From Candidatus Zemynaea palustris (GTDB lineage: Bacteria > Vulcanimicrobiota > Vulcanimicrobiia > Vulcanimicrobiales > Vulcanimicrobiaceae), in NCBI GenBank assembly GCA_003134695.1, contig PLCB01000058.1:1-64000 (forward strand): DNA of 64,000 nucleotides, in the 5' to 3' direction. Of the stretch, positions 1 through 64,000 are shown piece by piece. The notes under the pieces were generated by a model, which was not told where the DNA came from, ran no database searches, and saw only the letters and a list, made by a program, of their open reading frames with translations. Each line of letters starts with the position of its first letter. Positions within the stretch are counted from its first letter, which is position 1. A program made the translations under genes and the position numbers.

Positions 1-888
<888 letters not shown>

Positions 889-1179
889 ATTTCTTGACCG
901 ATCTTGCGACCGGAAAAGTTTTTCGGAGCTTTTGAGGCTCTAAAAATCGCTGACTAAGCATTCTGCGGTTCTTTTGCGACGATCTCATCGTCGATCGACA
1001 GCTCATGTGCTAAAGCACACTTCGCTGCCTCTCTCCTCGATCTCGCGCAAAACAATCCGCAGATTTGATCTCGGTTGCCATCAACCGGGATCGGTCATTT
1101 TCTGTACGGTCGAACGTGCCGGCGAACCGGCGATCGTATCGACCAAACTCACTTATTCTCTCAACGGAAAAACTCAAAC

Positions 1180-1199
1180 AAAAAAGCGGCTTGCGCCGC
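1180..1199 (-). terminator. Intrinsic-terminator-like hairpin inside the rRNA leader
   Basis: Read on the minus strand, arms GCGGC and GCCGC close a GCAA tetraloop and are followed at once by six T residues (1180-1185). This is the layout of a Rho-independent terminator, although the stem is only five pairs. It lies after the boxA-like element and before 16S, so it would stop transcripts that lack antitermination, or end read-through from the efflux operon. Confidence 0.5.
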
Positions 1200-1252
1200 A
1201 TGTCTGCCCGTTCTCCGTTAGGAGACCCACAAACTTATGCGTTACTGCACTG

Positions 1253-1269
1253 CTCAGTTTTCAAGGAAC
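1253..1269 (-). promoter_or_regulatory. boxA-like antitermination element
   Basis: The minus strand reads GTTCCTTGAAAACTGAG, very close to the boxA sequence typical of Firmicutes and related rRNA leaders (TTCTTTGAAAACT). NusB and S10 would bind it in the transcript to make RNA polymerase resistant to termination. It lies about 80 bases after the predicted start site and upstream of the terminator-like hairpin. Confidence 0.6.
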
Positions 1270-1346
1270 GAACGCCGACCCCAAGACCCTTTCGGACCCG
1301 GGTTTCGACCGCGACGAAAAAGCGTGGCGTCGGAGTCACGGCGACC

Positions 1347-1375
1347 ATGATACACTGCCCCTCAGGCACAGTCAA
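1347..1375 (-). promoter_or_regulatory. Sigma70-type promoter of the rRNA operon
   Basis: Minus strand -35 TTGACT (1370-1375), exact 17-base spacer, -10 TATCAT (1347-1352). It begins only about 75 bases after the stop codon of the RND pump gene on the same strand, and transcripts would start near 1340. Confidence 0.75.
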
Positions 1376-1449
1376 GGCGAAAGTCACCGCGCGTCCGTAA
1401 CAGCGTCGCGCGCAAAGCGGTTGCAAACAGGGCAAGGCAAGCGAGCCAC

Positions 1450-4400
1450 TTAGCCGGCGGCGTCGACGAGCGCGGCCTCCCCGGAGAGATCCGGCGCCGG
1501 ATGCGCCTTCGGCTCGCGAGCGGGCGCTAGCTCGCCGGCAAGAGCGACGTAGACGACCGGGACCAGCACGAGGGTCAGCAAGAGCGAGCTGGCGAGGCCG
1601 CCGATCACGACCGTCCCGAGTGAAGCGGCGGCCTGCGCTCCCGGATCGAGGTCGAGCGCGAGCGGGGCCATCCCGGCGATCATCGCGACGGTCGTCATCA
1701 GGATCGGCCGGAACCGCTCTCGGGCGGCCTCGGCCATCGCGGCGACGCGGTCGAGCCCTTCCTCGCGCCGCATATCGGCGAAGTCGACGAGCAGGATCCC
1801 GTTCTTGGTGACCAGGCCGATCAGGAGCACCGACCCGATCAGTGAGAAGAGATTCAGCGTCTCGTGCGTCAGAGCGAGCGAGCCAAGCGCGCCCACCGCC
1901 GCGACCGGGACCGCGAACATGATGATGAACGGCGTGCGGTAGCTGTTGTAGAGCGCGACCATCAACAGATAGACGAGTAGGATCGAGAGCATGAGCGCGA
2001 CGCTCATCCCGGCGACGGTCGCGCTGACTTCCTGTACGTTTCCGCCGGCCGTCGGAGCGACGCTGACGCTCGCCGGGAGGTGGAGCGCCTTGAGCCGTTG
2101 CGTGAACGCCCGCTGAACGTTCGAAAGCAGCGCGCCGGAAGCGAGGTTTGCCCCGACGTAGACGACGCTCTGACGATTGACGCGCATGATCATCGGCGGC
2201 GCCGGAGCCTGAACGAGGTGCGCGATGTCGCCGACGTGGACGATCGCGCCGTCGGCGGCGCGGAGCGGGATCGACTCGATGTTCGAGAGCGAGTTCAGCG
2301 CCGACTGCGGGTAGATAACCAAGACGTCCTTGAGGCCGTCCGGACCAGTGAATTGGGTTGCGAGATCGCCGCCGAATGCGGCTCGGATCGCTGTCGACGC
2401 CGTCCCGATGCTCGCGCTCAGCGCACGCGCGCGGTCGCGATCGAACTGCACCTCGACCTGCGGCGCGTTGGCCGTGGCGGAGGTCGTGACGTCGATCGAG
2501 CCCGGCGTCGCATTGAGCGCAGCGACGACTTGGGCCGCGTACTTCTCCGGCTGGCCGCCGAGGTCGGAGACGACCTCATCGATCGGCTGCGAATTGCCGC
2601 CGGCGATGTCGGTCGCCGGGACGGCGACGATCGTCCCGTTCGGGACGGCCCGCGCCGCTTGCTCTTGCAGCTGTTGCGCCCAGTACGCGGTCGAATGCGC
2701 CCGATTGTCTTTAAGGTAGACGGCGATCTGACCGAGTGCAGCGTTGTCGATGAACCCCGTCAGTTGCCCCAGGTACGCGCCGGCCGTCGACGACTCCGCA
2801 CGCAGATCGGGGATTCCGTCGACGATGCGCTCGACCGCCAACACGCCGCGTCGCGTCGTTTCGAGCGGCGTTCCGCTCGGGAAGCTCAGCGTTACGAAGA
2901 TCTGGCCGCGATCGACTGCCGGGATGTATTCGAACCCGACCAAGCCGAGTGGGATCAGGAAGAACGCGACGACGAGCGAGGCGAACGAGACGAGCACGAC
3001 CAAACGCCCATTTCCGAAGGCCCACTGCAGGATGCGGTCGACGTAGGCGTTCCGTGCTTGCTCGAATCTCTCGGCGAATCGCTCGATGAGCGACCACGGC
3101 TTCCACGTCGAGAGCAGGGCCCAGCGACCGGCAAGCGCCGGGGTCACCGTAAACGAAACCCACAGCGACGTGAGCGTCGCGACCGTGACGACCAGACCGA
3201 ACTCGCGCAAGAACAGCCCGACCGACCCCGGCAAGAACGAAATCGGGAGGAAGACGACGACGTCGACCAAGGTAATCACGATCGCCGCGACGCCGATCTC
3301 GCTGCGTCCGCGGACGGCCGCGACCATCGGCGCCTCGCCGCGTGAGTAGTGGCGCTCGACGTTCTCGAGGATGACGATCGAGTCGTCGACCAAAATTCCG
3401 ATGATGAGCGTCATGGCGAGCAATGAAACCGTGTCGAGCGTAAAGTGCGCGAGCTTCATCGCAGCCAACGTCACGAGCAGCGAAGACGGGATCGCGATCA
3501 TCACCACGATCGCATTGCGCCACGAGCGGAGGAAGAACAGCATCACCACCCCGGTGAAGATGATCGCCTCGCCGAGCGTGCGGAAGACACCCGTGAGCTG
3601 CTGTTCGGTGTAGGTCGACTGGACGTTCAAGACCGAGAACTGGACGTCGGGATAGGTCCGTTGCAAATCGGGGAGCGCGGCCAAGACGCGTTTCGAAGTT
3701 TCGACTTCGCTCGTGCCGGCCGCTTTCTGAATGTCGAGCGTGACGCATGGGATACCATCGGAATACGCAAAGACGCGCTGGGTTTCGAAAGCGTCCTTGA
3801 CGTTGGCGACGTCGCCGATCCGATACAGCCTCGGCGAAGCACTCCAAGCGTTCGCCGCCGACGCACTGGCATTCGATGCGCCGGAGCTAAGGAGCAGCCC
3901 CGCGACGGTCGAGACTCCTTGGATGTCGCCGCGAACATCGAGGTTGGTCTCGCGGTTCGGAGCGTAGATGATCCCACCGGGCGAGCGAATGTTGTTTTGC
4001 GTGATCGTGCTGACGATATCGGTCAAGGTAAAGCCGGTGGACGAGAGCGCGTGCGGATTTACGTCGACCTGGATCGAGGGCGTGACCGTCCCGTTCTCTT
4101 GGACGAACGAGACGCCGGGGATCTGCTCGAGCGCCGGTACGATCTTATTGACCGTGAGCGACGAGAGGTCGCCGGGCGTGAGAGTTCGCGACCGCAACAC
4201 GAGCGAAACGACGATCGCTTCACTCGGGTTGTAGACCAGGATCTGCGGCGTCGTCAAGTCGTTGGGGAGCTGGCGCTGCGCGTTCTGCACGCGCCCTTGC
4301 ACCTGAACCAGATCGTTGTTCTGATCCGAGGTCAGGTTAAAGACGGCGACCACCGACGCTTGCCCCGGTTGAATCGACGTTTCGAGGTGATCGAGGTTGG

Positions 4401-4623
4401 GTGCGCCGGCGAGTTGATCTTCGAGCGGGCGGACGATCGCGTCGCGCATCTCCGTCGTCGAGGCGCCCGGATAACTCAGTCGTACTTGAATCGACGGGAC
4501 GTCGGTGCTCGGGAATTGTTGTTGTACGAGGCCGAACGCGCTCACCAGCCCCGCGAGCAGCACCAGGGACAGAAAGACGGTGACGAGCGTCGGGCGTTCG
4601 ACGAACAGGCGAGTGAGGTTCAT
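1450..4623 (-). CDS. RND efflux pump, HAE1 (AcrB/MdtC-type) subunit, distal copy
   Basis: A 1057-residue inner-membrane proton-driven exporter, the usual length for hydrophobe/amphiphile RND pumps. The N-terminal helix (about 12-33) is followed by a porter domain, helices TM2-6, a second porter domain and TM8-12. The proton-relay residues are in place: Asp413-Asp414 in GILVDDSIVILE and Lys940 in GLVTKNGILLVD, equal to AcrB Asp407/408 and Lys940. Its ATG overlaps the stop of the upstream RND gene (ATGA, 4620-4623). Two unequal RND genes after one adaptor suggest a mixed trimer as in MdtBC. Substrates cannot be read from the sequence, and no TolC-type outer-membrane gene accompanies it. Confidence 0.95.
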   Translation of the reverse strand: MNLTRLFVERPTLVTVFLSLVLLAGLVSAFGLVQQQFPSTDVPSIQVRLSYPGASTTEMRDAIVRPLEDQLAGAPNLDHLETSIQPGQASVVAVFNLTSDQNNDLVQVQGRVQNAQRQLPNDLTTPQILVYNPSEAIVVSLVLRSRTLTPGDLSSLTVNKIVPALEQIPGVSFVQENGTVTPSIQVDVNPHALSSTGFTLTDIVSTITQNNIRSPGGIIYAPNRETNLDVRGDIQGVSTVAGLLLSSGASNASASAANAWSASPRLYRIGDVANVKDAFETQRVFAYSDGIPCVTLDIQKAAGTSEVETSKRVLAALPDLQRTYPDVQFSVLNVQSTYTEQQLTGVFRTLGEAIIFTGVVMLFFLRSWRNAIVVMIAIPSSLLVTLAAMKLAHFTLDTVSLLAMTLIIGILVDDSIVILENVERHYSRGEAPMVAAVRGRSEIGVAAIVITLVDVVVFLPISFLPGSVGLFLREFGLVVTVATLTSLWVSFTVTPALAGRWALLSTWKPWSLIERFAERFEQARNAYVDRILQWAFGNGRLVVLVSFASLVVAFFLIPLGLVGFEYIPAVDRGQIFVTLSFPSGTPLETTRRGVLAVERIVDGIPDLRAESSTAGAYLGQLTGFIDNAALGQIAVYLKDNRAHSTAYWAQQLQEQAARAVPNGTIVAVPATDIAGGNSQPIDEVVSDLGGQPEKYAAQVVAALNATPGSIDVTTSATANAPQVEVQFDRDRARALSASIGTASTAIRAAFGGDLATQFTGPDGLKDVLVIYPQSALNSLSNIESIPLRAADGAIVHVGDIAHLVQAPAPPMIMRVNRQSVVYVGANLASGALLSNVQRAFTQRLKALHLPASVSVAPTAGGNVQEVSATVAGMSVALMLSILLVYLLMVALYNSYRTPFIIMFAVPVAAVGALGSLALTHETLNLFSLIGSVLLIGLVTKNGILLVDFADMRREEGLDRVAAMAEAARERFRPILMTTVAMIAGMAPLALDLDPGAQAAASLGTVVIGGLASSLLLTLVLVPVVYVALAGELAPAREPKAHPAPDLSGEAALVDAAG

Positions 4624-7600
4624 GCCCTCTCCGCTGCCGTCGGCATCTTCTTCGGCGGGCCGGGCGCGAGCCAGACGTAGACGATCGGAATCAAGACCAG
4701 CGTGAGAATCAGCGAACTCGTGAGGCCGCCGATCACCACGGTTCCGAGCGAACGCTTCGCCGCAGAGCCCGGATCGAGCGCGAGCGCGAGCGGCGTCATA
4801 CCGCAGATCATCGAGAACGTCGTCATGATGATCGGGCGAAACCGCTCGCGGGCTGCATCTTTGATCGCCGTGATTTTGTCGAGCCCCGCCTCGACTTTGA
4901 GGATCGCGAAGTCGACGAGCAAGATCCCGTTCTTCGTCACCAATCCGACGAGCATGACGACGCCGATCAAGGAAAACAGGTTCAGGCTTTGGTGACTGAG
5001 CGCGAGCGCGCCGAAGGCGCCGATCGCAGCGACGGGGACCGCGAACATGACCACCAGCGGCGCGCGGTACGCGTCGTAAAGCGCGACCATGAGAAGATAG
5101 ACCAAGACGAACGAGAGCGCGAGCGTCATCCCGAGACCGCTCAGCGCTTGAGAGAGATTCTGCTGCTGTCCGCCCGCGTTCTGACCGATCTTCACGACGT
5201 TCGGCAGATGGAGATCGGCGACGCGCTGCATGAACGCGCGTTGCACCGTCGAGAGCGCCGTTCCGGGTGCGATGTTTCCGCTGATGTGGATGACGGTCTG
5301 GCGGTTCACGCGAGTCATCAACGCGCCCGACGGTTTGTTCTGCAGAATTGCCACGTCGCCGAGATGGATGATGTTGCCGTTGCGGGTTCGGACCGGAATT
5401 TGGCGGAGGAAGGCAAGGCTCGTCTGGTCGGCCTGCGGGAAGAGGACCTGGACGTACTTGATCCCACGGACCGTGTCGAACTGGGTCGCCAAGGTTCCGC
5501 CGAACGCACCGCGCACCGCCTGCGAAGCCAATCCGATGTCGGCGTCGAGCGCGCGCGCGCGATCGCGGTCGAACTGGATGTCGATCTGCGGCGCGAGTAG
5601 GAGCTGCGAGCTATTGACGTTGACGGCGCCCGGCGTATCTTGGAGTGCCTGCAGGATCTGCGGAGCGTAGGCGTCGGGCTCGCCGCGCGTCGTCGTCACC
5701 GTGAAGTCGAGTGGTTGCGCGTTTCCGCCGCGCGTTCCGGTCGCCGGAATTGCGACGACGCGCGCGTCCGGGACGAGTCCGTGGCCGAGCACGGTCATGC
5801 GCCGCGCGACTTGGTCGGTCGACTGCTTGCGATTCGGCGCGAGGAAGACGCGAAGCTGGCCGTTCGAGCCGAGATTGATCCCGCCGCCGAAGCCGGCTTG
5901 CGACGTGCCGGAGGTCGAAGTGATCCGCGCGACGTCGGGGATCGCTTGCAGGTAGGCCTCGGTCACCTTGCGGACCGCGGCGTCGGTCGTGGCGAGCGGC
6001 GTCCCCGTCGGGAACTGGATGCCGACGAAGATCTGGCCGCGATCGACCGACGGGATGAATTCGAAGCCGATGTAACCCAGCGGGATGAGCGCGATCGCGC
6101 TCAGCGTGAGAACGCCCGCGCCGACGGCGACCGGTATCGGTACGCGGAATGCGCCGGGGAGAATCCGTTCGATGTAGACGTCACGCAGCCATGAGAAGCC
6201 GTCCGCGAAGGCGCGAATCAGGGGCGGCGCACGCCACGTGGAAAGCAGCGACCAATTGCCGGCCAGCGCCGGCGTAATCGTGAACGAGACGAACAGCGAA
6301 GTCAAGGTTGCGATCGTTACGACCACCCCGAATTCGCTCAAGAATCGTCCGGTTTGGCCGGGCAAGAATGCGATCGGAAGAAAGACGACGACGTCTACCA
6401 AAGTGATCACGATCGCCGCGACCCCGATTTCGCTGCGCCCGAGGATCGCCGCAGTGCGCGGCGCCTCGCCGCCTTCGAAATGCCGCCCGACGTTTTCGAG
6501 GATGACGATCGAGTCGTCGACCAGTATCCCGATGATCAAGGTCATCGCGAGCAGCGAGACAGTGTCGATCGTGTAGCCGACGATGCGCATGACGAAGAGC
6601 GTCACGAACAGCGAGGCCGGGATGGCGATCATCACGACCAACGCGCTGCGCCACGACTTGAGGAAAAAGAGCATCGCGATCCCCGTAAAGAGGATCCCAA
6701 GGAGCAGTGTCTGCAGGACGCCCCACAGTTGCGCGCGGGTGTCGTCGGCTTGGACGTTGAGGACGCGGAAAGCGACGTCGGGGAACTGCGCTTCGATCGC
6801 CGGAAGGGCGGCGAGGACCGCTTCCGAGGCGGCCACCTCGCTCGCGCCGTTTGCCTTCTGCACGTTGAGCGTGATCGCCGATCGCCCGTCGACGTACGAG
6901 TAGACGCGCTTGGGTTCATACCAGTCGGTGACGGTCGCGACGTCGCCGATGCGCGTGAACTCCCGCTCGCTCGAAAACGGGTTGAGCGTGAGGCTCGCGG
7001 CACCACTGGAGGCGACGCCGTTGCTCAAGTTGAGGGCTTGGTTCGTCGAGCCGCTGATCGGAGAGTACTTCTGCGTCAAGGTCCCGGAGGGAGAGGTCGC
7101 GCCTAGCAGCACGGTGCTCGACCCGCTCAGCAGGAGGCTCGCGATCGATTGCGGCGTCTGCACGTCGCCGCGCACGTCGATCGTCGTCTCACGGTTTGGG
7201 AGATAGGCGATCCCGCCCGGCGCGCGCACGTTGTTCGACTGGATCGCGGTGACGACGTCGGTCGTCGTGAAGCGGCGAGCCGCGAGTTTGCCGGGATCGA
7301 CCGTAACCTCGAGTGCCGGCGTGACCGTGCCGCTCGCGCCGACGTTCGAAACCCCCGGAACTTGGGCGATCGCCGGTACGATGTTGTTGGTGACGATCGC
7401 CGAGAGCGCGGGGATCGTGAGCGAACGCGAGGTCAACGAAAGGGTGACGACCGTCGACTGCGACGGGTCGAAGGTTCGAATGGCCGGCGCCGGCAGGTCG
7501 GCGGGCAGCGCCGCGCGCGCGATCTGCACGCGGTCTTGAACTTCGGTCAGATCGGTCGTCTCGTTCGAAGCGAGGTCGAAGGTCGCCGAGATGTTCGCCT

Positions 7601-7865
7601 GGTTCTGTTGAATCGAGGTGTTGATGTGATCCAGGTTGGGCGCGCCGGCGATCGCATCTTCGATCGGCCGGACGACCGCATCGCGCAATTCCGATGGTGA
7701 AGCGCCAGGATACGAGACGCCGACGTTGATCGTCGGGAAGTCGATGTTCGGGAACTCCTGCTGAACCACCGTCGCGAGCGCGAAACAACCGCCGAGCGTG
7801 ATCACCGCGATCAGCACAAAGACCAGCGGCGGCCGGTTGACGAAAAGCCGGGTAATGCGCTCCAT
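4620..7865 (-). CDS. RND efflux pump, HAE1 (AcrB/MdtB-type) subunit, proximal copy
   Basis: A 1081-residue paralogue of the next gene, with the same order of helices and porter domains. The relay acids are Asp450-Asp451 (GILVDDSIVILE) and the lysine is Lys978 (VTKNGILLVD). It is longer because of a Ser/Gly/Thr/Asn-rich insertion at about residues 245-298 in the first large periplasmic domain, just before the conserved RIGDVA segment; the paralogue has only a short linker there. Its ATG directly follows the adaptor stop with no spacer. It is probably part of a tripartite pump with the adaptor and either a homo- or heterotrimer. Confidence 0.95.
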   Translation of the reverse strand: MERITRLFVNRPPLVFVLIAVITLGGCFALATVVQQEFPNIDFPTINVGVSYPGASPSELRDAVVRPIEDAIAGAPNLDHINTSIQQNQANISATFDLASNETTDLTEVQDRVQIARAALPADLPAPAIRTFDPSQSTVVTLSLTSRSLTIPALSAIVTNNIVPAIAQVPGVSNVGASGTVTPALEVTVDPGKLAARRFTTTDVVTAIQSNNVRAPGGIAYLPNRETTIDVRGDVQTPQSIASLLLSGSSTVLLGATSPSGTLTQKYSPISGSTNQALNLSNGVASSGAASLTLNPFSSEREFTRIGDVATVTDWYEPKRVYSYVDGRSAITLNVQKANGASEVAASEAVLAALPAIEAQFPDVAFRVLNVQADDTRAQLWGVLQTLLLGILFTGIAMLFFLKSWRSALVVMIAIPASLFVTLFVMRIVGYTIDTVSLLAMTLIIGILVDDSIVILENVGRHFEGGEAPRTAAILGRSEIGVAAIVITLVDVVVFLPIAFLPGQTGRFLSEFGVVVTIATLTSLFVSFTITPALAGNWSLLSTWRAPPLIRAFADGFSWLRDVYIERILPGAFRVPIPVAVGAGVLTLSAIALIPLGYIGFEFIPSVDRGQIFVGIQFPTGTPLATTDAAVRKVTEAYLQAIPDVARITSTSGTSQAGFGGGINLGSNGQLRVFLAPNRKQSTDQVARRMTVLGHGLVPDARVVAIPATGTRGGNAQPLDFTVTTTRGEPDAYAPQILQALQDTPGAVNVNSSQLLLAPQIDIQFDRDRARALDADIGLASQAVRGAFGGTLATQFDTVRGIKYVQVLFPQADQTSLAFLRQIPVRTRNGNIIHLGDVAILQNKPSGALMTRVNRQTVIHISGNIAPGTALSTVQRAFMQRVADLHLPNVVKIGQNAGGQQQNLSQALSGLGMTLALSFVLVYLLMVALYDAYRAPLVVMFAVPVAAIGAFGALALSHQSLNLFSLIGVVMLVGLVTKNGILLVDFAILKVEAGLDKITAIKDAARERFRPIIMTTFSMICGMTPLALALDPGSAAKRSLGTVVIGGLTSSLILTLVLIPIVYVWLAPGPPKKMPTAAERA

Positions 7866-9206
7866 CTAGGGAGCGTTTTGGACGAGCGTTTGCCCGTCGG
7901 TCACGCCGAGTTGCCCGTTGGCGACGACGCTCTGGCCGGCTTTGATCCCGGTGACGATCGAGGTCGCTCCGTCGGAGGCGAGTTCGCGGACGTGGACCGT
8001 CTTGGCGACGACGTCGACGAGCTGGTCGTCGGCGATCATCAACGACGTATGCGTGTCGTCGAGAAACGCGGTCGTCGGGACCCCGACGCCCCGGACGGCC
8101 GGAAGCGAAATGGTCGCGGAGACCGGCAAACCGGACTGCAAACGCCGGTCGGGATTCTGGACGAGCACCTTGACCGTGAAGTTGGTCGAGCCCGGCGTCA
8201 CCTGGCCCAGAACCGCGACGACGCGCCCTTGATAGGCGGTGTTCGCGTTCCCCGAGACGCTCAGTGTTACCGGCGCACCGACGGGGATCGCGAACGTGTC
8301 GGCGCTCGACGCATTGAGTTCGGCGTAGACCTTGTCGAGCTGTTGGATCGTGAAGATCGTTCGCGCGCCTGGATATTCTCCCGGGTTGAGGTTGCGGTTG
8401 ACGATCACGCCGTCGACCGGAGAGATGACCGTGGCTTTTGAGATCGTCGTTTGCAGTTGCCGAACTTGGGCGCGCCCTTGGTCGACGACGGCGTGCGCGG
8501 CGCGAGCGTCGGCGATCGCCGAGGCGATGTTCGCCGCCTGTAAACCGCTAGAGCTACCTCCGTTGACCGATTGCTGTGTCAGCGTCGTCTGGAGGTTGGC
8601 TTGCGCCGTACGAACTGCAGCCTGATCGTTGTTGACCACCGTCAGCTGCTGATCGACGACCTGCTGCGCGACGTAGCCGCCGCGTAAGAGGTCCTGGTCG
8701 CGCACGAGGTTGCTCGTATCGTTGGTCAGGGTGTGCTGTGCTTGGGCGAGCGCGGCTTGGGCCGATTTCACCTGATCGTTCGCGGTCCCGATATTGAGCC
8801 GCGCGGTATAGCGCATCATCGTGACCTTCGCGTCGGCGGAGGCGGCGGTCCGCATCTCGGTCACGACGGCGGCTTGGGCTTGCGCGAGTTGCGCTAGAAG
8901 GTCGGCGGTGTCGAGGACGGCCACGACCTCGCCGGCGGTGACGTGATCGCCTTCATTGACCGGCACACTGCGGGTCGGCTCGGAGAGGGAACTGGAGATC
9001 GCGACGTTTTGGAACGGCGCGATGATCCCGGAGATCGTCGTCGTCGCACGCACGATCGTGAGCTTCGCGGCCGCCGTCGGGATCGGGTTGGGCGATGCGC
9101 CGCCGCGGGCGCCCCTCCCGCCGCCCTTCGCGGCGCCCTGCTGCGCGCAGCCGCCCGCCACGAGGCTCGCGACGAGCAGCAGGGTGATCGCGCGTCCCGA
9201 CTTCAC
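7866..9206 (-). CDS. RND periplasmic adaptor (membrane-fusion) lipoprotein, HlyD/AcrA family
   Basis: A 446-residue adaptor linking the RND pump to an outer-membrane channel. An N-terminal signal ends in a lipobox with Cys20 (LVAGGC), so the mature protein should be lipid-anchored. Next come a Gly/Arg-rich linker, a first lipoyl half (GDHVTAGEVVAVLD), a Gln/Ala-rich helical hairpin (about 105-245), the second lipoyl half (SPVDGVIVNRNLNPGEY), a beta-barrel domain and the membrane-proximal domain. The start is GTG, immediately after the stop of the upstream gene. It sits between the Spy-like gene and the pump genes in a four-gene operon. Confidence 0.93.
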   Translation of the reverse strand: MKSGRAITLLLVASLVAGGCAQQGAAKGGGRGARGGASPNPIPTAAAKLTIVRATTTISGIIAPFQNVAISSSLSEPTRSVPVNEGDHVTAGEVVAVLDTADLLAQLAQAQAAVVTEMRTAASADAKVTMMRYTARLNIGTANDQVKSAQAALAQAQHTLTNDTSNLVRDQDLLRGGYVAQQVVDQQLTVVNNDQAAVRTAQANLQTTLTQQSVNGGSSSGLQAANIASAIADARAAHAVVDQGRAQVRQLQTTISKATVISPVDGVIVNRNLNPGEYPGARTIFTIQQLDKVYAELNASSADTFAIPVGAPVTLSVSGNANTAYQGRVVAVLGQVTPGSTNFTVKVLVQNPDRRLQSGLPVSATISLPAVRGVGVPTTAFLDDTHTSLMIADDQLVDVVAKTVHVRELASDGATSIVTGIKAGQSVVANGQLGVTDGQTLVQNAP

Positions 9207-9650
9207 TTAGCTTGGCGTGCTTGCGGTCTGCGGACGGTTTTTCTGATACTTCGCGCGCATCGCGTCCATCTTCGCATGGAACTGCGTGCGCTGAGCGGGC
9301 GTCAGGACCGTGTCGATCTTCGCATATGCAGCCTTCATGTTCGCACGCATCGTCGTGCGGCTGGCCGGGTCAGTGCGGTCGAGGCCCGCGTTCTTCTTGC
9401 GGGCGTCGGCCATGATCGCGCGGATCTGCGCCTTCTGGTCGTCGCTGAGCCCGAGGGTTTGCAGAATCTTGCCCATCTGGTTTCCGCCGCGACGGCCACC
9501 CCCGCCGCCGGCACTATCCGGGGCGACACTCACCCCAGGACTCGCGGAGGCGTTGGCGTCGGCGTTCCCGGATTGGGAGCCGCCGGAGCAGGCCGAAAGG
9601 GCGGCGAGTGCGGCGACGAGCAGCGCCGTGGTCAAAAAGGGTCTATTCAT
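9207..9650 (-). CDS. Spy/CpxP-like LTxxQ-motif periplasmic lipoprotein
   Basis: A 147-residue protein with a signal peptide ending in lipobox LSAC (Cys21), a Gly/Ser-rich linker (22-57) and an all-helical C-terminal part carrying two LTxxQ-type motifs: LSDDQ (68-72) and LTPAQ (116-120). Proteins of this type (Spy, CpxP, ZraP) act as periplasmic chaperones or envelope-stress sensors. The start chosen is the ATG at 9650 with GGAGAA just upstream; a longer frame reaches 9899 but lacks a signal peptide at its start. As first gene of the efflux operon it may sense the stress the pump relieves. Confidence 0.85.
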   Translation of the reverse strand: MNRPFLTTALLVAALAALSACSGGSQSGNADANASASPGVSVAPDSAGGGGGRRGGNQMGKILQTLGLSDDQKAQIRAIMADARKKNAGLDRTDPASRTTMRANMKAAYAKIDTVLTPAQRTQFHAKMDAMRAKYQKNRPQTASTPS

Positions 9651-9837
9651 GGAAGATTCTCCGAAGATGGTGTTGGGACGAGTGAAATACCCATTGAAGT
9701 ATCGCCGCGAATGCTCAGAATGGGCTGGGGGCGCCGGTCCCGAGCCTTCGCGATCATCCGTTGCCGGCCCGGCCCCTGCCGGCGCATCCCTACCTAGGAC
9801 CGCGGGCGCCCGCGTTTCGACGGAGAATCGGCGGGGA

Positions 9838-12399
9838 ATGTCGGTCCCGACGAGCGGCGCGCTCATCCCACGCCCGGCTCTCGCGGCGGCCCTGCGCATT
9901 GCACTCGACCGGCAGGCGGTGATCGCATTGGTCGCCCCCGGAGGCTACGGGAAGACTTCGCTCGCGGCGCTCGCGCTCTCCGGCGACGAGGCGCCGCCGA
10001 CAGCCTGGTACACGGCCCAGCGGTGGCATGCGGGTGAATTCGTCGAGCCGCTCGTCGCCGCGATTCGTCGCGAGCGCCCCGACTTCGGAAGACTCAGTTT
10101 AGCGCTGGCACACCGTCGCCCCGAGGGCGACGATGGAGAGATCGCGCGCTGGGCGCAGCGCCTCGGCGCCACCTTCGCCGCGGAACTCGGTCACGTCGAG
10201 AGTCGCATCGTCATCGTCGTCGAGGACGTCGACTTGCTCGCCGACGATGCAGCCTTCGCCGAATTCCTCACCGGCACGACACGCCTCTTGCCGGACCAAG
10301 TTCGACTGCTGCTCATCGGACGGCGCTTGCCGCCGCTTCCGCTGGCCGAATGGATCGCACAAGATCGAGCGCAACTCTTTGACTCGACCGATCTCCGTTT
10401 CGACGCCGACGAGATTCGCGAAGTCGCGGCGCGCCACGGACGTTCGCTCAACGCCGACGAGGCGCAAAAAATCGAGTCGGATTTCGAGGGCTGGCCCGCC
10501 GGGGTCGTGCTGACGTTCGGCGCCGGGAATCGCATCATACCGAGTGCCGACGGCGCGCTCGAAGTGACGCACGCCCTTCTTCTCGATGCGAACCTCGCAA
10601 CGCTTGATTCCGCTTCGGTCGAATTTCTCGAGAAGACCGCCGTGTACGAAACGCTTTCCAAGCGCGTACTCGAACGCGACGCATCGCTCGACGACGTCGC
10701 GATTCATTTGCGCGCACTCGAAAGCCAGGGGGTGATGCTGACGGCCGTCCGCCCCGGAGAAGTGTACCGGCTCCATCCGCTCTTCCGCGAGGCGCTGCTC
10801 GAACGCTTGCGGCGCCGCGGCGGTTCACGTGGCGTCGCCTCACTCCATCGTCACGCGGCGGCGATCCTCGAAATCGCCGGCGCGTTTCCCGCTGCGCTTT
10901 TCCATTTCGAACACGGCGAAGACGACGACGCGCTGATTGCTTTTCTTTCGCGGCGCGCCTTTGAATTGTTCGCGAGCGGCTTCGGCCGGCGCGCGACGCA
11001 CCTGGCGCGCCGCTTGAAGCTTCGCGACGATACCGACCGGTCCGTCCTGGCGCGGCTCGAAGCGATGCTGGCGCGCCAGCACGGCGAGCCGGAAGCGGGC
11101 CAGCATCTCCGCGCCGCCCTCGCAACGGTCCCGAAGGCCGGCGACGCCGCCGCCGCGCTTCTTCCTCTATACCTGTTGCAAACCGAGGATCGGTTGGCCA
11201 AGCGCGAGGCGGTCGACGCCGCCGAGCTCGAAGCGCTGCTCGACCTGGCGACGGCGGCCGGACCGTTGCTCGAATCCGACGGCCGCACGTTTTCCGGTTG
11301 GGCCGCGGCGATGGGCCACGATTTCGTCGCCGCGCACGAGCAGGCACGCCGAGCGTTCGGACTCGCCGGCGACGATCCGGTGCGGCGGACGCGCGCCGGC
11401 GTGCTCGAAGCCTACGTCTCGACCTGTCTCGGGGATCTCGCCTCGGCCTCCGCGACCCTCGACGCAAGCTTACGCGAACTCGAAGGAACCGATCACCTCG
11501 TTTTGCTTGCAAACGTCATGGGCTGGTATGCGCGGCTCGCGCTCTTGTGGGGCGACGTCGCTGCGGCGCGCGATTATGCCGGACAGGCCGAGTCACTCGC
11601 GCAACGGCTCGATCTCTCATCCGATCTCGCCGCCATTTCACTCGCGCTCGCCGAGGTCGACGGATACGACGGTGCGGTCGAGCCATGCGCTCGAGCGGGG
11701 GGACGCGCGCGCGACCTCGCCGCCGCCGCCTGGTACGCAACCGATCGGGCTCGCGCTCCGGCGCTGACGGCGCTGTACGAAGCGCGCGCGCACTTCGTCG
11801 CGGGCGACATCACGGAAGCGCTGCGCGCGGCAAACGCAGCGCTGCTCGCTCGGGACATTCCTCCGCCGCAGCGCGCCTCACTCGAAAGCGAAGTCGCTGC
11901 CTATGCAGCGCTGGTCGACAAGCGCGAAGCCTCCCCCGGCATCGAGCGCATCGTGAAGACACTCGGCGCTGCGACGCCGAGCGACGCGCTCGACGCGACG
12001 GCGCTTGGGACGGCACGGGCGGTCGTCGCGCTGCTGGCGAGCGCTACGAACGCTCGATCCGCGAACATCCCGTTCGCCTCCGAGAGCGAGCGCGCGTACG
12101 GCGAATTGATTGCGCGACGCTCCGATCCGGCCCTCGTCCTTTTCAAGCACGCGTTCGCCGGCGCAAAGCCCGCGGGCGGCCCCGTCCCGCAACCGCCGGG
12201 CTCGCAGTTGACCAAGCGCGAAGGTGAAATCCTCGAGTTGATGGCCCAAGGGTTGACCAACAAAGAGATCGCGCAACGCTTCGTCGTCAGCCCGCGGACC
12301 GTCGAAACGCACGTTGCACGTGTCCTTTCCAAACTCGGTGTCGGGACACGAACGCGCGCCGTCGCGATCGCGCTACGAATGGGACTGGTCTCACGATGA
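9838..12399 (+). CDS. MalT/LuxR-family STAND transcriptional regulator
   Basis: An 853-residue protein with the MalT layout: P-loop NTPase at the N terminus (Walker A VAPGGYGKTS, Lys39), a winged-helix/ARC-like region, a long alpha-helical repeat region (about 400-780) and a C-terminal LuxR helix-turn-helix (about 790-850, with TKREGEILELMAQGLTNKEI). Such proteins are ATP-dependent activators gated by a ligand or partner. The ATG at 9838 gives a normal spacing to Walker A. It is divergent from the efflux operon (187-base intergenic stretch) and heads an operon with the DRHyd-TPR-S gene 19 bases downstream. It could control either neighbour; the ligand is unknown. Confidence 0.9.
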   Translation: MSVPTSGALIPRPALAAALRIALDRQAVIALVAPGGYGKTSLAALALSGDEAPPTAWYTAQRWHAGEFVEPLVAAIRRERPDFGRLSLALAHRRPEGDDGEIARWAQRLGATFAAELGHVESRIVIVVEDVDLLADDAAFAEFLTGTTRLLPDQVRLLLIGRRLPPLPLAEWIAQDRAQLFDSTDLRFDADEIREVAARHGRSLNADEAQKIESDFEGWPAGVVLTFGAGNRIIPSADGALEVTHALLLDANLATLDSASVEFLEKTAVYETLSKRVLERDASLDDVAIHLRALESQGVMLTAVRPGEVYRLHPLFREALLERLRRRGGSRGVASLHRHAAAILEIAGAFPAALFHFEHGEDDDALIAFLSRRAFELFASGFGRRATHLARRLKLRDDTDRSVLARLEAMLARQHGEPEAGQHLRAALATVPKAGDAAAALLPLYLLQTEDRLAKREAVDAAELEALLDLATAAGPLLESDGRTFSGWAAAMGHDFVAAHEQARRAFGLAGDDPVRRTRAGVLEAYVSTCLGDLASASATLDASLRELEGTDHLVLLANVMGWYARLALLWGDVAAARDYAGQAESLAQRLDLSSDLAAISLALAEVDGYDGAVEPCARAGGRARDLAAAAWYATDRARAPALTALYEARAHFVAGDITEALRAANAALLARDIPPPQRASLESEVAAYAALVDKREASPGIERIVKTLGAATPSDALDATALGTARAVVALLASATNARSANIPFASESERAYGELIARRSDPALVLFKHAFAGAKPAGGPVPQPPGSQLTKREGEILELMAQGLTNKEIAQRFVVSPRTVETHVARVLSKLGVGTRTRAVAIALRMGLVSR

Positions 12400-12418
12400 G
12401 CATTCAGGAAAAGCTGAC

Positions 12419-13786
12419 ATGAAGCCGCTTGTGTTCGTCGCTATGCCCTTCGGCCTCAAGTGGGATGTGACGCATTCTTTCCAGATCGATTTCGACCACG
12501 TCTACGAACGAGGCATCAAGCCGGCGGTCGACTTGGAGGAACTCGAAGTCATCCGCGCCGACGAGGAGCAGGGAGGCGGCGTCATCCATCTTCCGATGTT
12601 CGAGCGCTTGCTGTTGGCCGAAATCGCGATCGTCGACGTCACCAATCAAAACGCGAACGTCTTCTACGAGCTCGGCATTCGGCACGCCGCCCGCCCGCGT
12701 TCGACCATCATCGTCACGGCCAACGAGAAGAGCCTCCCCTTCGATATCGCGCTCTTGCGTGCGGTGCCCTACCACCTCGAGGACGGGCACTTGAGCGGCG
12801 AGGCCGCCGCGCGGCTGGTCGACGCGATTCGCGCGCAGCTCAAGGCTGCGCTCAAAGAACGCGACGTCCAGGACAGCCCGCTCTTCCAACTGATCCCGAA
12901 GTTCCCCGGGATCCATCTGCCGCACGAGGTGACTGAGAATTTCCGCGATCGCGCTCGATACATCGACGCGACGCGGCAACGCCTCGCAGTCGCCCGTGCC
13001 GCCAACGACAAGAGCGCAGTCGCCGCCGCGATTCGTGAGGTCGAGAACGAGCTGGGGCCGATCACTGAAGCCAACTCGGAACTCGCCTTCGATATTTTGG
13101 TCGCCTACCGCGATTTCGAGGCGTGGGATGAAGCGGTCCGCTTCGCCGAGAGCCTGCCGAAGTGGCTGTTGGAGAACAGCGCGACGATTCGCGAACAATA
13201 CGCGCTCGTCCTCAACCGGCTGAAAACCGACGAGGCTCGCACGCGAGCGCTCGCGATCTTGCAAGAGATCGTGGCGAAGCAAGGCGACTCCCCGGAGACC
13301 GACGCGCTCATCGGCCGGATCTACAAAGATCGGTTCAATAAGGCCGTCGAGGACGGCCAGACGCTCAAGGCCAACGGCTTCCTCGATCAGGCGATCGAGT
13401 GGTACCGGCGCGGTTTCAACGCCGACCCGCGCGACTATTATCCCGGCGTCAACCTGGCGACGTTGCTCGCTCGCCGTAGCACTCCCGAAGCGAAGGAAGA
13501 ATTGCGTCGCGTCGTCCCGGCGGTCGCGTTCGCCGTCGCGCGCTTGGGCGGCCTGAACTCGCAAGATTACTGGCAAATCGCAACGGTCCTCGAACTCGCC
13601 GTCTTGGGCGGCGAATGGGACGAAGCGATGCGCGCGCTCACCCGGATCGCTTCACTCGACCCTGCGCCGACGCCGATGAACCTCGGTTCAACCGCCGACA
13701 ACCTCAAACTCTACGAAAGCATCCACGCCGGCGAGGGGGCGACCAAGGTCGCCGAAATCGCGCAGCAACTGCGGGGCGTGAGATGA
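12419..13786 (+). CDS. DRHyd-like domain + TPR-S (TRAFs-binding/DUF4071-type) protein, ASK N-terminus-like
   Basis: A 455-residue protein starting MKPLVFVAMPFG; the ATG at 12419 follows AGGAA. Residues 1-125 have the look of the nucleoside 2-deoxyribosyltransferase-like fold: VAMPFG near the start and the active-site-type segment DVTNQNANVFYELGI with Asp73 and Glu84. Residues about 205-450 form TPR-like helices with the segment RDYYPGVNLATLLA, which I recognise as the signature of the TPR-S family found in bacterial conflict systems and in animal MAP3K5/15 (ASK). From the family one expects cleavage or sensing of a nucleotide-like ligand, with TPR-S recruiting partners. It is coupled by ATGA to the next gene. 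The fold assignment is by eye and no activity is proven. Confidence 0.72.
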   Translation: MKPLVFVAMPFGLKWDVTHSFQIDFDHVYERGIKPAVDLEELEVIRADEEQGGGVIHLPMFERLLLAEIAIVDVTNQNANVFYELGIRHAARPRSTIIVTANEKSLPFDIALLRAVPYHLEDGHLSGEAAARLVDAIRAQLKAALKERDVQDSPLFQLIPKFPGIHLPHEVTENFRDRARYIDATRQRLAVARAANDKSAVAAAIREVENELGPITEANSELAFDILVAYRDFEAWDEAVRFAESLPKWLLENSATIREQYALVLNRLKTDEARTRALAILQEIVAKQGDSPETDALIGRIYKDRFNKAVEDGQTLKANGFLDQAIEWYRRGFNADPRDYYPGVNLATLLARRSTPEAKEELRRVVPAVAFAVARLGGLNSQDYWQIATVLELAVLGGEWDEAMRALTRIASLDPAPTPMNLGSTADNLKLYESIHAGEGATKVAEIAQQLRGVR

Positions 13787-14580
13787 ATCTGACCGTGCTG
13801 CTCTTCGTACCGGGCGATCGTCCCGAGCGTTTCGGCAAAGCCGCCGCGAGCGGCGCCGACGCGGCGATCGTCGATCTCGAAGACGCCGTCGCCCCCGCCA
13901 GGAAAGCCGCAGCGCGCGAAGCGGCGCGCGAAGCGTTTGCAGGCGGACTCGACGCTTGTTTGCGCATCAACCACCCGACCACCGAATTCGGGCGAGCCGA
14001 CCTCGCCGCGTTCGCGGGATTGCACCCGCGCGCGATCCTGGTCCCGAAAGTCGAGACGGCCGAGGAAGTGGGTGAGATCCCGATCGGTGCGCCGCTGATC
14101 GCGCTCATCGAAAGCGTGCGCGGCCTACGCAACATCGACGCGATCGCGGCCGAGCCGAGCGTGATCGCGCTCGGCTTCGGCGCTTTCGATCTCTGTGCGG
14201 AGTTGGGCGCGCAGCCCACACCCGAGATCCTCGGTCCGTATCGCAGCGCCGTCGTTTGCGCGGCGCGGCTCGCGAAGAAGGCGGCGCTCGACGCGCCGTT
14301 CCTCGGGATCGGCGACGAAACCGGCCTACGCGACGACGCGCGGCGCGCGGTCGCCTACGGCTTCGACGGCAAGCTCGCGATCCACCCGAGCCACGTCGGA
14401 CCGTTGCGCGAAGCATTCACCCCGAGCGCCGACGAAGTGCGACACGCGCGCGCGATCTTGGAAGCGGTCGAACGCGGCGGCGTCGCCGTCGTCGACGGCA
14501 AGATGGTCGACCCGCCGCTCGTCGCCTCGGCTCGCCGCACCCTCTCGCGCGTCCCTTCTACGAACGGAGAACATCGATGA
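13783..14580 (+). CDS. HpcH/HpaI-family CoA-ester lyase (CitE/citramalyl-CoA lyase-like)
   Basis: A 265-residue TIM-barrel enzyme. It has the family start (LFVPGDRPERFGKA), the segment AIVDLEDAV, Arg62 (LRIN), the magnesium ligands Glu110 (LIALIES) and Asp136 (GFGAFDLCAELG), and the C-terminal AIHPSHVGPLREAF. Enzymes of this subgroup cleave or form malyl-, citramalyl- or related 3-hydroxyacyl-CoA esters. The following MaoC and acyl-CoA dehydrogenase genes favour a role in a mesaconyl/citramalyl-CoA or branched acid degradation path; the exact substrate is not readable. It overlaps both neighbours by ATGA (13783-13786 and 14577-14580). Confidence 0.85.
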   Translation: MNLTVLLFVPGDRPERFGKAAASGADAAIVDLEDAVAPARKAAAREAAREAFAGGLDACLRINHPTTEFGRADLAAFAGLHPRAILVPKVETAEEVGEIPIGAPLIALIESVRGLRNIDAIAAEPSVIALGFGAFDLCAELGAQPTPEILGPYRSAVVCAARLAKKAALDAPFLGIGDETGLRDDARRAVAYGFDGKLAIHPSHVGPLREAFTPSADEVRHARAILEAVERGGVAVVDGKMVDPPLVASARRTLSRVPSTNGEHR

Positions 14581-15083
14581 GCGTCAAGCCCGGCTGGCAA
14601 GGCCGTTACTTCGAAGATTTCGAGATCGGCGATATCTACGAGCACCGGCTCGGACGCACGATCACCGAGACCGACAACACCTGGTTCACGCTGTTGACGA
14701 TGAATACGAATCCCATTCACGTCGATCGGCATTTCAGCAGGGACACGCCGTTCGGGAGGCCGCTGGTCAACAGCTGTCTGACACTTTCGCTCGTGGTCGG
14801 GATCAGCGTCAGCGACATCTCGGAGAATGCGATCGCGAACCTGGGCTGGACGGACGTCAAGCTGCCCAATCCCGTCTTCGAGGGCGACACGATCTACGCG
14901 CGGAGCGAGGTGCTTGGCAAACGCGAATCGGCGTCGCGACCGAACGCCGGAATCGTCGACGTGCGCAGCGAGGGCTTCAAGCAGACGGGCGAGATCGTGA
15001 TCGAATACAAGCGGACGTTCATGGTCTACAAGCGCGGCCAGCGTCCCGAAGCGAACCGTCCGGTTCCGAAGCGCCCGAAGTAA
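14577..15083 (+). CDS. MaoC-family acyl-CoA hydratase (mesaconyl-CoA hydratase-like)
   Basis: A 168-residue hot-dog-fold protein. The hydratase segment reads FTLLTMNTNPIHVDRHF with His48; the Asp of the classical MaoC motif (GDxNPIH) is Asn43 here, as I recall from the branch that includes mesaconyl-CoA hydratases. It should add water to, or remove it from, an enoyl-CoA made by the dehydrogenase next door, feeding the lyase upstream. Its ATG overlaps the lyase stop, and the dehydrogenase GTG follows one base after its stop. Substrate assignment is inference. Confidence 0.85.
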   Translation: MSVKPGWQGRYFEDFEIGDIYEHRLGRTITETDNTWFTLLTMNTNPIHVDRHFSRDTPFGRPLVNSCLTLSLVVGISVSDISENAIANLGWTDVKLPNPVFEGDTIYARSEVLGKRESASRPNAGIVDVRSEGFKQTGEIVIEYKRTFMVYKRGQRPEANRPVPKRPK

Positions 15084-15084
15084 G

Positions 15085-16257
15085 GTGAGTACGGGCCTCG
15101 AACTCAGCGACGATCAGGAGGCGCTGCGCCGCGCTGTACGCGCGTTGTGCGAGTCGTTTCCGCAGAGTTACTGGCGCGAGCTCGACGCGCAGCGGGCCTA
15201 TCCCGAAAAGTTCGTCGCGGCGCTCACCGAGGCGGGATATCTGGCGGCGCTGATTCCGGCGGAGTACGGTGGGGCCGGACTCGGGCTCGCCGATGCGTCG
15301 CTCATCCTCGAAGAGATCAATCGCGCCGGCGGCAACGCGGCGGCGTGCCACGCGCAGATGTACATCATGGGGACGCTGCTGCGACACGGCAACGAGGAAC
15401 AGAAGCGCCGCTACCTGCCGAGTATCGCGAGCGGCGACGTGCGCCTGCAGGCGTTTGGCGTCACCGAACCGACCGCGGGCAGCGACACGACCAAGATTAC
15501 GACCAGCGCCGTGCGGCAGGGCGACCGTTATGTGGTGAACGGACAAAAATGCTGGACGTCTCGGATGCAGCATTCGGATCTGATGCTGCTTCTGGCGCGA
15601 ACCTCGCCGCCGTCGAGCGAGCGCAAGCAAAAGACCTTCGGTCTCTCGACGTTCCTCGTCGATCTGCGAACGGCGGCTCCCGGTGCAGTCGACGTTCGCC
15701 CGATTCGGACCATGATGAACCACGAGACGAACGAAGTCTTCATTCGCGACCTTGAGGTGCCGGCCGAGAATCTGATCGGTGAAGAAGGCCAGGGATTTCG
15801 CTACATCCTCGACGGGATGAACGCCGAACGCATCCTGATCGCCGCCGAGTGCATCGGTGACGGTCGCTTCTTCATCGAGCGTTCGACGAAATATGCGAAG
15901 GAGCGGGTCGTCTTCGGGCGTCGGATCGGGCAAAACCAAGGCGTGCAGTTTCCGATCGCACGCGCGCATGCGGCGCTCGAGGCGGCAGATCTGATGCGCC
16001 GCCAAGCTGCGGCGTTATTCGATGCCGGCAAACCCTGCGGCGCGGAGGCCAACATCGCGAAGCTGCTCGCCTCCGAAGCGTCATGGCAAGCCGCCAACGC
16101 CGCGATGGACGCGCACGGCGGCTTCGGCTTCGCCGAAGAGTACGACATCGAGCGCAAGTTCCGCGAGACGCGGCTCTACATCACCGCGCCGATCGCGAAC
16201 AATTTGGTGCTTTCGTACATCGGCGAGCACGTCTTAGGTCTGCCGAGGTCGTTTTAG
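15085..16257 (+). CDS. Acyl-CoA dehydrogenase
   Basis: A 390-residue FAD enzyme of the acyl-CoA dehydrogenase family oxidising an acyl-CoA to the 2-enoyl-CoA. It shows the N-terminal helical domain, the FAD/substrate signature FGVTEPTAGSDTTKI (about 124-138), the middle beta domain (VNGQKCWTS) and the C-terminal helical domain ending with the GGFGFAEEYDIERKFRE segment. The usual MCAD-type catalytic Glu site is Pro (LYITAPIANN), but Glu248 in GMNAERIL lies where isovaleryl- and long-chain enzymes keep their base, so activity is likely. The start is GTG at 15085. It closes the lyase-hydratase-dehydrogenase operon. Confidence 0.9.
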   Translation: MSTGLELSDDQEALRRAVRALCESFPQSYWRELDAQRAYPEKFVAALTEAGYLAALIPAEYGGAGLGLADASLILEEINRAGGNAAACHAQMYIMGTLLRHGNEEQKRRYLPSIASGDVRLQAFGVTEPTAGSDTTKITTSAVRQGDRYVVNGQKCWTSRMQHSDLMLLLARTSPPSSERKQKTFGLSTFLVDLRTAAPGAVDVRPIRTMMNHETNEVFIRDLEVPAENLIGEEGQGFRYILDGMNAERILIAAECIGDGRFFIERSTKYAKERVVFGRRIGQNQGVQFPIARAHAALEAADLMRRQAAALFDAGKPCGAEANIAKLLASEASWQAANAAMDAHGGFGFAEEYDIERKFRETRLYITAPIANNLVLSYIGEHVLGLPRSF

Positions 16258-16283
16258 GGCATGAAGGTAGGTCGCCGGACGGC

Positions 16284-16328
16284 CGCAAAGGCTCGGCTTT
16301 GCGTAGCTACCGTTACTATGCGAACGGT
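16284..16328 (+). promoter_or_regulatory. Two tandem hairpins in the leader of a secreted-protein gene
   Basis: First stem: CGCAAAG (16284-16290) pairs with CTTTGCG (16297-16303) around a six-base loop. Second stem: ACCGTT (16309-16314) pairs with AACGGT (16323-16328) around an eight-base loop. They end about 37 bases before the ATG at 16365. No T run follows, so this is not a simple terminator. I do not recognise it as a known riboswitch class; the GCAAAG element alone is not enough to call a c-di-GMP riboswitch. Confidence 0.35.
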
Positions 16329-16364
16329 GACTCTTTGAGCGCTGCCGGGAAGGGAAGAGCCACA

Positions 16365-17300
16365 ATGTTTCACCATTTGACGCTCCGCCGGGCACTCATA
16401 GCCCTGGTGACGATTGCGCTCGCCGGCGGCATTCCCGGCCTCACCGGCAACTCCGTCCGAGCGCAGTCCGGCGGGAATCCACCGGGCCTGACTGCTGTCA
16501 AGAAAGAGTTCTTCGTCGTTTCGGATCAAGATCGGCAGACGATCGTTTCGCTCGTCGTCGCAGACGAGTTGAGCAAGTTCCTCAATAACAGGAGCAAGAT
16601 TCCCCTCTCAGGGTTTAGGACTGACCGAGCTCCTGACCAGATTCCGTGGATCATACCACAGCCTTCGTGGGACGCCGTTCGACTTGCCGGCGAGTGTTCG
16701 ACAAATTCAAACGCGCTTGGCGGCGTCGTTCTCACGTACTATAGCGGCGCTGCAAGTCACTTTTGGCTCCTGTGGCAGACACAAACGACGACCTTTGAAA
16801 TTTTTGGCCAAATTATTTCGTGTAATCGCAATCTGGGGAAAGCCGAGCCGGTTATCGTTGGAATCATCGCACATCTAGCGGATGCGAACAATACGCCGTG
16901 GATCGTACGGCGCTCGCAGATCAGCGTTCCCCTGCTTTCCATAGCCGCGATTGGTACGGTGCTATCGAAAGCTCCGACGGGCTCGAATTCTAAGACCTCG
17001 ACCCTCACGCTCACCGCCGTCGCGGGCAGCCTTTTTAGCAGTGCAGGGACCAAAGACGTTCCCGGATACAGCGATCCGTTACGTCTCCGTTTGAGTTCCC
17101 AACACATCGGCGTCGACGTGGCCACCACTCTCCGCCAACTCTGCGGCGTACCCGACGAGAACGGATATCTGCCGCCTGACGGCGTGCCATTTAACGCTGC
17201 CCCGAGCAAGCTCGGGCCTCTCTTCCAGCTTTGTCAGGATTTGGGCGTTGTCGCCACGTCTCCACCGGCACAGAGCGGCGGCGCGTCCGGCTCTCGATAG
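16365..17300 (+). CDS. Secreted protein of unknown function
   Basis: A 311-residue protein. The ATG at 16365 follows GGGAAG and gives a clear Sec signal peptide (positive start, hydrophobic stretch about 10-30, cleavage near VRAQ). The mature part is a mixed alpha/beta sequence with Cys at about 109, 154, 274 and 290, which may form disulfides in the envelope. No catalytic motif or family is recognised. Base composition looks lower in GC than its neighbours, and its 3' end overlaps the convergent kinase gene by 67 bases. It is preceded by a structured leader and stands apart from the upstream operon. Confidence 0.75.
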   Translation: MFHHLTLRRALIALVTIALAGGIPGLTGNSVRAQSGGNPPGLTAVKKEFFVVSDQDRQTIVSLVVADELSKFLNNRSKIPLSGFRTDRAPDQIPWIIPQPSWDAVRLAGECSTNSNALGGVVLTYYSGAASHFWLLWQTQTTTFEIFGQIISCNRNLGKAEPVIVGIIAHLADANNTPWIVRRSQISVPLLSIAAIGTVLSKAPTGSNSKTSTLTLTAVAGSLFSSAGTKDVPGYSDPLRLRLSSQHIGVDVATTLRQLCGVPDENGYLPPDGVPFNAAPSKLGPLFQLCQDLGVVATSPPAQSGGASGSR

Positions 17301-18838
17301 ATCTCGCGCATGGTCTGGTACAGGCCCTGCAGCTGCGGATAGACGCGCTTGTAAATGCGCTCGTAGACCGCCTGATAGAGCTCGACATGTTGAGGGCGCG
17401 GTTCGAAGGTTTGCGCGATACGCGTCATCGCACGCGTCGCTGCGCTAAAGTCCGAATGGATTCCGAGTCCCACCGCGACGTCGATCGCGACCCCTAACCC
17501 CGACGCTTCATAGACGTGCGGTCGCGAGCACGGCATGCCGAAGATGTCGGCGGTCACCTGCATCGCCGCGTCACTCTGCGACCCGCCGCCGGCGACCCGC
17601 AGATCGCCAACTTGAAAGTGGCCACGAAGTTCGATGCGCTCCTTCCCCTCGCGTAACGCGTAGGCGAGGCCCTCCAAGATCGCGCGGTAGACGTGAGCGC
17701 GCGTGTGGACGGCCCCGAAGCCGATCATCGCGCCGCGCGCCTCCGGTCCGGGCCGGCGCAGGCCCGGCGACCAGTACGGCTGCACGAGCAAACCGGCAGA
17801 TCCGGGCGGCACGCTCTCGACGAGTTCGTCGAACAAGGCCTCAACCGAGCCTCCTGACTCCTTTGCCGCCAATCGTTCCAGCAAGCCGAATTGTTCCTTG
17901 AACCATTCGACCATCCAGAAACCGCGCGAGATCTGCACTTCGATGTTGTAGGCGTTCGGCACGGCGGCGGGATATGGCGGAATGAACGGGGTGACCTCAA
18001 CGTAACGCGTCGAGCAGACGTTCATGGTCGCGGCGGTTCCGTAACTCAGGCAACCGACGTTCGAATCGAGACAACCCGCACCCAGGACTTCACAGGCCTT
18101 ATCGGCGGCGGCGGCGATAACCGGAGTCCCTCGGCGGATGCCGGTCGCATCGGCGGCCGCATCGGTGAGGCCACCGACCGCCGTGCCCGGAGCCGCGAGC
18201 TCGGGCAAGAGCTGCGGATCGATTCTCAAGGCCTGCCATTTCCAATCGTGCCGAGAGGCCCAGCGCAGCCGCCGGTAGTCGAAGGGAACGTAGCCGACTT
18301 GGGAGGCCGTCGAGTCGACGAACTTGCCCGTCAACTTCTGAATCAAGAAACCAGAGAGCAGCAAGTACTTGTACGTCGCCGACCACACCTGAGGTTCTTC
18401 GGAACGAAGCCAGTTCGCCTCGGCCTCGTGCTGTAAGTAGCGAATCGTCTCGCTCACACGGGCCAGCGCAAAGCCGGCGCGCCAGAGCGCGGAGATGCGC
18501 GGTACGACCGGGGCCTTGCGCTGATCGAGCCAGGTGATCGCGGGGCGCAGCGGCTCGCCGCGATCGTCGACGTTGACCACGGTACCGCGCTGCGTCGTGA
18601 GGCCGACGCCGAGCACTCGCTCCCGCAATTCCGGGTGCGCCTGCCACAATCGTGCGCACGCCGAGCAAAGCGCTTCCCAAAATCCGTTTGCGTCGTGCTC
18701 GTGCCAACCCGGCCGCGATGAACGATAATCGACCAGCGGAACGCGGCTCCTGGCGAGCAGGTTGCCGTCTCCGTCAAAGACGAGCGCGCGCACGCTCTGG
18801 GTACCCACGTCGAGCGCGAGCACGAGATCGCCGCTCAA
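17234..18838 (-). CDS. FGGY-family carbohydrate kinase
   Basis: About 534 residues. The two actin-like domains are clear: phosphate-1 loop ALDVGTQSVRALVFD (Asp10), the catalytic segment ITWLDQRK, the second-domain start LSYGTAATMN, and the adenosine loop RVAGGGSQSDAAMQ. FGGY kinases phosphorylate sugars or polyols (glycerol, xylulose, fuculose, ribulose); the exact substrate is unclear. The chosen start is TTG at 18838, which overlaps the patatin stop as TTGA; a GTG at 18910 is possible but would overlap the patatin by 76 bases and add a low-complexity stretch. It is last in the operon after pruA, the SLOG gene and patatin. Confidence 0.88.
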   Translation of the reverse strand: MSGDLVLALDVGTQSVRALVFDGDGNLLARSRVPLVDYRSSRPGWHEHDANGFWEALCSACARLWQAHPELRERVLGVGLTTQRGTVVNVDDRGEPLRPAITWLDQRKAPVVPRISALWRAGFALARVSETIRYLQHEAEANWLRSEEPQVWSATYKYLLLSGFLIQKLTGKFVDSTASQVGYVPFDYRRLRWASRHDWKWQALRIDPQLLPELAAPGTAVGGLTDAAADATGIRRGTPVIAAAADKACEVLGAGCLDSNVGCLSYGTAATMNVCSTRYVEVTPFIPPYPAAVPNAYNIEVQISRGFWMVEWFKEQFGLLERLAAKESGGSVEALFDELVESVPPGSAGLLVQPYWSPGLRRPGPEARGAMIGFGAVHTRAHVYRAILEGLAYALREGKERIELRGHFQVGDLRVAGGGSQSDAAMQVTADIFGMPCSRPHVYEASGLGVAIDVAVGLGIHSDFSAATRAMTRIAQTFEPRPQHVELYQAVYERIYKRVYPQLQGLYQTMREIYREPDAPPLCAGGDVATTPKS

Positions 18839-19965
18839 TGCTGCGTGCGAAAACTGCTGAAATGAGCGGGCTGGACCTGGCGTTGCGCCGCCGCTCTCCC
18901 CACCTCGCACAACTGCGGGAGGCTGCTCACCTTATCCAGCGGTTGCACGTCGAGCGGGTCGATGTGCTGCAGGCCGAGTTCGTCGAGGCCCTCGCGCGTC
19001 AGTTCGAGGTCGTAGCGCACGTAGGTGAATGCCTTCGGCCCCGCCGGGTTCGCCACGTCGACCAAGTCGCCGACCTCACCGTTGAGCGCTCGGCCGCCCT
19101 GAAACTTTCCGAAGACGCGGCACAAGAAGTCTTGCTCCTCGGCACAGGCATGCAGCAACGCGGCCGGGATGCTCCGGGCGTGATACAAGAGATGCATCTG
19201 CTTGGCGCGCAACGCCGTATTCACCCGAATGCTCGCGCCCGTTCCGACCGAGATCAGCAACATCTGATCTTCACCCACAGGCCAGCCGACGTTGTACGGC
19301 GCGAGCGTCGCCATCAGGAACAACTGAAAGGCGGGGTTGTTGCACGTCGAGACCCCGCCGTCGACGAAGGTAAAGCGATTCTCGCCGAGGTCCATGTCGG
19401 CGGGTTTGAAATACGTCGGCGCCGCCGTGCTGGCGCGGACCAATTGCCAGAGCAGAATATCCAAGTTACAATCGGCCAGCGTGCGAAGGTTGTATTTCGC
19501 CCGCGGGTTGTTCGAGAGGGGCCAAGCGGAGTGCGTCGTGGCGTTGAGCATCACGACCAGCAGAAGCGTGCGCAGCTTCTCGCTCCCGAGCGTCGTCTCC
19601 GCGCCGAAGATCTCTTGGAGGGCTCGCTCCAAGTGCGTCTCGTCGAACCGATGAAAGAAGCGCCTGAGCAGCCGCGCAGGGCTGAACATCCGCGCACCCA
19701 TCTCGAGGTAAAAATCCCGAATCTCGGCCGTGCTGCGCCCGAGCGCGATGCACGTCGCGACGATCGCGCCGGTACTCGTCCCCGCAACGTAGTCGAAGTA
19801 GTCGGCCAGCACGAGATCCGGCTTGCCCAACTCGTCGCGCAACAGCGTCTCGATGCGCTCCAAGAACTCGATCGTGATCAGCCCGCGAATGCCGCCACCG
19901 TCGAGCGCCAAAAGCTTCTTCGGCCCCGGCGCGGTCAGTCGCGAGTCGACGAACGAGTTTGACAC
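18835..19965 (-). CDS. Patatin-like phospholipase (CapV-like)
   Basis: A 376-residue serine lipid hydrolase. The oxyanion motif is DGGGIRG (22-28), the nucleophile elbow is AGTSTGA with Ser64, and the dyad Asp202 lies in FVDGGVS; all catalytic residues are intact. Patatins of this length serve as membrane-degrading effectors in CBASS and related nucleotide-signalling immune systems, and also as ordinary lipases. Here it lies six bases after a SLOG-SLATT-like gene and overlaps the FGGY kinase gene, so the three are probably translated from one message. The effector role is inference from the neighbour; no nucleotide cyclase is seen nearby. Confidence 0.92.
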   Translation of the reverse strand: MSNSFVDSRLTAPGPKKLLALDGGGIRGLITIEFLERIETLLRDELGKPDLVLADYFDYVAGTSTGAIVATCIALGRSTAEIRDFYLEMGARMFSPARLLRRFFHRFDETHLERALQEIFGAETTLGSEKLRTLLLVVMLNATTHSAWPLSNNPRAKYNLRTLADCNLDILLWQLVRASTAAPTYFKPADMDLGENRFTFVDGGVSTCNNPAFQLFLMATLAPYNVGWPVGEDQMLLISVGTGASIRVNTALRAKQMHLLYHARSIPAALLHACAEEQDFLCRVFGKFQGGRALNGEVGDLVDVANPAGPKAFTYVRYDLELTREGLDELGLQHIDPLDVQPLDKVSSLPQLCEVGRAAAQRQVQPAHFSSFRTQH

Positions 19966-19971
19966 GGCGCT

Positions 19972-21564
19972 TCAGTTATGCACGAACGAGAGTGGGCGAT
20001 CGCGCCGCGCGAGCAGCCACTCGCCGTGTTCGATCAGTGCTTCTTGGCCGAGCTCACGGACGAGCGTCTTGGCGTTCGCGCTTCCATCCTTGTCGATGGC
20101 ACTCAAGCGGCTGCGCGCCTTATCGAAAACTAAGAACATCCGGTCGTAGCGTTTCGCGTTCGGCCCGAAAGACCGTTTCTCGGCATACCGGCTCAGAAAG
20201 AGCGACAGCGCTCCCGCGAGCGCGAGGGGAACCTGGACGAGAAACTGCCAGCTCGCCTGCAGGTGCACTCCGAAGGGCGTAAGCGCGAGCGTTCCCCCCG
20301 CCGGCTTCAAAATGAAGAACGCGTAGAACGTCGTGAGGAGCGCGAGAACAACGAAGGTCGTCGACGTCGTCGCGATCGCACGCCTCGCTTTCTCCTCGCG
20401 GCGCGCGGCCTTTTGGTAGTAATCGCACTGACCCTCGATCCAGAGCCGAAACTCGTTGCTGGGCGCATTGGCCGTCCCATTCGGCTCGCAGTAGACGAGA
20501 TAGGCGGTCCGAAGCGCGATCCGGATCCACTGAAGTTCGCTTTGCTGCATGCGCAGGTACGAAGCTTCGACGCGCTCCGCGTTCAAACCGATCGAGTCCC
20601 AGGCGAGCTGCACCCGTAGCCCTTCGGCGATCGCGCGATAGTCTTGATAGCGGTTTTCGTAGTCGTTGCGCCGCGCCAACAAATAGACGACGAAGGCGAG
20701 CGCGAGAACGCCTAACTTCAGGCTCCAGTTGCCCGTTCCGATCTGCATGGCGGCTGCGACGAAGCCGACGACGTACAGAAACTGGACGTAGCGCAAGGTG
20801 TGGCGTTGCAGCCGGTTCGCGGCGCCGTCGGTGCGGTCCATCAATTCTTGGAGCGTCGCCGCGGGCTCGCGCGATTCTTTCGCGAGGTCGGCGTTATAGA
20901 CGTCGAGTCGCCTGAGCGCTGCGTCGAAATCCCGCGTCGCGAAACGGTCTCCCGCGAAACGTTCGGGAAATCGTTCGTCGATCGTATAGGCGTCGAGAAG
21001 CTGCGGCTGGCTGCGATGGGGCGTCGCGATCCGATAGACGGGACCGATGTCGGGAAGGTATGGAACGCCGCACGGATCTTCGAACTCGGGGACGAGGCCC
21101 TCGAGCCGCATGCGCACGACGTCGGCCGTTCCACCGGCACCTTTCCCCTCCAAACCGTCCCAAAAAGCAGCGACGATGTGACTGTAGTGCGCGATGTAAA
21201 ATCCGACCGCGACGTAGGATCGCCGCCGATCTTCTTCGTCGGCGACGACCTGCACGCGCGCGCAACGCGGCAAGACGGCGCGAAAGCGCGCCGTCTCCTC
21301 CGGCGAGAAATCTTGCTCGTAGCGCTCGACGTCCATCGGCAAACACCCGATCACGGGGATCCCCTGCGCCAGCGCTTCCTCCGCGGCGAGGATGTCGGCA
21401 CCGGCGGCCAGGCCCGAGAGCACGGCCAGCTCGCTATGGGGGTAGGCGATCTTCAGTTTGCGCAGCAACGCGCCGAACGCGCTCTTGAGCGACCCTTCGT
21501 CACCGGGTAGGATGTCGCGGTGTCCGGTGACCCCGACGACGAGCGGCAACCCGCGGATATCCAA
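19972..21564 (-). CDS. SLOG-domain protein with C-terminal SLATT-like membrane region
   Basis: A 530-residue protein. Residues about 5-195 look like a SLOG/LOG Rossmann-type nucleotide-binding domain: VVGVTGHRDI at the start and the segment LSGLAAGADILAAEEALA followed by GIPVIGCLP. After a helical linker come four hydrophobic segments in two pairs (about 258-275, 281-297, 402-420, 438-457); after each pair there is a charged helix (YRAIAEGLRVQL; KRYDRMFLVFDKARSRL) typical of the SLATT two-helix effector class. In known conflict systems SLOG senses or makes a nucleotide signal and SLATT opens the membrane. The start is TTG, nine bases after pruA. The assignment is by pattern, not by search. 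Confidence 0.7.
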   Translation of the reverse strand: MDIRGLPLVVGVTGHRDILPGDEGSLKSAFGALLRKLKIAYPHSELAVLSGLAAGADILAAEEALAQGIPVIGCLPMDVERYEQDFSPEETARFRAVLPRCARVQVVADEEDRRRSYVAVGFYIAHYSHIVAAFWDGLEGKGAGGTADVVRMRLEGLVPEFEDPCGVPYLPDIGPVYRIATPHRSQPQLLDAYTIDERFPERFAGDRFATRDFDAALRRLDVYNADLAKESREPAATLQELMDRTDGAANRLQRHTLRYVQFLYVVGFVAAAMQIGTGNWSLKLGVLALAFVVYLLARRNDYENRYQDYRAIAEGLRVQLAWDSIGLNAERVEASYLRMQQSELQWIRIALRTAYLVYCEPNGTANAPSNEFRLWIEGQCDYYQKAARREEKARRAIATTSTTFVVLALLTTFYAFFILKPAGGTLALTPFGVHLQASWQFLVQVPLALAGALSLFLSRYAEKRSFGPNAKRYDRMFLVFDKARSRLSAIDKDGSANAKTLVRELGQEALIEHGEWLLARRDRPLSFVHN

Positions 21565-21573
21565 CGCCGCCGC

Positions 21574-23172
21574 TTATTCGCCCCCGGCTCGACCGCCCCC
21601 GGCGGTGCCGATCTTTTTAGACACCGTTTTGGCTTGCGTGAAGAGCGCGAGGTAATCGTATCCGCCGGCTTTTGAGTCGGTGCCCGACATGTTGAAGCCG
21701 CCGAAGGGATGGGCTCCGACCATGGCGCCGGTGCTCTTGCGGTTGAAGTAGAGGTTACCGACATGAAACTCGTCGCGCGCGCGTTCGAGCTTGGCGTCGT
21801 CGCGTGAGTAGACCGAGCCGGTCAAGCCGAACTCGGTATTGTTTGCGATCTTGAGCGCGTCGTCGTAGTCTTTCGCTCGAATCAGCGCCAGCACGGGACC
21901 GAAGATTTCCTCTTGCGCGATCACGGCGTCGGGCGCGACGTCGCCGATCACCGTCGGCTCGACGAACCAGCCCTCGCCCGGCGCGCGCTTGCCGCCGGCA
22001 AGCAGCGTCCCTTCGGTTTTCCCGCGTTCGATGTAAGCGAGGATCGACTTCAACGCCACCTCGTTGATCACCGGGCCCATGTACGTTTCCGGTTGCAGCG
22101 GATCGCCCAGCGTGATCTTCTTCACGCGTTGCAACAACTTGTCGACGAACGCGTCGTACACGGCGCTCTCGACGATGGCGCGCGAACACGCCGAGCATTT
22201 CTGGCCTTGGAATCCGAAGGCGGAGGCGGCGACGCCGTCGGCGGCTGCGTCGAGATCGGCGTCGGCGGCGACGACGATCGAATCTTTCCCGCCCATCTCC
22301 GCGATGACGCGCTTGATCCAGATTTGCCCGGGCTGGGGTCTACCGGCGAGTTCGTTGATGTGCAAGCCCACTTCCTTGGAGCCCGTGAACGCGACGAAGC
22401 GCGTCTTGGTGTTCGCGACCAGCGCGTCGCCGATCGCGCGTCCCGAACCGGGGACGAAGTTGACGACGCCCGGCGGCAGGCCGACCTCGTGCAGCAAGTC
22501 GACGAACTGCGCGGCGACGAGCGGTGAATCGCTCGACGGCTTGAGCACGACCGTGTTGCCGGAGACGATCGCCGCCGCCGCCATTCCGGCCATGATCGCG
22601 AACGGGAAGTTCCAAGGCGGAATCACGACGCCGACGCCGAGCGGGACGTATTCGAGGCGGTTCTCTTCGCCGGCGATCGGGACGAGCGGCGGCGGACTCG
22701 CGTAACGGAGCGCTTCGCGTCCGTAGAATTCGAGGAAGTCGATCGCTTCGGCGGTGTCGGCGTCGGCTTCGACCCAACTCTTTCCTACTTCGAGGACCAG
22801 CAGCGCGTTGAAGTCGTCCCGGCGGCGGCGGATGAGCTCGGCCGCTTTGAACAGATAGTTCGCGCGCTCTTCCCACGCAACGCGCCGCCACGATTCGAAG
22901 CTGCGGGCGGCCGCCTCGATGGCGGCCTTCGCTTGATCGAGCGACGCCGAGGCGACCGTTCCGACGATCTCGGCGGGGCGCGCGGGGTTGCGCGACTCGA
23001 TCTTCTCCTCCGTTTCGACGCGCTGCCCGCCGATGAGCAGCGGATAGTGGCGCCGCAATGCGGCGCGCGCGCGCTCGAGGGCCGCTTCCAGCGACGCACG
23101 GTCGGCCGGATCTGAGAAGTTTCGAATCTGCTCGTTGTGGAACGGTGCGACGCGTTCCAAAGTGGTTGCCAC
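21574..23172 (-). CDS. pruA: L-glutamate gamma-semialdehyde (1-pyrroline-5-carboxylate) dehydrogenase
   Basis: A 532-residue aldehyde dehydrogenase of the PruA/RocA group, which oxidises glutamate semialdehyde to glutamate with NAD in proline or arginine breakdown. It has the cofactor segment IPPWNFPFAI, catalytic Glu292 (AEMGGKDS) and Cys326 (GQKCSACSR), and the C-terminal FNRKSTGAMVGAHPFGGFNMSGT segment split by the family pattern. The start is GTG with GGGAGG eight bases upstream. It leads the operon that continues into the SLOG, patatin and FGGY genes, and is divergent from the L-2-hydroxyglutarate oxidase gene, so glutamate-family metabolism is grouped here. No proline dehydrogenase is in the window. 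Confidence 0.9.
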   Translation of the reverse strand: MATTLERVAPFHNEQIRNFSDPADRASLEAALERARAALRRHYPLLIGGQRVETEEKIESRNPARPAEIVGTVASASLDQAKAAIEAAARSFESWRRVAWEERANYLFKAAELIRRRRDDFNALLVLEVGKSWVEADADTAEAIDFLEFYGREALRYASPPPLVPIAGEENRLEYVPLGVGVVIPPWNFPFAIMAGMAAAAIVSGNTVVLKPSSDSPLVAAQFVDLLHEVGLPPGVVNFVPGSGRAIGDALVANTKTRFVAFTGSKEVGLHINELAGRPQPGQIWIKRVIAEMGGKDSIVVAADADLDAAADGVAASAFGFQGQKCSACSRAIVESAVYDAFVDKLLQRVKKITLGDPLQPETYMGPVINEVALKSILAYIERGKTEGTLLAGGKRAPGEGWFVEPTVIGDVAPDAVIAQEEIFGPVLALIRAKDYDDALKIANNTEFGLTGSVYSRDDAKLERARDEFHVGNLYFNRKSTGAMVGAHPFGGFNMSGTDSKAGGYDYLALFTQAKTVSKKIGTAGGGRAGGE

Positions 23173-23277
23173 GGGATGCCTCCCTCGAAAAGGCGCTCAA
23201 ACGCGGTGACTCGACTTCGAACGCGAGGGCGCCACCGCCTCGTCTAGCCTGCTAAGGCTCCGGCCCCGCGTGGATGG

Positions 23278-24531
23278 ATGCCCGAGCCGGCTCGCGTAGT
23301 TAGCAGGGTGATTTACGACGTCGCAGTGGTCGGTGGCGGAATCGTCGGGTTGGCGACGACGCGCGAACTCTTGCTGCGCCACCCCGAGCTAAAGGTCGTG
23401 GGCCTCGAAAAAGAGAGCGGCTTCAACCAACACCAAAGCGGGCGCAATAGCGGCGTCATCCACGCCGGCATCTATTACAAACCCGGCTCGTTTCGGGCGA
23501 AACTTTGTATCGAAGGCCGGAAACTCGTCTGGCAGTATTGCGACGAGAAGGGCATTCCGTACAGGCAAGTCGGCAAGTTGATCGTCGCCACGGAAGAGAG
23601 CGAGCTTGGGCGGCTGCAGGATCTGTTAGAACGCGGTCAAGCCAACGGCGTCGAGGGACTCGAAATTCTTGATGCAGACGGAATTCGCGAACGCGAGCCG
23701 CACTGCCGCGGCATTCGCGCGATGTTCTCGCCGGCGACGGGGATCATCGACTGGGCGCGCGTTTCGAATTCCTACGCCGAAGACGCGCGCGCGCTCGGCG
23801 CCGAATTCGTCTTCGACCATGAGGTGACCGACATCAAGCGCCGCGCCGGCCGCACCATCTTGCACGCCTCGAACGGCGAGGTCCAGGCGAAGTACGTCAT
23901 CACGTGCGGCGGTCTGTATTCCGATAAACTGACCCAGATGACCGGAGCAAAGTCAGACCCGAAGATCATCCCCTTCCGCGGCGATTTCATGATGCTCAAG
24001 CCCGAGAAATCTCATCTGGTCAACGGCAACATCTACCCAGTCCCCGACCCTGCGTTTCCTTACCTGGGCGTCCACTTCACGCCGCGTATGGACGGGTCGA
24101 TCTGGCTCGGGCCGAATGCCGTCCTTGCATTCGCGCGCGAAGGCTACTCGTTCTTCAGGATCAATCCGGCCGAACTCTGGGAGACGCTGACCTATCCGGG
24201 CTTCGTGAAATTTGCGACCAAGTATTGGAAGGTCGGGGCGGGCGAGATCCTGCGTGACCTCGTGCGCAGCGAGTTCGTCCGGGCCTTGCAGCGCTTCGTC
24301 CCCGAACTTCAACCGCGCGATTGTTTGCCTGCCCCCTCCGGCGTGCGGGCGCAGGCGATGACGCTCGACGGCGCACTCGCCGACGATTTCTTGTTCGAAG
24401 GCGCCGAGGGCGTCGTTCACGTGCGCAACGCCCCGTCGCCGGCGGCGACATCGTCCCTCGCGATCGGAAAATACGTCATCGACGAAGCCGAGCGGCGATT
24501 CGGTCTCTCGCGTCCAACAGTCTCGGCATGA
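23278..24531 (+). CDS. lhgO: L-2-hydroxyglutarate oxidase
   Basis: A 417-residue FAD-dependent oxidoreductase of the DAO fold. The dinucleotide motif VVGGGIVGLAT is at the N terminus; NSGVIHAGIYYKPGS and the C-terminal segment with APSGVRAQ match L-2-hydroxyglutarate oxidase, which returns L-2-hydroxyglutarate to 2-oxoglutarate and passes electrons to the membrane quinone pool. An ATG at 23278 gives the frame listed; an in-frame GTG at 23308 would start the protein at MIYDVAVVGG, closer to the family norm. It overlaps the sulfurtransferase gene by ATGA (24528-24531). Confidence 0.88.
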   Translation: MPEPARVVSRVIYDVAVVGGGIVGLATTRELLLRHPELKVVGLEKESGFNQHQSGRNSGVIHAGIYYKPGSFRAKLCIEGRKLVWQYCDEKGIPYRQVGKLIVATEESELGRLQDLLERGQANGVEGLEILDADGIREREPHCRGIRAMFSPATGIIDWARVSNSYAEDARALGAEFVFDHEVTDIKRRAGRTILHASNGEVQAKYVITCGGLYSDKLTQMTGAKSDPKIIPFRGDFMMLKPEKSHLVNGNIYPVPDPAFPYLGVHFTPRMDGSIWLGPNAVLAFAREGYSFFRINPAELWETLTYPGFVKFATKYWKVGAGEILRDLVRSEFVRALQRFVPELQPRDCLPAPSGVRAQAMTLDGALADDFLFEGAEGVVHVRNAPSPAATSSLAIGKYVIDEAERRFGLSRPTVSA

Positions 24532-25397
24532 TCGACCTCCATCCGAGCGCCGAGGTAAATTTCGATCCGCCGTTCGTCGACGTGGATTGGCTCATGCAAC
24601 GGCTGCTTCACCCGCGCGTGCGCATCGTCGACACGCGCAGCACGCCGCACGGCGCACCGAACCTGAAGGTGCCGAGCGGACGCGAGCAATTCGCGGCCGG
24701 GCATATCTTGGGTGCGGTCCATCTCGACTACGCGGAGGATCTGAACGATCCAGAGACGCCGTACGCCGCGCGCACCGCGCCGCCCGTGCGATTCGCCGAA
24801 GCGATGTCCGCCCACGGCATCGGCGACGGGACGACGGTCGTCGCTTACGACGACGGCAACGTCCCGTACGCGGCGCGCTTGGTGTGGATGTGCCGCTATT
24901 ACGGACACGACGCGGCGGCCATCTTGGCGGGCGGACTGCCGGCGTGGAAAGCGGCGCACGGGGCGGTCACGCGCCGCGAGGCGGCCTATCCGCGTGCGCG
25001 CTTCACGCCGCGCGTGCGACCGCACCTGAGGGCGACGCGCGACGACGTCTTGGCGGTCGCCGAAGGACGCAGCGACGCGCAGCTGCTCGAGACCCAGCGC
25101 GACGCGACCTACGCGCTCCGCGATCGAGACATCAAAGGATCGCGCCGGCTTTCAGGCTCCGAGTTGCTCGAGGACTCGCACGGCGGGCGAATCGCTTCGC
25201 GCGAGAAACTCTCGACGCTCGTCGACGAGCTGAAACTCGACCGGCGCGCGCGTACGATCGTTTCGTGCGGCAGCGGCGTCTCGGCTGCGGGCGCTTACTT
25301 GGCGCTGGTCGAAGCGGGGTTCAACGACGTCGCCGTCTACGACGGCTCGTGGATGGAATGGAGCCATGACGGTTTACCGACCGTCGCCAAGCCGTAA
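24528..25397 (+). CDS. Two-domain sulfurtransferase (3-mercaptopyruvate/thiosulfate type)
   Basis: A 289-residue tandem rhodanese. The inactive N-terminal domain carries VRIVDTRS and GHILGAVHLDY; the C-terminal domain carries the catalytic loop CGSGVSA with Cys247. A CG(S/T)GV(T/S)A loop favours 3-mercaptopyruvate over thiosulfate as sulfur donor. Such enzymes hand sulfur to cyanide, thiols or proteins in cysteine breakdown. The gene is translationally coupled to the hydroxyglutarate oxidase gene, a link without an obvious metabolic reason. Confidence 0.88.
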   Translation: MIDLHPSAEVNFDPPFVDVDWLMQRLLHPRVRIVDTRSTPHGAPNLKVPSGREQFAAGHILGAVHLDYAEDLNDPETPYAARTAPPVRFAEAMSAHGIGDGTTVVAYDDGNVPYAARLVWMCRYYGHDAAAILAGGLPAWKAAHGAVTRREAAYPRARFTPRVRPHLRATRDDVLAVAEGRSDAQLLETQRDATYALRDRDIKGSRRLSGSELLEDSHGGRIASREKLSTLVDELKLDRRARTIVSCGSGVSAAGAYLALVEAGFNDVAVYDGSWMEWSHDGLPTVAKP

Positions 25398-25422
25398 AAA
25401 GGGGTCCGGTTTGGGCCGACGT

Positions 25423-25448
25423 GGAACTAAGACTAGACCGGTTTCGTT
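25423..25448 (+). promoter_or_regulatory. Possible ECF-sigma promoter
   Basis: GGAAC at 25423-25427 and CGTTC at 25445-25449 are 17 bases apart, the layout of many extracytoplasmic-function sigma promoters. It lies 20 bases before the TTG start of a secreted protein. A similar pair (GGAAC, 18 bases, CGTTC) precedes the secreted protein gene ending at 59999. Chance occurrence is not excluded. Confidence 0.3.
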
Positions 25449-25468
25449 CACGTGCAAAGAGGAAACGT

Positions 25469-25789
25469 TTGATCAATAGGCGGTTTCATTTTTTCTTTGC
25501 GATTTCGATCGTGGCGGCGTCGCTGCTGGTCGTACGAGCCGTGATGGCGCAGCCGACCCCGAAGCCGTTTACGGTGACAACCGCCGGTCTCCAGGTGATC
25601 TACCCGACTCAGAAGTCCGCTGCCGCGAGCGTGCACGGCGCCTTCAGCATGAAGACCAGTGGCCTCGCTGTCGTGTACCCGACGTCGCCGCCCGCCGGCA
25701 GCAAGAGTCCTCAAGCTTTCAAGGTCACGACCGATGGCCTAAAAGTCGTCTACCCGAGCCCCACAGCGACCCCGAAAGGAAAATCGTGA
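25469..25789 (+). CDS. Small secreted protein with three 15-residue repeats
   Basis: A 106-residue protein. The TTG at 25469 has GAGG six bases upstream and yields a signal peptide (INRRFHFFFAISIVAASLL, cleavage near VMAQ); a GTG at 25421 would bury the signal. The mature part has three copies of one motif, FTVTTAGLQVIYPT, FSMKTSGLAVVYPT and FKVTTDGLKVVYPS, spaced by Pro/Ala/Ser-rich linkers. No family is recognised; the pattern suggests a small repeated beta unit exposed outside the membrane. The next secreted protein gene follows with a one-base overlap, so both are probably co-expressed. Confidence 0.7.
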   Translation: MINRRFHFFFAISIVAASLLVVRAVMAQPTPKPFTVTTAGLQVIYPTQKSAAASVHGAFSMKTSGLAVVYPTSPPAGSKSPQAFKVTTDGLKVVYPSPTATPKGKS

Positions 25790-26340
25790 TGCGTCTCTAT
25801 CGTCATGCCGCGACCGCCCTCGTATTGGCGGCGCTGATGCCCGCCGCGAGCGTCGCGCAACTCAAACCCGCCGTCGCGACCTTCACGGTACCGCTGACCA
25901 TCACGAACATGGACGACGAGGCGCTCCACAAAGTCATCGGAGACTTGCACGTTCAGTGTCTCGTCTTTCCCGCCTCCGGAAAGACCCCCGTCGCGATCGG
26001 ATCGACGAAGGTCGATTTGGTCATCACCCCCGCGACGCCGACAACCCGAGCGACGGCGAACTTCAGCGGCAACGTGGTCGTCATCACGTACGCGAAGACT
26101 GCGGTCGGCTTGGGTGGTGCCACAGGTGCAGGCGATCCGGAGAAGGCGGACCAAGCGGCGGCGCAAAAAGCGATCGACGACGCGACCAACTACCGTTGCG
26201 ACCTCATGTCGGCTACTGCCGTTATCAAGGGGCTGACCGAAGGCGACCTGACGCCGGCCTCGCTGACGTCGAAGACCAAACCTCCGTACAAACCGACCGA
26301 CCCGGTCACGACGAGCGTCTCAGGCAAGCTCAGCAAGTAG
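25789..26340 (+). CDS. Secreted protein of unknown function
   Basis: A 183-residue protein from the ATG at 25789 (AAGGA eight bases before; a GTG one codon earlier is possible). The signal peptide covers about residues 1-24 (ATALVLAALMPAASVAQ). The mature part begins with beta-like strands (ATFTVPLTITNMDDEALH) resembling an exported immunoglobulin-like or conserved-strand protein, with two Cys residues (VQCLVF, YRCDLM) that may pair. No family is recognised. It follows the repeat protein as TGATG and ends 16 bases from the convergent livF. Confidence 0.7.
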   Translation: MRLYRHAATALVLAALMPAASVAQLKPAVATFTVPLTITNMDDEALHKVIGDLHVQCLVFPASGKTPVAIGSTKVDLVITPATPTTRATANFSGNVVVITYAKTAVGLGGATGAGDPEKADQAAAQKAIDDATNYRCDLMSATAVIKGLTEGDLTPASLTSKTKPPYKPTDPVTTSVSGKLSK

Positions 26341-26356
26341 CTCGCCAACAACTCGA

Positions 26357-27061
26357 TCAGACGCCCAAGTACGCCTTCTTCACGCTCGGGTCGTCGAGGA
26401 GCGCGTGGGCGGGGCCGGAGAGCGTGATGCGGCCGGTCTCCAAGACGTAGGCGCGCTGCGCGAACTCGAGCGCGGTCTGGACGTCTTGCTCGACCATACA
26501 AATGGCGACGCCGGTCGCGTGGATCTGCTGCATGATCTCGAGCAACTGATCGACGAGCAGCGGCGCGAGGCCGAGCGACATCTCGTCGATCAGCAGAATC
26601 TTCGGACGGGCCATCAAGCCGCGCGCGATCGCGACCATCTGCTGCTCGCCGCCCGAAAGCCGGCCCGCCAGGTAGCCGTAGCGTTCGCGCAGGCGCGGCA
26701 GCAGCCCGAGGACGTGCTCGAGGTCGGCTTCAACCTCTGAATCCGTTCGCAGATATGCGCCCATCAAAAGATTCTCGCGAACGGTAAGACTGCCGAACAG
26801 GCGCCGCCCCTGCGGCACCTGCACGACGCCGGCGGAGACGATTTGGTCGGGCGGAAGCCCCGCGAGCTCGCGTTCGCCGAACCGGACACTTCCCGACCAA
26901 AGGTCGACGAGTCCGCTGATCGCGCCGAGCAACGTCGACTTTCCGGCGCCATTGCTTCCGATGAGCGCGACGATTTCGCCGTCGCCGACCTCAAGCGACA
27001 CGTCCCAAAGAATGCGCGTGTCGCCGTACCCGGCGCTGAGATTAGTTACGGCGAAGCTCAC
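26357..27061 (-). CDS. livF: Branched-chain amino acid ABC transporter, ATP-binding protein LivF
   Basis: A 234-residue ABC ATPase with Walker A GSNGAGKST, the signature LSGGEQQM and Walker B ILLIDEMS followed by LGLAP, the LivF hallmark. With LivG it forms the ATPase pair energising LivH/LivM. The GTG start overlaps the livG stop (GTGA, 27058-27061). Last gene of the liv operon; its 3' end lies 16 bases from the convergent secreted-protein gene, with no clear terminator between. Confidence 0.94.
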   Translation of the reverse strand: MSFAVTNLSAGYGDTRILWDVSLEVGDGEIVALIGSNGAGKSTLLGAISGLVDLWSGSVRFGERELAGLPPDQIVSAGVVQVPQGRRLFGSLTVRENLLMGAYLRTDSEVEADLEHVLGLLPRLRERYGYLAGRLSGGEQQMVAIARGLMARPKILLIDEMSLGLAPLLVDQLLEIMQQIHATGVAICMVEQDVQTALEFAQRAYVLETGRITLSGPAHALLDDPSVKKAYLGV

Positions 27062-27843
27062 GTTTGGCGTTCGCGTTCCTGTTGTTGCCGCTTGGCAAAA
27101 CGCGAGCCCAAATACGCCTCGATCACCGCGGGCGAACTCGTAACCTCGAGCGGTAATCCGTCGGCGATCTTCTTCCCCTCGGCGAGGACGACCACGCGCT
27201 TCGAGATCGACATGATCGCCTTCATCAAGTGCTCGACGACGATCAAGGTGACGCCGCGCTCGTTGACCGCACGCAAGAGATGGAGCGCTTCGTCGACCTC
27301 GGTGTGATTGAGGCCGGCCATCACCTCGTCGAGGAGCAGCAGCTCGGGATCGAGCGCCAGGGCCTTCGCGACCTCGAGCCGCTTACGGTCGGGGATCGTC
27401 AGATCGCTTGCGGGGCGGCCGGCGACGCGGGCCAGGCCGACGGATTCCAAGAGTTCGTCCGTACGTGCAAAAGCGTCCTTACCGGATCGCTTCGCGCCGA
27501 ACCGCCCATACATCGCGCCGACGGCGACGTTCTCGCGCACCGTCAGGCTCGCAAACGGCTTGACGACCTGAAACGTCCGTGCGATCCCGAGATGGCAGAC
27601 TTCGTGCGTCGGGAAGTCGGCGATGCGCTTGCCCTCAAACACCGCGCGCCCGGAAGTCGGTTTATAGACGCCGCTGACGACGTTCATCATCGTCGTCTTG
27701 CCGCTGCCGTTGGGTCCGATCAAACCCAAGATCGTCCCCCGCTCGACCTCAAAACTGACGTCATCGAGCGCCCGCAATCCGCCGAAACGCATTCCGACGT
27801 TCTCGACGCGCAGGCAAACGTCGCGCGCTTCCGTCACGCTCAC
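27058..27843 (-). CDS. livG: Branched-chain amino acid ABC transporter, ATP-binding protein LivG
   Basis: A 261-residue ABC ATPase from the GTG at 27843, which overlaps the livM stop as GTGA; a longer upstream frame only reads through livM. Walker A is GPNGSGKTT and Walker B LLLLDEVMAGL; the signature loop is the unusual LTIPDRKRLEVAKAL, a form known in LivG-type subunits in place of LSGGQ. The C terminus has the LivG insertion ending AYLGSRF. Confidence 0.93.
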   Translation of the reverse strand: MSVTEARDVCLRVENVGMRFGGLRALDDVSFEVERGTILGLIGPNGSGKTTMMNVVSGVYKPTSGRAVFEGKRIADFPTHEVCHLGIARTFQVVKPFASLTVRENVAVGAMYGRFGAKRSGKDAFARTDELLESVGLARVAGRPASDLTIPDRKRLEVAKALALDPELLLLDEVMAGLNHTEVDEALHLLRAVNERGVTLIVVEHLMKAIMSISKRVVVLAEGKKIADGLPLEVTSSPAVIEAYLGSRFAKRQQQERERQT

Positions 27844-28829
27844 ACTCGGAACGCCCGTAAGTCCGAGAGCCAGCGCCGCACGCCGCCGCGCAGACCGACC
27901 AGATACATCAGACCGCGTGGGAGGAAGACCACGATCAACACGATGATCGCGCCGAAGAAGAGCGAGTGCAGCCACAGGAATTTCTCTTGTAGAATCTCGT
28001 TGACACCCGAAAGCAGCAGCGCTCCGATAAAAGGCCCCGACGCGGTTCCCATTCCGCCGAGGATGGCCATCGCGATCGGGAAGACGTTGTTGTCGACCGC
28101 GAACGCCGTCCCCGGATCGACGAACCCGTTGGCCGGCGCGAACACCGCGCCGGCAGCACCGCCCATCATCCCGCCGAGTGCCCAGGCTATCACCTTGTAA
28201 CGGGTCGGCGAGATGCCCAAGACCTGCGCCGCCTCTTCGTTTTCACGAATAGCGACGAACGCATAGCCCAACTTCGAGCGGGCAATGAAAAACGTGGCGA
28301 GCATGCAGACCAGCGTCACCGCCCACATCGCATAGTAGTACAGGTAAAAGTGCGCCTGATCGGCCTGCTTGAGGTTCAAGCCGCCGCTGCCGCCGACGAA
28401 ATCGAGGTTATTTGCCAAATCCGTCAGCCCCAAGGCGACTCCGAGGGTCGCGATCCCGAAATAATGGCCGCGCAGACGCAGGATCGGCAGCCCAACGACG
28501 ATCGCGAACAACGCGCACATCACCAGAGCCAAACCCACGTCTGCGAATACGTTGTCGATTCCGGTCTTGCTCAAGACCGCACTGCAGTACGCCCCGATTC
28601 CGAAAAAAGCCACGTTTCCGAACGAAACGTAGCCGGTGTAGCCGCCGATCAAGTTCCAGCCGTAGCTCATCGCGGCGTACATGAGAATGTTCCGAAACGT
28701 CAGGTTGATGTAGTCGTTGTGAAAACTCGGAACGAACAACAGCAGGCCCATGATCGCGAGCGTGCTGATGAAAACCCAGCGCTTGCCGGTGATGCCGGCG
28801 CGACGGCCGACGGCAGCGCCGGCCTTCAT
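27840..28829 (-). CDS. livM: Branched-chain amino acid ABC transporter, permease LivM
   Basis: A 329-residue membrane permease with eight to ten hydrophobic segments and the LivM signature G-GYVSFGNVAFFGIGAY together with LRLRGHYFGIATLGVA. It forms the transport channel with LivH. It starts seven bases after the livH stop and overlaps livG. Confidence 0.93.
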   Translation of the reverse strand: MKAGAAVGRRAGITGKRWVFISTLAIMGLLLFVPSFHNDYINLTFRNILMYAAMSYGWNLIGGYTGYVSFGNVAFFGIGAYCSAVLSKTGIDNVFADVGLALVMCALFAIVVGLPILRLRGHYFGIATLGVALGLTDLANNLDFVGGSGGLNLKQADQAHFYLYYYAMWAVTLVCMLATFFIARSKLGYAFVAIRENEEAAQVLGISPTRYKVIAWALGGMMGGAAGAVFAPANGFVDPGTAFAVDNNVFPIAMAILGGMGTASGPFIGALLLSGVNEILQEKFLWLHSLFFGAIIVLIVVFLPRGLMYLVGLRGGVRRWLSDLRAFRV

Positions 28830-28836
28830 CGCGCGC

Positions 28837-29730
28837 TCAAGCGGTCGCGCGCCCGACGAGACCGCGAGGCCGAACGATAAGGACGAGCAGCAGTACGATC
28901 AACGCGACGACGTCCTGAAGCCCGGTTCCGCTAAGATGCTGGCCAAGGATCGTCACGTCGAATTGGGTGGCGAAGGATGAGATGATTCCGTAGACAAGCC
29001 CACCCACGAGAGCGCCTTCGACACTCCCCAGGCCACCGAGAACGCAGACCACGAAGCCCTTGATAAGAAACGGGTCGCCCATCGTCGGCGTGAGCGGATA
29101 CGAGAGCGTTAGGAGTGCGCCGGCGGCGCCGGCGAGACCGGCGCCGAGGCCGTAGGTGATGCCGTAGACGTGTGCGACCCGCACCCCGACCATCTGTGCC
29201 GCACCGACGTCCATCGAGGTTGCTCGGATCGCGCGGCCGGTCTTCGAACGGTGCAGCCACAGGTAGAGGAGTCCCGTGATGACGAGTGCGACGACGAGTG
29301 TCAAAAGTTTTGCCCACGGAACCGTTACTCCGGCGAGCGTGAAATTGGCGCCGGCGTACGAGGTCTGAACACCGCGCGTGTCGCCGGTCCAAATGAAGAG
29401 CGCGATCGTAACGAACACAAGCGAAAGCGCGAAGGTGAGCAGGAACGTCGCCAGTACCGGCGCGCGCACGACGCGATTGATGACCGTCCGCTGCACGACG
29501 TAGCCGAAGGCGAACAGCACCACGAAGGCAAGCGGAACCGAGAGCATCGGATCTACATGAAAACTTGTGAAGAGTTGCCAAGCGAGGTAGGCGCCGAGCA
29601 TGATGTACGCCCCGTGAGCGAGGTTGATGATGTTCATGATCCCGTACACGAGACTGAACCCGAGCGCAACCAACGCCAGAATCCCGCCGGAGAGAATTCC
29701 ATTGACGAGATTCTGAAGAAATAGCTGCAA
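28837..29730 (-). CDS. livH: Branched-chain amino acid ABC transporter, permease LivH
   Basis: A 297-residue membrane permease starting MQLFLQNLVNGILSGGILAL, with the LivH signature GFSLVYGIMNIINLAHGAYIML split over residues about 24-45 and eight hydrophobic segments. Second gene of the operon, 44 bases after livK. Confidence 0.94.
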   Translation of the reverse strand: MQLFLQNLVNGILSGGILALVALGFSLVYGIMNIINLAHGAYIMLGAYLAWQLFTSFHVDPMLSVPLAFVVLFAFGYVVQRTVINRVVRAPVLATFLLTFALSLVFVTIALFIWTGDTRGVQTSYAGANFTLAGVTVPWAKLLTLVVALVITGLLYLWLHRSKTGRAIRATSMDVGAAQMVGVRVAHVYGITYGLGAGLAGAAGALLTLSYPLTPTMGDPFLIKGFVVCVLGGLGSVEGALVGGLVYGIISSFATQFDVTILGQHLSGTGLQDVVALIVLLLVLIVRPRGLVGRATA

Positions 29731-29774
29731 AGTTAAACCCTACTTAGGCGTAACGCGAGTAAGAAGGGGACGCG

Positions 29775-31001
29775 TTACCTGGCGCTCCAAGGACGGGCTG
29801 GATACTTAACTTTCGCCTTAGCGATGGCGGCCGGCCAGACCGTGACGAGCTTGCCGTTCTCGATCTGGTTGACGACCATCGGCTTAAAGACGTTGAGCCC
29901 ACGCGAATCGAACTTGATGAGCCCGAAGAACGTAATCATGTCGAGGCCGGCTAGAGCGTCGCGAACCTTTTCCTTGTCAAGCGAACCGGCCTTTTCAAGC
30001 GCGTATTGAAAGGCGAGACAAGCCGCCGTCGATTCGGCGTTATGATAGTCGGGCCGATGGTGGAACTGCTTGTCGAACGCATCGGCGTACTCTTTGGCCG
30101 TGCGATAGAAGCCAGGGACGCCTTGGTAGGTCACCGCCTCGGACCACTGCGCGCCGCCGACGATATCCTCAGCGTCTTTGCCGAGCGTGCTAACGAAATC
30201 GGGCGTGTCCGGTCCCACCGAGTAGCCGTACAACTTCGCGATGACGTTCTGCTCCTTGAGACCCTTGTTGACGAGGATCGCGTCCTGCAGATGGCCCGCG
30301 TTAAGGATAATGTCGGGCTTCGCCGCCTTGATCGCGCTGATGACCGACGATACGTCGGTGGCGCCGTCGGGGTACTTGTTGGCGTAGACGACGTTGAGCC
30401 CGTGATCCTTCGCCCATGCGACGGCGCCGTCTTGAACTTCAAGAGAGAACGCATCGCTCGAAGCTGAGATTGCAAGCGTTTGAGGACGGGGCTTCTGGAG
30501 GAGTGCCATCTCGAGGACGCGCTGCAAATACTTCTTCGCCGGCGAGAGAACGCCAAACGTGTAGCGGTAACCCTGGCTGAAGATCTTTTCGGCGGCGCCG
30601 TTGCCTTCCACCATCGGCATCTTCTTGCGTTCCGCGATGCCGGCGACCGTGAAGGCCGTCCCCGAACCGTACGGGCCGAGCAAGAAGTCGACGTGATCTT
30701 GGTCGATCAGGCGTTCCGCGAGTTGCGAGGCGTTGTTCGGCTTCGACTCGTCGTCGTAATACTTGATGTCGACCTTATAGGACTTGCCGCCGACCTTGAG
30801 ACCACCGTGCGCGTTGACGTAGTCTTTCCAGAAGTCGTAGCCTTCTTGCGTAAGGTGACCTTCTTTGGTCAGCGATCCGGTCAGCGAAACCGCCGAGCCG
30901 AACACGATGGTGTCGCCTGCGGCTCCGACCTGCGCGACCGGGACGCCCAACGACGCTAGTGCGAAAGCGGCAACAAGAAAAAGGCGGATTATCCTCAACA
31001 C
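29775..31001 (-). CDS. livK: Branched-chain amino acid-type ABC substrate-binding protein
   Basis: A 408-residue periplasmic type-I binding protein. A signal peptide (cleavage near VGAAG) is followed by the family start TIVFGSAVSLTGSLTKEG and the conserved GPYGSGTAFTVA and NAESTAACLAFQYAL regions. It captures the substrate for LivHMGF; Leu/Ile/Val is the default guess but amides, urea or other amino acids are known for this family. The start is GTG with GGAGG eight bases upstream. First gene of the operon, located just after trpA on the same strand. Confidence 0.88.
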   Translation of the reverse strand: MLRIIRLFLVAAFALASLGVPVAQVGAAGDTIVFGSAVSLTGSLTKEGHLTQEGYDFWKDYVNAHGGLKVGGKSYKVDIKYYDDESKPNNASQLAERLIDQDHVDFLLGPYGSGTAFTVAGIAERKKMPMVEGNGAAEKIFSQGYRYTFGVLSPAKKYLQRVLEMALLQKPRPQTLAISASSDAFSLEVQDGAVAWAKDHGLNVVYANKYPDGATDVSSVISAIKAAKPDIILNAGHLQDAILVNKGLKEQNVIAKLYGYSVGPDTPDFVSTLGKDAEDIVGGAQWSEAVTYQGVPGFYRTAKEYADAFDKQFHHRPDYHNAESTAACLAFQYALEKAGSLDKEKVRDALAGLDMITFFGLIKFDSRGLNVFKPMVVNQIENGKLVTVWPAAIAKAKVKYPARPWSAR

Positions 31002-31083
31002 GCGGGTTCCTCCAAAAGAAGCGTTTCATTAGCGTTACAAGCCCGCACGATACAGCCCTTCCGACGGCGACCCTTTGCCCCGG

Positions 31084-31881
31084 TTATGCCGTAGCGGCGA
31101 GGCCTTCGAGGAACGCGCCGACCCGGGCGACCGCCTCGTCGCCGCGGTAACCCGCACAGGCGTCGATCAGCGCACTGCCCACGATCGCGCCGTCGGCGAT
31201 GGCTGACACCCTGCGAACGTGCTCGGGGGTTGCGATGCCGAAGCCGACGGCGATCGGTTTTGGAGTTCGCTCGCGTAACCGAGCGACGCGCCCTGCGATC
31301 CAGTCGAAGTCGGGTTCACGCTGAGCGCTCGTTACGCCGAGCCGCGAAACCAAATAGACGAAGCCATCGCTCGCCTCGGCGATCCCGGCCGCGCGCTCGA
31401 GCGGCGTCGTCGGCGCGACGAGGAGCGGCAGCGCCAGGCCGCGCGGCGCGAAAGCCGAGCGTATCGGACCGATTTCTTCCAGCGGTACGTCGGGGACGAT
31501 CGCGCCGGCGGCGCCCGCCGCAAACATCGCTTCGGCGAAGCGTTCGAGGCCGTACTGCACGATCGGATTCACGTACGTGAACATGATGATCGGCGGCCCG
31601 TCCTCGCGAGAAGCGTCGCGGGCCAAGGCGAGCGCACCGTCGATCGTCATTCCGCCGTCGAGCGCGCGTTGCGCCGCCGCCGCAATCGTCGGGCCGTCGG
31701 CGAGCGGATCGCCGTAGGGGATTCCGATTTCGATGACGTCGACACTCGGCGCAATCGCCGCCAAGATCGCGGCGGTCGTCGCCGCGTCCGGATCGCCGGC
31801 GCAGAGATAGGGGATCAAGGCCACGCGGCGCTCGGCCTTGGCGCGTGCAAACGCCGCGGCGATTCGCTCGACGCCGCTCAC
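31084..31881 (-). CDS. trpA: Tryptophan synthase alpha chain
   Basis: A 265-residue TIM barrel cleaving indole-3-glycerol phosphate to indole. It shows PYLCAGDPD, the catalytic Glu/Asp region VIEIGIPYGDPLADGP, the second catalytic segment FTYVNPI and the phosphate site GFGIATPEH with GSALID. The GTG start shares one base with the trpB stop (TAGTG). Last gene of the trp operon, 82 bases before livK; no clear terminator is seen there. Confidence 0.95.
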   Translation of the reverse strand: MSGVERIAAAFARAKAERRVALIPYLCAGDPDAATTAAILAAIAPSVDVIEIGIPYGDPLADGPTIAAAAQRALDGGMTIDGALALARDASREDGPPIIMFTYVNPIVQYGLERFAEAMFAAGAAGAIVPDVPLEEIGPIRSAFAPRGLALPLLVAPTTPLERAAGIAEASDGFVYLVSRLGVTSAQREPDFDWIAGRVARLRERTPKPIAVGFGIATPEHVRRVSAIADGAIVGSALIDACAGYRGDEAVARVGAFLEGLAATA

Positions 31882-33071
31882 TATTGCCGTGATTCGAGGG
31901 CGGCGACGTGGCGGGTGTCCTTGTCGCCGCGACCGCTCAGGTTGACCAAGACCAGGCCGTCGCGGCCGCGTTCGAGCGCGAGCCGTTCGGCGAAGGCGAG
32001 CGCGTGCGCCGATTCGAGTGCGGGGACGATCCCTTCACGTTCGGCGCAACGGTGAAACGCCGCCAGCGCTTCTTCGTCGGTCGCCGCGACGTACGCAGCG
32101 CGACCACTTTCCTTTAAGAAGGCGTGTTCGGGACCGACGCCAGGGTAATCGAGGCCGGCACTGATCGAGTGCGTGTTACGCACTTGGCCTTCGGCGCTCT
32201 GTAGCACGTACGAACGCGAGCCGTGCAAGATGCCGATCGTCCCCGCGTTCAGCGAAGCCGCCGTGTCGGGTGAAGAGAGGCCATGTCCGGCCGCCTCGAC
32301 GCCCCAGAGCCGGACGCTCGCGTCGTCGACGAAGCCGCTGAAAATTCCCATCGCGTTGCTGCCGCCGCCGACGCAAGCGATGACATCGGTCGGCAAGCGC
32401 TCGTAACGTTCGAGCACTTGCGCGCGCGCTTCGACGCCGATGATCCTTTGGAATTCGCGTACCATGTAGGGATAGGGGTGCGCGCCGACGACGCTGCCGA
32501 TCACGTAGAACGTGTCCTCGACGCGACCGGCCCATTCCCGAAAAGCCTCGTTGGTCGCGTCCTTGAGCGTCTGCGTTCCGCTGGTCACCGGATGAACGCG
32601 CGCGCCGAGCAGCTGCATCACGTAGACGTTGAGCGACTGGCGTTCGACGTCGATCGCCCCCATGAAGACGTCGACCGGGATGCCGAGCTTCGCGCCGATC
32701 GTCGCGGTCGCGACGCCGTGCTGGCCGGCGCCGGTCTCGGCGATCAGCCGCCGCTTCGCCATCCGTTGCGCGAGCAAGCCCTGACCGACGGTGTTGTTGA
32801 TCTTGTGGGCGCCCGTGTGGTTGAGATCCTCGCGCTTGAATAGGAGGGTCGCGGCATTGGGTTCGGCGACGTAGCGGGTCGCCTCCATGAGCGGCGACGG
32901 ACGGCCGACGAAGTCGCGCAAGAGCGCGCGATACTCGGCCCAAAACTCCGCATCGGCGAAGGCCGCGTCCATCCCACGTTCGAGCTCGGCGAGCGCCTCG
33001 ATCAGAACCTCGGGGACGAATTTTCCGCCGAAGTTTTCTCCGAAGTAGCCGCGCGCGTCGGGACGCTTCAG
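31881..33071 (-). CDS. trpB: Tryptophan synthase beta chain, CTG start
   Basis: 396 residues if translation begins at CTG 33071. The first in-frame ATG (32972) would remove the conserved TrpB N terminus, which is clearly encoded upstream: [18 protein letters not shown]. The CTG overlaps the trpC stop as CTGA and has GGAAGGA eight bases before it, the same coupling as the ATGA and GTGA joints elsewhere in this operon. PLP lysine is Lys90 (HTGAHKINN); the phosphate loop GGGSNAMG and the C-terminal [10 protein letters not shown] are intact. It condenses indole with serine. Confidence 0.93.
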
Positions 33072-33901
33072 ACCAATTGTCCTTCCGGTGCCGTCACGTC
33101 GGCGGCGGAGGCGTCCGATGCGCGCCTCAGCGCGGCCACGAACCTAATCGGGTCCTCGGCGCGCATCAGCGACTCGCCGACCAAGAAACCGCGCGCCCCG
33201 CGGGCGTAAAGACGCGCGACGTCGCTCGGTTCGTGCACGCCGCTCTCGCTGATCACGAGTACCCCCGGAGGGATGTGCGGCAAGAGGTGTTCGGTGACGC
33301 CGAGGTCGGTTTCGAACGTACGCAGGTCGCGGTTGTTGATGCCGATGACCGAAGCTTCGACCCGGAGCGCGCGCTCGAGCTCATCCTCATCGTGCACTTC
33401 GACCAGCGTCTCGAGACCGAAGCGTTCGGCCTCGTCGCGCAGGCTGCGCAAGATCGCGTCGCTGAGGCCCGCGACGATCAAGAGGAGGGCGTCGGCGCCA
33501 TAGGCCGCCGATTGGGCGATCTGATAGGGCGTCGAAAGAAAGTCTTTGCGCAGGATCGGCTTGCTCGTGCGAGCGCGCGCGACGTCAAGATAGCCGAGCT
33601 CACCCAAGAAATGGTCGGCTTCGGTCAGGACGCTGACGGCGTCGACGCCGGCTCGCTCGTAGCTCGCGGCAATCTCGCCGGCGTCGAAGTTCCGTGCGAT
33701 CAGTCCGACCGACGGCGAGGCGCGCTTGATCTCGCCGACGATCGCGGGCCCGTTCGCCGCGCGCAGCGCCTGCGAGAAGCTGCGCCGTTCGCCGCGCCGC
33801 CGTTCGGCGCGCTCCGTCAGGGCGGCGTAATCCTCGCGGGCCTCTTCTTCCCTCAGGACTTTCGCCTTGGCGGCATAGAGGCGTTCCAGAATGTCATTCA
33901 T
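33068..33901 (-). CDS. trpC: Indole-3-glycerol phosphate synthase
   Basis: A 277-residue TIM barrel from the ATG at 33901, two bases after the trpD stop. Family segments [45 protein letters not shown] and GFLVGESLM are all present. It closes the ring of carboxyphenylaminodeoxyribulose phosphate. It is not fused to TrpF, and no separate trpF exists in the operon. Confidence 0.95.
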
Positions 33902-33903
33902 GT

Positions 33904-34932
33904 TTACGCAAATTCCATCTCCGTTGAACCTTCGACGCGAAGGGCGTCGAAGACCGATTGGGCGGCGCCGCTCGCCAGCGAGCGCCGTGCTTGCTCGAGT
34001 CCCTCGTTCAGCGACCCGGCGTGCTCCGCCACGACGAGCGCGAGCGCCGCGTTCAACGCGACGACGTCGGCACGCGGAGAGTTTTCGCCACGCAAGATCG
34101 CGCGCAGCGCGGCCGCATTTTCGACCGGCGCGCCGCCCGCCAGATCGACCGAATTCGCACGAATCCCGAACTCGGCGGGGTCGATCCGGTACCGGCGGCT
34201 CTTCCCGGAACCAAACTGATAGACGTCGGTCGGCCCGTCGCCGGCAACCTCGTCGAGGCCGCTCGTCGAATGGACGACCGCACCGGCACGGCCGCCGAGC
34301 CGCTGGAGCGCTTCGCCGATCAATTCGAGATGCGCGCCGTCGGCGACGCCGATGGCTTGATGCGTCGCGCGCGCGGGGTTCGAGAGCGGCCCAAGCAGAT
34401 TGAACACGGTGCGCACGCCGAGTTGACGCCGTACCGGCGCGACCTCTTTCATCGCCGGGTGATACGCTTGGGCGAACAAGAAGGCGAACTTGTGCTGGTC
34501 GAGTTGGCGACGAGCGTTTTCCGGCGAGCCGTCGAGCTTGATGCCGCACGCCTCGAGGACGTCGGCACTGCCGCAGCGGCTCGAGGCAGCGCGGTTGCCA
34601 TGCTTGGCGACCGGTAAACCGCAACCGGCGACCACAAAGCCGACCGCGGTCGAGATGTTGATCGTGTGCGCGTTGTCTCCGCCGGTCCCGCAGGTATCGA
34701 CGACGACCGGGAACTCGTGCTCGACGTGCAGACTGCGCGCGCGCATCGCCTCGGCGGCGCCGACGACTTCGTCGGCGCTTTCGCCCTTGGTGGCAAGCGC
34801 CGCTAAAAAGGCGCCGGCTTGCGCCTGGCTCCATTCGGCGTCCATGATCGCGCCGATCGCAAACGACATCGCCTCGGCGTCGAGGTCGCGGCGCGCGATG
34901 ACCGTGCGCAAGAGTGACGGATAATCGCTCAT
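33904..34932 (-). CDS. trpD: Anthranilate phosphoribosyltransferase
   Basis: 342 residues from the ATG at 34932 (ATGA overlap with trpG; an upstream in-frame start at 34977 is unlikely). It has the PRPP site CGTGGDNAHTINIS, KHGNRAASSRCGSADVLE and the FNLLGPLSNPA segment. It transfers phosphoribosyl to anthranilate, producing the substrate of TrpF. Confidence 0.95.
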   Translation of the reverse strand: MSDYPSLLRTVIARRDLDAEAMSFAIGAIMDAEWSQAQAGAFLAALATKGESADEVVGAAEAMRARSLHVEHEFPVVVDTCGTGGDNAHTINISTAVGFVVAGCGLPVAKHGNRAASSRCGSADVLEACGIKLDGSPENARRQLDQHKFAFLFAQAYHPAMKEVAPVRRQLGVRTVFNLLGPLSNPARATHQAIGVADGAHLELIGEALQRLGGRAGAVVHSTSGLDEVAGDGPTDVYQFGSGKSRRYRIDPAEFGIRANSVDLAGGAPVENAAALRAILRGENSPRADVVALNAALALVVAEHAGSLNEGLEQARRSLASGAAQSVFDALRVEGSTEMEFA

Positions 34933-35540
34933 GGTGCGGAATTGAACACGATGTCGAGGAAATTCCGGAATATCCAATGGCCTTCGGTCGTGAGAACCGA
35001 TTCGGGGTGGAATTGAACGCCGTGGACCTCGAGGCTCCGATGCGCGAGGCCCTGGATGACCTTGTCCTCGCTCGTCGCCGTCAGGCGCAACGCTTGGGGC
35101 AACGTGCCGGCGTCGACGCAGAGCGAGTGATAGCGCGTCGCCCGGAAGGGCGACCCCAGGCGTGAGAACACACCGCTGCCGTCGTGCTCGATCTGCGAGG
35201 TCTTCCCGTGCATCAACGCCGGCGCGTGGACGACGTTCCCGCCGAAGTATTCACCGATCGCCTGCAGTCCGAGACAAACGCCGAGCACCGGCCGCTTCGC
35301 CTCGAGAGCCCAACCGAGGGCGTCGAGGGTCTTTCCGGCCGCCTTCGGACGTCCCGGCCCGGGTCCGATGCACAGTCCACCGCATCTCTCGACGAGACTC
35401 GCCTCGAGTTGCGGATCGTCGTTGCGCAGGACGTCGACGTGAGCGCCGAGCGAGCCGAAGAGGTGCGCGAGGTTATACGTGAACGAATCGTAGTTGTCGA
35501 TCAACAGAATCCGCGCTTTCGAGTTAGCCTTCGCACTCAT
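34929..35540 (-). CDS. trpG: Anthranilate synthase component II (glutamine amidotransferase)
   Basis: A 203-residue class-I amidotransferase with LLIDNYDSFTYNL, the nucleophile Cys89 in LGVCLGLQAI, and the His-Glu pair in QFHPESVLT. It supplies ammonia to TrpE and may also serve PabA functions in folate synthesis. It overlaps trpE and trpD by ATGA. Confidence 0.94.
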   Translation of the reverse strand: MSAKANSKARILLIDNYDSFTYNLAHLFGSLGAHVDVLRNDDPQLEASLVERCGGLCIGPGPGRPKAAGKTLDALGWALEAKRPVLGVCLGLQAIGEYFGGNVVHAPALMHGKTSQIEHDGSGVFSRLGSPFRATRYHSLCVDAGTLPQALRLTATSEDKVIQGLAHRSLEVHGVQFHPESVLTTEGHWIFRNFLDIVFNSAP

Positions 35541-36901
35541 CGGTCGAGCGCCAACACGTCACGGACGATCCGCGTCTTCGCGAGGATTTCTTCGTATTCG
35601 GCCTGCGGCTCGCTGTCGGCGACGATCCCAGCGGAGGCCTGCCAGTAGGCGCGGCCGCCGGCAGTCGCGACGCTGCGCAAGATGATGCACGAGTCCATGT
35701 CGCCGTCGAAGTCGATGTGCGCGATGCTGCCGGCGTAGAATCCGCGCCGAACCGGTTCCATCTGGTCGATCAATTGCATCGCGCGGATTTTGGGCGTCCC
35801 GGTAACGGTCCCGGCGGGAAACGCCGCGGCGAACAGATCGAGCGCGTCCTTGTCGTCGCGCAGGTCGCCGGTCACGTTCGAGACGATGTGCATCACGTGG
35901 CTATAACGCTCGATGACCATCAATTCGTCGACGCGCACCGTGCCGACCTTGCAGACCGCGCCGAGGTCGTTACGACCCAGATCGACCAGCATGACATGCT
36001 CGGCCCGCTCCTTGGCGTTAGCGAGCAACTCGGTCGCGATGGCGTTGTCGCGCGCGGGGTCGTCGCCGCGCGGCCGCGTCCCCGCGAGGGGCCGAAGCCG
36101 TGCGCGGCCCGCGTCGAGCCGAACGAGAAACTCGGGAGAGGCACCGAAGACGGCGCGCCCCCCGGCTTCGAGGAAGAACATGTACGGCGACGGATTGCGC
36201 GCGCGGAGCTGCCGGTAGAAATCGAAGGGCGTCCCGTCGAGGTCGCACGAGTAGCGGATGCCGATTTGCACTTGGTAGACGTCGCCTTCGTAGATGGAAC
36301 GCTTCGCTTCGGCGACGCGTTCCAGAAACGTCGCCTGATCCAGCGAGGTGCTGATCGGTCCCTTAGCTCGGACGTTGCCCGGAATCGTCGGCCGGACGCC
36401 GAGGAGTTCCGCGATGTAACCGTCGAGGCGGTCGGCGACGGTGCCTCGTTCGGACTCGTCGCGCGCGAAACCGATCAACGTCACGCGGTGCGTAAAGTGA
36501 TCGAAGACGACCCACGTTCCCGGGATCATGACCAGCGCGTCGGCGAACGCGACGTCGGCCGGCGGCTTCGGCCCGACGCGTTCGAGGACACGCGCCGCGT
36601 CGTACGTGAAGGCACAGACCGCTCCGCCCGGAAACGGCAGGCCGCCGCGGTCGACGTGGTAGCGCGCCAAGATCGCGCGGATGCGCTCGAGCATCTGCGG
36701 ATCGTCGTCGATCGAAACCGTCTCCAGGTAGTCGAGTCCGAGGAACGAGAAGCGCGCGATCCGATCCGTCCCCTCGACGCTCTCCAGAAGACACGAACGC
36801 CCCGGCGTGGCCAGGGCGAGGTACGCCGAGATCGGCGTGAGCGTATCCGCTACAAATTCGCGGATGACGGGAAGCAATCGTAGCGGTTCGGTCGTCGTCA
36901 C
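35537..36901 (-). CDS. trpE: Anthranilate synthase component I
   Basis: 454 residues from the GTG at 36901, which overlaps the rplQ stop as GTGA (36898-36901). The chorismate-binding half is complete: NPSPYMFFLE, RPLAGTRPRG, MLVDLGRNDLG, PAGTVTGTPKIRAM and GGRAYWQASAGIVADS. A PabB-like role cannot be excluded by sequence alone, but the following trpGDCBA genes make TrpE far more likely. The tie to rplQ means the trp genes are read from the ribosomal alpha operon. Confidence 0.93.
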   Translation of the reverse strand: MTTTEPLRLLPVIREFVADTLTPISAYLALATPGRSCLLESVEGTDRIARFSFLGLDYLETVSIDDDPQMLERIRAILARYHVDRGGLPFPGGAVCAFTYDAARVLERVGPKPPADVAFADALVMIPGTWVVFDHFTHRVTLIGFARDESERGTVADRLDGYIAELLGVRPTIPGNVRAKGPISTSLDQATFLERVAEAKRSIYEGDVYQVQIGIRYSCDLDGTPFDFYRQLRARNPSPYMFFLEAGGRAVFGASPEFLVRLDAGRARLRPLAGTRPRGDDPARDNAIATELLANAKERAEHVMLVDLGRNDLGAVCKVGTVRVDELMVIERYSHVMHIVSNVTGDLRDDKDALDLFAAAFPAGTVTGTPKIRAMQLIDQMEPVRRGFYAGSIAHIDFDGDMDSCIILRSVATAGGRAYWQASAGIVADSEPQAEYEEILAKTRIVRDVLALDR

Positions 36902-37251
36902 CTGACCAATTCCAAGATTGATAATTCGGCCGCGTCGCCGGGGCGGACCCTCGTCTTGGTGATCCGGGTGTAACCGCCGGTTCGATCTTTCAGGGAGGGC
37001 GCGATCTGATCGACCAGTTTCTTGGTGACGGCGGCTTCGGTCAGGTACGCGGCGACGATGCGGCGCGAATGAAGATCGCCGCGCCGTGCGGTGGTGATCA
37101 AACGTTCGACGACCTTCGAGATCTCGCGTGCCTTGGCGCTGGTCGTCTCGACTTTCTCGTGTTTGAAGAATGAGGTAGCGAGATTGCGCAACATCGCTCG
37201 GCGGTGGCCGTCGGTGCGGGAGAGGCGCTTTTTCGCGATTTGGTGCGGCAT
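36898..37251 (-). CDS. rplQ: Ribosomal protein L17 (bL17)
   Basis: 117 residues with the L17 start MPHQIAKKRLSRTDGHRRAM and the segment LATSFFKHEKVETT. It sits near the exit of the ribosomal tunnel. The gene begins 12 bases after rpoA, as in the canonical alpha operon, but its stop is shared with the trpE start. Confidence 0.97.
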   Translation of the reverse strand: MPHQIAKKRLSRTDGHRRAMLRNLATSFFKHEKVETTSAKAREISKVVERLITTARRGDLHSRRIVAAYLTEAAVTKKLVDQIAPSLKDRTGGYTRITKTRVRPGDAAELSILELVR

Positions 37252-37263
37252 CGCTCTGCGTCG

Positions 37264-38193
37264 CTAGCCGGGATGGCGCAGCGACAGTCCCCTCTCTTCG
37301 AGTACCTGCTTGATTTCGTCGAGCGACTTCTTGCCGAAGTTGCGCATCTTGATGATCTCGTCTTCGGTCATGTCGAGCAACTCGGAAACCTTCGAGATGC
37401 CGGCACGCTTGAGGCAGTTGAACGAGCGCACCGAGAGGTTGAGCGTCTCGACCGGAATGTCCCACTCGCTGGTGGGCGCGGTCGCGGGCGGCTTCTCCTC
37501 CTGCGTGAAGTTCACGAACAAGTCGAGCTGCTCTTGAAGCAGCGAGGCGGCTTGCGAGAGCGCGTCGTCGGGCGTGATCGAGCCGTTGGTCTCGATCTCG
37601 ATCGTGAGGCGGTCGAAGTCGACCGACTGGCCGACGCGCGTGTCGTCGACGGTGAAGTTCACCTTGCGGATCGGCGAGAAGATCGAATCCATCGGGATCA
37701 AGCCGATCATGTGTTCGATGTTCTTCTGCTTGTCGCCGGTGACATAGCCGCGGCTCTTCTCGACACCGATCTCCATTTGGAGTTTCGCCGTCTTCGCCGA
37801 GAGCGTCGCGATGTGGTAGTCCGGCTGCAGGATCTCGACATCGGCGTCGGGCGTGATGTCGCCGGCGGTGACTTCGCGCGCCCCGCTTGCCGACAGCGTC
37901 AGCACCTTGGGCTCCTCGGTGTTGAGCTTGATCGGGAGACCCTTGAGGTTGAGCAAGAGGTTCGTCGTGTCTTCAACGATGCCGGGGATGGTCGAGAACT
38001 CGTGCAGCACGCCGTCGATCTTGAGGTAGGTGACGGCGGCGCCGGGGATGCTCGAAAGCAGGACGCGGCGCAGCCCGTTGCCGAGCGTAATGCCGAATCC
38101 GCGGTCGAGCGGTTCGATGATGAACTTCGCGTAGTTGTCGCGACGCTCGCGGACTTCGATGCCCGGGAGGTGCGATGTTTCCATGACGGTCAT
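37264..38193 (-). CDS. rpoA: RNA polymerase alpha subunit
   Basis: 309 residues. The N-terminal assembly domain holds FIIEPLDRGFGITLGNGLRR and the C-terminal domain (about 240-300) the helix-hairpin-helix that contacts UP elements and activators (LNLSVRSFNCLKRAGISKV split over the start). Length is normal. 87 bases separate it from rpsD. Confidence 0.97.
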   Translation of the reverse strand: MTVMETSHLPGIEVRERRDNYAKFIIEPLDRGFGITLGNGLRRVLLSSIPGAAVTYLKIDGVLHEFSTIPGIVEDTTNLLLNLKGLPIKLNTEEPKVLTLSASGAREVTAGDITPDADVEILQPDYHIATLSAKTAKLQMEIGVEKSRGYVTGDKQKNIEHMIGLIPMDSIFSPIRKVNFTVDDTRVGQSVDFDRLTIEIETNGSITPDDALSQAASLLQEQLDLFVNFTQEEKPPATAPTSEWDIPVETLNLSVRSFNCLKRAGISKVSELLDMTEDEIIKMRNFGKKSLDEIKQVLEERGLSLRHPG

Positions 38194-38280
38194 GGTGTTG
38201 TGGGGTTTCCTTTGTTGCCGTTTACGTTATCCGTTGACTCGCCCCGCGAGCAACGATCGTACGCCTAACGGCGGCTTGAG

Positions 38281-38940
38281 TTATCTCGAGTAATACTCGA
38301 CGATGAGTTGTTCGTTTACGGGGGTGTCGATTTGTTCGCGGCTCGGAAGCGCGGCGACTTTGATCGCATTTTCTTGGTCGTTCCACTCGAGCCAGTCGGG
38401 ATGATTGCGGTTCTTGACGTACTCGAGGTTCGACTGAAGCAGCGGCGATTTGCTCGAACGTTCGCCGATCGTGACCACGTCACCGGCCTTCATCAGATAT
38501 GAGGGGATGTTGACGATGCGGCCGTTGATCCGAAAATGGCGGTGCGTGACGAGCTGGCGCGCCTGCGCGCGGCTCGACGCGAGGTTCATGCGGTAGATGA
38601 CGTTGTCCAGCCGGCGCTCGAGCAACTGCAAGAACGTGCGGCCGGTTTGACCCGGGACGCGCGCCGCTTCGCGAAAATAGTTCTCGAACTGCGTCTCGTG
38701 TACGCCGTAGTAACGGCGCATCTTCTGCTTTTCACGCAACTGGCGGCCGTATTCCGAAATCTTCTGACGGCTCGGCTTGCCCTGCGTCTTCTGCCCCGGC
38801 GCCGTGCCGCGACGTTCGACCGCGCACTTTTTGGAGAGGCAGCGGTCGCCTTTGAGGAAAAGCTTGATCTTTTCGCCAGTCTTGCTCGCGGCGGTTTCGC
38901 GGCGGCACAGACGACAAACGGGACCGGTGTAACGCGACAT
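38281..38940 (-). CDS. rpsD: Ribosomal protein S4 (uS4), zinc-binding form
   Basis: 219 residues. The N terminus holds a zinc knuckle with Cys9, Cys12, Cys34 and Cys39 ([18 protein letters not shown]), and the S4 RNA-binding domain follows ([20 protein letters not shown]). S4 is a primary binder of 16S rRNA and in many bacteria the repressor of the alpha operon. It begins one base after rpsK. Confidence 0.97.
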
Positions 38941-38941
38941 G

Positions 38942-39337
38942 CTAGACTCTCCGCCGCTTCGGCGGGCGGCAGCCGTTGTGCGGGATCGGCGTGACGTCCT
39001 TGATGAGCGTGATCTCGAGGCCGGCGGCCTGCAGCGAGCGGATCGCGGCTTCGCGTCCCGCGCCTGGGCCCTTCACGTAGACCTCGGCGGTCTTCATCCC
39101 GTGATCCATCGCTTTGCGCGCGACGGCTTCGGCGGCCATCTGGGCGGCGAACGGTGTCGATTTCTTCGAGCCCTTGAAGCCGAGATTGCCGGCCGAGGCC
39201 CAAGCGATGACGCTGCCCTGGTTGTCGGAGATGGTCACAATCGTGTTGTTAAAGGAAGAGTGGATGTGGGCGACGCCGAGCGCGACGTTCTTGAACTCGC
39301 GCTTCTTGCGCGCCTTGGGTTGTTTCTTGGCAGCCAA
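38942..39337 (-). CDS. rpsK: Ribosomal protein S11 (uS11), TTG start
   Basis: 131 residues from a TTG at 39337 with CGGAGC five bases upstream; longer frames run into the leader. The family core [20 protein letters not shown] and the C-terminal [16 protein letters not shown] are present. In most bacteria rpsM lies directly upstream; here the first gene upstream on the same strand is 7.4 kb away from rpsM, so rpsK is now first in its transcript. Confidence 0.96.
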
Positions 39338-39515
39338 ACGTGCTCCGAATTTTATCCTAGCCCCGCGCAACGAGCCTGGGGTGTCGTCGCCTCGACCGGC
39401 CCCGCCCGTGGGGCGACCCGATCTTGCTACCGGACGAGCGGCGAGGTCGTCCGTCCGCGCGCGAAGCGCGCCCGTCTGGGCCACTTCGCGTCGGAGGCTG
39501 CCTGGGACAGCCGAG
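39338..39515 (-). promoter_or_regulatory. Long structured leader of the rpsK-rpsD-rpoA-rplQ-trp message
   Basis: About 178 transcribed bases precede rpsK. They contain a strong hairpin with arms GCGCGC around TT (39459-39472) and nearby GGACGA/TCGTCC pairing. As S4 often represses the alpha operon through a leader fold next to its first gene, this leader could carry a relocated control site. I cannot match it to a known S4 leader class. Confidence 0.35.
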
Positions 39516-39520
39516 GACCG

Positions 39521-39549
39521 ATTGTACCCTAAGGCTCGGTCTCGGTCAA
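39521..39549 (-). promoter_or_regulatory. Strong sigma70-type promoter for the rpsK operon
   Basis: Minus strand -35 TTGACC (39544-39549), exact 17-base spacer, -10 TACAAT (39521-39526). It lies on the left edge of the inserted block and gives the downstream half of the alpha operon, with trp, its own start point. Confidence 0.72.
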
Positions 39550-39711
39550 CCGGAAGTATCGCCGGTCGCGAGAGGTCCTCCCATTGAGCCTCCAATCCGA
39601 GCGCCACCGACGGCGGCGTCGCCTCGTTACACACTAGGTGAGAGGCCGAAAAAGGGCAGCGCCATCGCCGCGCTGAGCGTCAACCGCCTCGCCGGGCAAG
39701 CAAGCCGGCTC

Positions 39712-41226
39712 TTGACGCGAACCGCCCACCCCAACCCGCCGCTGTTTCTGATCACGGCGACGGTGATGCTCGGCGTGATCATGGCGATCATCGACTCGAC
39801 GATTGTCAACGTCGCGCTCAACGACATGGCGGGCAACCTCGGCGCTTCGACCGACGAGATCGCCTGGGTCGCGACCGGCTACATCCTCGCCAACGTGGTC
39901 GTCATGCCGCTCAACGGCTGGCTGACCGCGCTGTTCGGGCGGAAACTTTTCTATGCGGGGTCGCTCGCGATTTTCACGATCGCCTCGCTGATGTGCGGCC
40001 TCTCCCACTCCCTGAGCGAAATCATCATCTGGCGCGTCGTGCAAGGTGTCGGCGGCGGCGCGCTACAGCCGACGGCACAAGCGATTCTGTTCGAATCCTA
40101 TCCCGTCGAAAAGCGCGGACAGGCGATGGCGGTCTTCGGGCTCGGCGCGATGGTCGGTCCCGCGATCGGCCCGACGTTTGGCGGCTGGCTGGTCGACAAT
40201 TTTTCGTGGCCGCTGATCTTCTTCATCAACATCCCGATCGGAGCGGTCGCGCTGTGGATGACCTTCCGGTACATCGCGGACCCGTCGTACATCAAGAAAC
40301 CCGAACGCGGCGCCGACTGGCTGGGCCTCGGGTACATGACGGCCGGCATCGCCTCGCTGCAATACGTTCTCGAGCGAGGCCAGCGTGAGGATTGGTTCGA
40401 CTCGAGCACGATCGTGATTCTGTCGTGCGTGGCCGTCTTCGGGATCGGGGCGTTCGTGATCCGAGAGCTGCGCGATCCGTATCCTTTCGTCGACTTGCGG
40501 GTCTTCAAGTCGTATCCGTTCACCGTGGCAAGTCTGATCGGCGTCGTCAGCGGCTTCGGTTTGTTCGGGCTGAACTTGGTGCTGCCGCTGTTTTTCCAGA
40601 CCGTCTTGGGCTTTAGCGCATGGGACACCGGCCTCACGTTGTTGCCCGGGGCGCTCGCGACCGCGATCAGCATGCCGATTGCCGGACGACTCGCCGGTTC
40701 GGTCACTCCGAAGATTCCGGTCGCTTTCGGCCTAGCTGTCTTTGCGCTCGGGAGTTGGCTCTTGGGCGGCCTCAATCAGAACGCCGGGTATTGGGACATC
40801 TTTTGGCCGCGCGTCCTTCAGGGATTCGCGCTCGGTTTCTTGTTCGTTCCTCTGACGACGGCGGCGCTGGCGGCGATCCCGACCAATCTCATGGCGAACG
40901 CCACCGGCATCTACACCTTGGTTCGCCAGCTCGGCGGCAGCCTCGGCATCGCCGTGCTCGAACTCCTGATCTTACGGCGACAGGATTACGTCCAGCAGTT
41001 GCTCTCGGCAAACGTCAGCTTGAGCAATCCGAACGTCTCCGATTTCCTACGCAACGCACCCGACCGAGCCGCGGCGCTGGCGCAGCTGGCGCAACAAGTC
41101 GACGTCAACGCGGTCGTCCTCGCCTACGACTACGCGTTCCGCGTCTGCGCAATCTTGTTCGCGCTCTCGATTCCGATGGTTCTGTTCTTGCGCAACCCGA
41201 TGCGCGACCGCCCAAAGCCTAGCTAA
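39712..41226 (+). CDS. DHA2-family multidrug exporter (MFS, EmrB/QacA type)
   Basis: About 504 residues with 14 hydrophobic segments. It shows the DHA2 first helix IMAIIDSTIVNVALNDM, motif A GWLTALFGRKLF and motif C GAMVGPAIGPTFGGW, so it should export drugs or metabolites in exchange for protons. The start is uncertain: no ATG is in frame before helix 1; TTG 39712 gives a standard length, while TTG 39424 and CTG 39673 are alternatives. It runs against the ribosomal cluster and its stop overlaps the stop of the convergent small gene by two bases. Confidence 0.88.
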   Translation: MTRTAHPNPPLFLITATVMLGVIMAIIDSTIVNVALNDMAGNLGASTDEIAWVATGYILANVVVMPLNGWLTALFGRKLFYAGSLAIFTIASLMCGLSHSLSEIIIWRVVQGVGGGALQPTAQAILFESYPVEKRGQAMAVFGLGAMVGPAIGPTFGGWLVDNFSWPLIFFINIPIGAVALWMTFRYIADPSYIKKPERGADWLGLGYMTAGIASLQYVLERGQREDWFDSSTIVILSCVAVFGIGAFVIRELRDPYPFVDLRVFKSYPFTVASLIGVVSGFGLFGLNLVLPLFFQTVLGFSAWDTGLTLLPGALATAISMPIAGRLAGSVTPKIPVAFGLAVFALGSWLLGGLNQNAGYWDIFWPRVLQGFALGFLFVPLTTAALAAIPTNLMANATGIYTLVRQLGGSLGIAVLELLILRRQDYVQQLLSANVSLSNPNVSDFLRNAPDRAAALAQLAQQVDVNAVVLAYDYAFRVCAILFALSIPMVLFLRNPMRDRPKPS

Positions 41227-41432
41227 ATGTGAATGTGAGGGAGCGTGATACGGGGGAGCTTGACATGGGGGGTCTTGACATGGGGAGTCTTGACATGGGG
41301 AGTCTTGACATGAGGGAGCTTGATATGGGGGAGCTTGATCGCATCTGCCGCAGCCGGTTTCGGCAGGGCTACGATCGCCAGCATCGAGGCCGCCGCCGCC
41401 GTCATCGCGAGTTTTGAAATCAATTTAAGCAT
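41223..41432 (-). CDS. Small secreted K-x-P-H-V repeat protein
   Basis: 69 residues from the ATG at 41432 (AAAGG seven bases before). The signal peptide LKLISKLAMTAAAASML ends near KPAAAD. The mature part is a pentapeptide array with units such as KLPHI, KTPHV and KLPRI, alternating Lys/His with Pro, probably an extended rod that may bind metal or anionic polymers. Leader and signal are near-copies of those of the next gene upstream on the same strand (41517-41996). No family is recognised. Confidence 0.7.
   Translation of the reverse strand: MLKLISKLAMTAAAASMLAIVALPKPAAADAIKLPHIKLPHVKTPHVKTPHVKTPHVKLPRITLPHIHI
41226..41339 (-). repeat. 15-bp tandem repeat array, about 7.5 units
   Basis: Units of 15 bases on the plus strand, for example GAGCTTGACATGGGG (41256-41270) and AGTCTTGACATGGGG (41286-41300), follow each other without spacers. 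They encode the pentapeptide repeats of the small secreted protein; each unit differs by one to three bases, so the array probably expands and contracts by slippage or recombination. Confidence 0.85.
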
Positions 41433-41445
41433 AGAAAGACCTTTC

Positions 41446-41459
41446 GTGCGCGCGCGCAC
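41446..41459 (-). repeat. GC palindrome in shared leader, copy 1
   Basis: GTGCGCGCGCGCAC, a perfect 14-base palindrome, followed by GAAAGGTCTTT up to the ATG. The same palindrome and ribosome-binding stretch occur at 42010-42023 before the paralogous gene. It could fold as a hairpin just upstream of the ribosome-binding site. Confidence 0.6.
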
Positions 41460-41516
41460 CATCGTCTGATCATACCCTAATCGGCGGCAACTGAACCGCG
41501 TTTACTCGGTCCGTCT

Positions 41517-41996
41517 CTAATGGTTGTTGCCCTGGCCGTTGTTGCCCTGGCCGTTGCCGCCATGCTTGTTGCCCTGGCTGTTGTTGCCAGGCTTGTTGTT
41601 GCCATGGCCGTTACCGTGACGATGCGTGCGGTCGAACTGTCCCGTTCGTTTATAATCGTAGGTGTACGACTTGGGATTTGCTCTCGGACTATAGTAAGCG
41701 TACTGGCCCGAGGAGTACTGACCGTTCGAATTCGGATAGAACGTCTGGCCATTCGGCATCACGATCCGACCATTGCCGTAGATCGTTCCGCCGTTTTGGG
41801 TGTAACCGACGATCGTATTCGCCGGTTGTTGCGAATTCTGGTAATTGCCATAGAGGGTCTGTTGACCGATGGCGGCGACGATCGTGCTCAGCAGCGTGTT
41901 GAGGTTCTGTGCCGCAGCCGGTTTCGGCAGGGCTGCGATCCCCAGCATCGAGGCCACCGCCACCATAATGGCGAGTTTTGAAATCAATTTGGACAT
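41517..41996 (-). CDS. Small secreted protein with Gly/Asn/His-rich tail
   Basis: 159 residues from the ATG at 41996. The signal peptide SKLISKLAIMVAVASML is nearly identical to that of the downstream gene, but the mature protein is different: a Gln/Asn/Tyr/Gly-rich middle (GNYQNSQQPANTIVGYTQ; GNGRIVMPNGQTFYPNSNG) and a tail of GNGHGNN and GNNGQ units. The composition suggests a surface or matrix protein that may bind metal by His. No family is recognised. Confidence 0.7.
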   Translation of the reverse strand: MSKLISKLAIMVAVASMLGIAALPKPAAAQNLNTLLSTIVAAIGQQTLYGNYQNSQQPANTIVGYTQNGGTIYGNGRIVMPNGQTFYPNSNGQYSSGQYAYYSPRANPKSYTYDYKRTGQFDRTHRHGNGHGNNKPGNNSQGNKHGGNGQGNNGQGNNH

Positions 41997-42009
41997 ATAA
42001 AGACCTTTC

Positions 42010-42023
42010 GTGCGCGCGCGCAC
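42010..42023 (-). repeat. GC palindrome in shared leader, copy 2
   Basis: The same 14-base palindrome GTGCGCGCGCGCAC as at 41446-41459, followed by the same GAAAGGTCTTT. Farther upstream both copies also keep AAACGCGGTTC and TAGGGTA about 11-13 bases apart, which may be a shared promoter. Confidence 0.6.
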
Positions 42024-42061
42024 TACAGGTCATGTACCCTACGACGACACTCGAACCGCGT

Positions 42062-42280
42062 TTACCGTTTGCCGCGGTGACCGAGATGCCAGCCGTGCTT
42101 CGGGCACGAATATGCCGACAAACGAACCGTGCTCTGAGGGATCGCGCGTTCGGCGAGCTTCTTGGTCGAGAACGCCGCCTTCGGCGAACCGTTCTTGTTG
42201 TAGCACGAACGCGAACCGCCGCTGCGCCGTCGAGGGCTTGGTTGGTCCACGACGCATCTGATTCGCGAGCGGCGTCCCAA
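42062..42280 (-). CDS. Small Cys/His protein, possible zinc-binding
   Basis: Up to 72 residues; the true start may be GTG 42250. The C-terminal half has the form of small zinc proteins: SCYNKNGSPKAAFSTKKLAE, then YSCPKHGWHLGHR. Two Cys and two or three His could hold one metal ion. An overlapping frame (42039-42257) is judged a shadow as it lacks this pattern. It stands alone between the secreted pair and the HD-GYP genes. No function is assigned. Confidence 0.45.
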   Translation of the reverse strand: MGRRSRIRCVVDQPSPRRRSGGSRSCYNKNGSPKAAFSTKKLAERAIPQSTVRLSAYSCPKHGWHLGHRGKR

Positions 42281-42308
42281 TCCTCGCGCCCGGCTGCGAC
42301 CGGTTCGG

Positions 42309-43241
42309 CTAGCGGGCGCTTAGGATCGCGCCGAGCGCGGAGACGATACCAGGATCGAACTGCGTCTCGGAACCGAGGCGCAAGCGCTCGAACGCTTCGG
42401 GCGCGGTGATCGGCTCGCGGTGCGGCCGACGGCCGACCATTGCGTTGAACGAATCGGCGACCGCGACGATCCGGGCTTCGAGCGGAATCGCCTCGCCTCG
42501 CAAACCGTCGGGATACCCGCCGCCGTCGTAGCGTTCGTGGTGCCAGCGAATCGCGTTCGCCAGCGGCGCCAGCAGCGGATCTTCGAGCGCCATCGCCTCG
42601 CCGGCGAGAACGTGCGTGCGCACGAGATCGATTTCGTCCTCGCCCAGCGGACGTGCGTCCGAGACGATCCCTACCGGCAACGCCAACTCGCCGATGTCGT
42701 GGATGAGGCCGCAACGGCTGACGAGCGTGACGTCGGCATCGGAAAGCGCGAGCTGGCGCGCGAGGCGCTTCGCCCAAGCGGAAACCTGACGGGCATGATC
42801 GCCGGCGTAGATCTCGTCACTCGACAGCCGGGTCACGATATAATTGATCGCGCCGTCGATGTCGGCGATGACCTCGGGACGCCTCACCGAAGCGGCGATC
42901 GCCGGCGCCGTCGGGCGGAGTGCGCGCAGCGGAGCCGCAGCGACATCTCCGAATTTTTTCTTCTCCACGAATTTCGCGAACGCTTGGCCCGCGTCACTGA
43001 AGAACGCGCTAACGTCGTCGTCACGCGAGTCGTTCGCAGCTTGCGATTCGACCCAAACCGCCAATCGCGCGGGCTGCTGATCGGCGACCGCGTCGAGATA
43101 TGCGTCGACGAACGAGTGCGCCAAGGCTTGGTGCAGAAGCCTCCGTTGCGGCGCGCTCACAACCTCCAAAGCCGAATCGATCAATTCGGTCCGGGCGCCG
43201 CGGAGCGTTTCCAGGACGGCAGCGTTCCTTGCGTTACTCAT
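42309..43241 (-). CDS. HD-GYP-like domain protein with degenerate HD motif
   Basis: 310 residues from the ATG at 43241 (ATGA overlap with the upstream HD-GYP gene). Residues 1-130 are a helical region shared with its paralogue; the C-terminal half has the HD-GYP layout: CGLIHDIGELALP, HVLAGEAM, WHHERYDGGGYPDGL and RIVAVADSFNAMVGRRPH. HD-GYP proteins hydrolyse c-di-GMP. Here the conserved Lys of HDxGK is Glu, so catalysis is uncertain while the metal ligands are largely kept. Confidence 0.85.
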   Translation of the reverse strand: MSNARNAAVLETLRGARTELIDSALEVVSAPQRRLLHQALAHSFVDAYLDAVADQQPARLAVWVESQAANDSRDDDVSAFFSDAGQAFAKFVEKKKFGDVAAAPLRALRPTAPAIAASVRRPEVIADIDGAINYIVTRLSSDEIYAGDHARQVSAWAKRLARQLALSDADVTLVSRCGLIHDIGELALPVGIVSDARPLGEDEIDLVRTHVLAGEAMALEDPLLAPLANAIRWHHERYDGGGYPDGLRGEAIPLEARIVAVADSFNAMVGRRPHREPITAPEAFERLRLGSETQFDPGIVSALGAILSAR

Positions 43242-44182
43242 CGTTGCAGGACCACCTCGTGCATCGCCGCGACAATCTCCGGGTCGAACTGCGAACCTGT
43301 GTGGAGTTGGAGTTGTGCGAGCGCGTCCGAGGGCGCCATCGCCGGCCGATAAGGACGGCGGCCGATCATCGCGTTGAAACAATCGGCGACGGTAACGATG
43401 CGTGCCGCTAGCGGCACCTCGTCGCGCTCCCTCCCATCTGGATAACCGTGCCCGTCGATCCGTTCGTGATGGGCGCGAACGATCAGTGAAAACTCCCCGA
43501 GACGTTCGTCCTCAAGAATAATCTGTTCGCCGTAAGTCGTGTGCTCGCGCATCGTCACCCACTCGGCCTCGGTCAACTTGCGCGGCGCTTGCAAGATCGA
43601 CGGCGGCGTGGTCACCTTACCGACGTCGTGAATCATTCCGGCGCGCGCGACGTACGTCGTCTCTTTCTCCGAGAGCGAGAGGCGCCGAGCGAGTCGCCCG
43701 CACCAGCTCGAGACAGAGCGCGAGTGCTCCGCCGTCAAGGGATCGGCACCTTCGAGACGCGCCAGCATCCCGCTGACTGCGGCATCGACTTCGTCGACGT
43801 GCTCGCGGGCCGCGGCCCGCGTCGTCCGAGGTTTTTGCAAGACCTCGCGAAGCGAATCTTCGACGGAGCGCAGGGGCTTGCGCTCGCGTTCGGCGACGCC
43901 TTGCGCTGCGAAAAAATCGTCGAGCGAGCGGCACGCTCCGCGGAACAGCTTGGTCACGGCCGGCGTGTCGGCGTGCGCGTCGCACATCCGATCGACCCAA
44001 TCGACCAACTGGGCGGGGGAGCCGGCGGCGGCCGAGTGCGCGTAAGTGTCGACGAACGTGCGCGCCAGCAACTGAACGATGAGGTTTCGCTCGCCGCTTG
44101 GGACCTCGCGCATCACCGCGCTCGCCAAGTCCAGGCGGGCTTCGGTGCGAGCTTCGGAGCGAGCGATCAGCGCAAGGCTCAT
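43238..44182 (-). CDS. HD-GYP domain c-di-GMP phosphodiesterase-like protein
   Basis: 314 residues. The N-terminal half (1-130) is helical with no known domain; the C-terminal half has HD-GYP signatures AGMIHDVGKVTTPPSIL, HTTYGEQI, AHHERIDGHGYPDG and RIVTVADCFNAMIGRRPY, with all metal ligands and the HDxGK lysine present. It probably cleaves c-di-GMP. It is a tandem paralogue of the next gene and overlaps the STAND gene by ATGA, so sensor and hydrolases form a three-gene unit. Confidence 0.88.
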   Translation of the reverse strand: MSLALIARSEARTEARLDLASAVMREVPSGERNLIVQLLARTFVDTYAHSAAAGSPAQLVDWVDRMCDAHADTPAVTKLFRGACRSLDDFFAAQGVAERERKPLRSVEDSLREVLQKPRTTRAAAREHVDEVDAAVSGMLARLEGADPLTAEHSRSVSSWCGRLARRLSLSEKETTYVARAGMIHDVGKVTTPPSILQAPRKLTEAEWVTMREHTTYGEQIILEDERLGEFSLIVRAHHERIDGHGYPDGRERDEVPLAARIVTVADCFNAMIGRRPYRPAMAPSDALAQLQLHTGSQFDPEIVAAMHEVVLQR

Positions 44183-46515
44183 GCCGAGTTCCCCGCGCCG
44201 ACCGCGAGCGGCTCAACGCATGCCGGCGGCAACATCTCGAGCATTCGAGCGTAACCGCCGAAATCGTCGCGGCGCAGCCGCTCGAGCGCGCCGAACAATT
44301 CCACGTGATCCGCCTCTCCCGCACGCCAGTCGGCCAACGCATCGACTGCGCCGGCGAGAGCGCGGAGGCGGCGGCGATGCTGCGGCACGTCACGCTCGAC
44401 GCGCTCGAGGATCGCCTTGGCGGCGCCGAGCTGTCCGAGCATGACCTCGGCGAGCGCGGAGAGGATCCGCGCGCGCCACAAGAAGACGTTGGTCGCCTTC
44501 GGGAAACGATCGAGCTTGCGCATCGCCGCCAGGGCCCGGAGGGCTTCGGCCGTCGCGCCCGCAGCCGTCGCGTGCACCGCGATCTCGGCCCAGCGCAGCG
44601 CGCGCCGCTCTGATTCCTGGTGCTGGCCGGCGCTCGAGGCGAGGATGCGATGCGCGCGCGCAAAGTCGCCTTGACAGGCGATCTGCAGAACCTGAGCCGG
44701 GAGCAACGCCTGCGTCGCGCAGCGAGCGCTGTACTGGACTTCGAATTCGCTCAAGTCGCGCTCGATCTGCGCCACCGACGCGACGTCGCCGCGCTCGACT
44801 TCGATCTCGTAGGCGGCGACGAGCGCGTAGACCTGCTTTTCGACGCTGCCACATTTCGCGCCGTAGACCGCGATCTGCCGCAAGTATTCGGTCGCGCGCG
44901 CACAGTCTTCGTCGACGTCGATCGCGACGTTGTACAGGACGCTGAGCGCTCCCGACGCGACCTCGTGGGCGCCGATGCGCGCCGCGAGGGTCGAGGCGGC
45001 CTCCGCAAACTCCTTGGCCCGTTCGAACTTGCCTTCGCGCAGGGCCACGAACGCCGTCTGGTGGTACACGCGGGCCCGGACCGCATCGTCTTCGACGCTT
45101 TCCAGACTCAGCATCGCGCGGTCGAGCCACTCGTGCGCCTCGTCAAAGCGATTCTCGAGCGCGGTTCCGGCGGCCCGGGCGGACATGATCTTGGTGCGCA
45201 GCGGCGCAGGAATCTCGTCGTAGTCAGCGTCGGGCTCGAGCACGCTCAGTGCATCGGGGCGGCCGCGACGGAGCAATTCGCACCCGTACCAGTAGCGAAT
45301 TTGCGTCCGCTCCCACGGCGAGTTGCACGCCTTGAGCGCATTTTGGAAATAGGCTTCGCTGACGTCGGTATGTCCGCCCAGCGCCGCCGACATCCCGAGC
45401 AGCGCGAGGATCGCGGGGTTGGTCGCTCGGGCTTCTTCGGAAAGCGCGGCGAGCGCGTCGTGCAGCAGGTGGGCGTGCTCGCTCTCGAGCGAGGCAAAAC
45501 CGTGGCGTTCGATGATGCCGAGGATCGCGCGCTCTTTCCCGGCGGCGATGGTCAACTTGAGCGCATCGGCGACGTTACCGGAGTCCTCAAGGGTTTGCGC
45601 GGCGCGCAAGCTGAAGGCGGTGCGATCGCCGGACGATGCCAGCTTCGCGAGCAAGAAGCGCCGGAAGCGCGGAATATAATCGGTGGAGTCGATTTCGAAG
45701 ACGTGTGGGAAGCGCTCGCGCAGTTCGGCGAGCGGCGCCCCGTCGAGTCCGGCCACGAGCGCGCCCTCGAGCGCGGCAGCGCGATCGGCCCACCCGAGCG
45801 AGCGATAGATTTCGTCGAACATCGGCTCAAAGCGTTCGGCGCGCCCGGTCTCCTCGAGCGCGACCACCCGCGGCCGTCGCAACAGCATGACAAAATCGCC
45901 GACGACGCCGTCGGCGAAGCGACGCAGACGCTCGACTTCTTCGGCGTCGGTACCGGGTCGAAGGGCGGCAGCGATTTCCCTCGCCTCGACAGGCGTCAAC
46001 ATGAGCGCCTGCTTGTCAAAGGGTAGCGCGGCGACGCCATGCGCCAGCCAGGCCGCGAGCGGCACGTCGTGCGAGTGCTCGGAAGCGATGACCCAGCGAC
46101 AGTCCGCCGGCGAATTCTCGGCTGCCGCGAGGATGAAGTGCGCGATGCGCGGGTCGCTCGCCTGATGGAGGTCGTCGACGAGGATCGCGGTGCGAACGTC
46201 CTTGAGGTGCCGGACGAACCAGGTCGCTAGGGCCGCGGCGGGCTGTCGCGCTTGCAACGCACGCTCGTAGGCACCGGCTAAGGTCTGCAGCATCTCCGGG
46301 ACGTGCGCCGAGAGCGCCTTGACGATCTCGGAGGCGAAACGCGCGAACGACATGTCCTCGGTGATCGCGACGTACGCGCTCGCACGGCGCAAAGCGTAAT
46401 CGGCCAAGAGCCGGCTCTTCCCGTAACCTTCGGGTGCGACGAGCAAGGTGACGTGCTGCGTTCCGAGCGAGCGTGAGAGCTCGCGTGCGGGAAGTCGCGC
46501 GACGGTCGTCTGCAC
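44179..46515 (-). CDS. MalT-like STAND protein without DNA-binding domain
   Basis: 778 residues from GTG 46515, aligned with the start of the 9838-12399 regulator; a GTG at 46569 would add 18 residues. It has Walker A VAPEGYGKSR, Walker B-like TAILVDDLHQA and a long helical-repeat part, but ends after the repeats (VEPLAVGAGNSA) and lacks the LuxR helix-turn-helix of its relative. It is therefore more likely a sensor or scaffold than a transcription factor. It is coupled to two HD-GYP proteins, suggesting ATP-gated control of c-di-GMP breakdown. A short reading frame with a good ribosome site ends one base before the GTG. Confidence 0.82.
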   Translation of the reverse strand: MQTTVARLPARELSRSLGTQHVTLLVAPEGYGKSRLLADYALRRASAYVAITEDMSFARFASEIVKALSAHVPEMLQTLAGAYERALQARQPAAALATWFVRHLKDVRTAILVDDLHQASDPRIAHFILAAAENSPADCRWVIASEHSHDVPLAAWLAHGVAALPFDKQALMLTPVEAREIAAALRPGTDAEEVERLRRFADGVVGDFVMLLRRPRVVALEETGRAERFEPMFDEIYRSLGWADRAAALEGALVAGLDGAPLAELRERFPHVFEIDSTDYIPRFRRFLLAKLASSGDRTAFSLRAAQTLEDSGNVADALKLTIAAGKERAILGIIERHGFASLESEHAHLLHDALAALSEEARATNPAILALLGMSAALGGHTDVSEAYFQNALKACNSPWERTQIRYWYGCELLRRGRPDALSVLEPDADYDEIPAPLRTKIMSARAAGTALENRFDEAHEWLDRAMLSLESVEDDAVRARVYHQTAFVALREGKFERAKEFAEAASTLAARIGAHEVASGALSVLYNVAIDVDEDCARATEYLRQIAVYGAKCGSVEKQVYALVAAYEIEVERGDVASVAQIERDLSEFEVQYSARCATQALLPAQVLQIACQGDFARAHRILASSAGQHQESERRALRWAEIAVHATAAGATAEALRALAAMRKLDRFPKATNVFLWRARILSALAEVMLGQLGAAKAILERVERDVPQHRRRLRALAGAVDALADWRAGEADHVELFGALERLRRDDFGGYARMLEMLPPACVEPLAVGAGNSA

Positions 46516-46516
46516 G

Positions 46517-46624
46517 CTACGACCGGATCCCGGCGCTGTCTGCGCTCGGCAGGGAGGAAATGCGGCCACCGGCTACCTTCGTAAGAACCGGCAATATGGA
46601 AGGTGGGCCGAACTGATAGCGCAT
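46517..46624 (-). CDS. Putative 35-residue leader peptide coupled to the STAND gene
   Basis: ATG 46624 has GGAGG four bases upstream, the best ribosome site in this region, and opens a 35-codon frame (MRYQFGPPSILPVLTKVAGG to start) ending at TAG 46517-46519, one base before the GTG of the STAND gene, which has no ribosome site of its own. This fits translational coupling by reinitiation. A sequencing frameshift joining both frames is an alternative. Confidence 0.4.
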   Translation of the reverse strand: MRYQFGPPSILPVLTKVAGGRISSLPSADSAGIRS

Positions 46625-46648
46625 CGATCCTCCGTGAAGAATGTGGCT

Positions 46649-46675
46649 GATCACAGAGTACCTTCGGGTGTGATC
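46649..46675 (-). promoter_or_regulatory. Hairpin in the leader of the STAND gene
   Basis: GATCACA (46649-46655) and TGTGATC (46669-46675) form a seven-pair stem around 13 bases, ending about 15 bases before the GGAGG that serves the leader peptide. It may affect ribosome access or stop transcription. Confidence 0.35.
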
Positions 46676-46737
46676 CAAAACAAGTGACGCCGCTCACCTG
46701 CTCGGTCTCCGGCTAAGAACTTAGCATATCCCAAAAG

Positions 46738-46755
46738 GTGTGACCACGGTCACAC
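46738..46755. promoter_or_regulatory. Palindrome between rpsM and the STAND gene
   Basis: A perfect 18-base palindrome with core TGTGA-N6-TCACA, identical in form to a Crp-family operator. It lies eight bases after the rpsM stop and just before a possible -10 (TATGCT on the minus strand, 46725-46730). As a hairpin followed by CTTTTGG it could also be a weak terminator ending the ribosomal transcript. Confidence 0.4.
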
Positions 46756-46763
46756 GCGGGCGG

Positions 46764-47165
46764 CTAACGCTTCGGCGGAGTACCCGGCGGCGGAGCGGCT
46801 TTCTTGCGGGCGCCGACGGTTTTCTTCGGGCCCTTGCGCGTGCGCGCATTGGTCTTCGTGCGTTGACCGCGCACCGGGAGGCCGCGACGATGACGCAGGC
46901 CGCGATAACAACCGATGTCGGTGAGCCGCTTGATGTGGCCGGCGACCTCGCGCCGCAGATCGCCCTCGACTTTCACGGAGCCGTCGATCGCGTCGCGCAG
47001 ACGTTTCTCTTGTTCCTCGGTGAGATTCTTGACCCGAATGTTCGGGTCGACGCCGGTCTGCTTGAGGATCTTCTGAGCGGTCGGAAGCCCGATCCCGAAG
47101 ATGTAGGTCAGCGCGACCTCGATACGCTTCTCGCGCGGTAGATCGATGCCGGAAATACGTGCCAT
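46764..47165 (-). CDS. rpsM: Ribosomal protein S13 (uS13)
   Basis: 133 residues with [19 protein letters not shown], the helix-hairpin-helix [11 protein letters not shown] and the basic tail [19 protein letters not shown]; the C terminus has a short Pro/Lys extension. It contacts tRNA and L5 across the subunit interface. One-base overlap with rpmJ. This is the last ribosomal gene before the inserted block. Confidence 0.97.
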
Positions 47166-47281
47166 CAGCCCTGGACCTGTTTATGCTTGGGATTGCTCTC
47201 GCAGATCACGCGGACTTTGCCCTCGCGACGGATGATGATGCACTTTTCGCAGATGCGCTTGACGGACGGTCGGACTTTCAT
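47165..47281 (-). CDS. rpmJ: Ribosomal protein L36 (bL36), zinc-binding form
   Basis: A 38-residue protein: [20 protein letters not shown] followed by [18 protein letters not shown]. Cys11, Cys14, Cys27 and His33 form the zinc site of the C+ type. Its stop shares a base with the rpsM ATG (TGATG). In most genomes infA lies just upstream; here map ends 50 bases before it. Confidence 0.96.
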
Positions 47282-47331
47282 TATTTGTACCTATAGGTGA
47301 TGCGGCCGTGGGTGAGGTCGGTTGTCTTGAC

Positions 47332-48135
47332 TCATGCCGCGATCTCTTCCTTCGGGCGATAGTTTGCGGCGTCGGGGTGCTCGAGCATGTCGCGAAGTGT
47401 CAGGATGCGAGGGCCTTCCTCGGTGAGGGCGATGGTGTGCTCGAAATGCGCTGCGAGTTTACCATCTGCCGTCACGACTGTCCAGCCGTCGGGGAGGGTG
47501 CGGACTTCGTGCGTCCCTTCGGTGATCATCGGCTCGATCGCGAGGCAGAGGCCCGAGCGCAACACGATCCCCTTTCCCGGATCGCCGAAGTTGGGGACTT
47601 GCGGCTCCTCGTGCATCTTGCGGCCAACGCCGTGGCCGACCAGCGCCCGGACGACGCCGTAGCCGCTCGCCTCCGCGTGCTGCTGCACCGCGTGGCCGAT
47701 GTCGGAGAGGCGGTTGCCCTCCTGCATCTGCGCGATGCCGAGCATCAGGCTCTCTTGGGTCACGCGCATGAGACGCTGCGCCGCGGCCGAGACGTTCCCG
47801 ATCCCGATCGAGGCCGCCGAATCGCTGACGTACCCCTCGAACGTCGCCCCGATGTCGATCGACAAGAGATCGCCGTCCTTGAGTGCGTAGTCGCCGGGAA
47901 TTCCGTGGACGACGACGTCGTTGACGCAGGCGCAGATCGACGCGGGAAAGCCGTTGTATCCTTTGAACGTCGGGACGCCGCCGCGTTCCCGAATCATCCG
48001 TTCGGCGAGCCGGTCGAGTTCGCGCAACGTCATCCCCGCCTCAGCAGTGCGCAGCAGCGTCGAGAGCGTCCCAGCGGTGATCTTCCCGCCGCGGCGCATG
48101 ATGTCGATTTCGCGCGGCGACTTGATCGAAATCAT
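47332..48135 (-). CDS. map: Methionine aminopeptidase, type I
   Basis: 267 residues from ATG 48135 (ATGA overlap with adk). Metal ligands Asp94, Asp105, His168, Glu201 and the C-terminal Glu (HFEHTIAL) are all visible, with the specificity region HGVGRKMHEEPQVPN. It removes initiator Met. Length is typical for the bacterial short form. Confidence 0.96.
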   Translation of the reverse strand: MISIKSPREIDIMRRGGKITAGTLSTLLRTAEAGMTLRELDRLAERMIRERGGVPTFKGYNGFPASICACVNDVVVHGIPGDYALKDGDLLSIDIGATFEGYVSDSAASIGIGNVSAAAQRLMRVTQESLMLGIAQMQEGNRLSDIGHAVQQHAEASGYGVVRALVGHGVGRKMHEEPQVPNFGDPGKGIVLRSGLCLAIEPMITEGTHEVRTLPDGWTVVTADGKLAAHFEHTIALTEEGPRILTLRDMLEHPDAANYRPKEEIAA

Positions 48136-48806
48136 GCCGTCGCTCCGTCGCGCGCGCCGATCGCTCGGAAGATTTGGGCGGTAACGTCCTCGATCGGTGC
48201 GAGCGCGTCGATATGCTTGAGGAAGCCGGTCTTGGCATAGTAGTCCACCAGCGGCGCCGTTTGTTCGTCGTAGACCTGCAACCGTTTCTCGACCACGTCG
48301 ACCTTGTCGTCGGGCCGCTGTTCGAGTGGGCCGCCGTCCTCGTCGCAAATACCCGCAACCTTGGGCGGATTGAATTCCTCGTGATAGGTGCGGCCCGTGC
48401 GTGGATTGCTCCAGCGCCCCGTGAGGCGCCGGACCAGCGCCGCGTGGTCGGTGTCGAACAGCAACACAGCGCTGAGCGGTTTGTGCAAGCGGGCTAAGGT
48501 CGCATCCAGCGCCTCCGCCTGCGTGACCGTGCGTGGAAAACCGTCGAGAACGAACGCGTCGAGTCCGACGAGTTGCTGCTCCATCATTGCGATCATGATG
48601 GCGTCCGGAACGAACGCACCCACCTCCATGTACGCTTTCGCTTCCTTGCCGAGCGCCGTACCGTCGCTAACGTGCTTGCGCAAGATGTCGCCGGTCGAAA
48701 TCTGGCGGACGCCGAAGCGCCCCTCCAGAAGTTTCGACTGCGTGCCCTTCCCCGCGCCCGGCGGCCCGAGAAGGATGAGCCGCACCGCCTGCGGCGACGC
48801 GCTCAT
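48132..48806 (-). CDS. adk: Adenylate kinase
   Basis: 224 residues with the P-loop GPPGAGKGTQ, the AMP-binding segment DGFPRTVTQAEAL, the LID beginning LTGRWSNPRTGRTYHEEF and the C-terminal DYYAKTG. The LID is long but holds only one Cys, so it is not the zinc-LID form. ATGA overlaps with secY and map. Confidence 0.96.
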   Translation of the reverse strand: MSASPQAVRLILLGPPGAGKGTQSKLLEGRFGVRQISTGDILRKHVSDGTALGKEAKAYMEVGAFVPDAIMIAMMEQQLVGLDAFVLDGFPRTVTQAEALDATLARLHKPLSAVLLFDTDHAALVRRLTGRWSNPRTGRTYHEEFNPPKVAGICDEDGGPLEQRPDDKVDVVEKRLQVYDEQTAPLVDYYAKTGFLKHIDALAPIEDVTAQIFRAIGARDGATA

Positions 48807-50134
48807 CTTTTAATAAACCCCTTGTAATCGCGCATGGCGAGCCGTGCCTCGATCTGCGTCATCGTATCGAGGGCGACGCCGACGACGATCAGCAGCGACG
48901 TCGAGCCGAGATAGAACGTCGTGACGCCGAGACCGCGCTGCATCGTCGAGGGGAGCACCGCCAACAGGCCGAGATAGACGGCCGCCACGGTCGTGATACG
49001 GAAGAGGATGCGCTGGATGTACTCGACGGTCGGCTGCCCCGGGCGGATGCCGGGGATGAACGAGCCGCTCTTCTTCAGGTTGTCGGCGATGTCGCGCACG
49101 TTGACGACGACCGAACTGTAGAAGAACGTGAAGACCACGACCAGCACGAAGTACGCGAGGTTGTAGAGCAGCGAGTTCGGGCTGAAGTACGTCTGCAGCG
49201 CGAGCGAGACCGCCGCTCCATTGGTCGGAAGATCGAAGGGCCCGATCAGGTGGAGCCAGGTCGCCGCCACGCCGGAGTGCTGGAACCACGAGAGCGCCTG
49301 CTGAGGCAGCAAGAGGATCGAGATCGCGAAGATGATCGAGATGACGCCGGCGTTGTTGAGGCGCAAGGGAATGTACGAGGAGCGCCCCGCGAACATCTTG
49401 CGGCCGACGACGCGCCGCGCTTGCTGCACCGGGATGCGGCGTTGGCCCTGGTACATGAAGACGATCGAGACGATCGTGATCAGCGCGATCGCGATGAAGA
49501 GCACCAGGCCGAAGACGTTGAGGCCTTCGCGCTGGCCGAGTTGGACCGTCTGCGCGACATAGGTTGGATAGCGCAGCACGATTCCGACGAAGATGATCAG
49601 CGAGACCCCGTTACCGATGCCCTTGTCACTGATCTGCTCGCCGAGCCACATCAAGAAGAGCGTCCCGGCTACGAACGCGACGATCGCGTAGATCAGGAAG
49701 CCGGTCGAGTTGTCGTAGAAAACGCCGGCCCGCTGCATGTTGATCGACATCGTCGAGGCCTGAACGATGCCGAGCACGATCGTCAACCAGCGAGTGTACT
49801 GGCTGATCTTCTTGCGGCCTTCCTCGCCGCCTTTCTTGGCCAGCTCCTCGAGTTGCGGCAGCACGACGGTCATCAATTGCATGATGATCGAGGCGTTGAT
49901 GTAGGGCGTGATCCCCATCGCGATGATGGAGAGTTTTTGCAGCGCGCCGCCCGAGAGGAAGCCGAGGAAGTTGTAAAACGTCCCCTCGCGCAAGAGGTTC
50001 TGCCATTTCGCTTCGTCGACGCCCGGCAATTGGACGTGGATCATGAACACGAACAGCGCGAACGCGCCGAAAACGAACAGAATCCGCTTGCGGATGTCCG
50101 GAACGAGGATCGCGGCGCGCAGATTCTGGAGCAT
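48803..50134 (-). CDS. secY: Preprotein translocase subunit SecY
   Basis: 443 residues, ten membrane segments, with signatures GITPYINASIIMQLM, GIGNGVSLIIFVGI and QGQRRIPVQQARR. It forms the Sec channel with SecE and SecG. It lies between rplO and adk in the usual spc order. Confidence 0.97.
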   Translation of the reverse strand: MLQNLRAAILVPDIRKRILFVFGAFALFVFMIHVQLPGVDEAKWQNLLREGTFYNFLGFLSGGALQKLSIIAMGITPYINASIIMQLMTVVLPQLEELAKKGGEEGRKKISQYTRWLTIVLGIVQASTMSINMQRAGVFYDNSTGFLIYAIVAFVAGTLFLMWLGEQISDKGIGNGVSLIIFVGIVLRYPTYVAQTVQLGQREGLNVFGLVLFIAIALITIVSIVFMYQGQRRIPVQQARRVVGRKMFAGRSSYIPLRLNNAGVISIIFAISILLLPQQALSWFQHSGVAATWLHLIGPFDLPTNGAAVSLALQTYFSPNSLLYNLAYFVLVVVFTFFYSSVVVNVRDIADNLKKSGSFIPGIRPGQPTVEYIQRILFRITTVAAVYLGLLAVLPSTMQRGLGVTTFYLGSTSLLIVVGVALDTMTQIEARLAMRDYKGFIKR

Positions 50135-50145
50135 TTAGGAGCCCG

Positions 50146-50820
50146 TCACTCCTTGTCCGCGCTAAGCGCTTCTTCTCCGAGGTTGGCGCCGGCGGCGACG
50201 AGTGCGTCGCGCGCGCTCTGCGAGAAGAGGACGTCACGGAAGACCAGACCCGAGGGAAGGGCCTTCCCCGGTTTGGTTCCGCCGAGAATCTTCACGCCGT
50301 CCGGTGCTTTGCTGATGATGCGTCGCTCGACGAGCGACTGCGGCGAAACCTCGATTTGCGGGTTCCAGCCGGCGAGCGCACTCAAGTTCACGACGGCGAA
50401 CGTGGTGCGGAAATGACCGATGTCGCGCGCCTTTTGCGAATAGCCGCGGCGATGCGGGAGGCGGCGCGCCCAGGGCGTTTGACCGCCTTCGAACGCGGGA
50501 CCCTTGCCGCCGCCGGAGCGCACGGTCTGACCCTTGCCGCCTTCGCCGCCGGTCTTGACCATACCGGAGCCGTGTCCGCGACCGATGCGCACGCGTTTCG
50601 GGCGCGCGCCGCGATTCTCACGCAACGAGGCGAGCGACGTTCCCGGTTTGGCGGGCGCGAGCCCGTTGAAACGCCCGGCGGCGATCGCCGCGCGCGCGCG
50701 TTTGGCCGGCGCTATTTTTTTCGCGCCGGCTTTGGCTGCAGGTTTCTTGGCCGCGCCGGTTTTCGGCGCGGCCTTCTTGGCCGCGGCTTTGGGGGGAGAC
50801 TTCTTTTTCTTTTCGGGCAT
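50146..50820 (-). CDS. rplO: Ribosomal protein L15 (uL15) with Lys/Ala/Pro-rich N-terminal extension
   Basis: 224 residues from ATG 50820. The L15 core starts at about residue 60 (SLASLRENRGARPKRVRIGR, then GHGSGMVKTGGEGGKGQ). The preceding 59 residues are almost only Lys, Ala and Pro, like an unstructured basic arm. L15 normally starts close to the LRENRG part. Eight bases separate it from rpsE; rpmD, usually between them, is absent. Confidence 0.95.
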   Translation of the reverse strand: MPEKKKKSPPKAAAKKAAPKTGAAKKPAAKAGAKKIAPAKRARAAIAAGRFNGLAPAKPGTSLASLRENRGARPKRVRIGRGHGSGMVKTGGEGGKGQTVRSGGGKGPAFEGGQTPWARRLPHRRGYSQKARDIGHFRTTFAVVNLSALAGWNPQIEVSPQSLVERRIISKAPDGVKILGGTKPGKALPSGLVFRDVLFSQSARDALVAAGANLGEEALSADKE

Positions 50821-50828
50821 GATCGTCT

Positions 50829-51338
50829 TTACGCAAACAGCTCTTGCACGGTCTTGCCGCGCATCTTCGCGACTTGCTCGGCCGTCCGCAGCGAACGCAG
50901 CGCCTCGCAAGTCGCAAGGACCACGTTGATCGGGTTCGAGCTGCCGAGCGATTTGGTCAGGATGTCGTGGATGCCGGCGAGTTCGAGGACGGCGCGCATC
51001 GCGCCACCGGCGATGACGCCGGTACCCGGCGCGGCCGGCTTCATGAACACTTTTCCGGCGCCGACTTGCATCGTCACCTCGTGCGGAATCGTGCGCTGGA
51101 CCATCGGCACGGTAATGAGCGCCTTGCGCGCCTGTTCGACGCCCTTGCGGATCGCCTCGGGAACTTCGCCGGCCTTGCCGATCGCGAACCCGACGCGGCC
51201 CTTACGGTCGCCGACGACGACGAGCGCGCTAAAGCTGAAGCGCTTACCGCCCTTGACGACTTTGGCGACGCGGTTCACCCGGACGACGGTTTCGTCGAAA
51301 CCGGAGTTGTCGCGGTCGCGACCTCCTCGATACTGCAA
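50829..51338 (-). CDS. rpsE: Ribosomal protein S5 (uS5), TTG start
   Basis: 169 residues. The TTG at 51338 follows the rplR stop at once. The double-stranded RNA-binding domain ([19 protein letters not shown]) and the C-terminal domain ([30 protein letters not shown]) are intact. It shapes the mRNA entry site. Confidence 0.96.
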
Positions 51339-51701
51339 TTAAAACTCCAATCCGGCGTCGCGCGCCGCTTGCGCCAGCGCGGCGACCCGGCCATGATACT
51401 TGAGACCATTGGTGTCGAAGACGACCGCGCCGATGCCGGCCGCTTTGGCGCGCTGCCCGACGATCTCGCCGACGCGCTTGGCGGCCGCGAGGTTGGTCAG
51501 CGACGAGAGCCCGGCGGCGACGTCTTTTTGGCGCGTCGACGCGGTGACCAGCGTCGCGCCCTTGCTGTCGTCGATGACGGCGGCGTAGATGTGGTGCAGC
51601 GAACGGAATACCTGCAGCCTCGGCCGCGCGGCCGACCCCTGCACTCGCTTGCGCGAGCGCTTGTGGCGCTTGATGCGTGAGTCGTTCTTCGATCTGGCCA
51701 T
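51339..51701 (-). CDS. rplR: Ribosomal protein L18 (uL18)
   Basis: 120 residues with the basic N terminus RIKRHKRSRKRVQGSAARPR and the 5S rRNA-binding core ending GLKYHGRVAALAQAARDAGL. One-base overlap with rplF (TAATG). Confidence 0.96.
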   Translation of the reverse strand: MARSKNDSRIKRHKRSRKRVQGSAARPRLQVFRSLHHIYAAVIDDSKGATLVTASTRQKDVAAGLSSLTNLAAAKRVGEIVGQRAKAAGIGAVVFDTNGLKYHGRVAALAQAARDAGLEF

Positions 51702-52252
51702 TACGCTTTACCGATCGCCTTGCCGGCTTTGCCGAGCTTCTTCTTCACGAACTCGCCCTCGTAGCGAATGCCCTTTCCTTTATACGGCTCGGGCGGGCGC
51801 AGCGCGCGAATCTCGGCAGCGACTTGGCCGACTTGCTGCTTGTCGATGCCGTCGACGTGGATGCGGTTGGTCCCCTCGACGGCGAACGTGATCCCTTTGG
51901 GCGGCTCGTACGAGAGCGGATGCGAAAAGCCGAGTTGAAAGTTCAGCCGCTCGCCGGCCTTGGCGACGCGATAGCCGACGCCTTGGATCTCCAGGCTCTT
52001 GCGATAGCCTTTCGAGACGCCTTCGATCATGTTCGCGACGAGCGTGCGCGTCAGACCGTGCGCGGCGCGATGATCTTTGGTCTCGCCGGCGCGCTCGACG
52101 CGCACGACGTTGTCTTGAACCGCGACGCGCACGACCGCCTGAATCTTCTGTTGCAGTTCGCCTTTGGGCCCTTTGACGCGCACGGTCGAATCCGCCACTT
52201 GGACGGTGACGTTCGTCGGAATCGCGACCGGTAATTTACCGATTCGTGACAT
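51701..52252 (-). CDS. rplF: Ribosomal protein L6 (uL6)
   Basis: 183 residues, MSRIGKLPVAIPTNVTVQV, with the C-terminal signature RALRPPEPYKGKGIRYEGE. It lies near the GTPase centre. A 30-base gap separates it from rpsH. Confidence 0.97.
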   Translation of the reverse strand: MSRIGKLPVAIPTNVTVQVADSTVRVKGPKGELQQKIQAVVRVAVQDNVVRVERAGETKDHRAAHGLTRTLVANMIEGVSKGYRKSLEIQGVGYRVAKAGERLNFQLGFSHPLSYEPPKGITFAVEGTNRIHVDGIDKQQVGQVAAEIRALRPPEPYKGKGIRYEGEFVKKKLGKAGKAIGKA

Positions 52253-52282
52253 TATGCGCCCGCAGCGCTCCGCGCCGCACCG

Positions 52283-52684
52283 TTACCAAACATAAGCCAG
52301 CACCTCTCCGCCGTAGCCTTCGCGCTTCGCGCGTTTGCCCGACATGATGCCCTTCGAGGTCGAGATGATGACGAGGCCGAGGCCGCCGAGCAAGCGAGGG
52401 ATCTCGGTCCGCGGCGAATAGACGCGCAGGCCGGGACGGCTGATGCGGCGCAGGCCCGTGATCACTTTCTCTCTTTCGGGACCGTACTTGAGGATCAAGC
52501 GAAGCGTCCCTTGCGGGCCTTCGGCGACGACCTCGTAACTCCGAATGAAGCCTTCATCCTTAAGGATCTCGGCGATCGACCTCTTCATCTTCGAAGCCGG
52601 GATGTCGACGGTTTCGTGTCCCGCCGTGTTGGCGTTACGGATGCGCGTTAGCATGTCGGCGATCGGATCGGTAATAACGCCCAT
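52283..52684 (-). CDS. rpsH: Ribosomal protein S8 (uS8)
   Basis: 133 residues from ATG 52684 (TGATG joint with the S14 gene; TTG and GTG codons just upstream are in frame but less likely). It has [14 protein letters not shown] and the C-terminal [21 protein letters not shown]8 binds helix 21 of 16S and is often the spc-operon regulator. Confidence 0.97.
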
Positions 52685-52869
52685 CACCAACTCGCTTTCA
52701 CGATGCCCGGGATGAAACCGCGGTGCGCGTTCTCACGGAAGCAGATACGGCACAGCCCGAACTTACGATAGTAGCCGCGCGGGCGGCCGCAAGCGAGACA
52801 GCGGTTGTGCTGGCGCACCTTAAACTTCGGCGTCCGTTTCGACTTCTCAATGGAGGAGGTCTTGGCCAT
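52684..52869 (-). CDS. rpsZ: Ribosomal protein S14, short zinc-binding type Z (uS14)
   Basis: 61 residues with two CxxC pairs, Cys24/Cys27 (CLACGRPR) and Cys40/Cys43 (CRICFREN). This short zinc type is typical of many Gram-positive and related phyla, in contrast to the long zinc-free form of Proteobacteria. Confidence 0.97.
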
Positions 52870-53429
52870 CAGGAACGTTCCTTTTGAAGCGGCAGGCCCA
52901 TCTGTTGCAGAAACTCGCTGGCTTCTTCGTCCGACTTGGCCGTCGTAACGATCACGATGTCCATCCCGCGCAATTTGTCGACTTTGTCGTAGTTGATTTC
53001 CGGGAACACGGTCTGCTCGCGCAATCCCAGATTGTAGTTGCCGCGGCCGTCGAACGACTTTCGGGCGAGCCCGCGAAAGTCGCGGATACGCGGCAGCACG
53101 ATGTTGAAAAACTTGTCGAGGAAGACGTACATCCGGTCGCCGCGCAGCGTCACCTTGGCGCCGATGTTCACCCCTTCGCGCAACTTGAAGGCGGCGATCG
53201 ACTTCTTGGCCTTGGCGATCACCGCTTTTTGACCAGAGATCACTTCGAGCTCCTTGGCCGCCGCGTCGAGCACCTTCGGATTCTGGAGCGCCTCGCCGAC
53301 CGACATGTTGATGACGACCTTCTGCAGCTTCGGAATCTGGTGCACGTTGGTGTAGCCGAACTTTTCGATCAGCGATTTCCGGATGTCACCCATGTAGCGC
53401 TCGCGCAGACGTGAAACGGTGGCAGGCAT
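52869..53429 (-). CDS. rplE: Ribosomal protein L5 (uL5)
   Basis: 186 residues from ATG 53429 (TAATG joint with rplX). Signatures: [36 protein letters not shown] and the C-terminal [13 protein letters not shown]. It binds 5S rRNA and reaches the P-site tRNA. Confidence 0.97.
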
Positions 53430-53761
53430 TAGCGTCCCTTCACCGGTTCGGCCGCGACTTCGCCGCAGCGTCCGCAGATGCGCTGCTTCTTGCCTTCGGG
53501 GCTGAGCTTGTACTTGACGCGCGACGGTGTGCCGCACTTCGTGCACACATATTGCAAGGCCGAAATCGGCAGGGGCGCTTCCTTTTCGTAGATGCCGGCC
53601 GACTTCGCGCCGCCGAAACCCTGTTTGCTATGGCGCTTGACGACGTTGAGACCCTCGACCGTCGCCTTACCGATTCTCGGAAAGACCGCTTTGACCGTAC
53701 CGCGCTTGCCCTTCTCTTTGCCGCGCCGAACTACGACGGTATCGCCTTTGGCGATCTTCAT
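53429..53761 (-). CDS. rplX: Ribosomal protein L24 (uL24), with Cys pairs
   Basis: 110 residues from ATG 53761, giving the normal start [20 protein letters not shown]; an in-frame GTG at 53800 touching the rplN stop is an alternative. The C-terminal part has two CxxC pairs ([15 protein letters not shown]), the zinc-ribbon form of L24. It starts assembly of the large subunit. Confidence 0.95.
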
Positions 53762-53799
53762 CTTCAAGGCACCCGGCCGGTGTATCAGAACCAGGCCCA

Positions 53800-54177
53800 C
53801 TACAGCACCTCTGGGGCGAGCGAGGCGATCTTGAGGAACCCGCGGTCGCGCAATTCGCGACAAACCGGCCCGAAGACGCGCGTCCCGCGCGGATCGAGGT
53901 TGTCTTTCTCGCCCTTGATGATGACGCAGGCGTTCTCGTCGAACCGAATCGTCGAGCCGTCGGGCCGCTTCATCGGTTGCGCGCAACGTACGATGACCGC
54001 TTTGACGACTTGGCCCTTCTTCACGGCCGCGCCGGGGATCGCGCTCTTCACGGTACCGACGATAATGTCGCCGACATAGGCATACTTATGCCGCGACCCT
54101 CCCTGCACGTGGATGCAGAGGAGTTCGCGCGCGCCGGAGTTGTCCGCAACCTTCAAGCGGGTTTCTTGCTGAATCAT
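53800..54177 (-). CDS. rplN: Ribosomal protein L14 (uL14)
   Basis: 125 residues, [20 protein letters not shown] with [20 protein letters not shown] near the end. It contacts 16S helix 44. ATGA overlap with rpsQ. Confidence 0.97.
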
Positions 54178-54431
54178 TTAGCTTTCTCGAGGACCTCGAC
54201 GAGTCGCCAGCGCTTGTCGCGCGAGACGGGGCGGCACTCTTCGATCCGTACGAGGTCGCCAGCCTTCGCCTCGTTGCGCTCGTCGTGCGCCTTGAAACGG
54301 GTCGACCTGCGCACGATCTTCTTATAAACGGGATGCGGGACGCGCGTCTCGCTGACGACGACGATGGTCTTGTCCATCTTGTCGCTCGCGACGCGGCCCT
54401 GTTTGACCCGGCGCCGGTTAAGCCGCTCCAT
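54174..54431 (-). CDS. rpsQ: Ribosomal protein S17 (uS17)
   Basis: 85 residues with [19 protein letters not shown] and the signature [19 protein letters not shown]. It overlaps rpmC by 14 bases, and rplN by ATGA. Confidence 0.96.
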
Positions 54432-54639
54432 GTTTCGCCTCCGCCAAGCGCTTCTCGCAGATCACGGTCTGAATGCGCGCGTAGACGCGCCGAACGGCCT
54501 TCACGCGGCTGAAATCCGAAAGGTGGCCGGTGCGCAGCTGAAAGCGCAGGTTGAAAAGTTCTTCCCGCGTCTCGTGCGCGCGTTGCTGCAACTCCGCGAT
54601 CGTGTAGTCGCGCAACTTCTTGAGCTCGTCGCGTTTCAT
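54418..54639 (-). CDS. rpmC: Ribosomal protein L29 (uL29)
   Basis: 73 residues, [20 protein letters not shown] with [20 protein letters not shown]. It lies at the tunnel exit with L23, where trigger factor docks. Confidence 0.96.
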
Positions 54640-55058
54640 GCGACCTCCGTCTCGGACCGCGTGATGATCTTGGTGGCGATCGGAAGTTTGGCCGACGCAA
54701 GTTTAAGCGCTTCGCGCGCGACGTCGTCGGGGACGCCGGCGATCTCGAAGAGGACGCGACCGGGACGCACTACCGCGACCCAAAACTCGGGATTACCCTT
54801 GCCGGAGCCCATGCGAACTTCGGCCGGTTTCTTGGTCACCGACTTGTCCGGAAAGACTTTGATCCAGACTTTGCCGCCGCGCTTGATGTGGCGCGTTAGC
54901 GCGATACGCGCCGCTTCGATCTGGCGATTGCTCATCCAGCACGGCTCGAGCGCTTGCAAACCGTACTCACCGTAGGTCAGCGAGTTGCCGGACATCGCAC
55001 GGCCCTTCATGCGACCGCGGTGAACTTTGCGCCACTTGACGCGTTTCGGGGTGAGCAT
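54636..55058 (-). CDS. rplP: Ribosomal protein L16 (uL16)
   Basis: 140 residues, [20 protein letters not shown] with [20 protein letters not shown] and the conserved arginine of the A-site loop. ATGA overlap with rpmC; two bases after rpsC. Confidence 0.97.
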
Positions 55059-55060
55059 GA

Positions 55061-56097
<1,037 letters not shown>

Positions 56098-56098
<1 letters not shown>

Positions 56099-56652
56099 TA
56101 CTTCTTTGCTCCGGCCTTGGCGGCGGTTTTCTTCGGCGGTCGCTTGGCCGGTTTAGCGGGTTTAGCGGGTTTGGCGGGTTTGGCGGGCTTCGCCGATTTG
56201 GCGGATTCGACCGCGGCGCGGCGCGTCGACTTGGTGGAGAGCGCGATCGAGGCGCCGGCACGGCGCTTCGGCGGGCGCTTCGGTGCCGTCGTCGAGACGA
56301 CGATCGTCACGTGCGACATGCGCTTACGCTTGAACGCGGCGCGACCTTGCGCACGCGGGTCGAGGCGCTTGGTGAAACCGCCGCCGGGTCCACCGTCGAC
56401 GATGATCTTGGCGACGTAGAGTTCGTCGATCGCCATGCTGTGATTGTTCTCTGCGTTGGCGATGGCGCTGCGCAGGAGCTTCTCGATCGGTTCGGCGGCG
56501 AAGACGCCCGAAAATTTCAAGAGCACGAGCGCTTCGCGCACCGACTTGCCGCGGATAGCGTCGGCGACGCGGCGCAATTTGCGCGGCGCGACGCGAGCGA
56601 ACTTCAGGTGGGCGAGCGCTTCGGTGCGCTCGGTGGACTGCATGTCGCTCAT
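56098..56652 (-). CDS. rplV: Ribosomal protein L22 (uL22) with AKP-repeat C-terminal tail
   Basis: 184 residues from ATG 56652 (ATGA overlap with rpsS). The core to about residue 122 is normal ([27 protein letters not shown]). The last 60 residues are Lys/Ala/Pro, with six AKP units coded by 9-base repeats (56149-56191), resembling histone H1-like tails. L22 lines the exit tunnel. Confidence 0.95.
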
Positions 56653-56981
56653 GACGTGGCCGCCGGGGCCGACGTTCCCGGCATCGCCCGTGTCTGTCCG
56701 GAGGCTTCGGCGATCTTCGACTTCTCGCCGGAGTGGGCGCGGAAGATGCGCGTCGGCGCGAACTCGCCGAGTTTGTGCCCGACCATGTTCTCGGTGACGA
56801 AAACCGGAACGTGAGTCTTGCCGTTGTGGACGGAGATCGTGTGGCCGACCATCGCCGGAACGATCGTGCTCGCGCGCGACCACGTCTTGATGACGCGCTT
56901 CTCGCGCGAAGAGTTCAGTTTTTCGACCTTGGCGAGGAGGTGCTCCGCGACGTACGGGCCTTTTTTGAGCGAACGACCCAT
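56649..56981 (-). CDS. rpsS: Ribosomal protein S19 (uS19)
   Basis: 110 residues from ATG 56981 (TAATG joint with rplB). [20 protein letters not shown] and the signature [20 protein letters not shown] are present, followed by an 18-residue Ala/Ser/Thr-rich tail. It binds S13 in the head. Confidence 0.97.
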
Positions 56982-57808
56982 TACTTCGCACTCCTTGCGC
57001 GGACGATCATCTTCTTGGTGCGTTTGTTGCGGCGCGTCTTCTTGCCCATCGTCATCTGTCCCCAAGGCGTGGTCGGTGGACGGCCGGACGTCGAACGCGC
57101 CTCGCCGCCGCCGTGCGGATGGTCGACCGGGTTCATCGCGATGCCGCGCACCGAGGGGCGCTTGCCCATGTGGCGGATGCGGCCGGCCTTGCCGATTACG
57201 ACGTTCTCGTGCTCGAGGTTGCCGAGCTGACCGATCGTCGCGCGGCACGTCATCAAAATCTTACGCACTTCGCCTGAGGGCATGCGTACCTGAGCGTACT
57301 CGCCTTCTTTCGCCATCAGCTGAGCCGACGCACCGGCCGAGCGCACGAGCTTGGCGCCCTCGCCGGGCCGCAACTCGATGTTGTGGATGACGGTGCCGAG
57401 CGGAATGTTCGCGATCGGCAACGCGTTGCCGGTCTTGATGTCGGCGTTCGGTCCGGATTCGACGATGTCGCCGACCTTGAGCGTCGTCGGAGCGAGGATG
57501 TAGCGCTTCTCACCGTCGCGATAGAAGAGCAGCGCGAGGCGCGCCGAGCGATTGGGATCGTACTCGAGTGCCGCGACCTTCGCGGGGATCGCGTCCTTGG
57601 TGCGCTTGAAGTCGATGATGCGATACTGACGCCGCGTCCCGCCGCCCTTGTGACGGACCGTGATGTGGCCGTTGTTGTTGCGGCCGGAATGCTTCTTCTT
57701 GACCTCGAGCAGCTGCTTCTCGGGCTTCTTGTCGCTCAGCTCGCTGAAATCGTTGACCGTCTTGAAGCGCATCCCGGCGGACGTCGGGCGAAATCTCTTA
57801 ACTGCCAT
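56981..57808 (-). CDS. rplB: Ribosomal protein L2 (uL2)
   Basis: 275 residues with the peptidyl-transferase signature [18 protein letters not shown], the conserved His in PHGGG and a basic C terminus. Two bases after rplW. Confidence 0.98.
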
Positions 57809-57810
57809 GC

Positions 57811-58119
57811 TTAATGCTCAAAGTAATTCAGGCCGCCCAGTTCGATCTTTTGACCAGGCTTCAAGGTGACGATCGCTTTTTTCCAATCGGGTTGCATCCC
57901 GGACGTCCGCGTGCCGCGGCGCGCGAAGTTCTTCTTCTTCCCGGCGACGTTTACGGTGTTCACTTTGAGCACGTCAACTTTGAAGATCTCGGCGACAGCT
58001 TGACGAATCTGCGTCTTGGTCGCACGGCGGTGGACTTCAAAGGCGTATTGCTGACGCGTCGTCCCGCTCATCGACTTTTCGGTGATGAGCGGCGCGATGA
58101 TGACTTCACGCGCTCGCAT
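57811..58119 (-). CDS. rplW: Ribosomal protein L23 (uL23)
   Basis: 102 residues: [20 protein letters not shown] and the loop [20 protein letters not shown]. It is the main docking site for trigger factor and SRP. It overlaps rplD by 14 bases. Confidence 0.97.
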
Positions 58120-58774
58120 GGTTCGTTTCCTCGAAAGCTTTGGCGAGCGCGGCGAAGGCCGCGTCGGTGAGCAAGAGACGCGCGTAGCCGAGGACGTCCT
58201 TGACGTCTAGCGCGCCGACGTGCGTGACGCCGACGCGCGCGAGGTTGCGGCCCGCGCGTTCGAGTTGTTGACCGACGCCGGTTGCCTGGTCGGCCGCGTA
58301 CACGACAAGCGTTTTGTCGCCACGCTTCGCGGCGCGCGCCGAGCCGAACAGGAGCGCGGCCAGGTCGCGGGTCTTGCTGAGGTTGAAGTTTTCGGTCGCG
58401 AGCACCGTCACGCAATCGTTCTGGAAGCGGTCGGCGAGCGCGGCTTGAAGCGCAACGTGGCGTTCCTTCTTATTGAGCGACGTTTCGTAGCTGCGCGGTT
58501 TGGGACCAAAGACGACGCCGCCGTGCGTCCATTGCGGCGAACGAATCGAACCTTGACGCGCGCGTCCGGTGCCCTTTTGGCGCCACGGCTTCCTACCGCC
58601 GCCGCGCACTTCGTCGCGGCGCAACGTCGACGCGGTTCCGGCCCGCTGGTTGGCGAGCTCGCGAAAGACGGCGCGGAACATCGCGTTGCGCTTGGTGCCG
58701 AGATCGGCGGCGAAGGCCGCGGGGACGGATTCGTCGCGCACGGTGGCGCCGGTCGAGTCGATCACGGCCGGCAT
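58106..58774 (-). CDS. rplD: Ribosomal protein L4 (uL4)
   Basis: 222 residues with the tunnel loop segment EVRGGGRKPWRQKGTGRARQ and IRSPQWTHGGVVFGPKPRSY. In several bacteria L4 represses the S10 operon. Single-base overlap with rplC. Confidence 0.97.
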   Translation of the reverse strand: MPAVIDSTGATVRDESVPAAFAADLGTKRNAMFRAVFRELANQRAGTASTLRRDEVRGGGRKPWRQKGTGRARQGSIRSPQWTHGGVVFGPKPRSYETSLNKKERHVALQAALADRFQNDCVTVLATENFNLSKTRDLAALLFGSARAAKRGDKTLVVYAADQATGVGQQLERAGRNLARVGVTHVGALDVKDVLGYARLLLTDAAFAALAKAFEETNHASA

Positions 58775-59430
58775 TATTTCTCAGCCTTCGCCGCGTTGCG
58801 CGGCTGCTTCGGCGGGCGAACCGCCGCCGAGACCAGGACGAGTCCGTTGCGCGCGCCGGGGACCGGACCGCGCACCAGAAGCACGTTGCGCTCGGTATCG
58901 GCGCGGATGACCTCGAGATTTTGATGCGTGACGCGATCGACGCCGAAGTGACCGGGGCGGTGGCTGCCGCGCACCGTGTGGCCGGCGTTGGTGTCGCCGC
59001 CCGAGCCGGGCTGGCGGTGGATCATCGAGCCGTGGCTGCGGCCGCCGCCGACAAAATTCCAGCGTTTTATGCCGCCGCTAAAGCCGTGACCCTTCGAGGT
59101 GCCGACGACGTCGACCAAATCGCCCGGCTCGAAGGCTTCGACCGTGATCGTCTGGCCGACCTCGGCGCCTTCGATATCCGCGCGGAACTCGCGGATATGC
59201 CGCTTCGGTTCGACCCCGGCTCCCTTGAAGAGGCCCTTCATGGCTTTGGTCAGCCGGCTTTCCTTGACGTCGCCGAATCCGAGGGCGACGGCCTCATAGC
59301 CGTCGCTGTCGACCGTCTTCCGTTGAACGACCGTGCAGGGGCCGGCGACGATGACGGTAGCCGGAACCGCCCGCCCATCGGCGGTGAACACGGTCGTCAT
59401 CCCGGCCTTCCGGCCGATGATGTTCTTCAT
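58774..59430 (-). CDS. rplC: Ribosomal protein L3 (uL3), first gene of the S10/spc cluster here
   Basis: 218 residues, MKNIIGRKAGMTTVFTADGR and the signature VVGTSKGHGFSGGIKRWNF. The ATG has GGAG six bases upstream. rpsJ, which normally precedes it, is absent: a strong promoter lies about 90 bases upstream and the next gene is divergent. Confidence 0.97.
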   Translation of the reverse strand: MKNIIGRKAGMTTVFTADGRAVPATVIVAGPCTVVQRKTVDSDGYEAVALGFGDVKESRLTKAMKGLFKGAGVEPKRHIREFRADIEGAEVGQTITVEAFEPGDLVDVVGTSKGHGFSGGIKRWNFVGGGRSHGSMIHRQPGSGGDTNAGHTVRGSHRPGHFGVDRVTHQNLEVIRADTERNVLLVRGPVPGARNGLVLVSAAVRPPKQPRNAAKAEK

Positions 59431-59516
59431 TCCAACTCCACGGACCCTGGCGTACAGCTATCGTTTTCCGCCGCGCACGCCAAATAATGCGTTCGCGGCT
59501 GGACCACAACCCGGCA

Positions 59517-59545
59517 AGAATATCAGGACGCGCAAGCGATGTCAA
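59517..59545 (-). promoter_or_regulatory. Strong sigma70 promoter of the ribosomal protein operon
   Basis: Minus strand -35 TTGACA (59540-59545), exact 17-base spacer, -10 TATTCT (59517-59522). Start is expected near 59510, leaving an 80-base leader before rplC. Confidence 0.8.
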
Positions 59546-59568
59546 CGCGCTAAGCGCGCCGGCGGAGG

Positions 59569-59597
59569 TTGCGCCTCCGTTAACTTTGTGCTACAAA
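59569..59597 (+). promoter_or_regulatory. Possible promoter of the small membrane protein gene
   Basis: Plus strand TTGCGC (59569-59574), 17-base spacer, TACAAA (59592-59597). It would start transcription about 15 bases before the ATG at 59617. The right half of a perfect palindrome covers the -10, so a bound protein would block it. Confidence 0.4.
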
Positions 59598-59601
59598 GTT
59601 A
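59581..59601. promoter_or_regulatory. Perfect 9-3-9 palindrome, probable operator
   Basis: Arms TAACTTTGT and ACAAAGTTA flank GCT. It is AT-rich within GC-rich DNA, lies 15 bases before a small membrane protein gene and 35 bases beyond the -35 of the ribosomal operon promoter. The form fits a dimeric repressor such as a PadR- or TetR-type protein; no such gene is in the window. Confidence 0.55.
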
Positions 59602-59616
59602 AGCGTGGGAGGGCTC

Positions 59617-59907
59617 ATGGACCGGCAGAAAATCAACCGCATCAGCGGAATTGTACCGATCGTCTTGTCGCTGATGGCATTCGGCCTCTTGATCGTCGCT
59701 GTTCTCACCGGATGGGAAAAGGGCTACGCAGACGAGGGCGCTGTGGCACATACCTTTCAGCTTTTGATCGTCGCGGAAGTGCCCTTTATTCTGGTTTTCG
59801 CCGCTACGGCGGAATGGAAACGGGTTGTCCGAGTCGCTGGGCTGCTTGCACTCCAAGCTGCAGCCCTTGCCCTCGCCCTCGTCCCAGTGGCTCTTTTCAA
59901 ACTGTAA
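59617..59907 (+). CDS. Small membrane protein with three predicted helices
   Basis: 96 residues from ATG 59617 with GGGAGGG upstream (spacing five). Hydrophobic segments at about 9-29, 43-60 and 67-92; MDRQKINRISGIVPIVLSLM at the start. It seems typical of small integral membrane proteins encoded next to multidrug-sensing repressors, but I recognise no family. It is divergent from the ribosomal operon and controlled, if the palindrome is real, by its own repressor. Confidence 0.7.
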   Translation: MDRQKINRISGIVPIVLSLMAFGLLIVAVLTGWEKGYADEGAVAHTFQLLIVAEVPFILVFAATAEWKRVVRVAGLLALQAAALALALVPVALFKL

Positions 59908-59998
59908 CACTGCCCCGGCGGCCCTTGAGCAAACGCCCGGCGGGCGGCGCGCGATCGCCGATCCTCAGCAAGCGCACGCCTCCGTCGAGCTCAGCAGG

Positions 59999-60361
59999 CT
60001 ACACTTTTTGCCCGCTCTTTACGTTCCATCCGCCTTTCGTCACGCCCCATGAGAACGATGAAGTCTCGACCTGTCCGTTGGGCCCGACAACCTTGATGTG
60101 CTGGCCGTTTGCGCACGCATAGGTGCCGGGCGGTGCGGGCTTGCCCTTGAACGTCAAGAAATAGTTGGTCTTGCCGTTCGTGTCGTGTTTTGTAACTACG
60201 GCTTGGCTTTCGCCCTTTATCCCATCGATTGTGAGAAAAGCGTCGACCGCGGCCGAGACCGAGACCGTCGTCGCGCCGACGAACACGCAGGCGAGCGCGA
60301 TGGAACTCGTCGCGAGCGAGAGCATTGACGTGATTGCGGCTGCATGGATCATTCGATGCAT
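59999..60361 (-). CDS. Small secreted protein of unknown function
   Basis: 120 residues from ATG 60361 with GGAGG eight bases before. A signal peptide covers about residues 1-37 (HAAAITSMLSLATSSIALAC, ending near SVSA). The mature part reads as short strands (SQAVVTKHDTNGKTNYFLTF; GTYACANGQHIKVV) with a single Cys, perhaps a small beta-barrel. No family is recognised. A GGAAC/CGTTC pair lies upstream. Confidence 0.65.
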   Translation of the reverse strand: MHRMIHAAAITSMLSLATSSIALACVFVGATTVSVSAAVDAFLTIDGIKGESQAVVTKHDTNGKTNYFLTFKGKPAPPGTYACANGQHIKVVGPNGQVETSSFSWGVTKGGWNVKSGQKV

Positions 60362-60427
60362 AGGTTTGCCTCCAGATGAGAAGCGCCAGTGAAAGCGCTT
60401 CGAGGTGCAGGAATTCCGCCGAACCAA

Positions 60428-60455
60428 GAACGCGGCCAGGGATCGATTCGGTTCC
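60428..60455 (-). promoter_or_regulatory. Possible ECF-sigma promoter
   Basis: Minus strand GGAAC (60451-60455) and CGTTC (60428-60432) separated by 18 bases, similar to the pair before the secreted repeat protein at 25469. A start near 60420 would leave a 60-base leader. Confidence 0.3.
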
Positions 60456-60501
60456 AGAAATTGACCCCCTACCTGAGCTCGCGGTAGCGGGCGACGGTGT
60501 T

Positions 60502-61053
60502 CTACGAAGTGCGCGTCAGGCGGGCGTCGTCGCAGGTGAGTTGGAAGCGGGCCAGCGCGCTGCCGGCGGCGATGGTTAGGCTCAGGGGAACGGTGCAGGC
60601 CGGCTCCTGGGGAACGGGGCCGGAAGCAGGCGTCCAAGCAGAGTACGAGACGGTGCCGGAGGTCGAGAGAAAGATCGCCACGGGCGCTCCGCCGGTGGCA
60701 GATGTGCTGAGCGCGCCTGCAAGATGCTCGCTCTTCTCAAGTGCGATTCCGCCGGCGCCGGGTGCGCCGTTCGAACGCGGCCGGTAGCGATAGAGCGCGA
60801 CGTCGAATCCGCGTGCGGCCGGTGCGGCGCTCGGCGTCAAGACGATCGTCGCGCCGTCGCCGCTGGTCGTGGCTAACAGGCGCGCTTCGTCGAAGAGGCG
60901 CGGTAACGCAAGGGTGGCGCTTGCGACGCTCGCCGGCGCGCTCGAGAGGGCGTAGCTTCCGGCCAACAGCGCGAGCATCAGCGCAAGAACGATCAACATC
61001 TCGACGAGCGACGAGCCGCGCTCGTGATTCTGTGCAGCGACTGGTGCGAACAA
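60502..61053 (-). CDS. Type IV pilin-like minor pilin (GspH/FimU-like)
   Basis: 183 residues from TTG 61053; CTG 61059, sharing CTGA with the upstream stop, is an alternative. The prepilin cleavage site follows HERG: SSLVEMLIVLALMLALLAG, with Glu at +5 of the mature form. The C-terminal part is a globular domain with one Cys pair (PACTVPL, LTCDDAR). Last of four genes that build the tip or priming complex of a type IV pilus or secretion pseudopilus. The core pilus genes are not in the window. Confidence 0.75.
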   Translation of the reverse strand: MFAPVAAQNHERGSSLVEMLIVLALMLALLAGSYALSSAPASVASATLALPRLFDEARLLATTSGDGATIVLTPSAAPAARGFDVALYRYRPRSNGAPGAGGIALEKSEHLAGALSTSATGGAPVAIFLSTSGTVSYSAWTPASGPVPQEPACTVPLSLTIAAGSALARFQLTCDDARLTRTS

Positions 61054-61055
61054 GC

Positions 61056-61760
61056 TCAGCGGGACCAGGCCTCGGTCGTCGCGTTTCCGTTTTGCCAGGT
61101 GTTCGACGAAAACGTATCCGCTTGACGGTACGCTTGTCCGGCGCAGTTCGCCGGCGTCACCGGATCGTGACAACGCAGCAGCGCATGAATGCGATTGTCG
61201 ACGCCGCCGCACGCGGCGTTTCCGTCGCACGTGCCCGCGAAGTCCGCGACGTTCGGATTCGCGGCGATGGGCTCGTCGACACCGCTGAGTGCAACGTATG
61301 GCGCGACCGCAAAGGTTCGCAGCGTCACGCGCCGCACCGCCCGCGCGAAAACGGCGCCGCCGGCGTTGGCGATCGTGACGGTTAACAGCGCGGCGACGCG
61401 CTGCTCGCCGACCCCCGCATGCTGCTGCACGTTGGCGGCGACGGCGTCGCCTGGCAGCGTCGCCGCCGTCTGGCCCGAGAGTTGCACCTGCGCGGCGATC
61501 AGGAAGGCGCACGGCGGCGCGGCGCAGGCGGGCTGCGGCGGCCCGGGAGTCGGAGCGACGAAGGGTCCGCGCGCTCCGCTCCCAGCGACTTGTGCCGCGA
61601 GCGATTCCATCAAGTCGTCTTGGGCGCGTTCGAGCGCCACGTTCGCGTAACGTTCGGCGACGTGACGCGCGCCGGCGACGATTCCGATCGAAGCAACCTG
61701 CAACCACGTCGTCGCCAAGAGCGCGGCTAGGCCAATCGAAAAGACGCCGTAGAGATACAC
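61056..61760 (-). CDS. PilX-like pilus-assembly component
   Basis: 234 residues from GTG 61760, one base gap after the preceding gene. The N-terminal hydrophobic helix GVFSIGLAALLATTWLQVAS lacks the Gly/Glu prepilin site, and the mature part has three Cys pairs and an Ala/Val-rich helix, as in PilX-type membrane components. Its place between two pilin-like genes is the main argument for the call. Confidence 0.55.
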   Translation of the reverse strand: MYLYGVFSIGLAALLATTWLQVASIGIVAGARHVAERYANVALERAQDDLMESLAAQVAGSGARGPFVAPTPGPPQPACAAPPCAFLIAAQVQLSGQTAATLPGDAVAANVQQHAGVGEQRVAALLTVTIANAGGAVFARAVRRVTLRTFAVAPYVALSGVDEPIAANPNVADFAGTCDGNAACGGVDNRIHALLRCHDPVTPANCAGQAYRQADTFSSNTWQNGNATTEAWSR

Positions 61761-61761
61761 G

Positions 61762-62166
61762 CTACTGGGCCGTCGCCTGAGCGGCCGGCTCGATGACGGC
61801 GTCGGGCGGAGGCGCGACCGAGCGTAAGGTCAGCGGCAGATCGCCTTCGACGGCTCTTCCTTTATAATGCACGACGATCGACTGCGCCTGACCGCTGCGC
61901 TGGGCCGCGAGCGAAAGCGCGGTTGCGCCCGCTTGCCATTGCGCCGGGGTGACGTCGTCGAGCGCGCTCGCATCGTACGCGGTCGCGGCGAGCAATTCGG
62001 TCACTGTGTTTTCGACGGCGTCGAGCGCGATCAGGCGCGGAATCTGGGGACGCTCGTTCGCGGTCATCGCGCGCAGCGCCGCGGTGACCATGCCGACGGC
62101 GATCAAAACGGCCGCGACGACGATCAGCGTCTCGAGCAATGTCTGGCCGCGCGCGAATCTCAGCAC
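61762..62166 (-). CDS. Type IV pilin-like minor pilin (PilV/GspI-like)
   Basis: 134 residues from GTG 62166. The short leader ends in ARG and the mature protein begins QTLLETLIVVAAVLIAVGMV, the prepilin helix with Glu at +5. The gene overlaps the upstream pilin gene by seven bases. Confidence 0.75.
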   Translation of the reverse strand: MLRFARGQTLLETLIVVAAVLIAVGMVTAALRAMTANERPQIPRLIALDAVENTVTELLAATAYDASALDDVTPAQWQAGATALSLAAQRSGQAQSIVVHYKGRAVEGDLPLTLRSVAPPPDAVIEPAAQATAQ

Positions 62167-63299
62167 GACAGTCGATACGTCGTGAAATACCAGAAGCCGG
62201 GGCCGGCCTTGAGCGTCGCGCCGAGCGGGTTCGGCGCGTTTCCTTTGATGGTCTGCAGCGGCCACTGCGGTGCGGCGTAATCGTCGCCGGCGCTTCCGAT
62301 CACCCACCATTCCAACACTCCGCGCACCGCATCGACGACCTGTGCGTAGGCATTGCCACGAGCGTCGCGCGAAGCCGCCAGCGCTACCGCGTTCGAATTC
62401 GTTCCCGCACTTGGACTGCACACGTCGGCGATCGGGATCTGCGTGCCGGCTGGTGCGAGCAGCGTCCCGCCGGGGACGACGTCGGCGCCGTCCTGATCGC
62501 GGAGCAGACCCTCTTGGTTGCCGTCCGCTCCACAGCCGGGCGTCCACGGCGGCACGCCGATGCACGGGCCGATGCGCCACTGCATCATGCCGAAGTACGG
62601 CCGGGCGATCCCGAAACCGTTTGCGGCGGGTGGCGACGGCGGGGCGGTGACGCTTGGTGTATACGTGCCGACGACGACGCTGAAACCGGTCGCCGCCAAA
62701 CGCGGCACGAGTTCGTGACGCAGGTGCAGCGCGTCGTTGGCGACGTCGATGACGACCAGTGCGTTACCGCCGGCGACGCCCGGATAACCCAGCGGCACGA
62801 TGACGTCGCGCGCGACGTACCCGGCGAGCGCGGGGATCGCAACTTGCGAGATCGGAATGCGTTGCGCGCCGAAGGCGCTCAGGTTCGCGATTCGCGCGCC
62901 GTATGGCCGAAGGTTTGCGGGACCGGTCGATCCGAAGTCGTCGTAGACGTAGCGGGTCAAGGTTTTCGTCGACGGATCGTAACGGTACGCCCAGAAGTGC
63001 GGCGTGTTGTGCGCGTCGCGCGTGAAGAAGTCGACTTCATGGCAGGCGCCGCTGGCGTCGCAATTCGGGATGCCGAGGACGTCGTTCTGCGGGGTGAAGA
63101 TCGCTGCGGCGCTGTGCGCTTCGGCGTCGAGCCGCTCGACGAGGGTCGCGACGGCGTCGGCGTTCGCGCCCGCGCTCGCGGCGACGGTCGCGGCGCGCAA
63201 TCCTCCGCCGACGATGCCGAGCAGAACCACGCCGAGCGGTAGCGCGACGGCGAGCGCGATCAGCGTTTCGAGCAGCGTGAACCCGCGTTGGGAGCGCAC
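62160..63299 (-). CDS. Type IV pilin-like minor pilin (PilW/GspJ-like), large
   Basis: 379 residues from GTG 63299. Leader MRSQRG, then FTLLETLIALAVALPLGVVL with Glu at +5: a canonical prepilin site. The large C-terminal domain with three Cys pairs resembles PilW-type tip components. First gene of the pilin set, seven bases after queA. Confidence 0.8.
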   Translation of the reverse strand: MRSQRGFTLLETLIALAVALPLGVVLLGIVGGGLRAATVAASAGANADAVATLVERLDAEAHSAAAIFTPQNDVLGIPNCDASGACHEVDFFTRDAHNTPHFWAYRYDPSTKTLTRYVYDDFGSTGPANLRPYGARIANLSAFGAQRIPISQVAIPALAGYVARDVIVPLGYPGVAGGNALVVIDVANDALHLRHELVPRLAATGFSVVVGTYTPSVTAPPSPPAANGFGIARPYFGMMQWRIGPCIGVPPWTPGCGADGNQEGLLRDQDGADVVPGGTLLAPAGTQIPIADVCSPSAGTNSNAVALAASRDARGNAYAQVVDAVRGVLEWWVIGSAGDDYAAPQWPLQTIKGNAPNPLGATLKAGPGFWYFTTYRLSC

Positions 63300-63306
63300 G
63301 CCTTCT

Positions 63307-64000
63307 CTAGTGCCCGTTTATCCTTTCAATGAGCATCGCGTCGCCGAACGAATAGAACCGGTAGCGTTCGGAGATGGCGCAGGCGTAGGCGCGCATGATC
63401 CGCTCGTAGCCGGCGAAGGCCGCGACCAGCACGAGCAGCGACGACGCGGGGAGATGGAAATTCGTCAGCAAGACGTCGGCGACGCGAAACTGGAAGCCGG
63501 GCGTGATGAAGAGCGCGGTTTCCGCCTCGCCCGCCCTGACCGTCCCGCTTTCGCGCGCAGCCGATTCGAGCGCGCGTAGCACGGTCGTCCCGGCGGCGAC
63601 GACGCGGCGCCCTTGGCGTTTCGCCGATTCGATCGCGGCGGCCGTCGCTTCAGGGATCGCGTAGCGTTCGGCGTGCATTACGTGGTCGGCGATGCGTTCG
63701 GCTTCGATCGGTCTGAAGGTGCCGTAGCCGACGTCGAGCGCAAGCGGAACGACCTCGACGCCGCGCCTTTGGAGCGCTTCGACGACGCGCGGCGTGAAGT
63801 GCAGCGAGGCGGTCGGCGCGGCGACGCTTCCCGGGACGCGCGCGAACATCGTCTGGTACCGTGCGGCGCGCGCTTCGTCGCCGGGACCGACATATTTCGG
63901 CAGCGGCATCTCGCCGTATCGTTCGAGGAGTTCCGGCAACGAGACGGTCTCGTCGAAGCAAATGTGCCGGATGCCGTCGCCTGCCACGTCCGCGACTTCG
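63307..64000 (-). CDS. queA: S-adenosylmethionine:tRNA ribosyltransferase-isomerase, N-terminus missing
   Basis: The C-terminal 230 residues of about 340; the frame continues off the window edge without a stop. Signatures LERYGEMPLPKYV, PTASLHFTPRVVE, DVGYGTFRPIEAE and TNFHLPASSLLVLVAAFAG are QueA. It transfers the ribosyl part of SAM to 7-aminomethyl-deazaguanine in tRNA, making epoxyqueuosine. It precedes the minor-pilin operon. Confidence 0.93.
   Translation of the reverse strand, partial: EVADVAGDGIRHICFDETVSLPELLERYGEMPLPKYVGPGDEARAARYQTMFARVPGSVAAPTASLHFTPRVVEALQRRGVEVVPLALDVGYGTFRPIEAERIADHVMHAERYAIPEATAAAIESAKRQGRRVVAAGTTVLRALESAARESGTVRAGEAETALFITPGFQFRVADVLLTNFHLPASSLLVLVAAFAGYERIMRAYACAISERYRFYSFGDAMLIERINGH

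Follow-up and report, generated by a model that had tools for sequence, protein, structure and literature searches.

A MalT-type STAND ATPase without a DNA-binding domain and its HD-GYP partners in a family of Candidatus Eremiobacterota

STAND ATPases act, among other outputs, by binding DNA, by causing cell death or by cyclising nucleotides, and in MalT the binding of a ligand brings about nucleotide exchange and a change of oligomeric state. Here we describe a unit encoding a STAND ATPase and two HD-GYP proteins, HDG1 and HDG2, in a 64,000-nucleotide stretch (the window) of the genome of Candidatus Zemynaea palustris (2.7 Mb assembly, 61 contigs), a member of the little-studied phylum Candidatus Eremiobacterota. 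With MalT and the other LAL regulators the window STAND shares a MalT-type P-loop module and, putatively, a helical repeat part, and LuxR-bearing STANDs are found among its relatives within the family; unlike those regulators it has no helix-turn-helix (HTH) domain and is accompanied instead by an HD-GYP protein, which in some relatives is fused to it.

The HD-GYP proteins likewise have described counterparts. HDG1 has the HD-GYP fold and motifs of the c-di-GMP phosphodiesterases PmGH and PA4781, but both HDG1 and HDG2 possess another N-terminal domain and a STAND partner, and HDG2 is devoid of the essential lysine. V-cGAP3, in which an HD and an HD-GYP domain act on 3′3′-cGAMP, is the closest solved sequence to HDG1, although it is a single chain with no STAND. 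The role proposed below for HDG2 resembles that of DvhD, an HD-GYP protein which binds c-di-GMP without hydrolysing it (PMC13090378); DvhD has, however, lost the HD and HH motifs, both of which are retained in HDG2, where the lysine is missing. A globin-like domain, as is tentatively proposed for HDG1 and HDG2, precedes the HD-GYP domain in a globin-coupled sensor of Vibrio fluvialis (PMC10882959), and the stressosome N-domains of the RsbR kind (3zta and 2bnl) are among the fold matches of the HDG N-domain, which differs from the globin-coupled and RsbR domains in having no conserved histidine and in being coupled to a STAND. All components are of known kinds, and it is the wiring of a STAND to an HD-GYP protein that appears to be new; in the literature covered, which was mainly open-access, no description of a STAND coupled to HD-GYP or to c-di-GMP was found, Eremiobacterota included.

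Layout of the unit and its STAND ATPase

The three genes are co-directional on the minus strand, in the order STAND (44179–46515), HDG1 (43238–44182) and HDG2 (42309–43241). As the original prediction held, they are joined by ATGA overlaps, at 44182–44179 between the STAND and HDG1 and at 43241–43238 between HDG1 and HDG2, and the STAND has no HTH, neither a GerE match in the Pfam search nor a match to the HTH model of the family. The start of the STAND had to be moved: ATG 46624, where it had been placed, is out of frame and opens a separate leader ORF of 35 codons (46517–46624, minus strand), which has a GGAGG site and ends one base before GTG 46515. The open frame of the STAND extends to GTG 46569. 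The same-genus genome G001 has an identical ribosome-binding site and ATG, which there begin a 25-codon leader with an ATGA overlap with the STAND ATG. Because of this arrangement in both genomes, the STAND is probably coupled to the leader and starts at GTG 46515, which gives a protein of 778 residues. The ribosome-binding site of the leader is strong, and its G001 counterpart encodes a different peptide but is likewise coupled to the start of the STAND.

Walker A and Walker B motifs are both present in the window STAND. Its match to Pfam AAA_22 is just over the cut-off (27.4 bits, cut-off 27), the top model is NCBIfam MalT (1.3e-10) with a score of 40 bits that is far below the cut-off of 537, and the TPR_12 and TPR_8 matches are weak and stay under their Pfam cut-offs. 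Between the window genome and G001 the dN/dS of the STAND is 0.28 and 0.18 for two parts of the protein. The STAND at 9838–12399 of the window, named in the original prediction as the LuxR-bearing relative, is remote, with a top local match of 30% identity over 196 residues and a place on a distant branch of the tree; the closest LuxR-bearing relatives are found elsewhere in the family.

Pairing of STAND and HD-GYP genes across the family

The distribution of the unit was surveyed in 137 stretches of related genomes. Of 148 STAND-like ORFs, 124 entered the tree and 24 were dropped for covering fewer than 550 model columns or scoring under 100 bits, among them pieces of G001:C143, which is interrupted by masked stretches; five further STAND matches (G060, G064, G067, G072 and G110:C43) lay outside the survey. 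Of 60 related genomes, 39 have relatives of the STAND; none was found in the 19 genomes beyond the order (G041–G059), and the matches end at the order level. A taxonomic scan with six close STANDs returned six loci, three labelled Candidatus Eremiobacterota, two UBP12 (both from one genome, the same-genus G001) and one Rhodospirillales, a label which conflicts with the position of that locus among these relatives. The STAND/HD-GYP pair is conserved across a Candidatus Eremiobacterota family.

The same does not apply to the complete trio, for which a conserved three-gene order had been anticipated. Among the loci examined, the order STAND, HDG1, HDG2 occurs in the window genome only, and at the orthologous G001 locus the STAND is followed by the HDG2 orthologue alone, with HDG1 absent. 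Tandem HD-GYP genes after a single STAND were met in one other of the 137 stretches, G019:C51, where the STAND bears LuxR, and conservation of the trio was rejected, so that by the first yardstick set with the original prediction the pair alone holds; G017:C12 consists of two separate STAND/HD-GYP pairs. An obligate complex of HDG1 and HDG2 is therefore unlikely to be general. In G019:C51 (L126:3557-5221) the two HD-GYP proteins have the motifs QREWFDGRGYP and, in the shorter one, HHERVDGRGYP, so that an intact and an altered HD-GYP may have been paired here in parallel.

In the STAND tree the window protein belongs to a clade of 37 members (SH-aLRT 98), of which 32 are without the LuxR HTH and five keep it. 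All 28 members of the sister clade bear LuxR and none has an HD-GYP gene downstream, 26 of them having at least 1.5 kb to inspect. In the outgroup, LuxR is present in 55 of 59 STANDs and an HD-GYP gene lies downstream of 42, never closer than 81 nt, where distances, here as throughout, are counted between the stop of the STAND gene and the first HD-GYP residue aligned to the model, not a start codon. The four HTH-less STANDs outside the window clade comprise two at a contig edge, one long-branch outlier and L094, in which a frame change breaks the STAND and LuxR is found in the next frame.

Among the 32 HTH-less clade members the HD-GYP domain is fused to the STAND in three and encoded directly downstream in 26, in 21 of these within 60 nt and mostly overlapping; the other three lie less than 1 kb from a contig end. 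Tight coupling, by fusion or close spacing, is seen in 24 of 29 HTH-less pairs as against 1 of 41 LuxR-bearing ones (Fisher p 8e-13, a value that ignores relatedness; the count excludes five LuxR-bearing rows whose HD-GYP gene lies some 2.85 kb off), and the remaining five HTH-less pairs are spaced by 65–176 nt. The sole tightly coupled LuxR-bearing member, G029:C81, has the weakest HTH of the 88 scored (35.9 bits, the next-weakest being 53.9 and the median 88.7), as expected of a decaying domain. An independent replicate is given by one clade of eight, in which the three HTH-less members with sequence downstream overlap the HD-GYP gene (−31, −19 and −7 nt), their three LuxR-bearing sisters are 94, 155 and 160 nt away from it and the remaining two are near a contig edge. 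Provided that the HTH was never regained, the tree calls for two or more losses of it. A single loss, as read from a first tree of 69 STANDs in which 22 of 22 clade members had no LuxR, was dropped because the larger survey and a more sensitive HTH model revealed the HTH in five of the 37.

The three natural STAND::HD-GYP fusions (1119, 1117 and 999 residues) are open frames with no masked letters, each with the conserved STAND end followed by the HD-GYP N-domain, and they fall in two separate parts of the STAND tree. Furthermore, STAND and HD-GYP distances are correlated (r 0.73 for 32 clade pairs and 0.87 for 67 pairs); none of 2000 permutations reached such values, and 13 genomes have at least two STAND/HD-GYP pairs. 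From the occurrence of both proteins in one chain and from their correlated distances we infer that STAND and HD-GYP are cognate partners in contact. The 999-residue fusion comes from the window's own genome (G000:C17, L069:5259-8255); it has a damaged Walker A and HHVGE, a gene for a 764-residue GGDEF protein lies just upstream, and it is possibly a pair turned into a pure scaffold or sensor.

The HD-GYP proteins HDG1 and HDG2

HDG1 and HDG2 are 36% identical, and both match Pfam HD_5 well above the cut-off of 27.2 (118.8 and 124.8 bits) and contain the motif HHExxDGxGYP. In HDG1 the catalytic motifs and metal ligands are intact (HDVGK and HHERIDGHGYP). HDG2 has HDIGE and HHERYDGGGYP, as the original prediction had noted for the first of these motifs, and in the alignment the glutamate replaces the HDxGK lysine equivalent to Lys225 of PmGH, while the positions of the binuclear metal ligands, counted on the alignments, are retained. 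A glutamate also stands at the position of PmGH Asp183 in the window HDG2, where the G001 orthologue has aspartate. The orthologue carries HDVGE, and with HDxGE in two genomes a sequencing error was rejected. In PmGH, the mutations K225A and D183A abolished activity (PMC4159591).

In the HD-GYP tree HDG1 falls in the intact lineage (support 99/84) and HDG2 with its G001 orthologue in a degenerate lineage (98/93) that also includes the 999-residue fusion. The HDG2 orthologues are 68% identical with a dN/dS of 0.28, a value near those of the STAND, the intact type being lower at 0.085. As HDxGE occurs in two genomes, the dN/dS is 0.28 against 0.085 and HDG2 stands alone after the G001 STAND, HDG2 is, as judged from these sequences, retained under relaxed but still purifying selection. 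Since PmGH cannot do without the lysine that is missing here, HDG2 is probably a subunit that binds nucleotide without cleaving it, our first choice, with a relic as the alternative. The predicted division into an active and a regulatory subunit is thus partly borne out: the catalytic residues of HDG1 are kept, and HDG2 has lost the lysine while keeping metal ligands under purifying selection, but the trio in which the two would act together is not general. Walker A is lost in two of three STANDs with strongly degenerate HD-GYPs and in one of 34 others, and this joint loss, small as the numbers are, fits an ATPase and a phosphodiesterase serving one function.

An AF2 model of HDG1 built on an eight-sequence alignment (pLDDT 85.9) places residues 124–314 closest to PmGH (Z 23.7, rmsd 2.8, 186 aligned), DvhD (Z 23.4, rmsd 3.7, 189 aligned) and PA4781 (Z 22.5, rmsd 3.0, 190 aligned), while by sequence the top solved match is the 3′3′-cGAMP phosphodiesterase V-cGAP3 (3.7e-39, against 5.5e-26 for PmGH). 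P0002 weakly matches an N-terminal stretch of the V-cGAP3 chain, which suggests, at the sequence level, a paired unit of an altered and an active HD. Because the window's genome has eight GGDEF matches, the substrate is likely c-di-GMP, although 3′3′-cGAMP is also possible given that V-cGAP3 is the closest solved sequence; an HD-GYP in a genome with no cyclase could be rejected on the same count. GGDEF genes were sought as regular neighbours and found near only six clade loci, hence not in general.

The two proteins share an N-terminal domain of about 120 residues for which Pfam gave no credible match in eight such domains. Modelled alone (pLDDT 84.7), it consists of five helices, and its top VIA-align match is 3zta, a domain of a stressosome protein (Z 10.8, rmsd 3.3, 111 aligned), with photocobilin, ApcE and, lower, RsbR 2bnl (Z 7.8, rmsd 3.5, 108 aligned) among the others. 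The top rows are nearly all globin-like, although such Z values can arise by chance for helical domains, and a Foldseek search of the domain returned nothing significant (best E 0.14). No conserved histidine was found in the eight domains, so no haem is expected. With caution, the models point to a non-haem globin-like signalling domain.

Models of the unit and its genomic setting

The explanation that we consider probable as a whole is that a MalT-type STAND has given up transcription as its output in favour of a phosphodiesterase partner of the HD-GYP type, which it controls by contact. Binding of a ligand to the putative helical repeats would, as in MalT, set off nucleotide exchange in the ATPase module and a change of its oligomeric state; the STAND would then make contact with the N-terminal domain, tentatively non-haem and globin-like, of HDG1 and switch the hydrolysis of a cyclic dinucleotide, probably c-di-GMP, by that protein, while HDG2, in which glutamate replaces the essential lysine of HDxGK, would most likely bind the nucleotide without hydrolysis and tune the complex. 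Control by protein contact, as originally predicted, draws support from the fusions, the co-divergence and the coincidence of HTH loss with overlap or fusion. Counted against it are that operon overlap can serve stoichiometry alone, that HDG2 may be in decay, as its sister lineage is degenerate, and that five HTH-less pairs are spaced more widely and the trio is not conserved. A broader version is tentative and rather doubtful: a family of STANDs would repeatedly have left transcription for ATP-driven control of cyclic-dinucleotide breakdown, with a complex, in the window made of one hydrolysing and one nucleotide-sensing HD-GYP, that senses the same messenger as it breaks down and exerts feedback on its own ATPase.

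That HDG2 and the lineage of the G000:C17 type are decaying relics, the unit working as STAND and HDG1 only, is a reading of some weight, even if we hold it to be the less probable one, and it is compatible with contact control of the pair. In the sister lineage the HD-GYP is degenerate, as is Walker A in two of three cases, and the dN/dS of HDG2 exceeds that of the intact type; it is still well under 1, however, the metal-ligand and GYP positions are kept, and in G001 HDG2 is the sole HD-GYP after an intact-looking STAND. Control might also run in the reverse direction, the HD-GYPs acting as nucleotide sensors that gate a STAND whose output would be, for instance, the binding of another protein. 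Degenerate HD-GYPs do remain attached to STANDs, even fused to them, and DvhD serves as a c-di-GMP receptor (PMC13090378), but the full catalytic motifs in most clade HD-GYPs and the absence of any other recognisable output domain in the HTH-less STAND make this improbable.

Mere co-expression, with HDG1 and HDG2 as ordinary phosphodiesterases and operon neighbours of the STAND that do not contact it, would agree with the outgroup pairs being at least 81 nt apart and with the ATGA overlap being frequent between bacterial genes; the fusions, the co-divergence and the link of HTH loss with coupling argue against it, and we regard it as quite improbable. STAND ATPases with fused effectors do exist among defence systems, and the HD domains have weak Cas3-HD matches. 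Still, the HD domains are full HD-GYPs, the pairs co-diverge as resident regulators do and the window STAND matched none of the PADLOC families at E 0.01, on which count a defence STAND was rejected; an anti-phage function is highly improbable.

If the STAND does control its HD-GYP partner by contact, a DNA-binding output would have been lost as the HD-GYP became tightly coupled, turning a transcription factor into a second-messenger controller with a living intermediate. The natural fusions, those of G029 included, provide single-chain proteins for work on structure and activity, and the pairing of an HDxGK with an HDxGE subunit makes it possible to test whether a pseudoenzyme controls the breakdown of c-di-GMP.

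The unit is situated just after rpsM, and together with two other genes it parts rpsM from rpsK. Between rpsM and the STAND no consensus promoter was found against 0.5 expected, which says little. The rpsM–rpsK stretch (38942–47165) is an insertion site in the family, about 7.4 kb in size here and roughly 3.4–15 kb in many family members; it is below 1 kb in G020, in G022 and in the order-level relatives and does not exceed about 0.1 kb in class-level ones, and the STAND unit lies between the two genes only in the two same-genus genomes. Within 41431–42023, a gene for a small secreted Gly/Asn-rich protein (41517–42023) is followed by an apparent second copy, broken, which is preceded by the same upstream motif.
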